Assembly: GCF_016756535.1 (NCBI RefSeq)
Contig: NZ_AP023247.1
Coordinates: 3,410,501-3,474,500, forward strand
Source of the DNA: Mesorhizobium sp. 131-2-1
GTDB lineage: Bacteria > Pseudomonadota > Alphaproteobacteria > Rhizobiales > Rhizobiaceae
Direction: 5' to 3'
Length of the DNA stretch: 64,000 bases
In this document: positions 1 through 64,000 of the stretch, one piece after another
Layout: each line of letters begins with the position of its first letter
Position numbering within the stretch: the stretch's first letter is position 1
Program-made: the position numbers and the translations under genes
Notes under the pieces: model-generated
Databases searched by the model: none
What the model was told of the DNA's origin: nothing
Seen by the model: the letters and a program-made list of their open reading frames with translations, nothing else

Positions 1-504
1 CGCAACACCCATGCCGGCGCCGGCCAGCCCTCGGCTGTTGGTGGTGGCGCCGGCAACGATGGCGCCGGCGCCGAGCAGCGTGGCGATGATCGCCATGGTC
101 TTGGCGCGCTCAAGCTGGTCGCGCAGCTTCTGCTGATGGCCGCCGGCGATGTGGCCGGCTTCATGGGCGATGACGCCGATGATCTCGTTGGGTGTTTCCG
201 CCGTCATCAGAGCGCCGGTGTTTATGAACAGCCGGCGCCCGGTGACGAAGGCGTTGAAACTGGAGTCATTGACCAGCACGATGTCGATGCCGTCATTGGC
301 GAGGCCCGCCGCCTTGAAGATCGGCCGCGCATAGTCGCGCACCAGCGCCTCGATCTCGGCGTCGCGCACGATGGGGACGTTTTGCGCAAATGCGCTGACC
401 GAGCCGGAGACGGCGACGGCGGCCGCAAGCAAAAGCGTGGCGAAGCCGCGCGCGGTCCTTGCAACGGTCGATCTGGCAGTGGTCGATCTGGGTCGGCTCA
501 ACAT
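1..504 (-). CDS. M48-family metalloprotease, N-terminal part (runs off the window)
   Basis: This is a zinc metallopeptidase of family M48, probably exported and involved in envelope protein quality control (BepA/YfgC-like). The frame opens at an ATG at 502-504 and stays open to base 1. Residues 1-40 are an export signal: basic start, hydrophobic Leu/Ala stretch, then a SAFAQ cleavage region. The zinc-binding motif HEAGH lies at about residues 114-118, inside VIAHEAGHIAGGHQ. A Gly/Ala-rich membrane-associating stretch follows (TLLGAGAIVAGA). The family usually adds a third zinc ligand and TPR repeats, which would lie beyond the edge. It is divergent from the aminotransferase gene. Confidence 0.88.
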   Translation of the reverse strand, partial: MLSRPRSTTARSTVARTARGFATLLLAAAVAVSGSVSAFAQNVPIVRDAEIEALVRDYARPIFKAAGLANDGIDIVLVNDSSFNAFVTGRRLFINTGALMTAETPNEIIGVIAHEAGHIAGGHQQKLRDQLERAKTMAIIATLLGAGAIVAGATTNSRGLAGAGMGVA

Positions 505-638
505 GACAGGTCCACTGGTAGACGAGCGGGCGGAGGATGAAAAGTCGGCACCGAAAACTTCCTGCGCTTGTGATCCCCACATCAATCGGGCATTTGTGCG
601 GCGCGGCCAGGGCGGATCCTGGCGTGTTGGATTTGAAA

Positions 639-1787
639 ATGGTTGTTTCGCTTTCGCGCCGCGGCGAGGTCGAGCCGTTCCACGCCATGGATATTCTGGC
701 CGAGGCCAACCGGCTGAAGGCGACCGGCGTGCCGGTGGTTTCGATGGCGGTCGGCCAGCCGTCCGACCCGGCGCCGGCCGGCGTGCGGCTGGCCGCTGCC
801 AATGCCCTGAAGGTCGGCCGCATCGGCTACACCGACGCTCTGGGTCTGGCCGATCTGCGCCAGGCGATCGCTGCGCACTACGCCGAGCATTACGGAATCG
901 ATGTCCCGGCGGCGCGAATCGCCGTCACCACCGGATCGTCCGCGGCCTTCAACCTGGCTTTCCTGGCGATGTTCGATCCCGGCGACCGCGTCGCCATCGC
1001 CGCGCCCGGCTATCCGGCCTACCGCAACATCATGGCCGCGCTCGGTATCGAGATCGTCGAGATCGAACTCGGCAGCGATGCCTATCTCCATGCCGAGCAT
1101 CTGAGGACCGCGCATCGCGAAAAGCCGCTGAAAGGGGTGCTGTTCGCCAGTCCGGCCAATCCGACCGGCGCGGTGATCCCGGCCGACGAGCTTGCCGCGC
1201 TGGTCACGACAGCGGAGGATCTCGGCATCGCTGTGATCTCCGACGAGATCTACCACCGGCTGGCCTATGCGGCGCCTGACACGACCGCGCTCGCCTACGG
1301 TTCGGACGTGACGGTCATCAATTCCTTCTCGAAATACTATTGCATGACCGGCTGGCGCATCGGCTGGATGGTGCTTCCGGAACAATTGGTGCGTCCCGTC
1401 GAGCGCATCGCCCAGAGTCTCTACATATCGCCGCCGGAACTGTCGCAGATCGCCGCGATCGAGGCGTTCAAGGCGACCGAGGAGCTGGAAGCGGTGAAGG
1501 CGCGCTATGCCTGGAACCGCGAGCTTTTGATGAAGCGGCTGCCGGAGCTCGGCTTTGCGCTCGCGGCACCCATGGACGGCGCCTTCTACGCTTTTTGCGA
1601 CGTCACAAGGCATACCAATGACAGCATGGCCTTCGCGCGCCGGATGCTTGCCGAGGCGCATGTGGCGGCGACGCCCGGCCGGGACTTCGATCCCGTTGCA
1701 GGGCATCGCACGATGCGCTTTTCCTATGCCGGCAGCCACGACGACATGGTCGAGGCGATGGCGCGCATCGAGCGCTGGCTGAAGTAG
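639..1787 (+). CDS. PLP-dependent class I/II aminotransferase
   Basis: This is a fold-type I pyridoxal-phosphate aminotransferase, cytosolic, about 382 residues. Seen in the sequence: the N-terminal GQPSDPAP stretch, the cofactor-contact region [28 protein letters not shown], and the Schiff-base lysine in [16 protein letters not shown] at about residue 232. The C-terminal [18 protein letters not shown] supplies the arginine that binds the substrate carboxylate. I chose the ATG at 639 ([13 protein letters not shown]) because family homology begins there; the frame is open upstream to 537 and no strong ribosome site decides it. The amino-acid substrate cannot be told from sequence. It lies 10 bases before the glutaminase gene, so the two are probably cotranscribed. 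Confidence 0.9.
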
Positions 1788-1797
1788 CGGGGAGGTC

Positions 1798-2727
1798 ATG
1801 CCGGAACTCGAACAGGCGCTTGCCGAAGTCGCCGCCGAAATGGCCGAGCGCACGGATCGCGGTGATGTCGCGACCTATATTCCGCAGCTTGGCAAGGTCG
1901 ACCCGAAGAAGTTCGGCATGGCGGCCGTTACCAATGACGGACGCGTACTGCTTGCCGGCGACGCCGAAGAAGCCTTTTCCATCCAGAGCATTTCCAAGGT
2001 GTTCACGCTGACGCTTGCGCTCGGCAATGTCGGCGATGCGCTGTGGCAGCGTGTCGGACGCGAGCCGTCGGGCAATCCGTTCAACTCGATCGTCCAGCTC
2101 GAGCACGAGAACGGCATTCCGCGCAACCCGTTCATCAACGCCGGCGCCATCGTCGTCTCCGACATATTGCTCGCCGGCCACCAGCCGCGCGAAGCGATCG
2201 GCGAGATCCTGCGCTTCATCCAGTTCCTGGCCGACGACGACACCATTATCATCGATCGCGAGGTGGCGGCCTCCGAGCGCGCCACCGGCTACCGCAACTT
2301 CGCACTTGCCAACTATATGAAATCCTTCGGCAATCTCCACCATGCGCCAGAGCTGGCGCTGGGCGTCTATTTCCACCATTGCGCCATTGCCATGAGCTGC
2401 CGGCAACTGGCGATGGCCGGCCGCTTCCTTGCCAATGGCGGCAAGAACCCGGCGACCGGGCATTCGGTGGTGTCGGCCGAGCGGGCGCGCCGCATCGGCG
2501 CGATGATGCTGACCTGCGGCCACTATGACGGATCCGGCGATTTCGCCTTCCGCGTCGGCATCCCCGGCAAGAGCGGCGTCGGTGGCGGCATATTGGGGAT
2601 CGTGCCGGGGGTGGCTTCGCTAGCGGTCTGGTCGCCTGGCCTCAATGCCAACGGCAATTCCAAGCTCGGCTCGATCGCGCTGGAGAGGCTGGCGAAGATG
2701 ATGAACTGGTCGATCTTCGCACCTTAG
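1798..2727 (+). CDS. glsA: Glutaminase
   Basis: Hydrolyses L-glutamine to L-glutamate and ammonia. The 309-residue length is typical of the bacterial glutaminase family, which has a beta-lactamase-like serine fold. The nucleophile motif Ser-x-x-Lys is QSISK at residues 63-67 (Ser64, Lys67). Further family blocks are [26 protein letters not shown] and GKSGVGGGI. It starts 10 bases after the aminotransferase stop, preceded by GGGGAGG. The pairing suggests nitrogen or glutamate metabolism. It ends in front of a bidirectional terminator shared with the convergent rne gene. Confidence 0.95.
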
Positions 2728-2802
2728 GGCTGCCGATATCAGCTTATGCCGGCCTGACTTTAACCTCGCCAACCCTTGGACCACGGCAGCATAACCACAA
2801 AA

Positions 2803-2840
2803 AAATCCCGCGCCGTTTTGACGACGCGGGATTTGTTTTG
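2803..2840. terminator. Bidirectional intrinsic terminator between glsA and rne
   Basis: A 10-base-pair stem, AAATCCCGCG at 2803-2812 pairing with CGCGGGATTT at 2825-2834, is flanked by an A-run on the left and TTTGTTTT on the right. It can therefore stop transcription from either convergent gene. Confidence 0.85.
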
Positions 2841-2871
2841 GTCAAAAAATTACTCCAAGCCACTGAAAAAC

Positions 2872-5832
2872 TTAGAAGAAACCCTTCCGCTGCCACCAAC
2901 CGGCGCGCTTCGGCTTGTCCTCGGTTTTTGCCTCATCGGCAACGCTCGACGAGACCACCGGCACGGCCGGAGCGTCCGGCGAGACGGGTTTGCGCCTGGT
3001 CGGGCGGGCCGGCTCGTCCTCGGACGCGGCCGGAGCAGCAGGCGCCGCCTCGACCGGAGCCGGGGTTTCAATCGTTGCCTCCGGCACGGCCTCGGCTACC
3101 GTCTCCGCGACAACTGCCTCCGCGGCCTCCGCGACCTTCTTCGATCTCGAGGCACGCTTGGGCTTCTTCGGCTTTTCGGCGATGGGCGCGTCGTCATTGG
3201 CGGAAGCTGGAACGACCGGTTCCTCGACGGGCGTGGCTGTCACGGTTTCGGCCGCGACGGCTTCGCTTTCCGACGCGACGCCCTCGACGCCGTCGGCCTC
3301 TTCGCCGGCAGTTGCGTCGGCCACGCCTTCATCCTCTTCGCGGCGATTGCGCTTGCCGCCGCGCTTGCCGCGCCGGCGCTTCTTGCCCTGACCGTCTTCC
3401 GCTGCCTCGGCCGTGTCGACAATGCCGACCGGAGCTTCGTCGCCCGCTTCTGCCTCGTCGCTTGCAACGGCGGAAACGCCGTCCGCCGACGCCGGCGCGG
3501 AAACGGCCCCGGCATGGGCGCCGTGCTCGCGATCGCCGTGTTCGCGATCGCGATCCTTGCCGCCGCGCCGCCGGCGGCGCTTGCGGCGCTTGCGGTCACG
3601 GCCTTCGCCGTCCTCGCCGACCCTCTGCTGCTGCGGCTGCTGCTGGGACTGGCGCGGTTGTTCCGCCTGGGCGGGCGCCTCCTCTTCGTCCTCGATGACG
3701 ATCTCGTCCTCGGGCTCCTCCGGCTCGACATAGGCCGGCAGGCTGCGCACTTCGACGAAGCCCTCCGGCTTTTCGGCGATCGCGCCACGGAAGATCGCAT
3801 AGTGCTGAGCGCCGACCGTGTCGTCGGCCTCGATCGTGATGGTCAGGCCGAAGCGGCTTTCGAGTTCGACCAGCGTGCCGCGCTTGTGGTTGAGCACATA
3901 AAGCGCGGTCGGGGCCGGCGTGCGGACCGTGATGTGGCTGCGCGAATCCTTGAGAAGGAATTCCTCGATCGCCCTGACCACCATCAGCGCAACCGAGGAG
4001 TCTGAACGCACATGGCCGGTGCCGCCGCAATGCGGGCAGGGCTTCATGGTCGATTCCAGCACGCTGGCGCGGATGCGCTGGCGCGACATCTCCATCAGGC
4101 CGAAATGCGAGATGCGGCCGACCTGGATGCGGGCACGGTCGTTCTTGAGGTGATCCTTCAGCCGCTTCTCGACGGAGCGGTTGTTGCGGTTCTCCTCCAT
4201 GTCGATGAAGTCGATGACGATCAGGCCGGCAAGGTCGCGCAGCCTGAGTTGCCGGGCGACTTCCTCGGCGGCTTCCAGATTGGTGTGGAGCGCGGTGTCC
4301 TCGATCGAGTGCTCCTTGGTGGAACGCCCCGAATTGACGTCGATGGAGACCAGCGCCTCGGTCTGGTTGATGATGATGTAGCCGCCGCTCTTCAGCGTCA
4401 CTTGCGGCTGCAGCATGCGGTCGAGTTGCGCCTCGATGCCGTTGCGCACGAAGATCGGGGTGGTGTCGCGATAGGGCTGAACCACCTTGGCGTGGCTCGG
4501 CATCAGCATGCGCATGAAGTCCTTGGCCTCGCGATAGCCGTCCTCGCCGGAGACCAGGATCTCGTCGATATCCTTGTTGTAGAGGTCGCGCACCGAGCGC
4601 TTGATCAGGCTGCCTTCCTCGTAGACCAGGGCAGGGGCCGTGGACTGCAGCGTGAGGTTGCGGACGTTTTCCCAAAGCCGCATCAGATATTCATAGTCGC
4701 GCTTGATCTCGGCCTTGGTGCGGCTCTCGCCGGCGGTGCGCAGGATGACGCCCATGCCCTGCGGCACTTCGAGGTCGGCGACGACTTCCTTCAGCCGCTT
4801 GCGGTCCTGGGCGTTGGTGATCTTGCGCGAAATGCCGCCGCCGCGCGCCGTGTTCGGCATCAGCACCGAATAGCGGCCGGCGAGCGACAGATAGGTGGTA
4901 AGCGCGGCGCCCTTGTTGCCGCGCTCTTCCTTGACCACCTGGACCAGAAGGATTTGACGGCGCTTGATGACTTCCTGGATCTTATACTGGCGGCGCACCG
5001 GCTTGCGGCGGTTGCGCACCTCTTCAAGTGCATCCTCGGCGCCGACCGATTCGATCTCGTGGTCGTCCGGATGCGAGGACTGCACCTCTTCCAGCATGCC
5101 GCGATCGTTGTCGCTGGAGGTGGCTTCACCGTTCTGTTCGGCTTGCGGGACCGATTCCGAAATCACGTCGGCTTCGACGCTGGCGGCGATCGAGGTAGGG
5201 CCGCCCCTGGACGTTTCGCCATCGTCGTCCGCGGTGGCATCGTCGCCATGCTCGGCGGTTCCGTGGTCCTGGCCGCCATCCTGCGAGCCGGCATCGGCAT
5301 CGCTGGACTGGATCTCGATGGCCTCGGCGATCGTCTCGACGATGTCTTCGCCGCTTTCGCCGGCAGCCTCGCCGCTTACGACCTCTCCGGCGCTGTCGCC
5401 GGGCTCCTCGGAACCGGCGACGCTCGGCTCGCGCTTGTGCTCGCCACGGTCGCGGTTCTTGCCGCCGCGCCGGCGGCCGCGCCGGCCGCGATCGCGGGCC
5501 TGGTGCTCATCGCCGTCGCCGTCCTCGTCGTCTTCGTCCTCGGCCTCCTGCGCTTCCGCGCGCAGCAGCGCCTGACGGTCGGCGACCGGGATCTGGTAGT
5601 AGTCGGGGTGGATTTCACTGAAGGCGAGGAAACCGTGACGGTTGCCGCCATACTCGACAAAAGCTGCCTGAAGGGACGGTTCGACGCGCGTTACGCGGGC
5701 GAGGTAGATGTTTCCTTTGAGCTGCTTCTTGTCCTGGGATTCAAAGTCGAATTCTTCAATACGGTTACCGCGAATGACGACAACGCGTGTTTCCTCCTGG
5801 TGGGAGGCGTCTATCAGCATCTTGTTGGGCAT
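2872..5832 (-). CDS. rne: Ribonuclease E
   Basis: Single-strand-specific endoribonuclease that starts mRNA decay and processes rRNA and tRNA precursors; the degradosome scaffold. It is 986 residues. The N-terminal S1 domain (from about residue 36) is split by a long acidic and Arg/Gly-rich insertion, as usual in alphaproteobacteria. The catalytic core follows, with the magnesium-binding block SIDVNSGRST, the GLIVIDFIDM block, and the zinc-link CPHCGGTGH. The C-terminal third is low-complexity, with acidic and Lys/Arg-rich patches (RKRRKRRRRRGGK), and ends in AGWWQRKGFF. The start at 5832 (MPNKMLIDA) is chosen over an upstream open frame because GGGAGGAAA precedes it at good spacing. Confidence 0.96.
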   Translation of the reverse strand: MPNKMLIDASHQEETRVVVIRGNRIEEFDFESQDKKQLKGNIYLARVTRVEPSLQAAFVEYGGNRHGFLAFSEIHPDYYQIPVADRQALLRAEAQEAEDEDDEDGDGDEHQARDRGRRGRRRGGKNRDRGEHKREPSVAGSEEPGDSAGEVVSGEAAGESGEDIVETIAEAIEIQSSDADAGSQDGGQDHGTAEHGDDATADDDGETSRGGPTSIAASVEADVISESVPQAEQNGEATSSDNDRGMLEEVQSSHPDDHEIESVGAEDALEEVRNRRKPVRRQYKIQEVIKRRQILLVQVVKEERGNKGAALTTYLSLAGRYSVLMPNTARGGGISRKITNAQDRKRLKEVVADLEVPQGMGVILRTAGESRTKAEIKRDYEYLMRLWENVRNLTLQSTAPALVYEEGSLIKRSVRDLYNKDIDEILVSGEDGYREAKDFMRMLMPSHAKVVQPYRDTTPIFVRNGIEAQLDRMLQPQVTLKSGGYIIINQTEALVSIDVNSGRSTKEHSIEDTALHTNLEAAEEVARQLRLRDLAGLIVIDFIDMEENRNNRSVEKRLKDHLKNDRARIQVGRISHFGLMEMSRQRIRASVLESTMKPCPHCGGTGHVRSDSSVALMVVRAIEEFLLKDSRSHITVRTPAPTALYVLNHKRGTLVELESRFGLTITIEADDTVGAQHYAIFRGAIAEKPEGFVEVRSLPAYVEPEEPEDEIVIEDEEEAPAQAEQPRQSQQQPQQQRVGEDGEGRDRKRRKRRRRRGGKDRDREHGDREHGAHAGAVSAPASADGVSAVASDEAEAGDEAPVGIVDTAEAAEDGQGKKRRRGKRGGKRNRREEDEGVADATAGEEADGVEGVASESEAVAAETVTATPVEEPVVPASANDDAPIAEKPKKPKRASRSKKVAEAAEAVVAETVAEAVPEATIETPAPVEAAPAAPAASEDEPARPTRRKPVSPDAPAVPVVSSSVADEAKTEDKPKRAGWWQRKGFF

Positions 5833-6480
5833 TATTTCGTTTCCTCCCGGCAGCCGCCAGCCGCAGCTTGCGGGGCAAAGCCCGCTGCTTCGGTCCTGGA
5901 ACGTGGGTGCCGGACAATTGAACGTCCGCCGGCCGCCGCTTGAGCGCCATGGCGGTGCCGCCCGCAGCCACAATGGCGCGGTTTGATGCGGACCTTTCCA
6001 TGATTGCGCTTGAAGCCATTGGCACCAGCAGAACCTTTTGAACCAAAGCCCGGACGAACCGGACCAGCTTGTTTGCTCATACAGAGCCGGCACGGGACGA
6101 CCCGGCCGTTTTCCTCACGCAAGCGATTCCCCCGCCACGGGCGCACGCCTGCGAAATTCGTCGCGATCACCTGAAGCCTTTTCGCTTGAAGCGAAAGGAG
6201 CCGCCTTTCATCTGACCTGTAGCAGGAAGCTGCGGAGGAAGCGGTTCCAGGATTGCAGTGATCCACCATCGCTTTTATGATTTGGCGGCAGGGAAGGCAA
6301 CCCCGATTTCGGATGCCGGCAAAAAGGAGTTCCCTTAGGGAAGCCAGGCCTTCAATTCCTTGCGCGAAAAGGCTTGGTTAACCTTCTCTGGATACCAATC
6401 GTTAATCGAGTTCGTGGCCTGACCGGCACTTCGATGCAATGACCGGCGCCTGGCGCCAAACCGGGAGCGACTGGAAAGAG
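5833..6480. promoter_or_regulatory. Long divergent intergenic region: rne leader and amidase promoter region
   Basis: About 650 bases separate the divergent rne and amidase genes. There is a hairpin at 6177-6198, CCTT(T)TCGCT paired with AGCGAAAGG around a TGA loop. A long leader is in keeping with RNase E autoregulating its own message in other bacteria, but nothing here resembles the enterobacterial rne leader that I could name. A TTGGTTAACC stretch near 6371 may belong to the amidase promoter. I see no gene. Confidence 0.35.
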
Positions 6481-7740
6481 ATGGGACTGGCAGGCATCGC
6501 AAACAAGGATCGTTGCGCCGCCCGGTCTGCCTTGCATCTTGCCTGCGCGCTTTTGCTGATGGCGGTTCTGCTTGTTTTTTCAGGCGTTTCGCACGCTGGC
6601 GATGCGCCGCTCAGCGCCACCGGCTACAAAATGGCGGGCGATGCCACCAAGATGCGCATCGTCATGACCTTCGACCGCGAGCCCGACGTCAAATGGTTCC
6701 TGCTGCGCGGCCCCAATCGCCTGGTCGTCGACCTGCCGCGCACCAGATTCGCCATCGGCGCCAAGGATGCGAAGGCGCGCGGCCTGGTCCGGGCCATACG
6801 CTACGGCGATCAGGGTGAGGGGTCGCGGCTGATCCTCACCGGCAAGGGGCCGTTTTCGGTCGACAAGCTCGACGTGCTCAAGAACGACGACGGCAGCGGC
6901 TACCGCATCGCCATCGACATGTCGGCGGCTTCGGCGCGGGAATTCGATGCCGCGCTCGCCAACCAGGCGTTGACCACCGGCTCGACGGTTTCAACCGACA
7001 AGGGCGGCAGGGTCGGAACCGGACCGATCTCCAATCCGGGCCATCGCTTCACGGTCGTCATCGATCCCGGCCATGGCGGCGTCGACGGCGGCGCAGAGGG
7101 CCTCAACGGCACCATCGAGAAGAACGTCACGCTCGCCTTCGCCACCGAATTGCGCGACAAGCTCGTCGCGGTCGGCAAGTACGATGTGTTCATGACCCGC
7201 GAGACGGACGAATTCCTGCGGCTGGACGACCGGGTGCGCATCGCGCGCCAGCATGAAGCCGACCTCTTGATCTCGATCCATGCCGACACGATCAGCGTCA
7301 AGGGCATCCGCGGCGCAACCGTCTACACCGTCTCCGACAAGGCCTCCGATCCCGAGGCGCAGGCGCTCGCCGACCGCGAGAACCTCTCCGATCAGTTCGC
7401 CGGCATGGAGATCAAGAACGACAACAAGGAAGTGACCGACATCCTGATCGACCTGATCCGCCGCGAGACGCACAGCTTTTCGATGAGCTTTGCCCATACG
7501 CTGGTCGGGCAGCTTTCGACCAGCGTCGGCCTGATCAACAATCCGCAGCGCTCCGCCGGGTTCAAGGTGCTGAAGGCGCCGGACGTGCCGTCGGTGCTGG
7601 TCGAACTCGGCTACCTCTCCAACGCCAAGGACGAAGCACAACTGCTCAGCGCCGACTGGCGCGGCAAGGCCGCGCAGAGCATAACCAACGCCGTCGCGCT
7701 GTTCGCTTCAGCCAAGGCCGGAACGGCGACCGGGGGCTGA
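6481..7740 (+). CDS. N-acetylmuramoyl-L-alanine amidase (AMIN plus Amidase_3)
   Basis: Periplasmic zinc amidase that cuts the bond between N-acetylmuramate and L-alanine in peptidoglycan, needed for daughter-cell separation. After a signal peptide (hydrophobic LACALLLMAVLLVFSGVSHA, mature from about GDAPL), an AMIN domain covers roughly residues 40-150. The Amidase_3 domain covers the C-terminal half: VVIDPGHGGVDGGAEG (zinc His), a conserved Glu in GTIEKNV, SIHADT (zinc His) and VLVELGYLSN (catalytic Glu). I prefer the ATG at 6481 because GGAAAGAG lies just upstream; an in-frame ATG at 6439 has no clear ribosome site. It precedes the gene for PBP1A, another wall enzyme. Confidence 0.92.
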   Translation: MGLAGIANKDRCAARSALHLACALLLMAVLLVFSGVSHAGDAPLSATGYKMAGDATKMRIVMTFDREPDVKWFLLRGPNRLVVDLPRTRFAIGAKDAKARGLVRAIRYGDQGEGSRLILTGKGPFSVDKLDVLKNDDGSGYRIAIDMSAASAREFDAALANQALTTGSTVSTDKGGRVGTGPISNPGHRFTVVIDPGHGGVDGGAEGLNGTIEKNVTLAFATELRDKLVAVGKYDVFMTRETDEFLRLDDRVRIARQHEADLLISIHADTISVKGIRGATVYTVSDKASDPEAQALADRENLSDQFAGMEIKNDNKEVTDILIDLIRRETHSFSMSFAHTLVGQLSTSVGLINNPQRSAGFKVLKAPDVPSVLVELGYLSNAKDEAQLLSADWRGKAAQSITNAVALFASAKAGTATGG

Positions 7741-7951
7741 CATGGCTGCCGCCTGCAACCAGAGGCAGCGTTGCACGACGACAACACCCGGCGCTATTAT
7801 TTCCCAAGAGGGAGCCCGAAAACCCGGTGCTGCCGTATTTTGTCCACATGGTGGCGACATGGGTTTTCCATTGCGGATTGGGACCGTCCCGGAAGCTTGC
7901 GCCATAGGCGGCTTCGTTTAGGAAATTCCCGAACCACGGACTGGAGCGGGC

Positions 7952-10408
7952 ATGATTCGTCTCATCGGCTATTTCTTCGGCATCGGCACGACGCTGGCCC
8001 TTATCGTGGCCGCCGGCGTGGCGATCTACATCAGCCATCTGGCGAAGGATCTGCCCGACTACGAGGTGCTTGCCAAATACGAGCCGCCGGTGACGACGCG
8101 CATCCATGCGTCGGACGGCTCGCTGATGGCCGAATATGCGCGCGAGCGTCGCCTCTATCTGCCGATCCAGGCGGTTCCGGATCGCGTCAAGGCCGCTTTC
8201 CTGTCGGCCGAGGACAAGAATTTCTACAACCATCCCGGCATCGACGTGACCGGTCTCGGCCGCGCCATCATTGTCAACCTGCAGAATTTCGGTTCGGGCA
8301 GACGCCAGGTCGGCGCTTCGACGATCACCCAGCAGGTGGCGAAGAACTTCCTGCTCACCTCGGACCAGACGTACGAGCGCAAGATCAAGGAGATGATCCT
8401 GGCCTTCCGCATCGAGCAGGCCTATTCGAAGGACCGCATCCTCGAGCTCTACCTCAACGAGATCTTCTTCGGCTTCGGCGCCTATGGCGTGGCGGGCGCG
8501 GCGCTGACCTATTTCGACAAGTCGGTCAACGAGCTCACGGTGGCGGAAGCGGCCTATCTCGCCTCGTTGCCGAAAGGCCCCAACAACTATCACCCGTTCA
8601 AGCATGCCGACCGCGCGCTGGAGCGCCGCAACTGGGTGATCGACCAGATGGTCGAGAACGGCTACGTGACGCGCGAGGAAGGCGACAAGGCCAAGGCCGA
8701 GCCGCTCGGCGTGACGCCGCGCCGCAACGGCTCATACCTGTTCGCGGGCGAGTATTTCACCGAGGAAGTGCGCCGTCAGATCATCGCCCGCTACGGCGAG
8801 AATGCGCTCTACGAGGGCGGCCTTTCGGTGCGCACGACGCTCGACCCGAAGATCCAGCTCATCGCGCGCAAGGCGATGCAGAACGGGTTGCTGAAATACG
8901 ACACGCTGCGCGGCTATCGCGGACCGGTGACCCACATCGATGTTTCCGGCGACTGGGGCGTGCCGCTCGGCAACGTCAAGGGGCTGGAGGACGTGCCCGA
9001 ATGGACGCTCGCCGTCGTGCTCGACAGTTCCGACACTGGGCTCTCCATCGGCCTGCAGCCGGCGCGGCAGGTTTCGGGCGACATCGTCAAGGAGCGCGTC
9101 GAAGGCACCGTCAGCAAGGACGACATGGGATTTGCCATGCGTCACATTGTCGACGGCAAGAGCGTCAAGGCAAAATCGCCGGCGGATGTGCTGCAGCCCG
9201 GCGACGTCATCTATGTTCAGAAGAACGACGGTTCGGACAGCACCTACAGCCTGCGTCAGGTTCCGGAAGTGGAAGGCGGCCTGGTCGCCATGGATCCGCA
9301 CACCGGTCGCGTACTCGCCATGGTCGGTGGCTTCTCCTACGCGCAGTCGGAGTTCAATCGAGCAACCCAGGCGATGCGTCAGCCGGGCTCCTCGTTCAAG
9401 CCGATCGTCTATTCGGCCGCGCTCGACAATGGCTACACGCCGGCCTCGGTGATCATGGACGGTCCGATCACCATCCAGAGCGGCAACACGACATGGACGC
9501 CGAAGAACTATGACGGCACCGTCGCCGGTCCGGCGACATTGCGTTCCGGCATCGAAAAGTCGCGCAACCTGATGACGGTTCGGCTCGCCAACGACATGGG
9601 CATGAAGCTGGTCGTCGAATATGCCGAGCGCTTCGGCGTCTACGACCATCTGGCACCCTACCTGCCGATGGCACTCGGCTCCGGCGAGACGACCGTGATG
9701 CGCATGGTGTCGGCCTATTCGATCATGGCCAATGGCGGCAAGTCGATCAAACCCTCGCTTATCGACCGCATCCAGGATCGTTACGGCAAGACCGTGTTCA
9801 AGCAGGACGAGCGCGGCTGCGAGGGCTGCAACGCGGCCGAATGGAAGAACCAGCCCGAGCCGGAGCTGGTGGACAATTCCGAGCAGGTGCTCGATCCGAT
9901 GACCGCCTACCAGATCACCTCGATGATGGAAGGCGTCGTGCAGCGCGGCACCGGCGCCACCATCGCCGAGCTCGGCCGTCACATCGCCGGCAAGACCGGC
10001 ACGACCAACGACGAGAAGGATGCCTGGTTCATCGGCTATACGCCGAACCTCGTTGTCGGCCTTTACATGGGCTATGACACGCCGAAAGGGCTTGGCAAGG
10101 GCGCGACCGGCGGCGGCCTCGCGGCGCCGATCTTCAAGGATTTCATGCGCGTGGCGCTGGACGGCACGCCCAATATCGACTTCCAGGTTCCGGAAGGCAT
10201 GAAGCTCATTGCCATCAACCGCAAGACCGGCATGAAGGCCGCCGAAGGCGAGGCTGGCACGATCATCGAAGCCTTCAAGCCAGGCACCGGCCCGGCCGAT
10301 AGCTATTGGGTGATCGGCATGGGAGCCGACGGTTCGAACGGCGCCGGCGGCGCGCTGTCGCCGCAAGCCACGCAGGCCATCCAGGACGGCGGCGGCGGAC
10401 TCTACTGA
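7952..10408 (+). CDS. mrcA: Penicillin-binding protein 1A (bifunctional transglycosylase/transpeptidase)
   Basis: Polymerises and cross-links peptidoglycan at the inner membrane. Of 818 residues, about 6-30 form the single membrane anchor. The glycosyltransferase domain (GT51) has its catalytic glutamate in EDKNFYNHPGID (Glu87) and QVAKNFLL and RKIKEMILA blocks. A PCB_OB domain with long insertions follows. The transpeptidase domain has the active-site serine in GSSFKPIVY (Ser480, Lys483), the SRN motif in EKSRNLMT, and KTGTT near residue 681. GGAGCGGGC precedes the ATG. A strong hairpin follows the stop. The 211 bases upstream hold no gene. Confidence 0.96.
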   Translation: MIRLIGYFFGIGTTLALIVAAGVAIYISHLAKDLPDYEVLAKYEPPVTTRIHASDGSLMAEYARERRLYLPIQAVPDRVKAAFLSAEDKNFYNHPGIDVTGLGRAIIVNLQNFGSGRRQVGASTITQQVAKNFLLTSDQTYERKIKEMILAFRIEQAYSKDRILELYLNEIFFGFGAYGVAGAALTYFDKSVNELTVAEAAYLASLPKGPNNYHPFKHADRALERRNWVIDQMVENGYVTREEGDKAKAEPLGVTPRRNGSYLFAGEYFTEEVRRQIIARYGENALYEGGLSVRTTLDPKIQLIARKAMQNGLLKYDTLRGYRGPVTHIDVSGDWGVPLGNVKGLEDVPEWTLAVVLDSSDTGLSIGLQPARQVSGDIVKERVEGTVSKDDMGFAMRHIVDGKSVKAKSPADVLQPGDVIYVQKNDGSDSTYSLRQVPEVEGGLVAMDPHTGRVLAMVGGFSYAQSEFNRATQAMRQPGSSFKPIVYSAALDNGYTPASVIMDGPITIQSGNTTWTPKNYDGTVAGPATLRSGIEKSRNLMTVRLANDMGMKLVVEYAERFGVYDHLAPYLPMALGSGETTVMRMVSAYSIMANGGKSIKPSLIDRIQDRYGKTVFKQDERGCEGCNAAEWKNQPEPELVDNSEQVLDPMTAYQITSMMEGVVQRGTGATIAELGRHIAGKTGTTNDEKDAWFIGYTPNLVVGLYMGYDTPKGLGKGATGGGLAAPIFKDFMRVALDGTPNIDFQVPEGMKLIAINRKTGMKAAEGEAGTIIEAFKPGTGPADSYWVIGMGADGSNGAGGALSPQATQAIQDGGGGLY

Positions 10409-10425
10409 CGTCTCCGAGGCTACGG

Positions 10426-10461
10426 AATGGCCGGCTGAACACAGCCGGCCATTATTGCTTT
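10426..10461 (+). terminator. Intrinsic terminator after mrcA
   Basis: A perfect 12-base-pair stem, AATGGCCGGCTG with CAGCCGGCCATT around an AACA loop, is followed by a short T-rich tail (ATTGCTTT). It separates mrcA from prfB. Confidence 0.75.
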
Positions 10462-10535
10462 ACAGGCGGCGGTGCCGTGCCTATGTATCGCGCCTATCCC
10501 GGACAGAACCAGACAACAGGACAGAACTGGCAGCC

Positions 10536-11667
10536 ATGCGCGCGGAAACGCAGAACATCGTCGACGAGATCAGGCAGGCGATAACCCTGCTGAGGAGGCA
10601 TCTTTGACTGGGACCAGGCCATCAAGCGGCTTGAGTACCTGAACGTCCGCGCCGAGGATTCCAGCCTCTGGAACGAGCCGCTGGAAGCGCAGAAGCTGAT
10701 GCGCGAGCGTCAGGGTCTCGAGGAAGGCATCGCGGCGGTCAAGGGCATCACACAGGCGCTGGAAGACAATATCGGCCTGATCGAGCTTGGCGAGGAAGAG
10801 GGCGACGAAGGCGTCGTCGCCGAGGCCGAAGCGGCACTGCGCTCGATGCAGGGCGAAGCGAAGGCCCGCCAGGTGGAGACGCTGCTGTCGGGCGAGGCCG
10901 ACGCCAACGACACCTATCTCGAAATCCATGCCGGCGCCGGCGGCACCGAGAGCCAGGACTGGGCCTCGATGCTTTTGCGCATGTACACGCGCTGGGCGGA
11001 GCGGCGGCGCTTCAAGGTCGAAGTGCTGGAAGTGCATGACGGCGAAGAGGCGGGCATCAAGTCGGCCACGGTGCTGATCAAGGGCCATAATGCCTATGGC
11101 TGGCTGAAGACCGAATCGGGCGTCCACCGGCTGGTGCGTATCTCGCCCTACGACAGCAACGCGCGGCGCCACACTTCCTTCGCCAGCGTCTGGGTCTATC
11201 CGGTCATCGACGACACGATCGAGATCGCCGTTTCCGAATCGGATGTCCGCATCGACACCTACCGATCGTCGGGATCGGGCGGCCAGCACGTCAACACCAC
11301 CGATTCTGCGGTCCGCATCACCCATCTTGCGACCGGCATAGCGGTCGCCTGCCAGGCAGAGCGCTCGCAGCACAAGAACCGGGCCAAGGCCTGGGAGATG
11401 CTGCGCTCGCGCCTCTACGAGGAAGAGCTGAAGAAGCGCGAGGCGGTGGCCAACGCCACCGAGGCGTCGAAAAGCGAAATCGGCTGGGGCCACCAGATCC
11501 GTTCCTACGTGCTGCAGCCCTACCAGCTGGTGAAGGACCTGCGCACCGGCGTCGAAAGCACCAGCCCGTCGAGCGTGCTCGATGGCGACCTCGACGATTT
11601 CATGGAAGCCTCGCTGTCGCAGCGCATCGAAGGCGGGGCGGGCGAGGCGGTGGCGGACCTCGACTAG
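10536..11667 (+). CDS. prfB: Peptide chain release factor 2 (needs +1 frameshift)
   Basis: Recognises UGA and UAA stop codons and releases the finished peptide. The gene is read as 23 codons from the ATG at 10536, then an in-frame TGA at 10605-10607, then 353 codons in the +1 frame beginning with GAC at 10606. That gives 376 residues, close to the usual RF2 size. The catalytic GGQ lies in [13 protein letters not shown]. The region corresponding to the SPF stop-codon reader reads [14 protein letters not shown], so Tyr replaces the Phe of E. coli. The reading-frame switch is the well-known autoregulatory device for this gene. Confidence 0.95.
10593..10608 (+). promoter_or_regulatory. prfB programmed +1 frameshift site
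   Basis: AGGAGG CAT CTT TGA C: an internal Shine-Dalgarno-like AGGAGG three bases before the slippery CTT, followed by UGA and C. This matches the E. coli prfB site in layout. Low RF2 lets the ribosome slip +1 and make more RF2. Confidence 0.93.
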
Positions 11668-12117
11668 GATATGTTGGTGATGCCGGTCTGCGAATGACGG
11701 TCCCTTGCGCTTCCAGTGCGCGCATATCTTTAGTACCGCCCACATCTTCGTCGGTTCCAAGGCGAAATGGTTCACAGTTACCGACGACCGGCCGCAGTAT
11801 GATGAGCATGTTCCCGGTTGAACGGCTGAAACCAGCTTCTTCCGAATCCCGTTGTCCGGCACCAGATCCGCTTCGCTAACGGCTCGTTAACCAAGCCGGC
11901 GCACGATTCTGGCTGCAGAGGGTGGCGTGGGGCGCGGCATTGCCGATGCAGCCGCTTCTTGCGCCGACCAAGGAATCAGCCCAGCATTCGGGCTGAGGGA
12001 TAGAAGCATTTATGGCCGGACGCGGCGTATCTGCGACCTGACGATCCGGCCAGTGGGAAGACACGTTCCGGGAACGGGCAAGCAAAACGCTTGAAGCTCG
12101 TTTGAAAGGAACGTTCC
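11668..12117. other. 450-base gap with no convincing gene
   Basis: Short open frames occur on both strands here, but none has a ribosome site plus a protein-like composition. It contains TTAACC (about 11885) and a long upstream leader for the secreted protein that follows. Confidence 0.5.
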
Positions 12118-12495
12118 ATGTTTGCTGCCACAATTCGACTGGCCAGAGCCGTTGAACCGGTTGGCCGCTCCCTGTTTTTCCTGGCCGCGGCCGCGGTGGC
12201 CGCGATGCTGACGGCGCCTGCGTTCGCGCATGATGCCACGCCTACAGCGGCAATGCCGCAAGGCTGGAGCTATCCCTTCTCATGCTGCGCCAACTACGAT
12301 TGCCGCACGACGCATACCGGCGAGGTCCTGGAGAAACCCGAAGGGTATGTGATCGCCGGCACTGGCGAGGTGGTTCCCATGACCGACAAGCGCATAAAGG
12401 ACAGCCCGGACGGCGAATTCCACTGGTGCGCGCATCAGGCGGGACTCGATGCCGGCAAGACCATCTGCCTGTTCGTGCCGCCGCGCTCCTATTGA
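12118..12495 (+). CDS. Small secreted protein, unknown function
   Basis: A 125-residue protein I do not recognise. Residues 1-40 look like a signal peptide (LFFLAAAAVAAMLTAPAFA, cut before HDATP). The mature part is short and has four cysteines (SCCANYDC, WCAHQAG) plus TICLFVPP near the end, which could form disulphides in the periplasm. GAAAGGAACG precedes the ATG. Proteins of this type are common and uncharacterised in rhizobia. Confidence 0.7.
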   Translation: MFAATIRLARAVEPVGRSLFFLAAAAVAAMLTAPAFAHDATPTAAMPQGWSYPFSCCANYDCRTTHTGEVLEKPEGYVIAGTGEVVPMTDKRIKDSPDGEFHWCAHQAGLDAGKTICLFVPPRSY

Positions 12496-12645
12496 GGCGA
12501 CGGGCATCCGACCTGCGGGTCAAGGGGCATCGGGCTTTCCAGTTTTGAGAGCGGCAGGCAAGCCTGCCGACAGGCAGTTGTCAGGAGCGCTTCTTTATGT
12601 TGCCTTGCCGCGGTGGGCCGGCGGGCAACGGAGAGGAATTCGTTC

Positions 12646-13014
12646 ATGACCATCAAGGGAAGCTGCCACTGCAAGGCGACGACATTCGAGGTTTCAGAAG
12701 CGCCGCAAACAGTGACGCATTGCACATGCTCCTTCTGTTCGAAGCGCGGCTCGCTCTGGGCCTATTATGTGCCCGAGCAATTCAAGCTCACCAGCCCGCC
12801 CGAAAACGTCTCGTTCTACCGCTGGGGCTCAAAGACCGTAAAGCACGGCTTTTGCGCCACCTGCGGCTGCGGCACCTTCACCGAAACGCCCGATTGGTCG
12901 AGCGGTGAGCCGGACTTCGACCACCCGAAGGTCAGCGTGAATTCGCGCCTGTTCGACGATTTCGATCTCGACAAGGTCGAGGTCGTCGTCATCGACGGCA
13001 AGAATCTCTGGTAG
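12646..13014 (+). CDS. GFA-family (glutathione-dependent formaldehyde-activating-like) zinc protein
   Basis: A 122-residue member of the GFA / CENP-V fold. The zinc ligands are visible: GSCHCKA at the N-terminus, HCTCSFCSKRG, and GFCATCGCGTF. Founding members help formaldehyde react with glutathione, but most family members have unknown substrates, so only the fold is certain. The ATG at 12646 is preceded by GAGAGGAATTCGTTC, a better start than one 33 bases upstream. Confidence 0.85.
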   Translation: MTIKGSCHCKATTFEVSEAPQTVTHCTCSFCSKRGSLWAYYVPEQFKLTSPPENVSFYRWGSKTVKHGFCATCGCGTFTETPDWSSGEPDFDHPKVSVNSRLFDDFDLDKVEVVVIDGKNLW

Positions 13015-13168
13015 GGGCACTGGCCGGAACAGCCGCGCGTGGCGACGATGGAAAAGCTTTGATTGGCATTTTGCCGTTCCGCTTTTCGCCGTATTTCATG
13101 CTACAAGACCGCCGGAAGGGCTGATATGGCGCGGCCGCAACGGCCGCGGTTTGGAGAGGGACTTTCTC

Positions 13169-13819
13169 ATGAAAAAGACTGTGCTCGTCGCCGTGGCGAC
13201 GGCTGTATTGGTGAGCGCTTGCACCACTACCGATCCGTACACCGGTGAGCAGAAGGTTTCCAATACGGCGGCCGGCGCGGGGCTCGGCGCGATCGCCGGT
13301 GCCGGGCTCGGGCTTTTGGCCGGCGGCAACGATCGCCGCAACGCGCTGATCGGTGCCGGTATCGGCGCGCTCGCCGGCGGTGCCATCGGCGCCACCATGG
13401 ACCAGAACGAGGCTGAGCTGCGCCGCCAGCTCCAGGGCACTGGCGTCAGCGTCACGCGCACCGGCGACCAGATCATCCTCAACATGCCATCCGACATCAC
13501 CTTCAACGTCGACCAGGACGCGGTGAAGCCCGGCTTCTATCCGGTGCTGAATTCGGTGGCGCTGGTACTGAACAAGTTCCGCCAGACCACGGTCGACGTT
13601 TTTGGCCACACCGATTCGACAGGCGGCGACGAACACAATTTCGACCTGTCGCAGCGCCGCGCGCTGGCGGTTGCCAATTATCTGTCGGGGCAAGGCGTCG
13701 ATTCACGCCGCTTCGCCGTCACCGGCTTCGGCAAGACCCGTCCGGTCGCGTCCAATGCGACAACCCAGGGCCGCGCCCAGAACCGCCGGGTCGAGATCCA
13801 GCTTTCGCCGCTCACCTGA
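13169..13819 (+). CDS. OmpA-family outer-membrane lipoprotein
   Basis: 216 residues, with a lipoprotein signal (LVSAC at the cleavage site) and then a Gly/Ala-rich stretch (about residues 30-80) of the glycine-zipper type. The OmpA-like peptidoglycan-binding domain lies at about 105-215, with its hallmark VFGHTDSTGG, LSQRRALAVANYL and GFGKTRPVASN and the terminal RRVEI. It anchors the outer membrane to the wall. The ATG at 13169 follows GGAGAGGGACTTTCTC. A rho-independent terminator follows. Confidence 0.92.
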   Translation: MKKTVLVAVATAVLVSACTTTDPYTGEQKVSNTAAGAGLGAIAGAGLGLLAGGNDRRNALIGAGIGALAGGAIGATMDQNEAELRRQLQGTGVSVTRTGDQIILNMPSDITFNVDQDAVKPGFYPVLNSVALVLNKFRQTTVDVFGHTDSTGGDEHNFDLSQRRALAVANYLSGQGVDSRRFAVTGFGKTRPVASNATTQGRAQNRRVEIQLSPLT

Positions 13820-13839
13820 GTCGCCTGGCACCGAACATG

Positions 13840-13868
13840 AAAAAGCGGCCCCGAATGGGGCCGTTTTG
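13840..13868 (+). terminator. Intrinsic terminator after the OmpA-like gene
   Basis: Stem CGGCCCC-GAAT-GGGGCCG (13846-13863) followed by TTTTG, with an A-run in front. Confidence 0.85.
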
Positions 13869-14072
13869 CTTTGCGGGGCGTCGGCTGACCGAGATCACGA
13901 CAAGTTGCTCTAAAATATTAGCTTTTTCTAATTAACACTTTCCCACAATCGTGGATAGGACTAGCATTGGCGCAGTTCCAGAGGGGACGGGGCGATATAG
14001 TTGGCCGCGCAGTCAGCATTTTCTTCCGCCTCGGTCTTGCACGGCCAGATCAGTAGGTTCTGGGAGGAATGC

Positions 14073-14669
14073 ATGACAAGAACAGCTCACCTCGGCGCCC
14101 TTGCTTTGACGGGTCTCATCGGCGCCTGGCTCGGCGTGGCCACGGCTCAGGCCGAAGATGCCAACAAGGCTGACATCGACGCCTTGAAAAAGTCGCTCGC
14201 CAAATATGAGGACTACACCGCCGCCGTCCGCGACCTCTATCTGTCGACTGTCGGGTGTGTCTACTTTACCGGCGAAAAGATACCCGGCACGATGGACTAT
14301 CCGAAAGGCGCCATGGGCATCCATTTCGTCAACGTTCCCAGCGTCGGCAAGAAACTCGATCCGATGCACCCCAATGTGCTGATCTACGAGCCGACCAAGA
14401 AAGGCCTGAAACTGGTCGGGGTGGAATGGCTGGTGCCGCTGACGCCGGACGTCAAGGAAGCACCTACGCTATTCGGCCAGAAATTCATGGGACCGATGGA
14501 GGGACACTATCCGCTCATTCCGAAGGAGTTCGTCCACTACGATCTTCACGCCTGGTTCAAGGACAACCCGAACGGCGTGTTCAGCCCGACCAACCCGACC
14601 GTGAAATGCAGCAAGGCCGAGTTCCCGATGCTGGAGAAACCGACCAAGATGATGCCGGGGCCGATGTAA
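14073..14669 (+). CDS. Secreted protein of unknown function
   Basis: 198 residues with a signal peptide (ALALTGLIGAWLGVATAQA, mature from about EDANK). The mature protein has single cysteines in STVGCVYF and VKCSKAEF, and a Pro-rich ending. I recognise no catalytic motif. The region YPLIPKEFVHYDLHAWFKDNP resembles proteins annotated only as hypothetical in rhizobia. The ATG is preceded by GGGAGGAATGC. The long upstream region (13870-14072) is A+T-rich around 13913-13940 and may hold its promoter. Confidence 0.75.
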   Translation: MTRTAHLGALALTGLIGAWLGVATAQAEDANKADIDALKKSLAKYEDYTAAVRDLYLSTVGCVYFTGEKIPGTMDYPKGAMGIHFVNVPSVGKKLDPMHPNVLIYEPTKKGLKLVGVEWLVPLTPDVKEAPTLFGQKFMGPMEGHYPLIPKEFVHYDLHAWFKDNPNGVFSPTNPTVKCSKAEFPMLEKPTKMMPGPM

Positions 14670-14686
14670 CAGGCCGCCGGCCATCA

Positions 14687-14720
14687 AACAAGGCAAGCCG
14701 GTGGGTCGGCTTGCCTTGTT
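14687..14720. terminator. Bidirectional hairpin between convergent genes
   Basis: A perfect 14-base-pair stem, AACAAGGCAAGCCG with CGGCTTGCCTTGTT, around a GTGGGT loop. It sits between the plus-strand secreted-protein gene and the minus-strand helicase gene. Confidence 0.75.
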
Positions 14721-14738
14721 AGAAACGGAAACCGAAAA

Positions 14739-16364
<1,626 letters not shown>

Positions 16365-16513
16365 CCGTCGCGGCAAGCGCCGCGCGCCTGCAAGATCGGC
16401 GTTGGAATTAGGCGCAAGCCCGCGATTTGTCAACAGAAACGGCCGGAAATGCTGCGATTGTGAAGACGTAAGCTTAATCGCGATGCTTAATCGGGCGTTG
16501 TCCCTGCGCCGGC

Positions 16514-17287
16514 TCAATAGCGGAACTGTTCGGCGAGGATACGCTCGTTCCACGAATGGTTGGGATCGAACAGCAGCGTGGCCGTTGCCGTCGGCGACTC
16601 CCGCACCGTCACCGAGGCCACCGCCTTCACTTCCGTATGGTCCGCGGCAGCGTTCACCGGCCGCTTTTCGGCCTCCAATATGTCGAAGCGCACGGTCGCC
16701 TTGTTGGAGAGCAGCGCGCCACGCCAGCGGCGCGGGCGGAACGGGCTGACCGGAGTCAGCGCAAGCAGAGGCGCGTCGAGCGGCAGGATCGGCCCATGCG
16801 CGGAGAGGTTATAGGCCGTCGAGCCGGCCGGCGTCGCGATCATCACGCCGTCGCAGTTCAGTTCCTCCAGCCGCACCTGCTCGTCCACCGTTATGCGGAT
16901 CTTGGCCGTCTGATAGGACTGGCGCCACAGCGCCACCTCGTTGATCGCGAGCGCCGAGACCGTTTCGCCCTCGTGCGTCACCGCAAGCATCTCCAGCGGA
17001 CGGATGGTTTCGGCGACGGCGGTGGCGATGCGTTCCTCGAGGCCGCCAGCGCGGTATTCGTTCATAAGGAAACCGATGGTGCCACGGTTCATGCCGTAGA
17101 CCTTCTTGCCCGTGCTCATCGTGTCGCGCAGCGTCTGCAGCAGGAACCCGTCGCCGCCGAGGGCCACGACGATCTCGGCCTCTTCGACAGATGCCTGGCC
17201 ATAATGCGATGACAGGCTTTCCAGCGCCGCCCTGGCGTCGGCGGTGTCGGACGAGACGAAGGCGAAACGGCTGGCGGCTTTGCTCAT
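16514..17287 (-). CDS. nadK: NAD kinase
   Basis: Phosphorylates NAD to NADP. 257 residues, short like other alphaproteobacterial forms. The catalytic GGDGF lies at residues 44-48 (Asp46), followed by GMNRGTIGFL, the NE motif INEVALWR, and the glycine-rich CDGVMIATPAGSTAY. The ATG at 17287 begins MSKAASRFAF, where family similarity starts. It is read in the same direction as the helicase gene, with about 150 bases between them. Confidence 0.95.
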   Translation of the reverse strand: MSKAASRFAFVSSDTADARAALESLSSHYGQASVEEAEIVVALGGDGFLLQTLRDTMSTGKKVYGMNRGTIGFLMNEYRAGGLEERIATAVAETIRPLEMLAVTHEGETVSALAINEVALWRQSYQTAKIRITVDEQVRLEELNCDGVMIATPAGSTAYNLSAHGPILPLDAPLLALTPVSPFRPRRWRGALLSNKATVRFDILEAEKRPVNAAADHTEVKAVASVTVRESPTATATLLFDPNHSWNERILAEQFRY

Positions 17288-17545
17288 GGCTTTCCGATGA
17301 CGACCGGCTGGCGGCGACCGGTTGCCGGGCCGCGCCAGCGCCGGGGTAGCATGGGCCGCCCGCATGTGCAAAGGGCGGTGGCGTTCGCCAATCGGCGCCA
17401 AAGGGGCCGCTCGCGCATTGTGTCGGCCGACGGGCGAACGTGATGGTTAAGACGAAGCTTAAGCTCTCGTAAAGCCGGATCGGTCATGTTAGCCGGCAGT
17501 GGATGGGTTGGTGGGGGCTAGCCAGTCGAGACCTGTCTATTGCCG

Positions 17546-17704
17546 GTGACACGCCTGATCATCGTCTTCCTGATGCTGGGAAGTTTTGCCCTCGTTTTCG
17601 CCGAGCTGGTGCGCCGCTCGGAGGATATGAGCTTCCGGCCAGCGCCGAGTGCCTCGCGCTGCGGCGACGCCGCGGGGACGCCCTGTCCGCAAAGGTCGCT
17701 GTAA
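17546..17704 (+). CDS. Small single-span membrane protein (52 aa)
   Basis: A short frame beginning with GTG (an in-frame TTG lies six bases upstream) and ending TAA at 17702-17704. The N-terminal TRLIIVFLMLGSFALVFAELV is a clear hydrophobic span, followed by a polar tail with two cysteines. The ribosome site is weak. It is divergent from nadK and faces the CHAT gene. Composition makes it plausible, but it could be chance. Confidence 0.4.
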   Translation: MTRLIIVFLMLGSFALVFAELVRRSEDMSFRPAPSASRCGDAAGTPCPQRSL

Positions 17705-17744
17705 CATTCCTTCGCCAGAACCAGTTTGAAGCCGAGCCAGGCCT

Positions 17745-20000
17745 CTACTGCGTCACCACCTGAAGATTGGCGTTGCCGTAGAAAGTGTAGGCCAGGTAGG
17801 TCGGATCGCCGGTCTCGTAGAAGCGCTTGCGCACTCCTTGCAGGATTTCAGCGAGATAGACCGGCCCATCCTTGAGCCGGGTGGCGATGCCGCCGTAGAA
17901 ATCGCTCGAGAAGGCGGCCGCGGCGCGATCGGTCAACGGCCACATGCCGCCGATGAAACCGGAAGCGCCGCCCGCCAGCACCGCGGGACCCCAGCCCTGC
18001 ACGAAGCCGCCGAGCATCTGCGAGCGCCCGCTGTCGCACGCATTGAAGAAGTAGAAGGGATTGCCCTTGCCGTGCGCGGCCGTGACCAGCGCGCGCCAGG
18101 TGTCGGGATCGAGCGATTGGTCGACGAGGTCGATGGCGAAGACCGGCCGGCCGCTGCTTGGCTGGTTGATCTCGCCATGGCCGGAAAAGTGGATGAAGCC
18201 AGTCGAGACCTCGCCGACGAGTTTTGTGAAAGAGACGAAATCGCCGTCAAAGCGACGATAGCCGGCAAGCTTGCTGAGCGCCTCGATCTCGACCTCCTGG
18301 AACGGCAGCGACTGCTTGTCGGCATAGGAAGGCGCCACCGCGGCGACGCCGGTGAAGGCCAAATGGTCGAGTGGATTGTCGATCTGCGAGGAGGTGCTGC
18401 GCGGCGCCCAGCGCGCCAGCCGGTAGCCCATGCCGAGGAAGCCGTCCTGCGTTGCGCCGTCCTTGCTGCGCGGGCGGATCAATTCCCAGGGCAGCGTCGG
18501 GCTGTTCGAGGTGATCTGGATCGAGCGCAGTTCGCCCTTGTCGCGCAACGACCAGAAGACATCCTTGAAGACGCCCGGCACATAGTCGCGGTAGAGCGCA
18601 TCGCCGAATCCCTCGGCGGCGAGCGTGACGAAGCGCTTTTGCGCTTCCGGGTCGGTGCTTGCGGCCGGCTGCTGCAGGGAGACAGCGCCGCGCAGGTTGA
18701 GGCCAAGCTGCAGCAAGCGGTGGTATTCGGACTCCAGCCAAGCCGCCATTTCGGGCGGCGTCGAGAAACTGTCGGTCACCGGGCCGGCCAGATGCGGCGA
18801 ATGGATGATGATGCGTCCCGGGCCGAGCCCGTTCGGATCGTCATAGAGGATGGTGACGTCGAGATCGGGCACGCTGGCGGCGCCACCGGGTTCGACATTG
18901 CCGGTCAATGTCTGCCTTGGCGCCGAGGCAAGCAGCATGGTTGGGGCAGCGGCTTCGGCGCCGGCAGCGGGTGTCCGCGTCCGCGCTATGGTGACCGGCC
19001 GCGACGCCGAGCCGAGGAAACGTCCGGCGCTGTAAATGCGGGCGATGAACTGGCCGGGCTTGCTGTCCTGGCCGATCGGGCGCGCCTTGAGCTCGAAGCG
19101 GACGAAATCGCTGTCGCCTTCGTGATAGAGCGTGGTCGCCCGGCTCCATTTGCCGCCATCGGCGAGATCGAAACCCGAGGCGAAGAGATCGATGTCGATC
19201 GGCCATTGCTCGGTGCCCGCTGGCATCACCATGTCGAGGGCGCCGTCCTCGGTCACGCTGGAACCGGGCGCCGGCTTCACCCTCACCTCGGGCGTCAATT
19301 GCTCCTCGGTCAGCGCGATCGATACCGTCACCGCTTCGCCGGCCACCACCTCGTCCGGCGCATCGATAGTCGGGTGCCGGACGACCTCCTCCGTCGCCGG
19401 TGCCGGGGCAGGGGGCAGGGGCGGAGCACCGTCACCGGGATCGATCTCCGTGTTGCCGGCGGGCGGCGCGCCAGCGCTGGTCGACGGCTGGTCCTGGGCC
19501 GAGGCCTTGGCAGCTTCCGCGGCGCGCTCCATTTCGGCCCTGAGCGCTTCCTGCTCAGCCCGCACTTGTTGCTCATAGGCTTCGCGCTGGGCCTGCTCGC
19601 GCTTGTATTCCTCGTAGGCGGCTGCCTCTTCGGCCCCGCTTTGGGGATGGCCGGTCTCCGGAGCTACGTCCAACGGATACGGCTCCTGACTGCCGCTGTC
19701 CCAACCACCGCCGCTGCTGGAACTGCCGCCGCCGGCAAAACCGGCGCCGCCGGAACCACCGCCGCCGGCGGAACCTGCGTCGCCACTGCCGCCGCTGCCC
19801 GAGCCGTCATTTCCGAAGCCGGCTGGGCCGTCGTAACCGCCGTCATTTGCCCCGCTCTCGGTCGGCGCCGCGGTTGCGGGCGCGCTGTCCATCCGTGCCA
19901 TTGCATAGCGCTGGTCGGCCAGCCAGATATTGGCGACCACCAGCGCGAGCACGCCGAACATGCTTGCGAGAACAATCAGGATGACAGTTTTGGCGCGCAT
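17745..20000 (-). CDS. Membrane-anchored CHAT-domain (caspase-like) protease
   Basis: 751 residues. Residues 5-28 form a transmembrane anchor, and a Gly/Ser-rich linker covers about 50-105. Then comes a Glu/Gln/Arg/Ala-rich coiled coil (about 120-170), a Pro-rich spacer and a middle region of beta character (about 210-400). The C-terminal CHAT domain has its catalytic histidine in FIHFSGHGEI (about His608) and cysteine in FFNACDSGRS (about Cys655), with the typical GFIGGMWPL and YTFYGNANL ends. CHAT proteases (separase/caspase clan CD) act in type III-E CRISPR, gasdermin systems and signalling; the substrate here is unknown. It overlaps the preceding gene by 25 bases and probably shares its message. 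Confidence 0.88.
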   Translation of the reverse strand: MRAKTVILIVLASMFGVLALVVANIWLADQRYAMARMDSAPATAAPTESGANDGGYDGPAGFGNDGSGSGGSGDAGSAGGGGSGGAGFAGGGSSSSGGGWDSGSQEPYPLDVAPETGHPQSGAEEAAAYEEYKREQAQREAYEQQVRAEQEALRAEMERAAEAAKASAQDQPSTSAGAPPAGNTEIDPGDGAPPLPPAPAPATEEVVRHPTIDAPDEVVAGEAVTVSIALTEEQLTPEVRVKPAPGSSVTEDGALDMVMPAGTEQWPIDIDLFASGFDLADGGKWSRATTLYHEGDSDFVRFELKARPIGQDSKPGQFIARIYSAGRFLGSASRPVTIARTRTPAAGAEAAAPTMLLASAPRQTLTGNVEPGGAASVPDLDVTILYDDPNGLGPGRIIIHSPHLAGPVTDSFSTPPEMAAWLESEYHRLLQLGLNLRGAVSLQQPAASTDPEAQKRFVTLAAEGFGDALYRDYVPGVFKDVFWSLRDKGELRSIQITSNSPTLPWELIRPRSKDGATQDGFLGMGYRLARWAPRSTSSQIDNPLDHLAFTGVAAVAPSYADKQSLPFQEVEIEALSKLAGYRRFDGDFVSFTKLVGEVSTGFIHFSGHGEINQPSSGRPVFAIDLVDQSLDPDTWRALVTAAHGKGNPFYFFNACDSGRSQMLGGFVQGWGPAVLAGGASGFIGGMWPLTDRAAAAFSSDFYGGIATRLKDGPVYLAEILQGVRKRFYETGDPTYLAYTFYGNANLQVVTQ

Positions 20001-20284
20001 ATACCCAAGCCCTGTCGTGCGGAATTCGTCCCCGTTGGCATCATCTCTTGAAGGCTGGGCGTGATGGACTGCATCCCGGTTCGGTACTCGCCATCACCCA
20101 GCAGCCGGACGGTAAAGCCTGTCTGCCGCAAGCCTATCCGCTCGGAGCTGCCATCGGCATTGGCGATGGCCGGTGCGCCGTCATAGACGGGACTGCTGAC
20201 AGCCAAGGCGAGGCGCTCCTCACCGCACGCGGCGGAGACGAGCGCCATGGTCGTCAGCAGCACGGTCGCCAGAAAAAGGCGCAT
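19976..20284 (-). CDS. Short exported protein with a possible caspase-like N-terminal fragment
   Basis: 102 residues, opening MRLFLATVLLTTMALVSAACGEE, a signal peptide with a weak lipobox. The mature start LALAVSSPVYDGAPAIANADGS, then GLRQTGFTVRLLGD, resembles the first strand and helix of peptidase C14 (caspase p20) domains, which read ALVIGNSxY..AP.L.N..D. The catalytic His and Cys parts are missing, so this may be a degenerate copy or a ligand-like partner. CAGGGGGTC precedes the ATG at 20284. Its end overlaps the CHAT gene start by 25 bases, suggesting translational coupling. Confidence 0.65.
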   Translation of the reverse strand: MRLFLATVLLTTMALVSAACGEERLALAVSSPVYDGAPAIANADGSSERIGLRQTGFTVRLLGDGEYRTGMQSITPSLQEMMPTGTNSARQGLGICAPKLSS

Positions 20285-20324
20285 GACCCCCTGATCCAAC
20301 CCTGCAAGCCGCGGTTGCTCTCGC

Positions 20325-20516
20325 CTAGGCTTGCCCCAATCCTTCAATGCCCTCGTCCTTGACGATACCATGACACGTTTGCCGGCGCATCGGTGGATTG
20401 GTCCCGCTCGCCGACGTCTGCACGACGTCGCTGGCGGGCACTTTGCCAATTGCGCTTTCAACCGTCGAACCATGGTCGGTGCCCGCTAGAAAGATGTTGA
20501 CTGTATATTTAGTCAT
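20325..20516 (-). CDS. Small protein (63 aa), first gene of the CHAT cluster
   Basis: A 63-residue frame starting ATG at 20516 with CAGGGATAACT in front, a good ribosome site. The product begins MTKYTVNIFLAGTDHGS and ends DEGIEGLGQA. I do not recognise it; there is no signal peptide or membrane span. It lies 40 bases upstream of the 102-residue gene and on the same strand, so the three genes look like one operon. The plus-strand binding-protein gene diverges from 20647. Confidence 0.5.
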   Translation of the reverse strand: MTKYTVNIFLAGTDHGSTVESAIGKVPASDVVQTSASGTNPPMRRQTCHGIVKDEGIEGLGQA

Positions 20517-20646
20517 AGTTATCCCTGACGATGACGATCGAGTTGGCCAGCAGGCTCCGCCGGTGAATGGCCACGCATGAGAGGGAACTATCTTCATCGG
20601 ACCTGAGGCTGCATTCGCGGCCGGTCCCAACAATGGGAGAAACAGC
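20517..20646. promoter_or_regulatory. Divergent promoter region between the CHAT cluster and the binding-protein gene
   Basis: About 130 bases with no gene separate the two divergent starts, so both promoters should be here. I cannot pick out convincing boxes. GGGAGAAACAGC is the ribosome site of the binding-protein gene. Confidence 0.4.
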
Positions 20647-21681
20647 ATGAACTGGAAATCGACCGCGACGGCCGCCGGGCTGTCGCTGATGGCCGCGACA
20701 GGCATGGCCCACGCCGATGGCGAGCTCAACATCTACAATTGGGGCAACTACACCAACCCCGACCTCATCAAGAAGTTCGAGGCGACCTACAAGGTCAAGG
20801 TGACCGTCACCGACTACGACTCGAACGACACGGCGCTGGCCAAGGTGCGCCAGGGCGCTTCGGGCTACGACATCGTCGTGCCATCGGCCAGTGTCATGCC
20901 GATCTGGATCAGCGAAGGGCTGCTGCTGGAAACCGACCCCAACAAGATGGAGAACTTCAAGAACGTCGATCCGAAATGGGTCGACGTGCCGTTCGATCCA
21001 GGCCGCAAATATACCGTTCCATGGCAGTGGGGCACGACCGGCGTCTCGGTGAACAAATCGGTGTATTCCGGCGATCCGAACACGTCGGCCATTTTCCTCG
21101 ACCCGCCCGCCGAGCTCGTCGGCAAGATCAACGTCGTGCCGGAGATGGGCGACATCCTGTTCCTGACCATCTCCTATTTCGGCGGCGAATACTGCACCGA
21201 CGACAAGCAGGTGCTGAAGAAGGTGCGCGACAAGCTGGTCGAGGCCAAGGCGAAATGGCTTTCCTTCGACTACGCGGCCGTCGACGGCCTCGGCAGGGGC
21301 GACATCGCTGCCGGCGTGAACTGGAACGGCATATCGCTGCGCGAGCGGCTGGAGAACGACAAGATCGTCTACGGTTATCCCAAGGAAGGCTATCCGATCT
21401 GGATGGACAATGTCGCGGTTCTCAAGGACGCCAAGAATGTCGAGAACGCCAAGCTGTTCCAGAACTTCATCATGGATCCGCAGAACGCGGCGATGATCTC
21501 GGCCTTCGCCCACTACGCGAACGGCATCAAGGGATCCGAGCCGTTCCTGCCGAACGACATGAAGGGGGCGCCGGAAGTCGATGTCCCGGCTGAATTCGCC
21601 GCCAAGGGCAAGTTCATGCCGACCTGTCCGCCGGACGTGCAGGCGCTCTATACGAAAATCTGGACCGATCTCCAGAAATAG
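20647..21681 (+). CDS. Periplasmic polyamine-type ABC substrate-binding protein
   Basis: 344 residues of the PotD/PotF family (spermidine/putrescine-binding). A signal peptide ends at AHADGEL. Family landmarks: [16 protein letters not shown], the YDIVVPSA ligand-pocket strand, [13 protein letters not shown], and [11 protein letters not shown]. Ligand specificity cannot be read reliably. No permease or ATPase genes are adjacent, so it is an orphan binding protein that must use components encoded elsewhere. It lies 110 bases upstream of an amidase gene on the same strand, so the ligand may be an amide or polyamine derivative cut by that enzyme. Confidence 0.88.
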
Positions 21682-21791
21682 CCCCGCCGAGACCGTTCCG
21701 GCCAAAGACGCCGGACCGCGACGCCACGCGCGGCCCGGCTGTCATTGCCCCTTCCTGCCAAGCGCGGTCGGCGGACCGCAGGAGACTGCCC

Positions 21792-23219
21792 ATGACCAAT
21801 CTCGATCTCTGCTACATGCCGGCCAGCGAGGCGCTGCGGCTGTTCAAGGCAAAGCAGCTCTCGCCCGTGGAGCTGATGCAGGCGATCATCGACCGCGCCG
21901 AGGCCACGAAGGAGACGATCAACTGTTTCACCTTCACGCATTTCGAGGAGGCGATGGATCTGGCCAGGAAAGCCGAGGCTAAATATGCCAAAGGCGCTCG
22001 GACCGGAGCGCTCGAAGGCCTGCCGATCGGCATCAAGGACGAGAGCTATATCAAGGGCAAGCCGACATCGCATGGCTCGCTGCTGACCAGGGATGCCGTA
22101 TGCGGCCATACCTCGACGATGAACGAGCGCATCATCAAGGCTGGCGGCATCGCGCATGCGCGCACGGCGACGCCCGAATTCAGCTGCGCCGGCTACACCT
22201 GGTCGAGGCGATGGGGCGTCACCCGCAACCCGTGGAATCCGGATTTTACGCCCGGCGGTTCGTCCGGGGGTGCCGCAGCGACGCTCGCCTCGGGCACATC
22301 CGCGATCGCGACCGGTTCGGATATCGCCGGGTCGATCCGCATCCCGGCGTCGGCTTGCGGCCTTGTCGGCTTCAAGCCGCCATACGGCCGCAACCCGGAC
22401 GAGCCGCCATTCAACCTGGACTTCTATTGCCACACCGGGCCGCTGGCCCGGAACGTCAGGGACGCGATCCTGCTGCAGAACGTCATGGCGGGACCGAGCC
22501 CATTGGATATCGCCACGCTTCGCCCGAAGCTGCGCCTGCCGCTCGACTACAAGCCGATCAAGGGCTGGAAGATCGCGTTCTCGATGGACCTCGGGTCGTT
22601 CGAGGTCGATGCCGATGTGCGCAGGAACACGCTTGCCGCGTGCGATGTCTTCCGCTCGCTCGGCGCCACGGTCGAGGAAGTCGATCTGGGCTGGGGCGAC
22701 GAGGTGCTCAAGGCTGGCATGACCTATCTCGAGCATCTCTTCGGCGCCTCGCTGTCGCAACTGCTCGAGGAGCATGGCGAGGACATGACCAGCTATGCGC
22801 GCAGGTTTGCCGAGGATGGGCAGAAGTCGAAGGCGATGGACTTTGTCGGAACCCTGGAGGTGGCGGCCCGGATGTATCAGACATTGGGTCCGTTGCTTGA
22901 AAAGTACGATGTGCTGATCTGCCCGACGAACGCTATCCCCGCGGTGTCCGCCGAGTTCGATCAGACCACGGACACTGTCGAGATCAACGGCAAGCAGGTG
23001 AACCCGTCGCTGGGCTGGGTGATGACGACCCCGTTCAACATGATGAGCCGTTGCCCTGTGCTTTCCATGCCGTCGGGCAGGGCGGCGAGCGGCGTGCCGA
23101 CAGGCATCCAGATCGTCGGCCGCACCTATTGCGACGCCGATGTATTTCGCGCGGCGATGGCTTATGAGACCGCGCAGGGCCAATGGTTTGGCAGTGCCGG
23201 GACACGCCCTTCGCTTTGA
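21792..23219 (+). CDS. Amidase-signature family hydrolase
   Basis: 475 residues. The Ser-cisSer-Lys triad is visible: Lys in LPIGIKDE, and the Gly/Ser-rich signature GGSSGGAAATLASG followed by GSDIAGSIRIPA. It hydrolyses an unknown amide in the cytosol. The C-terminus (GIQIVGRTYCDADVFRAA) is typical of family members annotated as amidase or GatA-like, but no gatB or gatC neighbours exist, so a role in Gln-tRNA formation is unlikely. It forms a probable unit with the upstream binding protein and the downstream TetR regulator. Confidence 0.9.
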   Translation: MTNLDLCYMPASEALRLFKAKQLSPVELMQAIIDRAEATKETINCFTFTHFEEAMDLARKAEAKYAKGARTGALEGLPIGIKDESYIKGKPTSHGSLLTRDAVCGHTSTMNERIIKAGGIAHARTATPEFSCAGYTWSRRWGVTRNPWNPDFTPGGSSGGAAATLASGTSAIATGSDIAGSIRIPASACGLVGFKPPYGRNPDEPPFNLDFYCHTGPLARNVRDAILLQNVMAGPSPLDIATLRPKLRLPLDYKPIKGWKIAFSMDLGSFEVDADVRRNTLAACDVFRSLGATVEEVDLGWGDEVLKAGMTYLEHLFGASLSQLLEEHGEDMTSYARRFAEDGQKSKAMDFVGTLEVAARMYQTLGPLLEKYDVLICPTNAIPAVSAEFDQTTDTVEINGKQVNPSLGWVMTTPFNMMSRCPVLSMPSGRAASGVPTGIQIVGRTYCDADVFRAAMAYETAQGQWFGSAGTRPSL

Positions 23220-23328
23220 GCAGTGGGAGGTCCGGCTGGTTCCCTCGCGTCGGCTATGGCGGGCCGGCGCCCGATATTCCAGAATGGCGGCGCGGGCCGG
23301 GGTTTGCGCCGCGAATTCGAAAGGCCGG

Positions 23329-24036
23329 ATGAAAATGGCTGAACGCAAGGCAACGGCAACGGCCGGAAAACGGGGCGCAATGGCGGAGGGCAGGAGTTCG
23401 GCGAATGATGCCGCCCCCAGGGACCGTCGGCGCGAGCGCGGCGAGGCGAGCGTCCAGCGCATCATCGACGCCACGATCGACCTCATCGCCGAGGAAGGCC
23501 TGGCGAGCGTCACCATGCAGCGCATTGCTGAGCAGGTCGGTTCGTCCAACGCGCTCGTCGTCTTCCATTTCCGCAGCAAGGAGAACCTGTTTCGGGCCGT
23601 CCTTCAATATCTCAGCGACCAGTATGACGCGCTGTGGGCCACCTTGGTGCGGGCACCCGGACTGTCGCCGGTTGAAAGGCTGCTGGGCGCCGTCGACTGC
23701 GCGCAACGCTTCGCGCGGCAGCATCCGAAATGGGTTTCGGTCTTCGTCGTGTTCTCCAGCGATCGCAAGAGCATGCAGATCTACAACGAGATCGGCCTGC
23801 CCAGCGACCTCGCCTACACCGCCGAAGCGCGCGAGCTGCTGATAGAGATTTCACGCAGCGGCGGCTACGCCGGCGTCGATATCGACACGCTGTCGGAGAG
23901 CCTGAATTATCTGGTTCACGGCGCATGGTATTGGGATCACCTGAACCCCTCCAGCCGTGACACCAATGTGCTGCGCAAGACCATGCTGCTCCTGCTGCAT
24001 CAGGCATTTCCACGGCACTTTGAATTGATGCGCTAG
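23329..24036 (+). CDS. TetR-family transcriptional regulator
   Basis: 235 residues. After a basic, disordered N-terminus, the TetR HTH covers about residues 38-85 (RIIDATIDLIAEEGLASVTM, IAEQVGSSNALVVFHFRSKENLF). The ligand-binding part resembles BetI-type regulators (HPKWVSVFVVFSSD, YLVHGAWYWDHL). I chose the ATG at 23329 (MKMAERK), preceded by AAAGGCCGG; the frame is open into the amidase gene. It probably controls the binding-protein/amidase genes in response to their substrate; this is inferred from position. Confidence 0.85.
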   Translation: MKMAERKATATAGKRGAMAEGRSSANDAAPRDRRRERGEASVQRIIDATIDLIAEEGLASVTMQRIAEQVGSSNALVVFHFRSKENLFRAVLQYLSDQYDALWATLVRAPGLSPVERLLGAVDCAQRFARQHPKWVSVFVVFSSDRKSMQIYNEIGLPSDLAYTAEARELLIEISRSGGYAGVDIDTLSESLNYLVHGAWYWDHLNPSSRDTNVLRKTMLLLLHQAFPRHFELMR

Positions 24037-24213
24037 GTCTTGTCAGGAGTTCCGCCGGAGGTGGCAGCCGGCCTGGCGTTTTTGCGCCAGCGCGTTGCCG
24101 CATTTGTGACATGTGGTAACCACAGGGACACGCCAGCACGCCCGGGGCGCTTCGGCGGTGTCGGCACCGGCCGACCAGAACTCGCGCTAGGGCGCTGTAT
24201 TTCGAATTTGGGC

Positions 24214-24423
24214 CTACATCATATAGGGCGGATAATACCACTCCAAAACCTTGGCTTCCTCGGCTGGCGTCATCGGACGAAATTCCCATGAGTCCGTTCT
24301 CGCGATATAGCGTCGCCAAACGGGCCTGCCCGCTGGGTTGATGTCTTGATGCCAGTCAGCAAAGCCCAACAGGGGCCACAGCGATTGTCGGATCGATCGA
24401 AGCCGTAGTGCCGTCGTGCGCAT
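24214..24423 (-). CDS. Small protein (69 aa), unknown
   Basis: Begins MRTTALRLRSIRQSL and ends EEAKVLEWYYPPYMM. The Trp/Tyr-rich, well-mixed composition looks like a real protein. It starts 24 bases after the stop of the SnoaL-like gene on the same strand. The ribosome site (GGTGGGGTC) is only moderate. I recognise no domain. Confidence 0.4.
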   Translation of the reverse strand: MRTTALRLRSIRQSLWPLLGFADWHQDINPAGRPVWRRYIARTDSWEFRPMTPAEEAKVLEWYYPPYMM

Positions 24424-24446
24424 TGGATGACCCCACCGATAGCCTT

Positions 24447-24854
24447 TTACGCCCAGAATGCCTCCCAGGCGTGGAGGTCGTAGATATACTCCCGGCCGTC
24501 CATCACCTTGCCGTCCTTGATGTCGAAGACGATGCAAGTGAGCCCATCCAGCCGTTTGCCGTTCCGCTCAGCGGTATCGCGATGAACGGCGACCACTGAT
24601 CCGTCGTCGCTCTCCGTTACGTGCAAAAGGTGGGACTTAAGCGTCCCGTGGGTTTCGCTCCCCAACCGGCCGAAGTGGCCAAAAATCGCTTCGTGGCCCT
24701 TGTAATCTCCGGCGAGCGAACTCTTCCCCGGACTATGCCACGTGCAGGACTCGTCGATCAATCGCGAGAGCGTATCCATGTCTCCCGCGTCGAATGCCGC
24801 ATAGCCGCGCCGTACGAGCTCCGAGTTCTGATTTCCTGGTGATACCTCTGCCAT
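24447..24854 (-). CDS. SnoaL-like / NTF2-fold protein
   Basis: 135 residues of the SnoaL-like polyketide-cyclase / ketosteroid-isomerase superfamily. The first helix reads LVRRGYAAFDAGDMDTLSRLI, followed by WHSPGKSSLAGDYKGHEAIFGHFG, a strand region with HRDTAERNGKRLDG, and the closing FDIKDGKVMDGREYIYD. Members bind small hydrophobic ligands or act as isomerases; no specific substrate is indicated. The ATG at 24854 follows GAGGGAAGTTT. A frame upstream to 24947 is open but lacks a ribosome site. Confidence 0.82.
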   Translation of the reverse strand: MAEVSPGNQNSELVRRGYAAFDAGDMDTLSRLIDESCTWHSPGKSSLAGDYKGHEAIFGHFGRLGSETHGTLKSHLLHVTESDDGSVVAVHRDTAERNGKRLDGLTCIVFDIKDGKVMDGREYIYDLHAWEAFWA

Positions 24855-25343
24855 AAACTTCCCTCGCGTTGCTGGTCCAACCGTGCTGGGTCGCGTGACA
24901 AACTGAACAGCGTCGGCCCAACTCCCGGCTGGCAAATCATAGGCCATTCATTGGAATATTCAATTTTGCTAAAATGCTTCGGAACCAAGATTTAGGCGAC
25001 CGCGCCTTTGCGGGGGAAGCATTTCCGCGGCGGAAGGGGCGGCCCGGCATTGTGGCGGGGTAGGCCAGCAAGTGCCGAGCCTGACCGGCGTGGGGGCAAT
25101 CGGCGGGCGCCGGCTATGAGAGATATACGCGCCCGCTAATGTATGGCGGAACACAATCAAATGGACGAAGGACGCAACTAAAAGGTGGAGCATGACCGAC
25201 GGACACGGCGCCGCCGTTGATTTGCTCTGGCCGGAGTCAACTGCTGCGCGGCCGCCACCCTCTCACCGGGTCCGAAGCCCATGAGCAGCAAACATTCAAA
25301 CAGATGCTAGCTCGATAGAACGCACGCCGAATTCGCAACCAAT
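24855..25343. other. 490-base gap, no convincing gene
   Basis: Lower GC than the neighbours. One 30-codon frame at 25192-25284 on the plus strand has a good GGTGGAGC site before its ATG but is too short to call. Otherwise I see nothing. Confidence 0.5.
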
Positions 25344-25622
25344 TCAAGGCGCAACGCTGCAATCGGTATAGCGTTGCGCGAAAGGGGTAAGCGCAGGGGT
25401 AGCGGCTATGCTAACCAGATGCCAATCAACGAGAGTACAAAGCTTCAGCAGCGCGATCCAAAAGGCGAAACGGGTATCGTAAAAAAGCGTGTCTCGAATA
25501 CCGGCAAAGAGCACCCAATCCGGATGATCGGTTATCTCGCGAGTGATGTGCGATGGCGGGCCGAAGGGGTATTTCTTCGTGTCGGAATAGTCGTCAAACA
25601 GCTTCCCGAAAAAGCCCGCCAC
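25344..25622 (-). CDS. Small protein (92 aa) downstream of the FAD oxidase gene
   Basis: Starts with GTG directly after the FAD-oxidase stop, so it is probably translated from the same message. The product (MAGFFGKLFDDYSDTKKYPF..., with WVLFAGIRDTLFYDTRFAFW) has mixed composition and a moderately hydrophobic middle. I recognise no family; the weak start makes it uncertain. Confidence 0.4.
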   Translation of the reverse strand: MAGFFGKLFDDYSDTKKYPFGPPSHITREITDHPDWVLFAGIRDTLFYDTRFAFWIALLKLCTLVDWHLVSIAATPALTPFAQRYTDCSVAP

Positions 25623-25624
25623 GT

Positions 25625-26980
25625 CTAGGCGGGGGGGATGTTCACGTTATGATGGAAAATGTTGTTGGGGTCATAACGCGTTTTCAACTGCCGGAGTTTT
25701 GCGAGGTTTTGACCATAGGCGGCCAACGCTGCCGCGCCAGAGTCCTCGTCTGCTCCTAAATAGTTGGCATAACGGCGCATGCCAGCAAAGGGCTTGAGGG
25801 CATCGAAGCTCGCGCGTCCCCAAGCGATGGTGCGATCCGCATCGGCATTGTCCATCCACTGGCCAAGCACAAGCGTGTTGAAGCCGATGTCGCGGAGCGC
25901 AAAGGAGGTAGAATCTACCGGAATGCGCGACGCAAAACCGTGGAAACCTTCCAGCAAGATCGAGCTTGTTGGAACTGGGCAGCGCTCATATGCGGTCACG
26001 AGGGCCTCGACCGCGTCATCGTCAAGGCGCGGAAGGAAAGTGGATTTCCAATAGTTGAATGCGCCGGAAGGGAAGCCCGCGTCCAGCATTCCATTGAGTT
26101 CCGTATAGGGTATCGGCCCCAGAGCGTCCACCGCCACGGTCCCAAAGCTCCGGATCTGGCGCCCAACGACCTCAGTATCTTCGGCGGAGCCGATATGACA
26201 GGAAACGATTGCAACGATCGGGGTGCCCGACCCGTCTGGCGCAGTCGTTAAGGCGGCGACCAGCATCAGGTCGTCCGAGGCGTTTTCGGCAAGGTCGCGG
26301 AACCTGCGGAGGACTTGTCTCGCCTCTTGGAATGGAAAGGCAACGATCCCCCCGAACACGACTGGGCCGATGGAATGCAGGCGGAACTCGAAGGAAGCGG
26401 CAACGCCGAAGTTGCCACCGCCGCCACGTACCGCCCAAAAGAGATCGGGATTTGCATCGGCGCTCGCCTTCACTACGGAACCGTCAGCGAGCACCAGATC
26501 GACAGAGATCAGATTGTCGAGCGCCATCCCGTATTTCGGCATGAGCCATCCAAGGCCGCCGCCGAGGGTAAGCCCGGCAACCCCCGTACTTCCGATCACC
26601 CCTCCAGTGGTCGCCAAACCATGTAACTGGGTCTCTCTATTCAACTCCCTCCAAGTCACCCCGCCCTCGACGACGGCTGTCTGGGCGGCGGCATTCACGT
26701 GCACTCCTTTCATCAAGGAGAGGTCGATCATGAGGCCATCGTCGACCACCGCACGACCCGCGACGTTGTGGCCTCCGCCGCGTACACAAATCTCCAGACC
26801 GGTCGCTTGGGCGTAAAGGACGGCATCGACGATGTCGGCAATACCTCGACAACGGGCAATGATTGCGGGTCGTCGGTCGACGAGGCCATTATGAATCTTC
26901 CTGACTTCATCGAAAGTGGGCGCACCGGGCTGGAGAACCGATCCGAGAAAATTGCGCGCAAGTTCTGTCGGGACTTCCAT
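25625..26980 (-). CDS. FAD-linked oxidoreductase, berberine-bridge type
   Basis: 451 residues. The FAD-binding PCMH domain covers about 35-210, with the covalent flavin histidine in RGGGHNVAGRAVVDDG, the pyrophosphate loop GGVIGSTGVAGLTLGGGLGW and the GGGGNFG block. The C-terminal BBE domain ends in RYDPNNIFHHNVNIPP. It oxidises an unknown sugar- or alkaloid-like alcohol with oxygen as acceptor. The ATG at 26980 follows AGGAGGGG; an upstream start at 27049 lacks support. The divergent TetR gene is a likely former regulator. Confidence 0.9.
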   Translation of the reverse strand: MEVPTELARNFLGSVLQPGAPTFDEVRKIHNGLVDRRPAIIARCRGIADIVDAVLYAQATGLEICVRGGGHNVAGRAVVDDGLMIDLSLMKGVHVNAAAQTAVVEGGVTWRELNRETQLHGLATTGGVIGSTGVAGLTLGGGLGWLMPKYGMALDNLISVDLVLADGSVVKASADANPDLFWAVRGGGGNFGVAASFEFRLHSIGPVVFGGIVAFPFQEARQVLRRFRDLAENASDDLMLVAALTTAPDGSGTPIVAIVSCHIGSAEDTEVVGRQIRSFGTVAVDALGPIPYTELNGMLDAGFPSGAFNYWKSTFLPRLDDDAVEALVTAYERCPVPTSSILLEGFHGFASRIPVDSTSFALRDIGFNTLVLGQWMDNADADRTIAWGRASFDALKPFAGMRRYANYLGADEDSGAAALAAYGQNLAKLRQLKTRYDPNNIFHHNVNIPPA

Positions 26981-27145
26981 GACGCTTCCCCTCCTGTCCG
27001 GCGACCGCGTTCGCCACGGAAGCCACGGCGAGACCGGCGAAGAAAGCAAGCCGTCCGCACGGTTCAGCGCCGGAATTAATAACCAAAGAGATCATGATCC
27101 TTGCGACGACCTGATGCAACGGCTGATGTCGCCGCTCTGACGTGA

Positions 27146-27814
27146 ATGGAAACCTCCGAGAAAGGCCGCTCTACGCGTAATACCAGGGCCGCCGCGGTGG
27201 TGAAGGAGACGGGGAATCCCTTCTGGCAGGCGGCAAGGCCAAGAGCGAGCGCGGCGGCGGCGGCACTTTTCCGCGAGGCCGGCTATGAGGGCGCCAAGAT
27301 CGAGACGATCGCCGCGCAAGCCGAGGTCTCGACCGGCACGATCTATAATTACTAGCAGAACAAGGGCGACATCCTCGGCGCCATCGTTTCGATGGAGGTC
27401 AACGAGGTGCTGAATGCCGGGCGCGGCGTCGTCGCCAGCCCGCCGGCCAATGTCGGCGATGCGCTGGACACGCTGCTCGGCATCTATATCGAGCACTCGC
27501 TGCATTATCTCAGCAAGGAGATGTGGCGGCAGGCGATGGCGATATCGACGCAATTGCCGGACAGCCCTTTCGGCCAGGCCTACACGGCACTCGACCGCGC
27601 ACTGACCGAGCAAATCCGCGCTCTCATCGCCCGCCTGCAGGCGATCGGCCTGGTGCGCGCCGACATCGACGGGGCAGCGCTCGGCGAACTGATCTTCAAC
27701 AACATGAACATGATGTTCATCGAGTTCGTTAAGCGGGAGGAGGCGAGGATGCCGGAGCTGCGGGCGGCGATACGACGGCAGAACCGGATACTGGTGGCGG
27801 CGATTGGGGTGTGA
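27146..27814 (+). pseudogene. TetR-family regulator broken by one in-frame TAG
   Basis: The reading frame runs from ATG at 27146 through a normal TetR HTH (ASAAAAALFREAGYEGAKIE, AQAEVSTGTIYNY), meets TAG at 27353-27355, and continues in the same frame to 27814 (QNKGDILGAIVSMEVNE... IRRQNRILVAAIGV). In intact relatives this position is an aromatic residue (YNYF/YQNK), so a single-base change explains the stop. The two halves give 222 residues, normal for the family. It diverges from the FAD-oxidase gene and probably once repressed it. A read-through product or sequencing error cannot be excluded. Confidence 0.85.
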
Positions 27815-27942
27815 GGGAGTCAGCAGCAGGCAGGAATGCGGCCGTCTTAGCTGCTACCAGGGCTGTCGCCGTCAACTTTCCCTTGAGTTGAAATTGAAAT
27901 CTGATACATCTTATACGTGCATCAGAAGCGGGGGAAGGGTAA

Positions 27943-28512
27943 ATGGGGGCGTTTTCTATTTGGCATTGGGCCATAGTGCTGCTGGTTGTCGGCGTGCCCG
28001 TTTTCTTTGCCATTCGGTCGGCTGCAAAACCTGCCGAGAAGCCTGCTGCTCTTGTGGGCTTCGGTGGCTGGCTTCTTCTGCTAGCAATCGGTCAGACCCT
28101 GTCGCCATTGCGCTCACTTGTGGAACTGGGTTCGTCGAGCGAAGGCTACCAGCAACTCATGTTGCTGCCCAATGGTCCCTTGACCGTCTATGGGGAGATT
28201 GGGCTTTTGTTGGTGTTTCTGCTGCTGCAGGTGGTTGTGCTCGTCGCCATGTGGCGGCGCAGTCCCCGCTTCAAGCAGCTCTTCCTGTACCAATGGATGG
28301 CGATCCCGGTTGTGTTCATCCTCGACACGGTCTGGGTTTCGATTGTTCTCGGCGCTCCCATGAGCCAGGTTCTGACTGGCGACGCGGTCGCAACACCCAT
28401 CCTGTCGTTCGTCCTGACGGGGATTTGGGTTGCCTATGTCTACAAGTCCGTTCGGGTCAGGAACACTTTTGGAGGAGCAGCGGCCAGCACTGAGGTCGCG
28501 ACTGCCTCTTAG
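27943..28512 (+). CDS. DUF2569-family membrane protein
   Basis: 189 residues with four hydrophobic spans at about 7-25, 40-60, 85-108 and 120-165. The block LVGFGGWLLLLAIGQ matches the start of DUF2569 proteins (GxGGWLxL). An extra N-terminal span precedes it. Function unknown; inner membrane. It is the last host gene before the integrated element, 80 bases from the tRNA-Thr 3' half. Confidence 0.75.
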   Translation: MGAFSIWHWAIVLLVVGVPVFFAIRSAAKPAEKPAALVGFGGWLLLLAIGQTLSPLRSLVELGSSSEGYQQLMLLPNGPLTVYGEIGLLLVFLLLQVVVLVAMWRRSPRFKQLFLYQWMAIPVVFILDTVWVSIVLGAPMSQVLTGDAVATPILSFVLTGIWVAYVYKSVRVRNTFGGAAASTEVATAS

Positions 28513-28554
28513 CGAGGGTCGGTCGGGTTCAACGCTTCGTATGTCGCTCAATTC

Positions 28555-28599
28555 TGGTGCCCCCGGCAGGGATCGAACCCGCGACCTTCGGTTTACAAA
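28555..28599 (-). pseudogene. 3' half of the host tRNA-Thr(UGU), left junction of the element
   Basis: On the minus strand this reads from the anticodon loop TTTGTAA through ACCGA, the variable loop, the T arm GCGGGTTCGATCCCTGC, the acceptor strand CGGGGGC and ACCA. No 5' half precedes it. Joined to 40442-40479 it gives a complete 76-base cloverleaf with 7-base-pair acceptor (GCCCTTG/CGGGGGC, two G-U pairs) and anticodon stem GCGGT/ACCGA. Confidence 0.92.
28593..28599. repeat. Attachment core, left copy (attL)
   Basis: TTACAAA; the reverse complement TTTGTAA is the anticodon loop. To its left is host tRNA 3' half, to its right element DNA (TTTTATGCC). Confidence 0.88.
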
Positions 28600-28633
28600 T
28601 TTTATGCCAGAGCACCCCAAGGGGTAACGATCC

Positions 28634-28752
28634 ATAACGTTTCTGGAAACAAAAATCAGTAAAATCAACGTATTGACGCCAGCAGAGCATCGGTTTGCAT
28701 AACGCCCCATAACATGCAATAACGTACCCCAGTTTACCCCTGAGGTTACCCC
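28634..28752. repeat. Repeated motifs beside attL, candidate recombinase arm sites
   Basis: ATAACG occurs at 28634, 28699 and 28719 with the variant ATAACA at 28709. TACCCC or TTACCCC occurs at 28725, 28734 and 28746. A TTACCC and a TACCCC also lie just inside the right end (40362, 40375). Arm-type binding sites are expected here for a tyrosine recombinase, but the assignment is inference. Confidence 0.45.
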
Positions 28753-28764
28753 GGAGCGGAGCCT

Positions 28765-30045
28765 ATGCCGATTTCCATCCCTGGACAGTTCAAAAGAGCC
28801 GCAGCATTCATTGACAATTTGGAGCAACCGACCACACGGCAAGAGATACCCGACAGCACTCAGTCCGGGCTCTATCTGGTAGTGCAGCCAAGCGGCGCCT
28901 TGTCGTGGGCAGTGCGGACCAAGATTGATGGCAAAGCGGCCAAAGTGACGATCGGCCGCTATGACAAAGAGGGCAGCAAAGACGACCGCATGGGAACTCT
29001 GATTTCGCCGACGCAAGCGCTCAACGTTACACAGGCTCGTGCGATCGCCGAACGCGTCCGCAACGACGCGAAGCGCGGCAACGATCCTCGGCAACAGAAG
29101 ATCGACAAGACCGGTCTTGCCGCGTGGTTCGATGATTTTGTTAAGACCGCTCGCACCACAGGCTTCAAGGGCAGGGCGGTCAAAGCCTCGACGGCTGAAG
29201 AGTACGAGCGCATCATCGCGACCAATATCAAGCCGCACTGGACCCACGTTACCGACATCAGGACCCTTGACTATCGCGACGTTGAAAAACTCCTGGACAA
29301 GCTGACCCCCGGCGCTCGCCGCAACGCCTTTGCGGTTCTTTCCGCGTTCTTCCGTTGGAAGCCAGTAGCGCGAGCGATCGGCCGCAACATCATCGAGCTT
29401 GCCACGGCACCCGGTAAGCCGATCAGCCGCGATCGCGTGCTAACGCACGACGAAATCAAGATCGTATGGAAGGCGGCAGAGAAATGCGGTTATCCGTTTG
29501 GTCCCATGACCCAACTGCTCTTGTTGACAGGCCAGCGCCGCGACGAGATGGCTGAACTCAAATGGTCCGAAATTTCTGACGATCTGAGCACGATCACGCT
29601 GGAAGCGTCGCGAACTAAGAATTCCCGCCCCCACATCGTACCGATAGCACCGCTGGCTAAGGCGACTATCGAGGCTTTGCCTAGGATCACAGATGCAGAC
29701 GGCAAGCCCTCCGAATACGTCTTCACCACGACAGCGAAAACGCCATTCAGTGGCTTCAGTAACGGCAAGAAAGCGCTAGACAAGCATTGCGGCGAACCGG
29801 CTTTGCCTGAATGGCATCTGCACGACCTGCGCCGTACGTGCGCCACGGAACTTGCACAACTTGGCGTCAAGCAAGAAGTGACCGAAGCAATCCTAAACCA
29901 CAAAACTGGCAAAGTGAGCGGGGTTGCCGCCATCTATAACCGCTACGAGTACCAGGATGAAAAACGCGAGGCTTTGAAGCAGTGGGCAAGCCGTATCCAG
30001 GCCCTCATTGCAGACAATGTGACATTGCTAAAAAAGCATGCCTAG
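28765..30045 (+). CDS. Tyrosine-recombinase integrase of the island
   Basis: Integrates and, with a helper, excises the element at tRNA-Thr. 426 residues. The N-terminal part (about 1-110) is the DUF4102-like arm-binding region with LYLVVQPSGALSWAVRTKIDGK. A core-binding helical domain covers about 120-215. The catalytic domain has Arg in TGQRRDE (258), Lys in RTKNSRP (285), His-x-x-Arg in HLHDLRRT (353-356), His in LNHKTG (379) and the nucleophile Tyr in IYNRYEY (Tyr391 likely). The ATG follows GGAGCGGAGCCT. It is read away from attL, into the element. Confidence 0.95.
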   Translation: MPISIPGQFKRAAAFIDNLEQPTTRQEIPDSTQSGLYLVVQPSGALSWAVRTKIDGKAAKVTIGRYDKEGSKDDRMGTLISPTQALNVTQARAIAERVRNDAKRGNDPRQQKIDKTGLAAWFDDFVKTARTTGFKGRAVKASTAEEYERIIATNIKPHWTHVTDIRTLDYRDVEKLLDKLTPGARRNAFAVLSAFFRWKPVARAIGRNIIELATAPGKPISRDRVLTHDEIKIVWKAAEKCGYPFGPMTQLLLLTGQRRDEMAELKWSEISDDLSTITLEASRTKNSRPHIVPIAPLAKATIEALPRITDADGKPSEYVFTTTAKTPFSGFSNGKKALDKHCGEPALPEWHLHDLRRTCATELAQLGVKQEVTEAILNHKTGKVSGVAAIYNRYEYQDEKREALKQWASRIQALIADNVTLLKKHA

Positions 30046-30054
30046 CTTGCGCCC

Positions 30055-30951
30055 CTAGTCGGCATCGTTCCCACGGGTGTGATAGCGAGCTTTGTCCGGA
30101 GCAATGACAACGCGGGTTTCCGTCGCCTCTCTTGTCGGGTTGATCGTCCTGTTCCGGGAAGCGGTAGTGTAGCGATGGCAAAACCTCGTGTAGCGAGGAC
30201 ACCCATATCCGTCGTCGTAGTACGCTATGCCCCACACATAGATGTTGTGGTCAACAGCTTCGAAGATTTCCTTTATGGGGATTCTATGGGCGTTGTAGCA
30301 CCCCTGCCGCATGCTCCCGTTGGGATGAACGACGCGCTCGGTTTCGGATCGGCCTCCAGGCGTTTGGAAGTCCGCCCGGCGGTATTTGGGTTCCACGTTT
30401 CTTTCAGACATTTCCATGTAGACGAATAGTGACACGTTCCGTGCAGGCAATTTGCCGACGTTTTGAAGTAATACGTGCCCCATAGCCTCAGTAGTCCCGA
30501 TCAGTTGGTTGATCCCGTCGGGAACGACAGCGAGGTAAGCCCGCAGTTCGCGTTTGGAGGTTTGCTCGGCGTGGGCGAGCGTTTTATTGGCAGCTATGGC
30601 TCCCGTTTCGGTGTGCTTGGCAGCCCTTCGCGCATATATCGCAGCTGCGACAGCGGCAGCGAAGGTTAGGCCACCTATAAGAGTTCCTATGCCAGCCCAC
30701 ATCGCGGACTGCTGGGCCGCGTCCGCAGCCTTCCATTGAGCACACAAATCTGAGTTGCGGTTGTCCACGCCCGCTCGGCATGGGGACTGGTATTCGGCCG
30801 CCTGCTGGCTTTGACCTGGCGTGCCGAAAGACAGGTCTGATTGTTGGACAACAACTTGTCTGATGGGCTCTCGCTCATCGGGGGGCAATGCTGCTCCTAG
30901 AAGAACCGCCCCGGAAGCCACAATGACAATATGCCGATAGCGATTAAACAT
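30055..30951 (-). CDS. Membrane protein of unknown function, island-borne
   Basis: About 298 residues from the inner start MFNRYRH; a GTG nine codons upstream is possible. There is an N-terminal hydrophobic segment (IVIVASGAVLLGAAL) and a second span at about 95-120 (MWAGIGTLIGGLTFAAAVAAAIYA). After these comes a soluble domain starting with a helical stretch (TLAHAEQTSKRELRAYLAV) and beta-rich sequence (HVLLQNVGKLPARNVSLFVYMEM). This layout is common in hypothetical proteins of rhizobial prophages and islands. Its end is convergent with the integrase gene, 10 bases away. No function can be assigned. Confidence 0.7.
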   Translation of the reverse strand: MFNRYRHIVIVASGAVLLGAALPPDEREPIRQVVVQQSDLSFGTPGQSQQAAEYQSPCRAGVDNRNSDLCAQWKAADAAQQSAMWAGIGTLIGGLTFAAAVAAAIYARRAAKHTETGAIAANKTLAHAEQTSKRELRAYLAVVPDGINQLIGTTEAMGHVLLQNVGKLPARNVSLFVYMEMSERNVEPKYRRADFQTPGGRSETERVVHPNGSMRQGCYNAHRIPIKEIFEAVDHNIYVWGIAYYDDGYGCPRYTRFCHRYTTASRNRTINPTREATETRVVIAPDKARYHTRGNDAD

Positions 30952-31439
30952 CGAAAGCCCCCCCCCGGCTGCCGACACAAATTACGCTCGGTTTTGCGAA
31001 TGTCGAGCCCGGCCCGTCGAGCGGGCAGATTTACCCGCCCTATTACCCGACATACCAGAACGGCACCGTACTCTGTCCGTAAGTGGCTGAGGCTAATGCG
31101 AATTCTGTCGGTTGAGCATCAATTCTCGGATTTGCGGCTCAGAGTACCTCGCTCCCGGAGGCCCCCTGCGGCAGGAGGCTAGGAAGGGGTTGAATGGCCC
31201 GGCCCCATCCCCGGGGAGGTTCCCCCAGGCCCCTCGGTGGGCCCCGGCCGTCGATGTGGGGCCCCACCGCGTGGTGCAGGAAGGTTTCAAAATTCTTTGT
31301 TCTCTCCACGTGTCCTTGCGCTCCTTCGCTGTCCCACTGTCCCACCCCCTTTAAAAAGGGGGTTTGGGACACTCGTGGAGACAGGCGCGGATAGGTTTTT
31401 TTGGCGGGACGTTATTCTGTCCCGTGTCTCTGTCCCAGG
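30952..31439. other. Non-coding stretch with a repeat cluster
   Basis: About 490 bases without a credible gene between two minus-strand genes. It holds the GTCCC repeat and hairpin cluster at 31330-31437 and a C/G-rich segment at 31150-31280. Confidence 0.6.
31330..31437. repeat. TGTCCCA repeats with a long inverted repeat
   Basis: TGTCCCA stands at 31330, 31338 and 31431, TGTCCCG at 31418, and inverted forms at 31365 (TGGGACA) and 31405 (CGGGACG). Between 31338 and 31371, TGTCCCA-CCCCCTTT-AA-AAAGGGGG-TT-TGGGACA makes a near-perfect 15-base-pair hairpin. It lies next to the RepA-like gene, so an origin or operator is possible; a terminator for that gene is the plainer alternative. Confidence 0.6.
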
Positions 31440-32471
31440 CTAAGATGGTTGCCGGCCCCCTGTCAGTAACCGTTGAACCGAACTCTTGGATTTGCCTACC
31501 AAGGACCCGATTTGGCGGACAGTGTTCCCTGCGGCTGCCAGCTCTTTGACTTGCTGAATTTGGACACTCTTGGGCAAGGATTTCATGTCCCAATAGCCTA
31601 CGTTGTTCTCTTCGCGAAATTGTGCCTCAAAAGGTTCGGCATCTTCGCCGAAGAAACCGCGATGTTTTTCGAAGTGGATCTCAAATCGGCTCCCGTCGCT
31701 TTCCTTGTAGCCCTTTGGTTGGCACAGCTTTATGACCGTATCGAGCGGGTCTTCGCGCTTAGAGGTTCCGCGCTGGGTTCCACTCTTTCCGGCGTGATGG
31801 ACAAATAGCACTGTCACTCTGTGCCGACGGAGCATGAGTAGCCAATCTTGTACGGGTGCCCATGCATCATCCGTGTTTTCGGACCCAGTACGCGTCAGCG
31901 TCGACAGGTTATCTAAAATCAACAAGTCGGCTTGGGTCGGACCTCCTAGATCCAATGCCTTATTTACGGCCTCTCGGCCGGATGGATCATCGCTGGCAAG
32001 GTCGGGAATACCCTGTTCTTGAAGGTCAGCCGCAAACAGACGCAGAAAACCAGGCTTTGGTTGGACCTTGAGGCCAGCTACCATCCAATTGACGCGTTCC
32101 TGCAAGTCAGCAAAGGCCATTTCGCCGTCGACATAGAGCACACGGCGCGGGCATGGGACCTTCCAGCGTAGGAAGTCAGTTCCAGTTGCGACCGCGATTG
32201 CAACGCCCAGACTAAAGAAGGTCTTTCCGACCCCTCTTTTCGAAAATATTTCGACCAACCCTTTTTCGGGAATTATGGGCTCCATTATTTTCTTGCGGCG
32301 AGGAACAACCTTGGTTGACCATTCATCCCAGTCGAGAATGACGTAACCCGGGGGGGCGGGAATAGAAGCTTTCGAAGAACCCGGCTGCAGGGCAGGTCGA
32401 AGCGACTTAGCGGAGGCATTTGGTCTTCCAGCATCCTGTTGCCGGGTGGCGGCTGCCTGAACTGTCGTCAT
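31440..32471 (-). CDS. RepA-like AAA ATPase (RecA/DnaB-type fold)
   Basis: 343 residues. After a Pro/Ser-rich N-terminal 60 residues comes an AAA_25-type ATPase: a variant Walker A in SKRGVGKTFFSLGVA, a Walker B-like LLILDNLSTLTR, and the sensor VLFVHHAGKSGTQRG, all usual in plasmid RepA and phage helicase-type proteins. The C-terminus has a small HTH (GNTVRQIGSLVGKSKSSVQRLL). It probably acts in replication or maintenance of the excised element. Its ATG (32471) overlaps the AlpA-like stop as ATGA, a sign of coupled translation. Confidence 0.82.
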   Translation of the reverse strand: MTTVQAAATRQQDAGRPNASAKSLRPALQPGSSKASIPAPPGYVILDWDEWSTKVVPRRKKIMEPIIPEKGLVEIFSKRGVGKTFFSLGVAIAVATGTDFLRWKVPCPRRVLYVDGEMAFADLQERVNWMVAGLKVQPKPGFLRLFAADLQEQGIPDLASDDPSGREAVNKALDLGGPTQADLLILDNLSTLTRTGSENTDDAWAPVQDWLLMLRRHRVTVLFVHHAGKSGTQRGTSKREDPLDTVIKLCQPKGYKESDGSRFEIHFEKHRGFFGEDAEPFEAQFREENNVGYWDMKSLPKSVQIQQVKELAAAGNTVRQIGSLVGKSKSSVQRLLTGGRQPS

Positions 32472-32719
32472 TGGTGGCAGCCCTTTTGCACTAATCCAGA
32501 ACCGGCCCTGCGCGTCTCTTCCCACGTGGCTAGATCACTCTCCAGCCAATAGCGATTTCTTCCAATGTATAAGGGCTTGGGAAAGCCGAGGTCGCTTCGA
32601 AGCCATCGCCATAGGGTCATCAGGCTGATGGAATAGCGCTCCGCCACCAGTGAGGCAGGTAGAAAGTGGGCTCTCGGACTATTGCTTGGGATGTGGGCCT
32701 GGCCCGCGTCGTAGACCAT
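32468..32719 (-). CDS. AlpA-like HTH regulator
   Basis: 83 residues with an excisionase/AlpA-type winged helix: LPASLVAERYSISLMTLWRWLR, then PKPLYIGRNRYWLESDLATWEETRR. Such proteins activate the integrase or act as excisionase in P4-type islands. GGAAGGCTAAA precedes the ATG. It overlaps the RepA-like gene by four bases. Confidence 0.82.
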   Translation of the reverse strand: MVYDAGQAHIPSNSPRAHFLPASLVAERYSISLMTLWRWLRSDLGFPKPLYIGRNRYWLESDLATWEETRRAGSGLVQKGCHQ

Positions 32720-33259
32720 TTTAGCCTTCCATGGTGCAGCACTGCCAGATCGCAGGCACCGTCATTGCTCTAAGAATTGAGTTCATCGAAATCTCCTATC
32801 ACCATCGCGAGATTTGCCGTGCGGCTCTCTGTGTCGGCATTTGATCGTCGCTACGTGCGAAAGGTAGGAAGTTTGAAACGCCGTTCAAGGGCATTAACTT
32901 GTTGATTTCTTTATCGTTTAAACGCGAAATGGATAGTGCGGACCAGACCGTGCTGGCGGCTCAATGGGGCCAAATGGTGCGGTACTGTCCCGCTCGTCAT
33001 AACCAGGGGCGAGCAGATTTCAGCACAGCGTTAGCCATGCTTTTCCCCGTCGCCGGCAGCGTCCAGCTTCTAGCCCCCATTGCCAGTCCGCAAAATGCCA
33101 TTGGGGCTATGGATTGGCTCTATTTATCCACCATTAGAGATTTGAATTTGCAGCCAAAGAGGGGCTTTTTGGGCACTGCATCAGGACGATCTTCAAGCGG
33201 CCTTGGAGCGCTGCCTGATCGTCGTTCGTCACCCCTTCGCCCTTCACTGCGTGGTTTAC
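32720..33259. other. Gap with no convincing gene
   Basis: About 540 bases. One open frame at 32899-33294 on the plus strand has no good ribosome site and an unconvincing composition. The A+T-rich part at 32890-32935 may hold the promoter of the minus-strand AlpA/RepA pair. Confidence 0.45.
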
Positions 33260-34369
33260 TTATTGCACCCCCGCTGATGTTTGGAGAGTTCTAGGCTGAC
33301 CCCCAATTGTGACGTGGACTTTGCCATCTGCACCGGGGGTAGGATTATTCTTCTGCGCCCACGCAATCGCGTCAGCAGGCGTTTTGAAGTCCGGGAGTGC
33401 AATTGGATCTGAAGTTATTGAAGCCCCTCCTAGGCCTTCTGTGACCGCCTGAATGGCATCCTGGCCGGATTGCAAAATCGACTTTCCGGTCTCTGCTGCA
33501 TGGCTCAGGATCAACAGCATGAGGCCTGCAATGATCCACGCGGTAATCCGTATAGAGGGCAAGAGACTGGCCGTGTGAACGTCGGCAACAGACGGTCGAT
33601 TTCCTTCGGCAAGGTATTTTGCGCCAATCTCGTTGGAAAGTTTGGTTGGCTCGTTGGAAAGTTTGGTTGGTCTCTGAAGTTTTCGCCAGTATTCCTGGTT
33701 CTTTGGGAACTCTCTCCAAAAGCCATCAATCGCGGTCCGCAAGGAAGGCCAATCGTCAATCTGGCGCGCAACGGTCTCTTGGAATGCCTCGGTCTCTTTC
33801 AGATAGGGGCCTGACGTCAGGATGCGGCTGCTAGCCAAGTGCAGCTTCAATCCGTTAGTGTCTTCAAGCACTGTAATTGGCCCGTAAAGAAAGTGCCGGG
33901 TGATATAGCGCCGCGTAAGAGCGCCATTTGAGAAGACGTCGCCAATGTCAAACAGGACATCTCGTATCCATCGTAAGATCTCATCCTTAAACAGAACTAG
34001 AGCCGCGACAAGAAACAACCCAGCTTGGGCCTGGCGGGAGAGGGTCCAATCAACGGCGTAGGAAGCTGCAAGGACGAAGGCGACGCCGATTAATATTTTA
34101 GGCAAGTGTCTTATTAGCGCTGCGGGAAGTCTCAGTACGTCGATGACCAAGGCTGCCATCCGGCTAAATAGCACTAGGAGGGCAGTGCTTTCGCCCCATC
34201 GTTCGCTTTGCCCCTGAGCCCAGAGGGCAAACATCACTGCCTCGATGGCCGCCTTTTGATCTGGCGTCTGCTTAGCGATGCCACTTGCGGCAATGGCACC
34301 CTTAAAGTCGGTAGATTGGATTTTCTCCGTGAACTGGTCCGGGCGGCCAAACGGCCAATCGGTGGACAT
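33260..34369 (-). CDS. Island-borne membrane protein, unknown function
   Basis: 369 residues. Hydrophobic spans at about 75-125 (two, LPKILIGVAFVLAASYAV and AGLFLVAALVLFKDEIL) and a third near 285 (ITAWIIAGLMLLILSH) divide it into a cytosolic N-terminus, a middle domain and a short C-terminus. The middle holds a duplicated PTKLSNE heptad. GGAGGCTAACTAGA precedes the ATG. I recognise no family. Confidence 0.7.
   Translation of the reverse strand: MSTDWPFGRPDQFTEKIQSTDFKGAIAASGIAKQTPDQKAAIEAVMFALWAQGQSERWGESTALLVLFSRMAALVIDVLRLPAALIRHLPKILIGVAFVLAASYAVDWTLSRQAQAGLFLVAALVLFKDEILRWIRDVLFDIGDVFSNGALTRRYITRHFLYGPITVLEDTNGLKLHLASSRILTSGPYLKETEAFQETVARQIDDWPSLRTAIDGFWREFPKNQEYWRKLQRPTKLSNEPTKLSNEIGAKYLAEGNRPSVADVHTASLLPSIRITAWIIAGLMLLILSHAAETGKSILQSGQDAIQAVTEGLGGASITSDPIALPDFKTPADAIAWAQKNNPTPGADGKVHVTIGGQPRTLQTSAGVQ
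33630..33671. repeat. 21-base tandem duplication inside the membrane-protein gene
   Basis: TCGTTGGAAAGTTTGGTTGG plus one base occurs twice in a row, adding seven residues (PTKLSNE) in frame. This points to recent replication slippage. Confidence 0.9.
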
Positions 34370-34459
34370 TCTAGTTAGCCTCCGGTTTCGGGGCGAGCTG
34401 CTCCAATTTTGTTCAGTATATCGAGGTGTATATCTTGAGCAACTGGGTTCGTTTCCCGC

Positions 34460-34681
34460 ATGGATTTGCGGGACGTGCTGGCTGCTAATTTACGTCGACT
34501 GAGACATGCAAGGGGGCTGTCGCAGGACGATTTGGCATATGAGGCCCAGGTCAGCCGGAGCTATCTCAGCCAGATCGAGAAGGGCAAATATTATGCGAGC
34601 CTCAGGATCATCGAGCAGCTCGCCGTGGTTCTGCAAGTCGAGCCGTGGGAACTCTTGAAGGGCCCGGGGAATGGGCATTAG
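34460..34681 (+). CDS. XRE-family (Cro/cI-type) HTH regulator
   Basis: 73 residues, almost entirely one HTH_XRE domain: DVLAANLRRLRHARGLSQDDL, then AQVSRSYLSQIEKGKYYAS and LAVVLQVEPWELL. It probably represses island genes. It diverges from the membrane-protein gene at 34369, which it may control. Confidence 0.88.
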   Translation: MDLRDVLAANLRRLRHARGLSQDDLAYEAQVSRSYLSQIEKGKYYASLRIIEQLAVVLQVEPWELLKGPGNGH

Positions 34682-34987
34682 CAGCATACATCTAAGATCG
34701 TGTCAGTGGCCTTCGACGTTGGCCCGTATCAAGATTTGGGTTATGGGCGTCGAATTCGAACAAGCGGAATGCCAAGGACGATTTGGTGCGAAATGCAGCA
34801 CACCAGTAAGGTTAGAAGACTGGCTAGAGACGACTAACCGGAAACCGCTAAAAGCCTTGGAAATGAGGGGCTTTCGAAGACTTGGCGGACGGAGTGGGAT
34901 GCCAATTCTCGGCGTACGGGATTGATCTTGCTGAATTTTTATCAGCTACGGCATCGCCTATACCAAGGATTGGACCAAGAATTGAAA
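34682..34987. other. Gap with no convincing gene
   Basis: About 300 bases. Short frames on the plus strand have no ribosome site. I see no repeat. Confidence 0.4.
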
Positions 34988-35922
34988 TCACCGCCCATCG
35001 TCGTCGCCCTGCGGTTTTTGCGCAAGCCTGAAGCTGGCCGCTCGGTTGTAGTGCTCGACGTCGACCGGATCGAAAAAGTCTCGTCGGTAGAAGAAGCTAT
35101 CGGGAACATCCTTGGCTTCCCCTCCTTGTGCCTCCACCATTGGAATTAAACTCTCCCTAGCAACTTTGAGCGCGAGCCCTTGAACCAGCGAATTCAAAAC
35201 CACCGGCATATCCATCAAAAAGCGCCAAAATCCGTTGGTGCTGATTGGAGAAGTGCGCTCATGTGGTTCTCTATAAACCATATGTTGCAGAAACAGCCCG
35301 CTGCCTTCATCCAAGACACATAAACCGTCAACGTGAACCTCGCCCATTTTTCTGGTGACAGTGTCGAACATTTGGGAGAGGGTTTTTTCGCTGGGTCCTT
35401 CGTAGCCAAATATAAAGAAGCGCGGAGGCAGGCTACCAGAATATTGCTGATGCGCGACTAGCTCTCTTGGTCTTGGCACCAGCGGCCTAAGATATTGCTT
35501 ATTAGGCTTGCCATCTGATGTTTTGCAAAGGGACTGGATACGGGAGAATTTTTATTAAACGCGTCTGCGAGCTCTGTTGTGTCTATGCGGGTTTTGACTT
35601 CAATGACCCCGTAGACCATCTCTACAGGATATACCTGCCATGCTTCGGACGTATAGAACGGAGCGTTGTTGATCGCATCATAGATGATGATGTCACACTG
35701 GGCGCTCTGGTCTATCTTTTCTCCTCCGGATACCAAGAACCCAGTTCCGATCCCAAATTTGGGCGGCAGATAACTGCGTAGCATTCGAACGAGATGGGTT
35801 TCGTTTAGGCGACCAATTTCGCCACGATGGGACGTGAGTGAACTGAAATATTCTCGCTCTAGCCGCAGCTTCGCTATGTTGCCTGCCATCAGTTTTTCGA
35901 TATTGAATTCGAACGATGCCAT
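34988..35922 (-). pseudogene. DUF6602-type nuclease-like gene with a frameshift
   Basis: Two consecutive minus-strand frames make one protein. The first (from ATG 35922, MASFEFNIEKLM) contains QCDIIIYD and VYGVIEVKTRI, an Asp...Glu-x-Lys pattern of the PD-(D/E)xK nuclease type. It runs out of homology at MASLIS and stops by 35458. The second continues as KQYLRPLVPRPRELVAHQQYSG in another frame, through GYEGPSEKTLS to 34988. A one-base loss near 35494-35504 (ATTGCTTATTA) joins them. DUF6602 proteins often sit in defence islands; the activity is unproven. The second part could start at a GTG at 35479, but the break is more likely a mutation or sequencing error. Confidence 0.75.
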
Positions 35923-36019
35923 GGCCCGCCCCGCTTTTCCCCGCAGTTCTCCGCGAGACTTATCGCACAACGTAATTGGGCGGCCAATGGCCCCAATTTG
36001 CAGTCACGCAGTGTTCAGA

Positions 36020-36220
36020 TCAGAACGCTGTGCGAGCCCTCGATCGCCACGACGGCGAGATCGCGATAGCGGGCCATGGCCCTATGGCCGCCGCGCGGGG
36101 GTATTGGCCGTCTTCTTGATAGTTTCGTGTGGACTGGTGCGCCAGGTGCGCCGCGAAGCTCACCGCCTCGGCGATCTTCTCGATGTCGGATGCGTCGGCA
36201 GGGCGCAGTTTTTTCGCCAT
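36020..36220 (-). CDS. Short unknown protein (66 aa)
   Basis: Begins MAKKLRPADASDIEKIAEAV with a good GGAGGA site six bases before the ATG. The second half (GPWPAIAISPSWRSRARTAF) looks odd, while another frame over the same bases reads MARYRDLAVVAIEGSHSVLI, which is more protein-like. A frameshift in a small gene is possible. The segment is more GC-rich than the rest of the island. Confidence 0.4.
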   Translation of the reverse strand: MAKKLRPADASDIEKIAEAVSFAAHLAHQSTRNYQEDGQYPRAAAIGPWPAIAISPSWRSRARTAF

Positions 36221-36345
36221 GGAAGTCCTCCGTTGATGGTGGACAGTCCAGTTATCGCGACGACAAAAAAATGCAACTCTGGCTTACAATGCCTCGAATG
36301 CGAGTTCGGGATGAGCGATCAGATTGACAATCGGGGAGGCGGGCT

Positions 36346-37389
36346 TTGACAGTCGACAAAGTTTATTCCAAGGCCGACAAGCGCCGGAAGCGTCCCATCG
36401 ACAGATTGAGAGAAGGTGCGGGCGTGATGGACGTCGGCGATAGCAGTGAAGGTGCAGTTGTGGGCATGGTGCCGACCAGGAAATCGCTTTTAATAATCAA
36501 AGAGCGCGCGGTCTACGCGCTACAGCTTGCGGATCAGGTGGATCCAAAACGGAAGAACATTCACGTCCCTAACAGCATGCAGCTTGTCGCTAAATCTGGC
36601 TCGCAGTCGAACGAGGTAAGGCGAACCCTATCGACTGCGGAGGCGCTGTTCACGAAATCCTTTTTTCCATCCGATGAAACTCGTGAGGCCTGTTTAGAGG
36701 CTTCAATTGCGACAATGAAGGAGCTCCTTGCGACTGCGCAAATAGCAGCTCAATTCAAGACCGATCAGGAAGCGGCCGAGCAATCCTATGAAGGGGTGCC
36801 CAAGTCCCGAGCACTGCGGCTTCCAGCGGTCACCGAAGTCGAGAGCCGGGCGAAGAACTTTATCTTGAAGGCTGAGAGCACCCTTCAATCCATTTTCGAT
36901 ATTGCCCGGGTCTTTTATGTGGAGGAATTGGCGAAAAAAGGGTGGCCCGATAATCTGGTTGTTGCTGTTGAAAAGAGAGCCGGGAGCGACGCGAATTTCA
37001 CGAAATTTGCACGCGCTCTGGCCGACTTCATCAAATTAATACGGAACGCTCGCCATTGCGTTATTCACCAGGACGAAACGAAATGGCTTGAATTGTCCGA
37101 CTTCCGGTTGACCCCACAGAATACCGTTAACCCACCGTCGATTGCGATCGTCCACCCCCATACGCCGATGAATGAAGTCCCGCTGCTCGCGTTTATGACG
37201 GACGTCGTAGACAAGATCGGTGAAGGTGCCGAGCAGCTTATGGCGCATTTAGCAAGTGCCCATATGGAGCGGGTCGGCAAGCTTCCAATCGTTCTAAATT
37301 TTGTGCCTGAAGAGCAACGGCGAAAAGACACGCAAGTTAGATACGGCTATTTCATCCTGATGGGTGACGAGTGGGTTAAGCTTGGCTAG
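36346..37389 (+). CDS. Unknown protein with a HEPN-like R-x4-H motif
   Basis: 347 residues starting with TTG after GGGGAGGCGGGC. The N-terminal 40 residues are basic. The centre (about 90-240) is largely helical, and RNARHCVIHQDE at 233-244 contains R-H-C-V-I-H (Arg236...His241), the spacing of the HEPN ribonuclease motif, with a second Arg-Asn just before it. The C-terminal third is more beta-like. HEPN assignment rests on this motif and helical context only. It sits beside the DUF6602-type and TcmP genes, as defence genes often do. Confidence 0.6.
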   Translation: MTVDKVYSKADKRRKRPIDRLREGAGVMDVGDSSEGAVVGMVPTRKSLLIIKERAVYALQLADQVDPKRKNIHVPNSMQLVAKSGSQSNEVRRTLSTAEALFTKSFFPSDETREACLEASIATMKELLATAQIAAQFKTDQEAAEQSYEGVPKSRALRLPAVTEVESRAKNFILKAESTLQSIFDIARVFYVEELAKKGWPDNLVVAVEKRAGSDANFTKFARALADFIKLIRNARHCVIHQDETKWLELSDFRLTPQNTVNPPSIAIVHPHTPMNEVPLLAFMTDVVDKIGEGAEQLMAHLASAHMERVGKLPIVLNFVPEEQRRKDTQVRYGYFILMGDEWVKLG

Positions 37390-37746
37390 GCCGGACGGTG
37401 CGCGATACGGGTCCGAAGTTCCACCTAGGCGACGCTGCGCGGGGCTCTTGAGGTCAGCCTTCGAGGCTCCCAGGCGTGGCTCTACCATCTGGGGTCAGCG
37501 ATCCGGCGCGCTGATACGCAGCCCAATTCCGGTGTCGGGTCTACGAACAGAATTTCCATCGTTTAGCTCCGTTGTCACAAAAGGCCCAAAAGCCGTCACA
37601 ACGTGAGCAAAAACGGTCGCGGGGAGCAAATTGGAAATGAGGCTTTGTTTCCAACTGCTTTCCGCTATTTTTCCAATCGCGTGTCGGAAGAGTAGACGCA
37701 GGCGTTTCAATACGCGTATGAATAGAGAGCTTTGGGGGCGTTGCCA
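37390..37746. other. Gap with no convincing gene
   Basis: About 350 bases. No frame with a ribosome site on either strand; it probably holds the promoter for the TcmP gene. Confidence 0.45.
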
Positions 37747-38664
37747 TTGACGTCGCACATATTTGGGGGGCCTGACACCCCGAAGAAATTGCGGTGCTTG
37801 CAAAAGTATTTGCAAGCCTTCGCGATCGCTTTGCGAGACCAGCAATTTGCTTGCGTCTACATCGATGCGTTCGCCGGGTCAGGGTCGCGAACGGAAGTCC
37901 GCCCGGGCATCCCGCTCTTTGGATCAGAACTTGCCGAACCGGAAGAGGTGACGACACCGGGGTCAGCCAGGATCGCCATCGAAATCAATCCTCCGATGCA
38001 CTCAATCGTGTTGATCGAGCAGGATAGCGCTCGCTTCGCGCAGCTCCAGGCGTTGAAAGCTGAATATCCAGACCGTCAGATAATTCCTCGGCAGGGCGAT
38101 GCCAATGAACTTGTCCAGCGCCTTTGTCGAGGCATGAAGTGGCGAGGATCAGAGAAGATCGGTCGCGGCGTTCGTGGCGTCATTTTCCTCGATCCCTATG
38201 GGATGGAAGTGTCGTGGGCTACGGTGAAAGCCATCGCAGATACCGAGGCTTTAGACTGCTGGTATTTTTTCCCCCTTTCCGGCCTGTATCGAAACGCCCC
38301 TCGCGACCCGACGAAGCTTAGCTCTGGAAAGCAGGCGAGCCTCGATCGGGTTCTTGGTGCCACGGATTGGCGTGAGCGCTGGTACGATCACAAGAATACC
38401 TCTCGGGATATGTTCGAGGACGCCGATCAGGCTATTCGACGCGCCGACGTGGACGCTATCGAGAGGTATGTGAAGGAGCGTCTGCAGACCGCGTTTAAGG
38501 GCGCGGTGCTTGATCCTGTTCGGCTGCACCATAAAAACGGACCACCGCTTGCGTCACTCTTTTTTGCGGTCTCAAACCCTAGCCCGCCAGCGGTCGCCCT
38601 CGCGACGAGAATGGCCTCTCACATCCTCAGTTCGGGCAGATCGTCCCAAACCCGGTCGCGGTAA
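37747..38664 (+). CDS. tcmP: Three-Cys-motif partner protein TcmP (methyltransferase-like)
   Basis: About 305 residues. The start is probably TTG at 37747 (TSHIFGGPDTPKK), with TTG at 37732 as an alternative. YIDAFAGSG at 39-46 looks like a SAM-binding motif I. IVLIEQDS (about 87-94) fits the acidic loop, and GVIFLDPYGMEV (DPYG at 149-152) resembles a DPPY catalytic motif. KTEVG-like and WYFFPLSG blocks complete the family pattern. TcmP proteins are found next to DUF5131 (phage Gp37/Gp68) three-Cys proteins. The chemistry is not established. The 3' end overlaps the convergent partner by 46 bases. Confidence 0.82.
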   Translation: MTSHIFGGPDTPKKLRCLQKYLQAFAIALRDQQFACVYIDAFAGSGSRTEVRPGIPLFGSELAEPEEVTTPGSARIAIEINPPMHSIVLIEQDSARFAQLQALKAEYPDRQIIPRQGDANELVQRLCRGMKWRGSEKIGRGVRGVIFLDPYGMEVSWATVKAIADTEALDCWYFFPLSGLYRNAPRDPTKLSSGKQASLDRVLGATDWRERWYDHKNTSRDMFEDADQAIRRADVDAIERYVKERLQTAFKGAVLDPVRLHHKNGPPLASLFFAVSNPSPPAVALATRMASHILSSGRSSQTRSR

Positions 38665-39365
38665 ACCCGACCGGTCGCCTTCTTGTTCCTTCCGCCCCAT
38701 TGCTTGAAAAAGAATGCCGCGTCCGCGTCGGTGCACCGGTCGAATATCTCGTCCACCCATCGTGTTTCGAGCGGCCTTGCATTCGGTCCACTTTCCCCGC
38801 CGACGATCGCCCAGTGTATTCCCTTGAGGTTGGCGTCCTGGACGGACCCGATCAGCGGCTCAAACGAAACAAATCTCACTGCCGCTGGCACTTCCCGCAA
38901 GTCATCAAGCCGATGAAGGACGCGGCTATCTTCGACGCTAGTACCAAGCCAAACGTTGGGCAGTTTCGGCAGGGCAGGAACGATTTCCTTCATCCGGTCC
39001 GGTCGCTTTGTGAGAATTTGGTATGTGTGGTGCTGCGTGTCGGCCATCACGGTCCAAACCTCTGCGATGAATTCAGGCGGCACGTCCTGATGAAAAAGGT
39101 CCGACATCGAGTTTACAAAAACTCGCCTTGGCCGCTTCCAACCGATTGGGATCGAAAGCGAGGCTTTGTCGAGCCTGATTTGGCCTGTCCACTTGGCACG
39201 GCCGCCGGTTTTCCGGGTGAGGCCGGAATACTTCTCGGCCCCCATGGCTTCAAGGCGAGCAGCCATCCTCATTGCGTAGCAGTTGGTGCATCCAGCTGAG
39301 AGGATTGTGCATCCGGCAACCGGGTTCCAAGTTGCATCCGTCCATTCAATCGACGTTTCAGCCAC
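38619..39365 (-). CDS. DUF5131 (phage Gp37/Gp68) three-Cys-motif protein
   Basis: 248 residues. SIEWTDATWNPVAGC begins the family signature; Cys19, Cys26 and Cys29 form C-x6-C-x2-C (GCTILSAGCTNCYA), which could hold an iron-sulphur cluster as in non-canonical radical-SAM proteins. Other blocks are FVNSMSDLFH, ILTKRPDRM, WLGTSVED, FEPLIG and WAIVGGESGPNARP, ending FFFKQWGG. The family occurs in phages and islands, paired with TcmP. A nucleic-acid modification role is an inference. Confidence 0.85.
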   Translation of the reverse strand: MAETSIEWTDATWNPVAGCTILSAGCTNCYAMRMAARLEAMGAEKYSGLTRKTGGRAKWTGQIRLDKASLSIPIGWKRPRRVFVNSMSDLFHQDVPPEFIAEVWTVMADTQHHTYQILTKRPDRMKEIVPALPKLPNVWLGTSVEDSRVLHRLDDLREVPAAVRFVSFEPLIGSVQDANLKGIHWAIVGGESGPNARPLETRWVDEIFDRCTDADAAFFFKQWGGRNKKATGRVYRDRVWDDLPELRM

Positions 39366-39666
39366 AGATCACCTTGCCCACTTCGCCGAAGAGACTGACA
39401 CAAATAGTGTAAATGCATGTCTAAGGCTTTTTTCGGGGGATCAGCACACAAGCCCTTCGTATTCCGACGCCCTTCCTCGCTATAACGACGGCGTGTCTTA
39501 GAAAGAGCAGGAGACGCGAGTTGAGAAAGGCCGAAGTTGCACTGATATTCTGTTCTCTCGGCTCTGGGGCATGTGCCGGGTTTCATAAGACGGCAGCAAC
39601 AGCAACGAAAACACCCCGTTCGTTGAGATTGGCGAATGCTCTCGAATTAACTGACGCCCGGCGTGC
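39366..39666. other. Gap with no convincing gene
   Basis: About 300 bases upstream of the DUF5131 gene and downstream of the next minus-strand gene. I see no structure beyond a probable promoter region. Confidence 0.4.
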
Positions 39667-40221
39667 CTAACCTATTCCCAAATCGGCGGCATAGCCTCTG
39701 GCGAAAATCATAGCTTCGCGAGCGATATCAATGGCTCGTACCCCCCGAGGCTCGTTGAATACGGCATTCGCGCGGGTCTTCACTGGACGCAATTGCAGGC
39801 CGCCCTCGTGGCCAACTGTCCAGTTCGAACTCCCCGACGAAATTGAAACCACGCCGTTATTTACGATCATCTCTTCAATGTAGACAGGTTTGGATGGATC
39901 TTCCGGACCTATAGTCATAGCTTTGACCTCACCCACGGTGGAGCTGCCTTCGGCGTGCGCCTCGGAATTGCGCGCTTCCCAAGCGTAAGTGAGCGTTTGG
40001 TCTGCCACGCGGGTCGAATGCCTCGTTTGCCTTATATGCTGGCGCTGCGTTTCATCCGCGAAGTGGTTCATGACTTCGACTGCGCGTCGCCATTTGATAA
40101 GGAAGTCCTCCCAACTCTCCTGTTTCCGATGAACATCGGCAATGATGGAGAAGCGTGCCATCTCTTCGGACGCAGCTCGTAGAAGCCGTCGTATCTTTGC
40201 CTCGGTCTCTGAATTCGTCAT
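39667..40221 (-). CDS. Unknown protein with a HEPN-like R-x4-H motif, next to tRNA-Thr
   Basis: 184 residues from ATG 40221 (MTNSETEAKI). The first 80 residues are helical and charged (WEDFLIKWRRAVEVMNHFADE). WEARNSEAHAEG at 82-92 contains R-N-S-E-A-H (Arg84...His89), the classical HEPN R-N-x3-H pattern at the start of a helix. The rest is beta-rich (YIEEMIVNNGVVSISSGSSN). HEPN proteins are often RNases, several of which cut tRNA. This gene sits 61 bases downstream of the island's own tRNA-Thr and on the same strand. Confidence 0.6.
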   Translation of the reverse strand: MTNSETEAKIRRLLRAASEEMARFSIIADVHRKQESWEDFLIKWRRAVEVMNHFADETQRQHIRQTRHSTRVADQTLTYAWEARNSEAHAEGSSTVGEVKAMTIGPEDPSKPVYIEEMIVNNGVVSISSGSSNWTVGHEGGLQLRPVKTRANAVFNEPRGVRAIDIAREAMIFARGYAADLGIG

Positions 40222-40281
40222 GAGGTTCAATCCAACGAGCTCAAACCGTTACCTATGTCTTCGGGCTGTACAGAAGCCGAG

Positions 40282-40357
40282 TGGTGCCGCCTGAGGGACT
40301 TGAACCCCCGACCAATAGTTTACAAAACTACTGCTCTACCAGCTGAGCTAAGGCGGC
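40282..40357 (-). tRNA. tRNA-Thr(UGU), carried by the island
   Basis: A complete 76-base cloverleaf including CCA: acceptor GCCGCCT/AGGCGGC, D arm GCTCAGCTGGTAGAGC, anticodon stem GTAGT/ACTAT with loop TTTGTAA (anticodon TGT), T arm GGGGGTTCAAGTCCCTC. It differs from the split host gene in the acceptor, anticodon and T stems but keeps the same anticodon loop, so it is not a simple duplicate. It probably replaces the function lost by insertion. Confidence 0.95.
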
Positions 40358-40441
40358 ACATTTACCCGTACGTATACCCCTAAACCAGGCTAGGAAAAAA
40401 AATCACGTCTTTCCAACACCTTAGCCGATTGATCCAGCGAA

Positions 40442-40448
40442 TTACAAA
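40442..40448. repeat. Attachment core, right copy (attR)
   Basis: TTACAAA, with island DNA on the left and the host tRNA-Thr 5' half on the right. Confidence 0.88.
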
Positions 40449-40479
40449 ACCGCTGCTCTACCAGCTGAGCTACAAGGGC
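40442..40479 (-). pseudogene. 5' half of the host tRNA-Thr(UGU), right junction
   Basis: On the minus strand: acceptor strand GCCCTTG, D arm GCTCAGCTGGTAGAGC, anticodon 5' strand GCGGT and loop TTTGTAA. Sequence after that (TTCGCTGGATC) has no T arm, so this alone is not a tRNA. Confidence 0.92.
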
Positions 40480-40492
40480 ACGGCGCTCCGGT

Positions 40493-40520
40493 AGCATATT
40501 TCGTGCGCCAGTAAAGACAA
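40493..40520 (-). promoter_or_regulatory. Probable promoter of the host tRNA-Thr
   Basis: Reading the minus strand, TTGTCT (-35) is separated by 16 bases from TATGCT (-10), which ends 13 bases before the tRNA 5' base. Transcripts would pass the 5' half, about 84 bases of island DNA, then the complete island tRNA-Thr on the same strand. Confidence 0.55.
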
Positions 40521-40633
40521 AACTCCGTTTGGCGTTGCTGATGGACCAGCGAGGGCGGCCCGCGCCATGCTGAAAATGGCTGGCCGGCTTCCTATATGCG
40601 GGGTGGTGCAATTACCTGGTTGAGGGTTGTCGC

Positions 40634-40804
40634 ATGATCCGGTTCGTCATCATCTTTCCGCTTGTCGTGGTGGCCTGGCTTCTCGTGGTGAAACTCGTCA
40701 GCGATTTGAAGAAGGCCAGCATCGACTGGACCGGCGTCACCACCATCATCGGCTTCATCGCGCTCGCCTTCTGGCTGCGCCATATCACCGGCCTGGGCGG
40801 TTGA
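40634..40804 (+). CDS. Small two-span membrane protein (56 aa)
   Basis: Begins ATG at 40634 (MIRFVIIFPLVVVAWLLVV) and ends TGA at 40802-40804. Two hydrophobic segments, about 3-20 and 36-50 (TTIIGFIALAFWL), flank a charged loop (SDLKKASIDW). Composition strongly suggests a real inner-membrane peptide. GAGGGTTGTCGC lies upstream. First host gene right of the island. Confidence 0.65.
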   Translation: MIRFVIIFPLVVVAWLLVVKLVSDLKKASIDWTGVTTIIGFIALAFWLRHITGLGG

Positions 40805-40985
40805 TCGCGCAAAGCGTCCGCGGGTCGATGGCCGAGACTGCCGCCGGTCACCATCGGCTGTGAGGGCTCGGGCTATCTTCCGCCGCCCGAAAAAATTTCA
40901 AGAACCTTCGAACCTTTTTCGCGGGCGCGGCGACTGATGATCAAGAGGCGGATGGATCGCCTCTCCCACGAAACAGGAGATCATC

Positions 40986-41303
40986 ATGTTCAAGCGCACC
41001 ATTGTATCCGGCCTCATCGCCACCTCTGTCGCCGCCGCCACGCTGGCCGGCACCGTCCAGCCCTCGGCTGCCCACAGCCACCACCACAACCGCGAGATCG
41101 GCATCGGCATTGCCGCCGGCGTCGGCGGGTTCGTGCTCGGCAGCCTGCTCGCTCAGCAGCCGCAGCCGCAGCCTGTCTATGTCGACGAATATGGCGGCGG
41201 CTCCTCGCACGTTCGCCGCTGCCTCGCCCGCTACGCCAGCTACGACCCGTACTCCGACACCTTTGTCGGCTACGACGGCTATCGTCATTACTGCCAGCTC
41301 TGA
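40986..41303 (+). CDS. BA14K-like small exported protein
   Basis: 105 residues. A signal peptide (FKRTIVSGLIATSVAAATLAG, cut near SAAHS) is followed by a His-rich stretch, a glycine-rich hydrophobic segment (IGIAAGVGGFVLGSLLAQ) and a Tyr-rich C-terminus with two cysteines: RRCLARYASYDPYSDTF and YDGYRHYCQL. The C-x-x-(R/K)-Y-x-S-Y-(D/N) pattern is that of BA14K immunoreactive proteins of rhizobia and Brucella; function unclear. AACAGGAGATCATC precedes the ATG. Confidence 0.8.
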   Translation: MFKRTIVSGLIATSVAAATLAGTVQPSAAHSHHHNREIGIGIAAGVGGFVLGSLLAQQPQPQPVYVDEYGGGSSHVRRCLARYASYDPYSDTFVGYDGYRHYCQL

Positions 41304-41490
41304 GAGGAGGTGAACCGCCTCAGGCAACCGGAAGAGGGGGCTCCCTCCTTGGCCCCTTCTTCTCATGTCTCGCGGTAGGACCTGTTGCGTCGACAGACTC
41401 TCAAGCCGAAACCCCTCCGCAGCCGGCGGTGTACAGAGATTTTCCGAGCGTTTAATCTCTTCCCAACGGCCAAACCGAGGGGAGGGACGC

Positions 41491-41847
41491 TTGGACGAAC
41501 AGGATCCGAAGCAAGACTTGATCGAGCCCGTCTTTCGCAACGGCACCGTCACCACCGTCGGCATCCTGCTGGCGTTTTCGCTCGGCTTCATCACCCATTG
41601 GGCGGCCAACCCGATCCCCTGGCAAACCTACCATTTGCTGGCAGTGCTGCCGATCCTCATCGGCATCGCGTTGCAGATGCGTGCGCTGTCCATGCTGCTC
41701 GATGTGAGCTCGCTGCAAAAGCCGATCTACGAGCGCGCCAACCGCATCTTCATCGCCGGGCTCATCTTCACCGCAAGCGGCGTCGGGCTGGCGATCCTGC
41801 TCGACTTCTTCGAGATAGCGGGCAAGAGCGCGCTGCCCGGCGCTTGA
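41491..41847 (+). CDS. Inner-membrane protein, three spans
   Basis: 118 residues from TTG at 41491, with GGAGGGACGC immediately upstream. Spans lie at about 20-38 (TVGILLAFSLGFITHWA), 45-62 and 88-106 (IFIAGLIFTASGVGLAILL). I recognise no characterised family; similar proteins are hypothetical in rhizobia. It is convergent with the deacylase gene, ending 20 bases from it. Confidence 0.7.
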   Translation: MDEQDPKQDLIEPVFRNGTVTTVGILLAFSLGFITHWAANPIPWQTYHLLAVLPILIGIALQMRALSMLLDVSSLQKPIYERANRIFIAGLIFTASGVGLAILLDFFEIAGKSALPGA

Positions 41848-41867
41848 GGCTTGGCGCCTTTACAGCG

Positions 41868-42329
41868 CTAGCCCTGGCAGATGTCGCACCATTCGGCGCC
41901 GACCAGGCTTGCCATGCGGTCGACGCCGATCCTGACTGCGGCATTGGTGGCGCCGGCGGCCGGCACCACCTCGTCAAAGGCGCGCAGCGACACGTCGCAA
42001 TAGACCGGCAATGGCGAGGCGAGGCCGAACGGGCAGACGCCGCCGACCGGGTGGCCGGTGATCTCGGCCACCTGTTCGGCATCGAGCATTCGCGGCTTGC
42101 CGCCGAAGGCATCGCGCGATTTGCGGTTGTCGATGCGCGCGTCGCCGCGGGCGACCACCAGCAGCACCCGCTCGCCGACGCGCATGCAGATGGTCTTGGC
42201 GATCTGTCCCGGCTCGACACCATGCGCTTCGGCGGCGAGCGCCACAGTCGCCGAACTCGTCGGCGTTTCGATCACCGCGATGTCCGGGGCATGCTCGGCG
42301 AAGAAGGTTTTTACGGACTGGAGGCTCAT
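41868..42329 (-). CDS. YbaK/EbsC-type aminoacyl-tRNA deacylase-like protein
   Basis: 153 residues of the YbaK/ProX editing-domain family, which hydrolyse mischarged aminoacyl-tRNAs in trans. The conserved lysine lies in GQIAKTICMRV, followed by LVVARGDARID, the glycine-rich EITGHPVGGVCPFGL loop and the closing VRIGVDRM. Which aminoacyl-tRNA it edits cannot be told. Stand-alone, with no synthetase nearby. Confidence 0.9.
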   Translation of the reverse strand: MSLQSVKTFFAEHAPDIAVIETPTSSATVALAAEAHGVEPGQIAKTICMRVGERVLLVVARGDARIDNRKSRDAFGGKPRMLDAEQVAEITGHPVGGVCPFGLASPLPVYCDVSLRAFDEVVPAAGATNAAVRIGVDRMASLVGAEWCDICQG

Positions 42330-42403
42330 GCGTCTTCAGGCGGGAATGGATCGGAGGCGCAGACTTCTGCGCGTTGCCGGGCCAGAGTCAAGGCGGACCA
42401 GTG

Positions 42404-43285
42404 TCAGGGCAAGCGCGTGGCGCTGACCTCGAACAGCGATGCCTCGGCGGGGCCTTCTGAAAGGCCGCCGTTCGACAGGCCGCCGATCATCCTGGTTATT
42501 TCCGTTGCCGCTTCGCGCACCAGCGGGCCGATCTCGGCCAGACGCTCGGGTGTCACCCGAACAGTGGGCCCGGAGACGGAAACGCCGCCGATCGGCTCAC
42601 CGAACTCGTTGAAGATGGCGGCGGCCACGCAGCGCATGCCGGGATGGCGCTCCTCGTCGTCGACCGACCAGCCGCGATGCTTGATCGCAACGAGGTCGCG
42701 GGCCAGTGCCGAGATGTCGGAGAGCGTCTTATCGGTGAAGCGCTCCAGCCCGGCGCGGCGCAGGATGGCGGCTACACGCTCGGGATCGAGATGCGCCAGC
42801 ACCGCCTTGCCGATGCCAGAGGCGTGGAAGGAACTGCGCGTGCCCGGCCGGAAGAAGGCGCGGATCGCCTGGTGCGTCTCGACCTGGCTGACGAAGACGA
42901 CGCAGTCGTCCTCCGCGACCCCGAGATTGGCGGTCTCGCCGGTCTTTTCCATCAGCTCCTGCATGACGATGCGGGCGCGGTCGACCAGCTTGCGGCGGCG
43001 CAGGAAGGCTGCGCCCATGCGGTAGGTCTCGACGCCGATCGACCACAGCTGGTCGGTCCCGTCGAACTCGACCATGCCGTGGTTCTCCAGCGTCGTCAGC
43101 ATGCGGTAGGCGGTGGAGGCGGCGAGGCCGCTTTGCGCCGATATCTCGCTCAGCGACAGGCCGCTGCCTTCGGCGACGATGGCAAGGATGCGCAAGGCGC
43201 GGTCGAGCGACTGCACCGAGGCGGCTTCGGACGGACCGTTGAAGGAGCGCGGGCGGCCGCGCTGGCGCTTTTCGCTGGTTTCCAT
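42404..43285 (-). CDS. IclR-family regulator of the glyoxylate operon
   Basis: 293 residues. The N-terminal winged HTH covers about 20-85 (SLDRALRILAIVAEGSGLSLSEI, LAASTAYRMLTTLENHG). The IclR ligand domain covers about 105-275, with FRPGTRSSFHASGIGKAVLAH and GMRCVAAAIFNEFGEPIGGVSV. It diverges from gcl, and regulators of this type in E. coli (AllR) respond to glyoxylate. Control of gcl-hyi-glxR is inferred from position. Confidence 0.9.
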   Translation of the reverse strand: METSEKRQRGRPRSFNGPSEAASVQSLDRALRILAIVAEGSGLSLSEISAQSGLAASTAYRMLTTLENHGMVEFDGTDQLWSIGVETYRMGAAFLRRRKLVDRARIVMQELMEKTGETANLGVAEDDCVVFVSQVETHQAIRAFFRPGTRSSFHASGIGKAVLAHLDPERVAAILRRAGLERFTDKTLSDISALARDLVAIKHRGWSVDDEERHPGMRCVAAAIFNEFGEPIGGVSVSGPTVRVTPERLAEIGPLVREAATEITRMIGGLSNGGLSEGPAEASLFEVSATRLP

Positions 43286-43319
43286 GGCGGCATCTTCGCC
43301 GATTTCGTCGAATTGGCAA

Positions 43320-43334
43320 TGAAAAAGTTTTTCA
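43320..43334. promoter_or_regulatory. Palindrome in the iclR-gcl intergenic region, candidate operator
   Basis: TGAAAAAGTTTTTCA is a perfect inverted repeat around a central G, 35 bases upstream of the regulator start and in A+T-rich DNA between two divergent genes. The A-rich motif recurs downstream (CTGAAAAAATTGAAAAAAG near 43420). Confidence 0.45.
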
Positions 43335-43490
43335 CTGCTTTGCGACGTCGGATCATTGGAAAACGGAAAGCGCAATAAAATCAGATGGTAATCGCCATTT
43401 TCTAGATATGAAAAAATATTCTGAAAAAATTGAAAAAAGCCGTAGGCGCTGGCATTCTCAGCCAACCAACAAATTCGTGGAGGCTTGCAA

Positions 43491-45272
<1,782 letters not shown>

Positions 45273-45445
45273 GCGTGCCGATATTCAGGTGAGGCCGGCC
45301 TGCAAACGGCGCCTTCCTGCGCTTCCGGTGCTCACGTACAGAAAGTACGCTCCGCTCCGGTTCTCGAAAGTCACCGTTTTTCGGCTCTGCCTGACCTGAA
45401 TCTCAACCACGCCTAGGTCGGGCAGAAAAAAGAAGGAGAAAAAGA
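45273..45445. repeat. Intergenic repeat-like segment between gcl and hyi
   Basis: Contains the imperfect inverted pair CTTCCGGTGCTCACGTAC and GTACGCTCCGCTCCGG around AGAAA, then GAAAGTCACCGTTTTTCGG. Segments like this recur between genes in Mesorhizobium genomes as far as I recall. No gene. AGAAGGAGAAAAAGA is the hyi ribosome site. Confidence 0.5.
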
Positions 45446-46243
45446 ATGCCGCGTTTTTCAGCCAATCTGTCGATGCTCTTTGGCGAGCATGACTTCCTCG
45501 ACCGTTTCGATGCCGCTGCCCGCGCCGGCTTCAAGGGCATCGAATATATCGGCCCCTATGACCACGCGCCTGAGGTCGTCGCCGCGCGGCTGAAGAAGAA
45601 CGGCCTGACGCAGGTGCTGTTCAACCTGCCGGCCGGCGACTGGGCGAAAGGCGAGCGCGGTATTGCCGTGCTGCCCGATCGCGTGCCGGAATTCCGGCAA
45701 GGTGTGGCTAAGGCGATCACCTATGCGCATGCGCTGGGCTGCGAGCAGATCAACTGCCTGGCCGGCATCGCGCCGCAGGGTGCCGACCGCTCGGTTCTGG
45801 AGAACGTCTTTGCCGAGAACCTGGCCTTCGCGGCCGAAAAGCTGGAGCAGGCCGGCATCCGGCTGCTGATCGAGCCGATCAACACCCGCGACATTCCAGG
45901 CTTCTACCTGAATTACTCGGACCAGGCGCTGGCGCTGATCGACCGCATCGGCTCGAAGAACTTGTTCCTGCAATACGACATCTATCACATGCAGATCATG
46001 GAGGGGGATCTCGCCCGTACCATCGAGGCTAACCTCGGCCGCATCGCGCATATCCAGCTTGCGGATAATCCCGGCCGTCACGAGCCGGGGACGGGCGAGA
46101 TCAATTATCCCTTCCTCTACGATCACATCGACCGGCTCGGCTATTCCGGCTGGATCGGCGCCGAATACAAGCCGAAGGCCGGCACGGAAGCGGGATTGGG
46201 ATGGTTCAGGGAACTGGCCGGGCAGGGGAGCGCGGCGGCTTAA
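45446..46243 (+). CDS. hyi: Hydroxypyruvate isomerase
   Basis: Interconverts hydroxypyruvate and tartronate semialdehyde. 265 residues of the xylose-isomerase-like TIM-barrel family. Blocks: SANLSMLFGEHDFLDRF, FKGIEYIGPYDH, LPAGDWAKGERGIA, LIEPINTRDIPGF (catalytic Glu), FLQYDIYHMQIMEGDL (metal ligands) and GEINYPFLYDHI. Second gene of the glyoxylate operon. Confidence 0.95.
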   Translation: MPRFSANLSMLFGEHDFLDRFDAAARAGFKGIEYIGPYDHAPEVVAARLKKNGLTQVLFNLPAGDWAKGERGIAVLPDRVPEFRQGVAKAITYAHALGCEQINCLAGIAPQGADRSVLENVFAENLAFAAEKLEQAGIRLLIEPINTRDIPGFYLNYSDQALALIDRIGSKNLFLQYDIYHMQIMEGDLARTIEANLGRIAHIQLADNPGRHEPGTGEINYPFLYDHIDRLGYSGWIGAEYKPKAGTEAGLGWFRELAGQGSAAA

Positions 46244-46267
46244 GCGGGGCGACGAAACAGCCGATCT

Positions 46268-46299
46268 CCCCCACGTGGGGGTGATGGCCCGCAGGGCCA
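46268..46299. repeat. Rhizobial-type palindromic intergenic element
   Basis: CCCCCACGTGGGGG (46268-46281) followed by the hairpin TGGCCC-GCA-GGGCCA (46285-46299). The composition is like the RIME-type mosaic elements of rhizobia. It sits between hyi and glxR. Confidence 0.6.
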
Positions 46300-46350
46300 G
46301 AGGGGGGCGCGAAGGAACGCTGCCTCAACAAATTCTGACGGAGAACAACA

Positions 46351-47238
46351 ATGGACACCATCGGCTTCATCGGGCTGGGCATCATGGGCGCACCGATGGC
46401 GGGGCATCTGCTCGACGCCGGCTACTCAGTCGTCGCCAGCGACCATCGCTCGAAGCCGCCGGCCGATCTCGTCGCCAAGGGCCTGAAGACCGTCACCGGC
46501 CATGACGCCGTGGCGAAGGCCGCCGACATCATCATCCTGATGGTCCCCGACACGCCGCAGGTCGCCGACGTTCTGTTCGGCGAGAACGGCGTCGCGTCCG
46601 GCCTGTCAAAGGGCAAGCTGGTCATCGACATGAGCTCGATCTCGCCGATCGAAACCAAGGTTTTCGCGAAAAAGATCAACGACCTCGGCTGCGACTATCT
46701 CGACGCGCCGGTATCGGGCGGCGAGGTCGGCGCCAAGGCGGCGTCGCTCACCATCATGGTCGGCGGCGAGGAACAAGCCTTCGAGCGCGCCAAGCCGGTG
46801 TTCGAGAAGATGGGCAAAAACATCACGCTGGTCGGGCCGAACGGCGTCGGCCAGACCACGAAGGTCGCCAACCAGATCGTCGTGGCGCTGACCATCGAGG
46901 CGGTCGGCGAGGCGCTTGTCTTCGCATCGAAGGCAGGCGCCGATCCGGCCAAGGTCAGGCAGGCGCTGATGGGCGGGCTCGCCGCCTCGCGCATCCTCGA
47001 AGTGCATGGCGAGCGCATGATCAAGCGCACCTTCGCGCCGGGCTTCCGCATCGAGCTGCACCAGAAAGATCTCAACCTGGCGCTCGAGGGAGCGAAATCC
47101 CTCGGCGTGTCATTGCCCAACACCTCGACGACGCAGCAGCTGTTCAATTCCTGCGCCGCCAATGGCGGCGCGAAGGAGGATCACTCGGCGCTGGTCAGGG
47201 CGCTGGAGCGGATGGCGGGGCACAATTTAGGGGAATAG
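46351..47238 (+). CDS. glxR: Tartronate-semialdehyde reductase (2-hydroxy-3-oxopropionate reductase)
   Basis: Reduces tartronate semialdehyde to D-glycerate with NAD(P)H. 295 residues of the beta-hydroxyacid dehydrogenase family: dinucleotide motif GFIGLGIMGAPMAGHL at the N-terminus, substrate motif DAPVSGGEVGAKAASLTIMVGG, catalytic lysine in TTKVANQIVVA and the LHQKDLNLAL block. With gcl and hyi it completes the glycerate pathway; a glycerate kinase is not in this window. Confidence 0.95.
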   Translation: MDTIGFIGLGIMGAPMAGHLLDAGYSVVASDHRSKPPADLVAKGLKTVTGHDAVAKAADIIILMVPDTPQVADVLFGENGVASGLSKGKLVIDMSSISPIETKVFAKKINDLGCDYLDAPVSGGEVGAKAASLTIMVGGEEQAFERAKPVFEKMGKNITLVGPNGVGQTTKVANQIVVALTIEAVGEALVFASKAGADPAKVRQALMGGLAASRILEVHGERMIKRTFAPGFRIELHQKDLNLALEGAKSLGVSLPNTSTTQQLFNSCAANGGAKEDHSALVRALERMAGHNLGE

Positions 47239-47247
47239 GGGAGTAAG

Positions 47248-47287
47248 GCAGTAGGGGACGGTGGCGGCTCCACTATTTCCTACTGCT
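47248..47287. repeat. Inverted repeat between glxR and rlmB
   Basis: GCAGTAGG and CCTACTGC bracket a 20-odd-base spacer; the words ACTGCCTCACTGCCCTA repeat the theme further on. It could serve as a terminator for both convergent genes; it has no T-run. Confidence 0.45.
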
Positions 47288-47303
47288 TCATTGCCGTACT
47301 GCC

Positions 47304-48155
47304 TCACTGCCCTAGGAATTTCCTCGCCGCATAGAGGCTCACCGCCGCGGCATTCGACACGTTGAGCGAGCGGATGGCGCCGGGCATGTCGAGGCGGGCG
47401 AGCGCGGTCACCGTCTCGCGCGTCTTCTGGCGCAGGCCCTTGCCCTCGGCGCCCAGCACCAGCGCGATCTTGTCGCCGGCGAATGTCTTCTCCAACTCCG
47501 CCGGACCGTCCGAATCGAGGCCGATGGTCTGGAAGCCGGCTTCGTGCAACTGGCCGAGCGCGTCGGCGAGGTTCTTGACCTCGATCTGGTCGATATGTTC
47601 CAGCGCCCCTGACGCCGATTTCGCCAGCACGCCGGACTCCTGCGGGCTGTGGCGGGCCGTGGTGATCAGCGCGCCGGCGCCGAAGGCGACGGCTGAGCGC
47701 AGGATCGCGCCGACATTGTGCGGGTCGGTGACCTGGTCGAGGACCAGCACAAGCCTTGTGTCGCCGAGCGCATCGAGGCGCTTGGCCTTCAGCGGCTCCG
47801 CCTCGATCAGCACGCCCTGATGCACGGCATCCGATCCGGTGATCCTGTCGATGTCCTTCGGCTCGACCAGTTCGGCCTTGAAGGACAGGGCGCCAAGGTC
47901 GGCGATCGCCAGCCGCTCGGCGGCGTTGCGCGTCACCAGCATGTTTCTGATCTTGCGCCGGGGATTATCGAGCGCCGCCCGCACGGTGTGCAGGCCATAG
48001 AGCCGCACCAGGCCGTCGGCCGGGGATTCGCCCGGCGGCACCGGCTGGCGCGGCCGGAATGCGGGCGCGCCGCCGGCCTTCTGGTCGCGATGTGCGCGGC
48101 GCAGCTTGGCGTAATGGGTGTCTTTCGGAGTGCCGGGCTTGTTGTCTTTGCTCAT
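47304..48155 (-). CDS. rlmB: 23S rRNA 2'-O-methyltransferase, TrmH/SpoU family
   Basis: Methylates a 23S rRNA guanosine ribose (G2251 in E. coli). 283 residues: a basic N-terminal extension, a substrate-binding domain (RLYGLHTVRAALDNPRRKI), then the SPOUT domain with motif 1 DPHNVGAILRSAVAFGA, motif 2 IALVLGAEGKGLR and motif 3 IRSLNVSNAAAVSLY. The trefoil knot lies in motifs 2-3. The exact target is assigned by family likeness. Confidence 0.9.
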   Translation of the reverse strand: MSKDNKPGTPKDTHYAKLRRAHRDQKAGGAPAFRPRQPVPPGESPADGLVRLYGLHTVRAALDNPRRKIRNMLVTRNAAERLAIADLGALSFKAELVEPKDIDRITGSDAVHQGVLIEAEPLKAKRLDALGDTRLVLVLDQVTDPHNVGAILRSAVAFGAGALITTARHSPQESGVLAKSASGALEHIDQIEVKNLADALGQLHEAGFQTIGLDSDGPAELEKTFAGDKIALVLGAEGKGLRQKTRETVTALARLDMPGAIRSLNVSNAAAVSLYAARKFLGQ

Positions 48156-48368
48156 GGCGGGCTTCTATAGCCGTGTCGTCGGGCCATTGATACTGGCAGA
48201 AAACCGGCTTGTCGGGGATGCTGTCAAATTCAGCGCATTTTGCCGGGAGGTTGCGGTTGACACCCACCAACCTTGCCGCCATAAGGCGCTTCGCTGATTT
48301 CGGAGAAGACTTCTACTCGGGCTCCGGATCGGCGTGAATGCCTCGTTGCATGGCTCCGGCGGCAGACT

Positions 48369-48453
48369 GGAGAGGTGCCCGAGTGGTTAAAGGGGACGGA
48401 CTGTAAATCCGTTGGCTTAGCCTACGTTGGTTCGAATCCAACCCTCTCCACCA
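48369..48453 (+). tRNA. tRNA-Tyr(GUA)
   Basis: 85 bases including encoded CCA: acceptor GGAGAGG/CCTCTCC, anticodon arm ACGGA-CTGTAAA-TCCGT (GTA), a long class II variable arm, and T arm GTTGGTTCGAATCCAAC. Confidence 0.97.
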
Positions 48454-48541
48454 CTGCCGGCCCGGAAGCCCTGAAACGCAAAGCATCGGACCGAAAAGTG
48501 CATGGCGCTTTTCGGGTGAATCCGATACTGCATTGAAAGGC

Positions 48542-48615
48542 GCGGGTATAGCTCAGTGGTAGAGCAGCAGCCTTCCAAGCTGAATATGCGGGTTCGATTC
48601 CCGCTACCCGCTCCA
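48542..48615 (+). tRNA. tRNA-Gly(UCC)
   Basis: 74 bases including CCA: acceptor GCGGGTA/TACCCGC, anticodon arm with loop CTTCCAA (TCC), T arm GCGGGTTCGATTCCCGC. It follows tRNA-Tyr by 88 bases, as in the classical tyr-gly-tuf order. Confidence 0.97.
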
Positions 48616-48692
48616 GATTTCCAGCCCGCATAAAAAGTCACGCGGAAGTGCCGCGCAGCAAATCCTCGAAGTCAAACGCTTGGCTGCTTGGC

Positions 48693-49580
48693 CTAGGCAA
48701 CCACCATCAGCCGCCGCTTCCTTTCATCGAGCGAGACGATGGCAAGGCCGCTGGCCACCACCAGCAGGATGCCGCAGACGGCAAGCGCGTTCGGAAGCTG
48801 GCCGAACACCAGCAGGCCGGAGATGACCGCCCAGACGGTGAAGCAATAGTAGAACGGCGCCACCGCGCTCGTCGGCCCGACGCGATAGGCCATGAAGATG
48901 AAGAAATGGCCGAAGATCAGGAACAGGCCGGCGCCTGCGATCAGCATGAGGTGACGGGGTTCCGGCATCACCCAGGGCTCGGAAACGAGATGCGCGATGC
49001 CTGAGCCGGCCAGCACGACCACGACGGCGGAAATGGCGACGATCATGCCTGGAACGTCAGCGCCGACCTTGCGCCCGGCGAGGTCGCGGGCGGCCGACAG
49101 GACCGCATTGCCGAGCGCCAGCAAGGCATAGACCGAAATCCCTTGCATCGTCGGCTGCGCCACCATGACGGCGCCGATGAAGCCGACGCCAATCAGCGCC
49201 ACGCGCGCTCCGCCGATCCGTTCGCCGAAAAGTATCGCGGAGCCGACCAGCATCAGCAGCGGGGTGATCTGCCCGAGCGCCGTCGAGTCGGCGATCTGCA
49301 TGTTGGCGAGCGCCACGACGTAGCAGAGGATCGCCGCCAGCTCGAGCAGGTTGCGGCGCAGGACCTTTCTTTCGAAGATCAAAGGGATCTGCCTGGCGTA
49401 GCCGAGCAGGACAAGCAGCGGAAGCCCCCAGAGCGCGGCGGCGATGCCGCGCAGGAACAGAACCTCGTAGGGCGGCAGGCCGACGGTGGCGAGTTTCATC
49501 ATGGTATCGTTGACCAGGTAGGACCCGGTCGAGACGACCATGAACAGCGGACCGCGGATGTTTGTCGGGATGAACTGCAT
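48693..49580 (-). CDS. EamA-family (DMT superfamily) transporter
   Basis: 295 residues, about ten hydrophobic spans in two EamA repeats (about 10-135 and 150-285). Landmarks: LPPYEVLFLRGIAAALWGLP in repeat 1, QIADSTALGQITPLLMLVGSAI, and GPTSAVAPFYYCFTVWAVISG in repeat 2. It exports or imports a small metabolite, substrate unknown. It reads against the translation genes and separates tRNA-Gly from tuf. Confidence 0.9.
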   Translation of the reverse strand: MQFIPTNIRGPLFMVVSTGSYLVNDTMMKLATVGLPPYEVLFLRGIAAALWGLPLLVLLGYARQIPLIFERKVLRRNLLELAAILCYVVALANMQIADSTALGQITPLLMLVGSAILFGERIGGARVALIGVGFIGAVMVAQPTMQGISVYALLALGNAVLSAARDLAGRKVGADVPGMIVAISAVVVVLAGSGIAHLVSEPWVMPEPRHLMLIAGAGLFLIFGHFFIFMAYRVGPTSAVAPFYYCFTVWAVISGLLVFGQLPNALAVCGILLVVASGLAIVSLDERKRRLMVVA

Positions 49581-49820
49581 CGAGCGAAGAGATCAGAGCG
49601 ATGCCGCGGCGGCAATGGGCCAGCCGCCGAGCCGGCTTTCGCCCATTTCATTTTCCGCCGCACCTCCCTATATCCAGGCCACATCCCCCCTGAAATCGGA
49701 TCATGGGTTCTGACCGAGCCGGCGCGCTCAGCCACAAGGCACTTGTGTTTTTCAGCCGTTGTCGCTAATCGCCCCGCATTCGATTGAACTGAAAGTCCAG
49801 GCCGTCCAAGGAAAGAGACT

Positions 49821-50996
49821 ATGGCAAAAGGTAAATTCGAGCGCACCAAGCCGCATGTGAACATTGGCACGATCGGCCACGTCGATCATGGCAAGACGTC
49901 GCTGACGGCGGCGATCACGAAGTATTTTGGCGAATACAAGCGCTATGACCAGATCGACGCAGCGCCGGAAGAGAAGGCGCGCGGCATCACCATTTCGACG
50001 GCGCACGTCGAGTACGAGACGGCCAACCGTCACTATGCCCACGTCGACTGCCCCGGCCACGCCGACTATGTGAAGAACATGATCACCGGCGCCGCGCAGA
50101 TGGACGGCGCGATCCTGGTGGTTTCGGCCGCCGACGGCCCGATGCCGCAGACCCGCGAGCACATCCTGCTCGCCCGCCAGGTCGGCGTGCCGTCGATCGT
50201 GGTGTTCCTGAACAAGGTCGACCAGGTCGACGACGCCGAGCTGCTCGAGCTGGTCGAGCTCGAGGTTCGCGAGCTCTTGACCAAGAACGAGTTCCCCGGC
50301 GACGACATTCCGATCGTCAAGGGTTCGGCGCTGGCCGCACTTGAGGATTCGAACAAGACCATCGGCGAGGACGCGATCCGCGAGCTGATGGCGCAGGTCG
50401 ACGCCTACATCCCGACGCCGGTTCGTCCGCTGGACAAGCCGTTCCTGATGCCGATCGAAGACGTGTTCTCGATCTCGGGCCGCGGCACGGTCGTGACCGG
50501 CCGCGTCGAGCGCGGCGTGGTCAAGGTCGGCGAGGAACTCGAGATCGTCGGCATCCGTCCGACGACCAAGACGACCTGCACGGGCGTCGAGATGTTCCGC
50601 AAGCTGCTCGACCAGGGCCAGGCCGGCGACAACATCGGCGCGCTGCTGCGCGGCGTCGACCGTGAAGGCGTCGAGCGCGGCCAGGTCCTGGCCAAGCCGG
50701 GCTCGGTGAAGCCGCACAAGAAGTTCGTGGCCGAAGCCTACATCCTGACCAAGGACGAGGGCGGCCGCCACACGCCGTTCTTCACCAACTACCGTCCGCA
50801 GTTCTACTTCCGCACCACCGACGTGACCGGCATCGTGACGCTGCCGGCGGGCACCGAGATGGTGATGCCTGGCGACAACATCACGGTCGACGTCGAGCTG
50901 ATCGTGCCGATCGCCATGGAAGAGAAGCTGCGCTTCGCCATCCGTGAAGGCGGCCGCACCGTCGGTGCCGGCATCGTCGTCACCATCAAAGAATAA
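49821..50996 (+). CDS. tuf: Elongation factor Tu
   Basis: Delivers aminoacyl-tRNA to the ribosome. 391 residues. G1 [10 protein letters not shown]2 in the RGITIS region, G3 DCPGHADY, G4 NKVDQVDD, G5 GSALAAL; domains 2 and 3 follow ([21 protein letters not shown]). The ATG follows GGAAAGAGACT. In this order it corresponds to tufB of E. coli; a second copy near fusA would lie elsewhere. Confidence 0.98.
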
Positions 50997-51025
50997 TCGA
51001 TCCGGCATTCGCCGGTTCGAACAGG

Positions 51026-51058
51026 AAAGGGCGGTCTTCGGGCCGCCCTTTTTCGTTT
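51026..51058 (+). terminator. Intrinsic terminator after tuf
   Basis: AAAGGGCGG (51026-51034) pairs with CCGCCCTTT (51043-51051) and is followed by TTCGTTTT. Confidence 0.88.
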
Positions 51059-51158
51059 TACGCCTGTGCGAGCTGCTATTGTTTACCGAGCGACCTCAAG
51101 CCTGTTGCAAGCTTCGGCGCCGCAACTAGTATAGGTTGCATCAAGGGGCTGGCTGGAC

Positions 51159-52829
51159 GTGGTTGTAGGGCGTCGTTTATCGGGACAGGCATGGTGGTCA
51201 CTGGGGCTGGTCTGCCTGGTGCTGCTGCTTGTCTTGGGCAATGCCAGCCTCGCCGCCGGCGCTAAAAAGTCCGAGTCCGATCGCGGTCCGCCGATGCGCT
51301 TCGTTGTCGTGCGCAGCAACTCCGTGGGGTGCGAACCAAACTGTCCCGAGTGGATTTCGGCGGAAGGCACGATCGAAGCCGGCACGCCGGCGCTGCTCAA
51401 GCGCATGCTCAAGCGGCTTGGCGGGCGAAAGCTGCCGATCGTGGTGGATTCGCCCGGCGGCAATGTCGACGCGGCGCTGACGCTCGGCCGGCTGATCCGC
51501 AAAAGCGGGCTGGACATCGCGGTCGGCAAGACCTGGTTCGACGGCTGCATGCCGGACGACAGGGATTGCGCCGGCAACAAGGGCAGGGGCGCCGACTATT
51601 TCGGCGAACCCTATGCCAGCGGCGCCATCTGCAATTCCGCCTGTCCGCTGATGTTTGCCGGCGGCGTGCGCCGCGTGGTCGGCGAATGGGCGTATCTCGG
51701 CGTGCACCAGATCACCACGACCTACACAAAGACGAAACTGCTCTACCGGACCACATACAAGGTGGTGAACGGCAAGAAGAAGGTCATCAGCACGAAGGTC
51801 GTCAGCCGCAAGAATGCCGGCAGCTACAAAACCTACGAGATGAGCAAGGCGGTGGAAAAGAGGCTGGTCGCCTATTTCCGCGAGATGGGCGTCGGCGAGG
51901 GCGTGCTCACGACGATGAAGAACACGCCGGCCAGCGATATCCATCAGCTGGTCCTCGAAAACATGCTGCGGATGAACCTCGTCACCAGCATGGATTCGGT
52001 CGACCTCCTCGCCGCCGCCGCCATCTGCAAGGCGAGGCCGGCCCCGGCAAATTGCCGTGAGATACCAGGAAACAAGGATGCGGCGCCGGCCGCCACCGTG
52101 GCCGCCGCGGCCGAGCCGGCACCTGCCACGACGGCCAGGCCGGAGATCGTCAAGCGCGACGAGGACATGCGCTTCGTCGTGGTTCGCGGCAGCAATCCGC
52201 TCTGCAATCCAGATTGCCCGGAGTGGATCTCGGCCGAAGGCACGATCACCGCTTACACGCCGGAGCGGCTGCGTGACATGCTCGATGGCATCGGCGGGCG
52301 CAGGCTGCCCCTGGTGATAAGCTCGCCGGGCGGCGACGTTCAGGGAGCGCTCGCGACCGGCCGGCTGATCCGCGAGCACAAGCTCGACGTCGCCATTGCG
52401 CGGACCGATTTCGTCGGCTGCGATTTGACGGCGCTTGATTGCGCGGCCGATAGCGAGGCTCGCGCCGGGCTCACCGTCGATGCCGAAGGCGTGTGCGATT
52501 CAGCCTGTGCGATCCTGCTTGCCGGCGGTGTCCGCCGGCTTGTCGGTCCGCGGGCACGGCTCAGCGTGCATTCGCTGGGGATGGAGAAAGAGGTCAAGGC
52601 CTATCTGGACGACATGGCCATCGGCCGAGGGCTGTTCAACGCCATTCAGCTGTTTGCAACCGAGCGTCGGCTCGAACCGGCGACCATGCTGAGGTTCGGC
52701 GTGACGACGGGGCCGCAATCGGTCGACGCGCTGACCGGCGCCACCATCTGCGCCGCGACGCCGAAGCCCGAGAACTGCCGCGTGGCGCCGTCGCCCAATG
52801 CCCAGGCAGACGCGCCAGCCAAATTGTAG
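51159..52829 (+). CDS. Exported protein with two tandem ClpP-like domains
   Basis: 556 residues starting with GTG. Residues 10-33 are a signal peptide or anchor. Two homologous units follow, about 46-310 and 338-540, each opening MRFVVVR, then CPEWISAEGTI, then IVVDSPGGNVDAALTLGRLI or LVISSPGGDVQGALATGRLI. Each has a CNSACPLMFAGGVRR or CDSACAILLAGGVRR block with a serine at the ClpP nucleophile position, and a histidine in LGVHQI or LSVHSL. This is the ClpP/crotonase fold in an exported setting. The units are joined by an Ala/Pro linker. The first unit has a basic insert. Activity is unproven. Confidence 0.78.
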   Translation: MVVGRRLSGQAWWSLGLVCLVLLLVLGNASLAAGAKKSESDRGPPMRFVVVRSNSVGCEPNCPEWISAEGTIEAGTPALLKRMLKRLGGRKLPIVVDSPGGNVDAALTLGRLIRKSGLDIAVGKTWFDGCMPDDRDCAGNKGRGADYFGEPYASGAICNSACPLMFAGGVRRVVGEWAYLGVHQITTTYTKTKLLYRTTYKVVNGKKKVISTKVVSRKNAGSYKTYEMSKAVEKRLVAYFREMGVGEGVLTTMKNTPASDIHQLVLENMLRMNLVTSMDSVDLLAAAAICKARPAPANCREIPGNKDAAPAATVAAAAEPAPATTARPEIVKRDEDMRFVVVRGSNPLCNPDCPEWISAEGTITAYTPERLRDMLDGIGGRRLPLVISSPGGDVQGALATGRLIREHKLDVAIARTDFVGCDLTALDCAADSEARAGLTVDAEGVCDSACAILLAGGVRRLVGPRARLSVHSLGMEKEVKAYLDDMAIGRGLFNAIQLFATERRLEPATMLRFGVTTGPQSVDALTGATICAATPKPENCRVAPSPNAQADAPAKL

Positions 52830-52909
52830 CCATCAACTGGCCATCGAGGCAGGTTGAGCCGCCTTCGATCTTTCCGCTATCGTGCGTGGCAATCGACAGG
52901 CGAGGATCG

Positions 52910-53398
52910 ATGATGAACGAGGATACCCCGACACTGTTCGAGTGGGCCGGCGGCGCCGAGGCGCTGAACCGCTTGACGCGGACCTTCTACGACAAGGTGG
53001 CGCGCGATCCGATCGTCGGCCCGGTGTTCAGGCATATGTCGCCGGATCATCCCGCCCATGTCGCGGCCTTCATCGGCGAAGTCTTCGGCGGGCCGAAGAC
53101 CTACAGCGAGAAGTACGGCGGCCATCGCGAGATGGTGATGCATCATCTGGGCAAGCATCTGAGCGAGGAGCAGCGGCGGCGCTGGATCAATCTTCTTGCC
53201 GATGCCGCCGACGAGGTCGGCCTGCCCGACGATCCCGAATTCCGCTCCGCCTTCATGGGCTATGTCGAATGGGGATCGCGGCTGGCCAAGATGAATTCCA
53301 ATCTCGGCGAGACCTGCGACCCCGAGATAGAACCGATGCCGGCCTGGGGCTGGGGCGTGCCGGGCGGACCGTACAAGCCGCCAGCCGGGAAATCGTAA
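52910..53398 (+). CDS. Truncated haemoglobin, group II
   Basis: 162 residues. FEWAGGAEALNRLTRTFYDKV matches the truncated-globin A/B helices, DPIVGPVFRHM follows, and the distal and proximal parts are seen around YGGHREMVMHHLGKHLSEEQRRRW (proximal His in this stretch) with a C-terminal WGWGVPGG extension. It binds haem and oxygen or NO. The ATG is at 52910, with a second one codon later. Confidence 0.88.
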   Translation: MMNEDTPTLFEWAGGAEALNRLTRTFYDKVARDPIVGPVFRHMSPDHPAHVAAFIGEVFGGPKTYSEKYGGHREMVMHHLGKHLSEEQRRRWINLLADAADEVGLPDDPEFRSAFMGYVEWGSRLAKMNSNLGETCDPEIEPMPAWGWGVPGGPYKPPAGKS

Positions 53399-53400
53399 CC

Positions 53401-53955
53401 GTGACGGACCGGGCTCGGAGCCCGATCGTTCGATGGCGGCAGTGGCAAGGGCCTGGCATCGAACATCTGGTGCTGCGGCAGGATTCCGGCGGCATATCGG
53501 CCGAGTCCGTGGCTGTCTCGGCCGACCACGCGCCGTTCGCCGTTCATTACCGGATTGCGTGCCGACCAGACTGGCGCACCAGGGAGGTCGAGGTCGGCCT
53601 CGTCGGCGGCGGGCGTTTCCTGCTCGAGACGGACGGCGTGGGCAACTGGTCGAAGGACGGTGTTCCGGTCCCGGACCTGACCGGCGCGCTGGATCCCGAT
53701 CTCACCGTCACGCCCTTCACCAATACGCTGCCGATCCGGCGGCTGCGGCTGAAGCCTGGCGAAAGCGCCGAGATTGTTGCGGCCTTCATCGAATTGCCGG
53801 AATTGACCATCGTCAAAAGCCCGCAGCGCTACACATGCCTCGATGAGGGCAGGCGCTATCTGTACGAGCCGCTTGCCAGCGGCTTCAGGCGTGAAATCGA
53901 CATCGATGGGGAGGGGCTGGTGATCACCTATCCGGATTTCTGGCAAAGGATATGA
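53401..53955 (+). CDS. Putative glycolipid-binding family protein (DUF1089-type)
   Basis: 184 residues from GTG at 53401, two bases after the haemoglobin stop, so cotranscribed. VRWRQWQGPGIEHLVL at the start, VGLVGGGRFLLETDGVGNW, a PDLTGALDPDLTVTPFTNTLPI core and QRYTCLDEGRRYLYEPL near the end match the glycolipid-binding family. The name comes from a Pfam family; the true ligand is unknown. Confidence 0.8.
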   Translation: MTDRARSPIVRWRQWQGPGIEHLVLRQDSGGISAESVAVSADHAPFAVHYRIACRPDWRTREVEVGLVGGGRFLLETDGVGNWSKDGVPVPDLTGALDPDLTVTPFTNTLPIRRLRLKPGESAEIVAAFIELPELTIVKSPQRYTCLDEGRRYLYEPLASGFRREIDIDGEGLVITYPDFWQRI

Positions 53956-54026
53956 AAGCGGCTAAGACCGCTCTTTACAGAGCGCTCGGAAGCTTTTAGG
54001 AAGCGCCTGCGCCGAAACGCGCGTGT

Positions 54027-54102
<76 letters not shown>

Positions 54103-54469
54103 TTTTCCCGAAATGGCCGGTTTCCATGTCTTCGAAGGCCGCCAGGTCCTTGAAAACCCGTGGGTGGCTTGCCATTTGTCGGGAACTGGGGCATAAGGCG
54201 CTCATAGCCGGGACGGAACGACTGGATGGTTCCGATGCGGCGTTTGGCCATAAAGCGGACACTTGCCACTTGCGTGGATCAAGAATCGGTTTTATGTAGA
54301 CGGAACAGACACGCGACGCGTGGAGCTGGGAAGCCGGCTTTACGCGTCCGATTTGCATGGGCGAAATGGATGCGCTGATTCGGCGCCGACATGAAGTCCG
54401 AGCGGCATGTCCCGGCCTGCGGGATCATCCAGGAGACCCGGCCAACGGGTCTTGAAGACAGAGCGGCAT
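54103..54469. other. Gap between tRNA-Trp and secE
   Basis: About 370 bases with no credible gene. It should hold the secE-nusG promoter unless transcription continues from the tRNA. Confidence 0.45.
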
Positions 54470-54673
54470 ATGGCTTCGAAAACCACAAACCCTTTCACCT
54501 TTCTCCAGCAGGTTCGCGCGGAGACCGCCAAGGTGACCTGGCCGTCGCGACGCGAAACGATGATATCGACGGTGATGGTCCTGGTGTTCGCGGTCATCGC
54601 GATGATCTTTTTCTTCACCGCCGACATAGCCATGGGCTACGCGATCGAGTGGATTCTGGGGCTGGGACGCTAA
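54470..54673 (+). CDS. secE: Preprotein translocase subunit SecE
   Basis: 67 residues, the short one-span form. FLQQVRAETAKVTWPSRRETM is the family signature amphipathic helix, then one span (STVMVLVFAVIAMIFFFTADI). Part of the SecYEG channel in the inner membrane. I chose the ATG at 54470 (MASKTTNPFTF); an earlier in-frame ATG at 54407 adds unlikely residues. Confidence 0.96.
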   Translation: MASKTTNPFTFLQQVRAETAKVTWPSRRETMISTVMVLVFAVIAMIFFFTADIAMGYAIEWILGLGR

Positions 54674-54700
54674 GTCCGGCGATTACGGAGAAGTCGTGAA

Positions 54701-55228
54701 ATGACTGCGCGGTGGTACATCGTCCACGCCTATTCGAACTTTGAGAAGAAGGTCGCCGAGGACATCGAGAACAAGGCCAAGCAGAAGGGCCTGTCCGCTG
54801 ACATCGAGCAGATCGTCGTGCCGACCGAGAAGGTCGTGGAGATACGCCGCGGCCGCAAGGTCGATGCCGAGCGCAAGTTCTTCCCGGGCTATGTGCTGCT
54901 CAAGGCCAACCTGACCGACGCAGTGTTCTCGCTGGTCAAGAACACGCCGAAGGTGACCGGCTTCCTGGGCGACTCCAAGCCCGTGCCGATCACCGAGACC
55001 GAGGCGCAGCGCATCCTGAACCAGGTGCAGGAAGGCGTTGAGCGGCCGAAGCCGTCGGTCACTTTCGAGATCGGCGAGGCGATCCGCGTCTCGGACGGTC
55101 CGTTCGCCTCGTTCAACGGTTTCGTCCAGGAAGTGGACGAGGAGCGGGCGCGGCTCAAGGTGGAAGTTTCGATCTTCGGGCGCGCCGTGCCGGTCGATCT
55201 GGAATTCGGACAGGTCGAAAAGGGCTGA
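54701..55228 (+). CDS. nusG: Transcription elongation/antitermination factor NusG
   Basis: 175 residues. NGN domain: RWYIVHAYSNFEKKVAEDI, FFPGYVLLKANLTD, FLGDSKPVPI. KOW domain at the C-terminus: GEAIRVSDGPFASFNGFVQEVD. It couples RNA polymerase to Rho or the ribosome. Follows secE after 27 bases; GGAG precedes the ATG. Confidence 0.97.
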   Translation: MTARWYIVHAYSNFEKKVAEDIENKAKQKGLSADIEQIVVPTEKVVEIRRGRKVDAERKFFPGYVLLKANLTDAVFSLVKNTPKVTGFLGDSKPVPITETEAQRILNQVQEGVERPKPSVTFEIGEAIRVSDGPFASFNGFVQEVDEERARLKVEVSIFGRAVPVDLEFGQVEKG

Positions 55229-55422
55229 TCCGAATACCCGCGCCGAAAGGCGTCGGGATGCCCTGCGCCGCCACGGCTCAGGGAGGGCGGCGCGAAGATC
55301 GCGCGGCCATGAACGGGTGGGAGGCGAACGCGGCTAAGCCGGCCGCGGGAACCGCACCACCAGACTGCAACCGCCGGTGCTTCCCAGACTGTGGGCCGGC
55401 ATGAGAAAAGGCAGGAATAGAG

Positions 55423-55851
55423 ATGGCTAAGAAAGTTGCAGGCCAGCTCAAGCTCCAGGTTGCCGCGGGCTCGGCTACGCCGTCGCCCCCGATCGGCCCG
55501 GCGCTTGGTCAGCGCGGCATCAACATCATGGAGTTCTGCAAGGCGTTCAACGCGCAGACCCAGGAGCTGGAGAAGGGCTCGCCCATCCCGGTCGTCATCA
55601 CCTACTACCAGGACAAGTCGTTCACCTTCGTCATGAAGACGCCGCCGGTGAGCTACTTCCTGAAGAAGGCCGCCAACCTGAAGTCGGGCTCGAAGGAGCC
55701 GGGCAAGGTCAAGGCCGGCACGATCAGCCGCGACAAGGTGCGCGCGATCGCCGAGCAGAAGATGAAGGACCTGAACGCAAACGACGTCGAAGCGGCCATG
55801 CGCATGGTCGAGGGCTCCGCCCGCTCGATGGGCCTGGAAGTGGTGGGCTGA
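55423..55851 (+). CDS. rplK: Ribosomal protein uL11
   Basis: 142 residues. [23 protein letters not shown] is the conserved proline-rich N-terminus, then FCKAFNAQT and the rRNA-binding C-terminus ([27 protein letters not shown]). It binds the GTPase-associated centre of 23S rRNA. A 194-base G+C-rich leader with no gene lies between nusG and this ATG. Confidence 0.98.
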
Positions 55852-55855
55852 GATC

Positions 55856-56554
55856 ATGGCAAAGATTGCAAAGCGTATCGCCAAGACCCGCGAAGGCATC
55901 GATCCGAACAAGTCCTACGCGCTCTCTGAGGCGCTGAAGCTGCTCAAGGAGCGGTCCACGGTGAAGTTCGACGAGACCATCGAAGTCGCGATGAATCTCG
56001 GCGTCGACCCGCGCCATGCCGACCAGATGGTCCGCGGCGTGGTCAACCTGCCGAACGGCACCGGCCGCTCGGTGCGCGTGGCCGTGTTCGCGCGCGGCGA
56101 CAAGGCCGAGGAAGCCAAGGCCGCCGGCGCCGACATCGTTGGCGCCGAGGATCTGGTCGACATCGTCCAGAAGGGCACGATCGATTTCGATCGCTGCATC
56201 GCCACCCCGGACATGATGCCGCTGGTCGGCCGTCTCGGTAAGGTGCTCGGCCCGCGCGGCATGATGCCGAACCCGAAGGTCGGCACCGTGACCACCGATG
56301 TCGCCGCCGCCGTCAAGGCTTCGAAGGGCGGCGCCGTCGAGTTCCGCGTCGAGAAGGCCGGTATCGTCCAGGCCGGCGTCGGCAAGGTCTCGTTCGACGT
56401 CAAGGCGCTGGAAGAGAATGTGCGCGCCTTCGCCGATGCGGTGAACAAGGCCAAGCCGTCCGGCGCCAAGGGCAACTACGTCAAGAAGGTGTCGGTCACC
56501 TCGACGATGGGCCCCGGCCTCAAGCTCGACATCGCGACGCTCGCCGCGTCCTGA
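55856..56554 (+). CDS. rplA: Ribosomal protein uL1
   Basis: 232 residues, starting four bases after the rplK stop. Signatures: [48 protein letters not shown] and [12 protein letters not shown]. It forms the L1 stalk at the ribosomal E site and in E. coli represses the L11 operon. Confidence 0.98.
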
Positions 56555-56565
56555 TACGAACTGTT

Positions 56566-56919
56566 CCGATCGGCCGCTAACAGGCCGATCCGCAAAGAAT
56601 TCCGGGCCTCCGATCTGTCGGCGGCCCGGTACCCCGGAGGCCGAAAGGCTTCCGGACATCCTGTCCGAGATTGCAGGCGGCCCAACAGCCTTAATTCATG
56701 TGGGCCTGCATGAGACGGGTGACGACCGGACAAAGGAGCGAGAAGCTCCAATGAAAGGTTCGAACCGTGTTTGCCTTTTGTCTGCGCACCATTCGGCTTG
56801 CCGGTTGGTGTGGCGAAAGGGGGCAGGATCCTCGAGCGTCGTTCGGGAGATCCGTTACTGGATGGCCCGGCCGGCAAAAGGCAACCCGACGCCTGTCCTC
56901 TAAATGGGAATGTTCCCAT
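56566..56919 (+). promoter_or_regulatory. Structured leader upstream of rplJ (probable L10-type leader)
   Basis: About 395 bases between rplA and rplJ with four clear stems: GATCGGCC/GGCCGATC (from 56566), CCGGAGGCC-GAAA-GGCTTCCGG (56634-56655), GGAGC-GAGAA-GCTCC (56735-56749) and ATGGGAA-TG-TTCCCAT (56904-56919). In other bacteria L10(L12)4 binds a leader here to regulate rplJL. That this one works so is inferred from position and structure. Confidence 0.5.
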
Positions 56920-56949
56920 TGATGGGCAGGGGTCAACTGGAGATAGGCA

Positions 56950-57468
56950 GTGGACAGAGCGGAAAAACGCGAACTCGTCACGGGCCTGAATGATGCGTTT
57001 TCGAACGCTGGTTCAGTCGTCGTGGCCCACTACGCCGGTATCACCGTCGCGCAAATGAACGACCTTCGGTCGAAGATGCGCGCCGCCGGTGGCACCGTCA
57101 AAGTCGCGAAGAACCGTCTCGCCAAAATCGCTCTTCAGGGCACGGACTCCGCATCGATCATCGACCTGTTCAAGGGACAGACGCTGGTCGCTTATTCGGA
57201 GGATCCGATTGCGGCGCCGAAGGTCGCGTCCGATTTCGCCAAGGGAAATGACAAGCTCGTCATTCTCGGCGGCGCAATGGGCACCACCTCGCTCAACGCC
57301 GACGGTGTGAAGGCACTCGCCACACTTCCGTCGCTCGACGAGCTGCGCGCCAGGCTGGTTGGCATGATCGCCACGCCGGCAACCCGGATCGCCCAGATCG
57401 TCAATGCACCCGCGGCTTCGGTCGCGCGCGTCATCGGCGCTTACGCCCGGAAGGACGAGGCGGCATGA
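56950..57468 (+). CDS. rplJ: Ribosomal protein uL10
   Basis: 172 residues from GTG at 56950 (DRAEKRELV). [22 protein letters not shown] and [16 protein letters not shown] are typical; the helical C-terminus binds L7/L12 dimers. It forms the stalk base. Confidence 0.97.
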
Positions 57469-57522
57469 GGCCGTTCCTCGCTATCACAAACACACGTTCG
57501 AACCTTACGAAGGAATATGCAA

Positions 57523-57903
57523 ATGGCTGATCTCGCAAAGATCGTAGACGACCTTTCGAAGCTGACCGTCCTCGAGGCGGCTGAGCTGTCGAAGCTCCTG
57601 GAAGAGAAGTGGGGCGTTTCGGCTGCTGCTCCGGTGGCGGTTGCCGCTGCTGGCGGCGCTGGTGCCGCTGCCGCTGCTCCGGCCGAAGAGAAGACGGAAT
57701 TCGACGTCGTTCTCGCCGACGCTGGCGCCCAGAAGATCAACGTCATCAAGGAAGTCCGCGCCATCACCGGCCTTGGCCTCAAGGAAGCCAAGGACCTGGT
57801 CGAAGCGGCTCCGAAGCCGGTCAAGGAAGGCGTTTCCAAGGCCGACGCCGACAAGTTCAAGGCGCAGCTGGAAGCAGCCGGCGCCAAGGTCGAGCTGAAG
57901 TAA
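57523..57903 (+). CDS. rplL: Ribosomal protein bL12
   Basis: 126 residues. [20 protein letters not shown] is the dimerisation domain, the Ala/Gly-rich hinge covers about 38-55, and the C-terminal domain has [33 protein letters not shown] and [11 protein letters not shown] chose the second ATG (57523), with AAGGA at proper spacing, over one six bases upstream. Confidence 0.97.
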
Positions 57904-57914
57904 GCTTTGGCTGA

Positions 57915-58062
57915 GGCGGGCGGCCTCGCGCCGCCCGCCACTCCCTTGACGTCAAGGGAGCCCAAGAGCGCGAGACGTACGGAAACCTCTTTCCTGAGGG
58001 CCGCGGACCGGCCTTCAGGAAACGGGTTTTCTCCCGTTTTAACCGGCCGCCGACGGGCGGCG
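57915..58062 (+). promoter_or_regulatory. Chain of stem-loops between rplL and rpoB
   Basis: In order: GGCGGGCGGC/GCCGCCCGCC (57915-57939); a perfect 20-base palindrome at 57941-57960, with half-site CTCCCTTGAC; TTTCCTGA/TCAGGAAA with inner GGCC/GGCC (57990-58022); AAACGGG/CCCGTTTT (58020-58040), sharing bases with the previous stem; and GCCGCC/GGGCGGC (from 58046). They could set the L12-to-polymerase ratio by partial termination or RNA processing, as known for this spot in E. coli. Confidence 0.6.
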
Positions 58063-58154
58063 GGAAAACAGATCAGGGGCTGCCGCCGAGGCGGCCCGGA
58101 ATGCAAGGCGAGCCGCGGCGAGGTTCGCCCCGAGAATCGAGCTAAGGAGCGACG

Positions 58155-62291
<4,137 letters not shown>

Positions 62292-62298
62292 GGCAAAT

Positions 62299-62326
62299 GG
62301 CGCGCCGCGCAAGGCCGCGGCGCGCC
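62299..62326 (+). promoter_or_regulatory. Stem-loop between rpoB and rpoC
   Basis: A perfect 11-base-pair stem, GGCGCGCCGCG with CGCGGCGCGCC around CAAGGC, eight bases after the rpoB stop. No T-run follows, so processing or mRNA stabilisation is likelier than termination. Confidence 0.6.
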
Positions 62327-62382
62327 GATCAAATTCCTCGGCCGGTGGGCCGACCAGTCTGCGGGCATTCGGCCCGCGTTAG

Positions 62383-64000
<1,618 letters not shown>

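Follow-up and report, generated by a model that had tools for sequence, protein, structure and literature searches.

The window, i.e., the whole 64-kb stretch of DNA analysed, contains a host tRNA-Thr(UGU) gene cut at its 7-base anticodon loop by an 11.8-kb integrase element. The host is a soil bacterium, and the element is a small mobile island. The features of the locus are as follows.

28555..28599, minus strand: 3' half of the host tRNA-Thr(UGU), ending with the core TTTGTAA; integrase-side attachment junction
28593..28599, no strand assigned: left core copy TTACAAA (reverse complement TTTGTAA; anticodon loop)
28600..28764, no strand assigned: integrase-side attachment arm, a TACCCC/GGGGTA-type repeat cluster of putative arm sites
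28765..30045, plus strand: tyrosine integrase, 426 aa (Pfam Phage_integrase and Arm-DNA-bind_3, above cut-off)
31440..32525, minus strand: AAA_25 ATPase, primase/helicase-like by PHROGs
32468..32719, minus strand: small HTH protein, excisionase-like (match below the curated cut-off)
35458..35970, minus strand: DUF6602 / NucC-like PD-DExK protein, cargo
37732..38664, plus strand: TcmP, three-Cys-motif partner (PADLOC candidate defence PDC-M41A)
38619..39365, minus strand: DUF5131 protein (PADLOC candidate defence PDC-M41B)
40282..40357, minus strand: complete element tRNA-Thr(UGU) (ARAGORN: anticodon TGT, the single tRNA-Thr in the window)
40358..40441, minus strand: 84-nt spacer between the element tRNA and the host 5' half; element attachment arm
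40442..40448, no strand assigned: right core copy TTACAAA
40442..40479, minus strand: 5' half of the host tRNA-Thr(UGU)
40493..40520, minus strand: host promoter-like hexamers TTGTCT-16-TATGCT (on the plus strand, AGACAA at 40515-40520 and AGCATA at 40493-40498)

The two host halves belong to one tRNA-Thr gene, as proposed in a sequence-only reading of this DNA, and overlap only in the 7 bases TTACAAA. When rejoined, they yield a 76-mer in which the acceptor (7/7), D (4/4), anticodon (4/5) and T (5/5) stems are paired. The G/A mismatch topping the anticodon stem was rejected as proof of a hybrid gene; it is native, since identical bases occur in the intact native genes of other genomes. ARAGORN called no tRNA at either host half in the window, and a functional tRNA is rebuilt at neither junction. 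As in classical tRNA-targeting islands (Islander, PMC4383910), an integrase, a crossover in the anticodon loop and an element lying between two tRNA parts are found. Classical islands, however, are described there as using a 3' half of their own to restore the gene, whereas here the 5' half is followed by the spacer, in which neither an element 3' half restoring the target nor a called tRNA is present. Classical restoration was rejected on this ground, and the proposal that the element replaces the tRNA, using the complete copy at 40282-40357, agrees with what we found.

The joined empty site predicted by the same reading was looked for in other genomes of the genus. In 132 of the 146 genomes, a match to the joined tRNA and promoter spans the junction (85-100% identity), which excludes that the halves arose by chance. 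Thirty joined loci (L002-L030, L036) were compared base for base; 12 are identical to the joined halves of the window, and the others differ by 1 to 5 bases. The other 14 genomes comprise 7 with a split gene and a replacement tRNA (the window counted), 3 with a divergent gene (G005, G006 and G110), and 4 drafts (G109, G114, G150 and G157) assigned to no state in this tally. In the G150 draft, the host 3' half adjoins a related integrase.

All stems of the element tRNA are paired (acceptor 7/7, D 4/4, anticodon 5/5, T 5/5), and its sequence differs from that of the rejoined native 76-mer at 18 of 76 positions. Among 49 tRNA hits in the genome, 45 of which have a readable anticodon, the element copy is the sole complete UGU tRNA-Thr found, and a pattern search of the genome placed UGU tRNA-Thr at one place. 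A second intact native tRNA-Thr(UGU), named beforehand as evidence against the replacement, was searched for and not found, in a search that is not fully exhaustive because tRNA-Ile(GAU) and tRNA-Ala(UGC) are absent from its list. Loss of the element tRNA would presumably be lethal, as it is the sole reader of ACA codons found. In an order sample of 397 genomes (E <= 1e-14), only G012, besides the window's own genome, matched the element tRNA within the host family, and the best match outside the family was 88%. A plasmid origin of the right end was considered and rejected: 110 records match, none covering 80% of the query, and the best 10 of the 110 correspond to positions 118-199 of the query, the tRNA part.

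Relatives of the integrase (76-83% aa identity) are encoded in G088, G123, G150 and G332; such relatives are few, as in a family sample of 394 genomes (E <= 1e-90) one was detected in a single genome other than G000. The HTH protein is weakly similar to proteins in G088 and G123 (32-33% aa). A PHROGs scan of the 9 larger element ORFs revealed no phage structural families. A virus origin was likewise rejected, as viral contigs lacked a close integrase relative in a pattern-based search and the 346 matching phage records all showed less than 60% identity.

The loci of G088, G123 and G332 (the last from another genus), whose integrases are 80%, 83% and 76% identical to that of the window, respectively, share one layout: host 3' half, integrase, cargo, tRNA, spacer of 84-85 nt and host 5' half. 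Their 5' halves are identical to the native sequence, and their 3' halves to a native variant found joined in G081 and G147. TACCCC/GGGGTA-type clusters occur at the matching place in all three. A set of four 6-mer motifs, picked after the arms were seen, has 7 hits in 28600..28764 versus 24 in the whole window, with clusters in the arms; RTTACCCC was discarded as a window-wide signal, its 2 hits being no more than expected by chance. The spacer contains a conserved core-proximal block, an A/T-rich inverted repeat and two arm-like GGGTA repeats beside the tRNA. Its length is 84 or 85 nt throughout an alignment of 8 loci (7 split loci, G026 being left out, plus G140). We claim no RNA structure for the spacer hairpin, since both sides have changed in 2 of the 20 predicted pairs and the covariation term is low.

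In all eight split loci, the replacement tRNA is of the same isoacceptor and starts 122 or 123 nt from the start of the 5' half; three tRNA sequence types occupy one fixed place. That the tRNA is translation cargo matching the target by coincidence is very improbable given this regularity, even though tRNAs are often carried by mobile elements, with 25 reported in S. meliloti phage-related sequences (PMC11476347).

The locus very probably represents an integrative element whose integration is tRNA-dependent and replaces the target tRNA. The tyrosine integrase would recombine the TTTGTAA core with the host tRNA-Thr(UGU), breaking the gene without restoring it. The same-isoacceptor tRNA carried outside the attachment arm would land 122 nt downstream of the 5' end of the broken gene, on the same strand, and, probably transcribed from the host promoter, would take over the decoding of ACA. 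The native gene would be rejoined by precise excision; should the element decay first, the foreign tRNA would become a permanent, presumably essential chromosomal gene.

Traces of such decay are apparent in G141, G012, G031 and G026, in which the promoter and the replacement tRNA are retained and the island is reduced to 2-4 kb. By tblastn, no integrase was detected at G141, G012 and G031, and a broken remnant alone at G026. These loci bear on the earlier suggestion that the island is an addiction device, in which the essential tRNA would have been selected for preventing loss of the island by the host. Deletion of the right end should indeed be lethal, as the element tRNA is the sole UGU tRNA-Thr found. 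However, four loci have lost most of the island and kept the tRNA, which therefore seems to guard itself rather than the island. In addition, the native gene would be regained on precise excision, and loss from the restored end would be no easier for an ordinary tRNA-restoring island. Of the sequence-only interpretation, the split, the replacement, the sole UGU copy found and the placement of the tRNA stand, while the addiction device is weakened and now appears improbable.

Split tRNAs whose halves are joined in trans occur in some archaea. That the two halves are here transcribed apart and joined in this way is hardly credible. Both are native in sequence in the window, G088, G123 and G332, but recent insertion or reversible excision accounts for intact halves, a complete tRNA is present every time, and the 5' halves of G141, G012 and G026 are mutated. 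In the same three loci, every stem pair of the replacement tRNA is kept.

Judged by stem pairing, the element tRNA is intact in 8/8 split genomes (with one unpaired position in G031) and damaged in 4 of the 5 joined genomes holding one (Fisher one-sided 0.007, with damage scored by the analyst's judgement and related genomes not being independent). G062 and G147 retain a tRNA that ARAGORN recognises, and by this criterion the tRNA is intact in 8/8 split versus 3/5 joined genomes (Fisher 0.13, subject to the same non-independence). Damage is thus confined to genomes with a joined native gene, which also argues against coincidental cargo. In G140, the native gene is joined, yet an intact element tRNA is found elsewhere, far from the host promoter and beside an unrelated integrase.

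In mycobacteriophage Fionnbharth and its relatives, replacement of a disrupted tRNA has been named "tRNA-dependent lysogeny" (PMC10865867; Guerrero-Bustamante and Hatfull 2024). The present element shares with these phages a tyrosine-family integrase, a short common core (here 7 bases) with no functional tRNA at the junctions, an encoded tRNA of the disrupted isotype, here tRNA-Thr(TGT), and a disrupted host gene for which no second copy was found, within the limits of our tRNA search. The system thus works like tRNA-dependent lysogeny, but we do not file it as lysogeny, a term tied to temperate phages with superinfection immunity, because no structural phage family was found in the 9 ORFs scanned. 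It also differs in its target, a tRNA-Thr(UGU) in an alphaproteobacterium, and in the occurrence of eroded, locked-in cases. In the rhizobium S. meliloti, prophages replace tRNA-Leu(UAG) (PMC11476347); similarly, integration inactivates a host tRNA in a rhizobial host and a foreign tRNA of the same isoacceptor replaces it. That case involves prophages and another tRNA, and an empty-site series, fixed spacing and erosion are not found in the available part of the report.

The Fionnbharth tRNA has its own promoter (PMC10865867), whereas here the tRNA adjoins the attachment arm and follows the host promoter in the same orientation. The hexamers lie where the sequence-only reading put them, and the element tRNA is positioned where they could drive its expression; they are identical in four aligned genomes (the window, G031, G012 and G026), including two in which the 5' half is damaged. 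The same replacement system might instead rely on an element promoter within the spacer, as the Fionnbharth precedent, a TATACG stretch seen by inspection near the tRNA and the intact G140 tRNA far from the host promoter would suggest. We consider this variant unlikely, as the host hexamers are unchanged where the 5' half is damaged, and the TATACG stretch is absent from the G026 spacer. A consensus scan of the spacer reported neither a promoter nor a terminator; as this generic scan reported neither the proposed host promoter nor any other, an element promoter may nevertheless exist.

New here is a small island without recognised phage genes that uses tRNA replacement, as is the location of its tRNA, immediately beyond the attachment arm and downstream of the host promoter in the same orientation. 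The apparently recurrent lock-in of a foreign tRNA, as judged from the eroded loci, is also new. At the same site in G020, G007, G022 and G029, the joined tRNA is followed by an arm with similar repeats, and two attachment arms combine a 3' half with a decayed tRNA. These two arms are a further new finding and bear on how the tRNA-dependent mode evolved; in PMC10865867, the evolutionary relation to tRNA-restoring systems is called not clear, and prevalence outside actinobacteriophages is said to need investigation. The states of the site, mostly within one genus, range from empty, through joined with a bare arm and then joined with an arm plus a decayed tRNA, to complete tRNA-dependent and eroded with the foreign tRNA kept. 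We tentatively suggest that the mode may have evolved from ordinary tRNA-restoring sites. A whole same-isoacceptor tRNA would have been gained at the outer edge of the arm, after which the attP 3' half would have become dispensable and been lost, so that the element no longer had to match its target tRNA; an essential tRNA gene would then have been replaced irreversibly, and more than once, across the genus. This natural series at one site suggests how mobile DNA exchanges an essential, supposedly conserved tRNA gene, and a replacement tRNA in line with the target's own promoter offers a testable design for integration vectors.

The divergent tRNA-Thr(UGU) of G005, G006 and G110 is 75 nt long and lies near the same flank; it fits both an old replacement and a divergent native gene.

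The genome of Mesorhizobium sp. 131-2-1 (G000) comprises 7.1 Mb in 2 contigs, and the window corresponds to G000:C1:3410501-3474500. An integrase-bearing island splits a host tRNA-Thr(UGU) gene and brings a complete tRNA-Thr(UGU) of its own. Read along the minus strand, with the island body lying between the complete tRNA and the integrase gene, the features are ordered as follows:

Minus strand, upstream of the 5' half: promoter-like pair TTGTCT-16-TATGCT
40479-40442, minus strand: 5' half of the host tRNA-Thr(UGU)
Minus strand, between the 5' half and the complete tRNA: spacer of 84 nt
40357-40282, minus strand: complete tRNA-Thr(UGU)
Far island end, beside the 3' half: tyrosine integrase gene
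28599-28555, minus strand: 3' half of the host tRNA

The only sequence common to both halves is the 7-base anticodon loop, TTTGTAA, and the two copies of this core start 11,849 bases apart. Both ARAGORN and Rfam recognise the complete tRNA, which the sequence-only reading had placed beyond the broken 5' half on the same strand, and neither of the halves.

The same reading had proposed that the halves once formed a single gene, and comparison with other genomes bears this out. Matches to the joined halves and promoter span the junction in 132/146 same-genus genomes. In a base-for-base comparison of 30 joined loci (L002-L030 and L036), 12 are identical to the joined halves of the window; each of the others shows 1 to 5 base differences. 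In G071, the joined gene is flanked by both host flanks within ~3 kb.

A second intact native tRNA-Thr(UGU), which would have removed the idea of an essential replacement, was sought in three ways, and none was found. Rfam gives 49 tRNA hits for the genome. ARAGORN assigned an anticodon to 45 of them (the others being L075, L077 and both hits in L076), and the element gene is the only UGU tRNA-Thr among these 45; the remaining tRNA-Thr genes have CGU and GGU anticodons. The Rfam search is incomplete, since its list features neither tRNA-Ile(GAU) nor tRNA-Ala(UGC). A loop-plus-T-arm pattern, blind to some T-arm variants including the native one, matched only the element gene, and the native sequence used as a query is present as two halves only. 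Two oddities emerged from the census. The tRNA L153 (C1:5135447-5135528) has a long variable arm and a Leu/Ser-like body, an unusual match for its ARAGORN anticodon, GTT (Asn). L076 (C1:3048514-3048649) contains two tRNA-like sequences separated by 4 bases, and ARAGORN calls one of them but leaves it unassigned.

The layout recurs in relatives. G088 and G123 feature the host 3' half, an integrase (80% and 83% identity to that of the window, respectively), differing cargo, a replacement tRNA with 2 differences from that of the window, the spacer and the 5' half, with core-to-core lengths of ~12.4 and ~12.2 kb. G332 belongs to a different genus in the family and repeats this layout over 11.2 kb (76% integrase identity, 85-nt spacer), with a tRNA sequence that differs from that of the window. 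The 3' halves of all three are identical to a native variant found joined in G081 and G147. At the end of a metagenome-assembled contig, G150 (L091), lie the host 3' half and an integrase of 82% identity. The integrase group is rare, as only G000 and G332 passed a search at E <= 1e-90 among 394 sampled family genomes.

The element-type tRNAs fall into three sequence types: A (window, G088, G123, G012 and G141), B (G031) and C (G026, G332 and G140). Types B and C differ from the tRNA of the window by 13 to 18 bases, and one anticodon-stem position is unpaired in G031, as it is in the native gene. In a sample of 397 genomes from the order, the best hits to the element tRNA outside the genus reach 88% and belong to another family.

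Eroded islands retain the promoter region and the replacement tRNA at unchanged spacing (122-123 nt) in G141, G012, G031 and G026, where ~2.1, ~3.1, ~3.7 and ~2.9 kb remain, respectively, from the tRNA to the far host flank (in G012, to a decayed 3' half). The remnant sizes suggest that cargo has been lost. No integrase was found at the G141, G012 and G031 loci, and that of G026 survives as a broken piece (79% over 62 residues). The 5' half is intact in G031 and mutated in the other three. The host promoter probably drives the replacement tRNA, because its hexamers are unchanged at loci with a damaged 5' half. The conserved spacer length may merely reflect the integrase-binding layout.

Where the native gene is joined, most element-type tRNAs are damaged. 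That of G062 has an altered acceptor start and is one base short, that of G028 receives no ARAGORN call, and of those in G081 one is decayed and one broken by an apparent inversion. In G147, the copy lies elsewhere in the genome, with 1/4 D stem and 5/7 acceptor pairs. The exception is G140, in which a type-C copy is intact and has an unrelated integrase as its neighbour, ~198 kb from the joined native gene; this locus (L083/L150) is an element right end away from the native site. The element tRNA is thus intact in 8/8 genomes with a split native gene (7 in the genus, plus G332) versus 1/5 with a joined one (one-sided Fisher, 0.007). With ARAGORN calls as the sole criterion, the genes of G062 and G147 are still called and the count becomes 8/8 versus 3/5 (Fisher, 0.13); this count, and the fact that the genomes are few and related to one another, weigh against reciprocity.

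Other arrangements at the site hint at how replacement arose. In G020, G007, G022 and G029, a joined tRNA is followed directly by an arm with similar GGGTAAC repeats and no further tRNA; from the arm alone, these are read as putative 3'-restoring elements, and a search of the 6-20 kb beside them found neither a relative of the window integrase nor a displaced 3' half. In G028 and G081, the 3' half is followed by an arm (~80 and ~78 nt) and a decayed tRNA at its outer edge, so that core and tRNA lie ~118 and ~116 nt apart versus 84 in the window. The excess of 32-34 nt is near the 38-nt length of the 3' half. The simplest order is that the tRNA was gained at the arm edge and the 3' half lost afterwards; the reverse is possible, and no arm carrying both intact was found. 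G071 and G149 have the hallmark of ordinary islands, a joined tRNA with a separate 3' fragment; in G071 these lie on different contigs, and their link is unproven.

Second native-type tRNA-Thr(UGU) genes, or parts of them, with promoter-like sequences upstream, occur at L089 (G089) and L090 (G092), ~1-1.5 kb away and with the outer copy decayed, and, by the search table, such genes or parts are also present in G087, G164 and G166; they are another route of gene exchange at this site. Close to the host flank of this site, G006 (L033), G005 (L034) and G110 (L130) carry a divergent 75-nt tRNA-Thr(UGU), possibly an older replacement; upstream of it in G006 is a stretch that resembles the former promoter and 5' half.

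Islander (PMC4383910) describes the classical tRNA-island rule. The element shares its principle with tRNA-dependent lysogeny (PMC10865867). Replacement of tRNA-Leu(UAG) in S. meliloti is reported in PMC11476347, and PMC12429752 reports no replaced tRNA for phiLM21-like prophages. The open-access literature searched yielded no account of this element or of the replacement of a tRNA-Thr(UGU).

Island gene products include the following:

Cargo: AAA_25 protein
Excisionase-like HTH protein
Cargo: NucC/DUF6602-like protein
37732-39365: TcmP-DUF5131 pair, candidate defence system PDC-M41 in PADLOC

No structural phage family was found among the 9 ORFs scanned in PHROGs. G088 and G123 share two of the 11 window ORFs compared: that of the integrase and, at weak similarity, that of the HTH protein. 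The TcmP and DUF5131 ORFs are convergent and overlap. At 34988-35970, two ORFs in different frames, one NucC/DUF6602-like, also overlap and could be a single gene broken by a frameshift.
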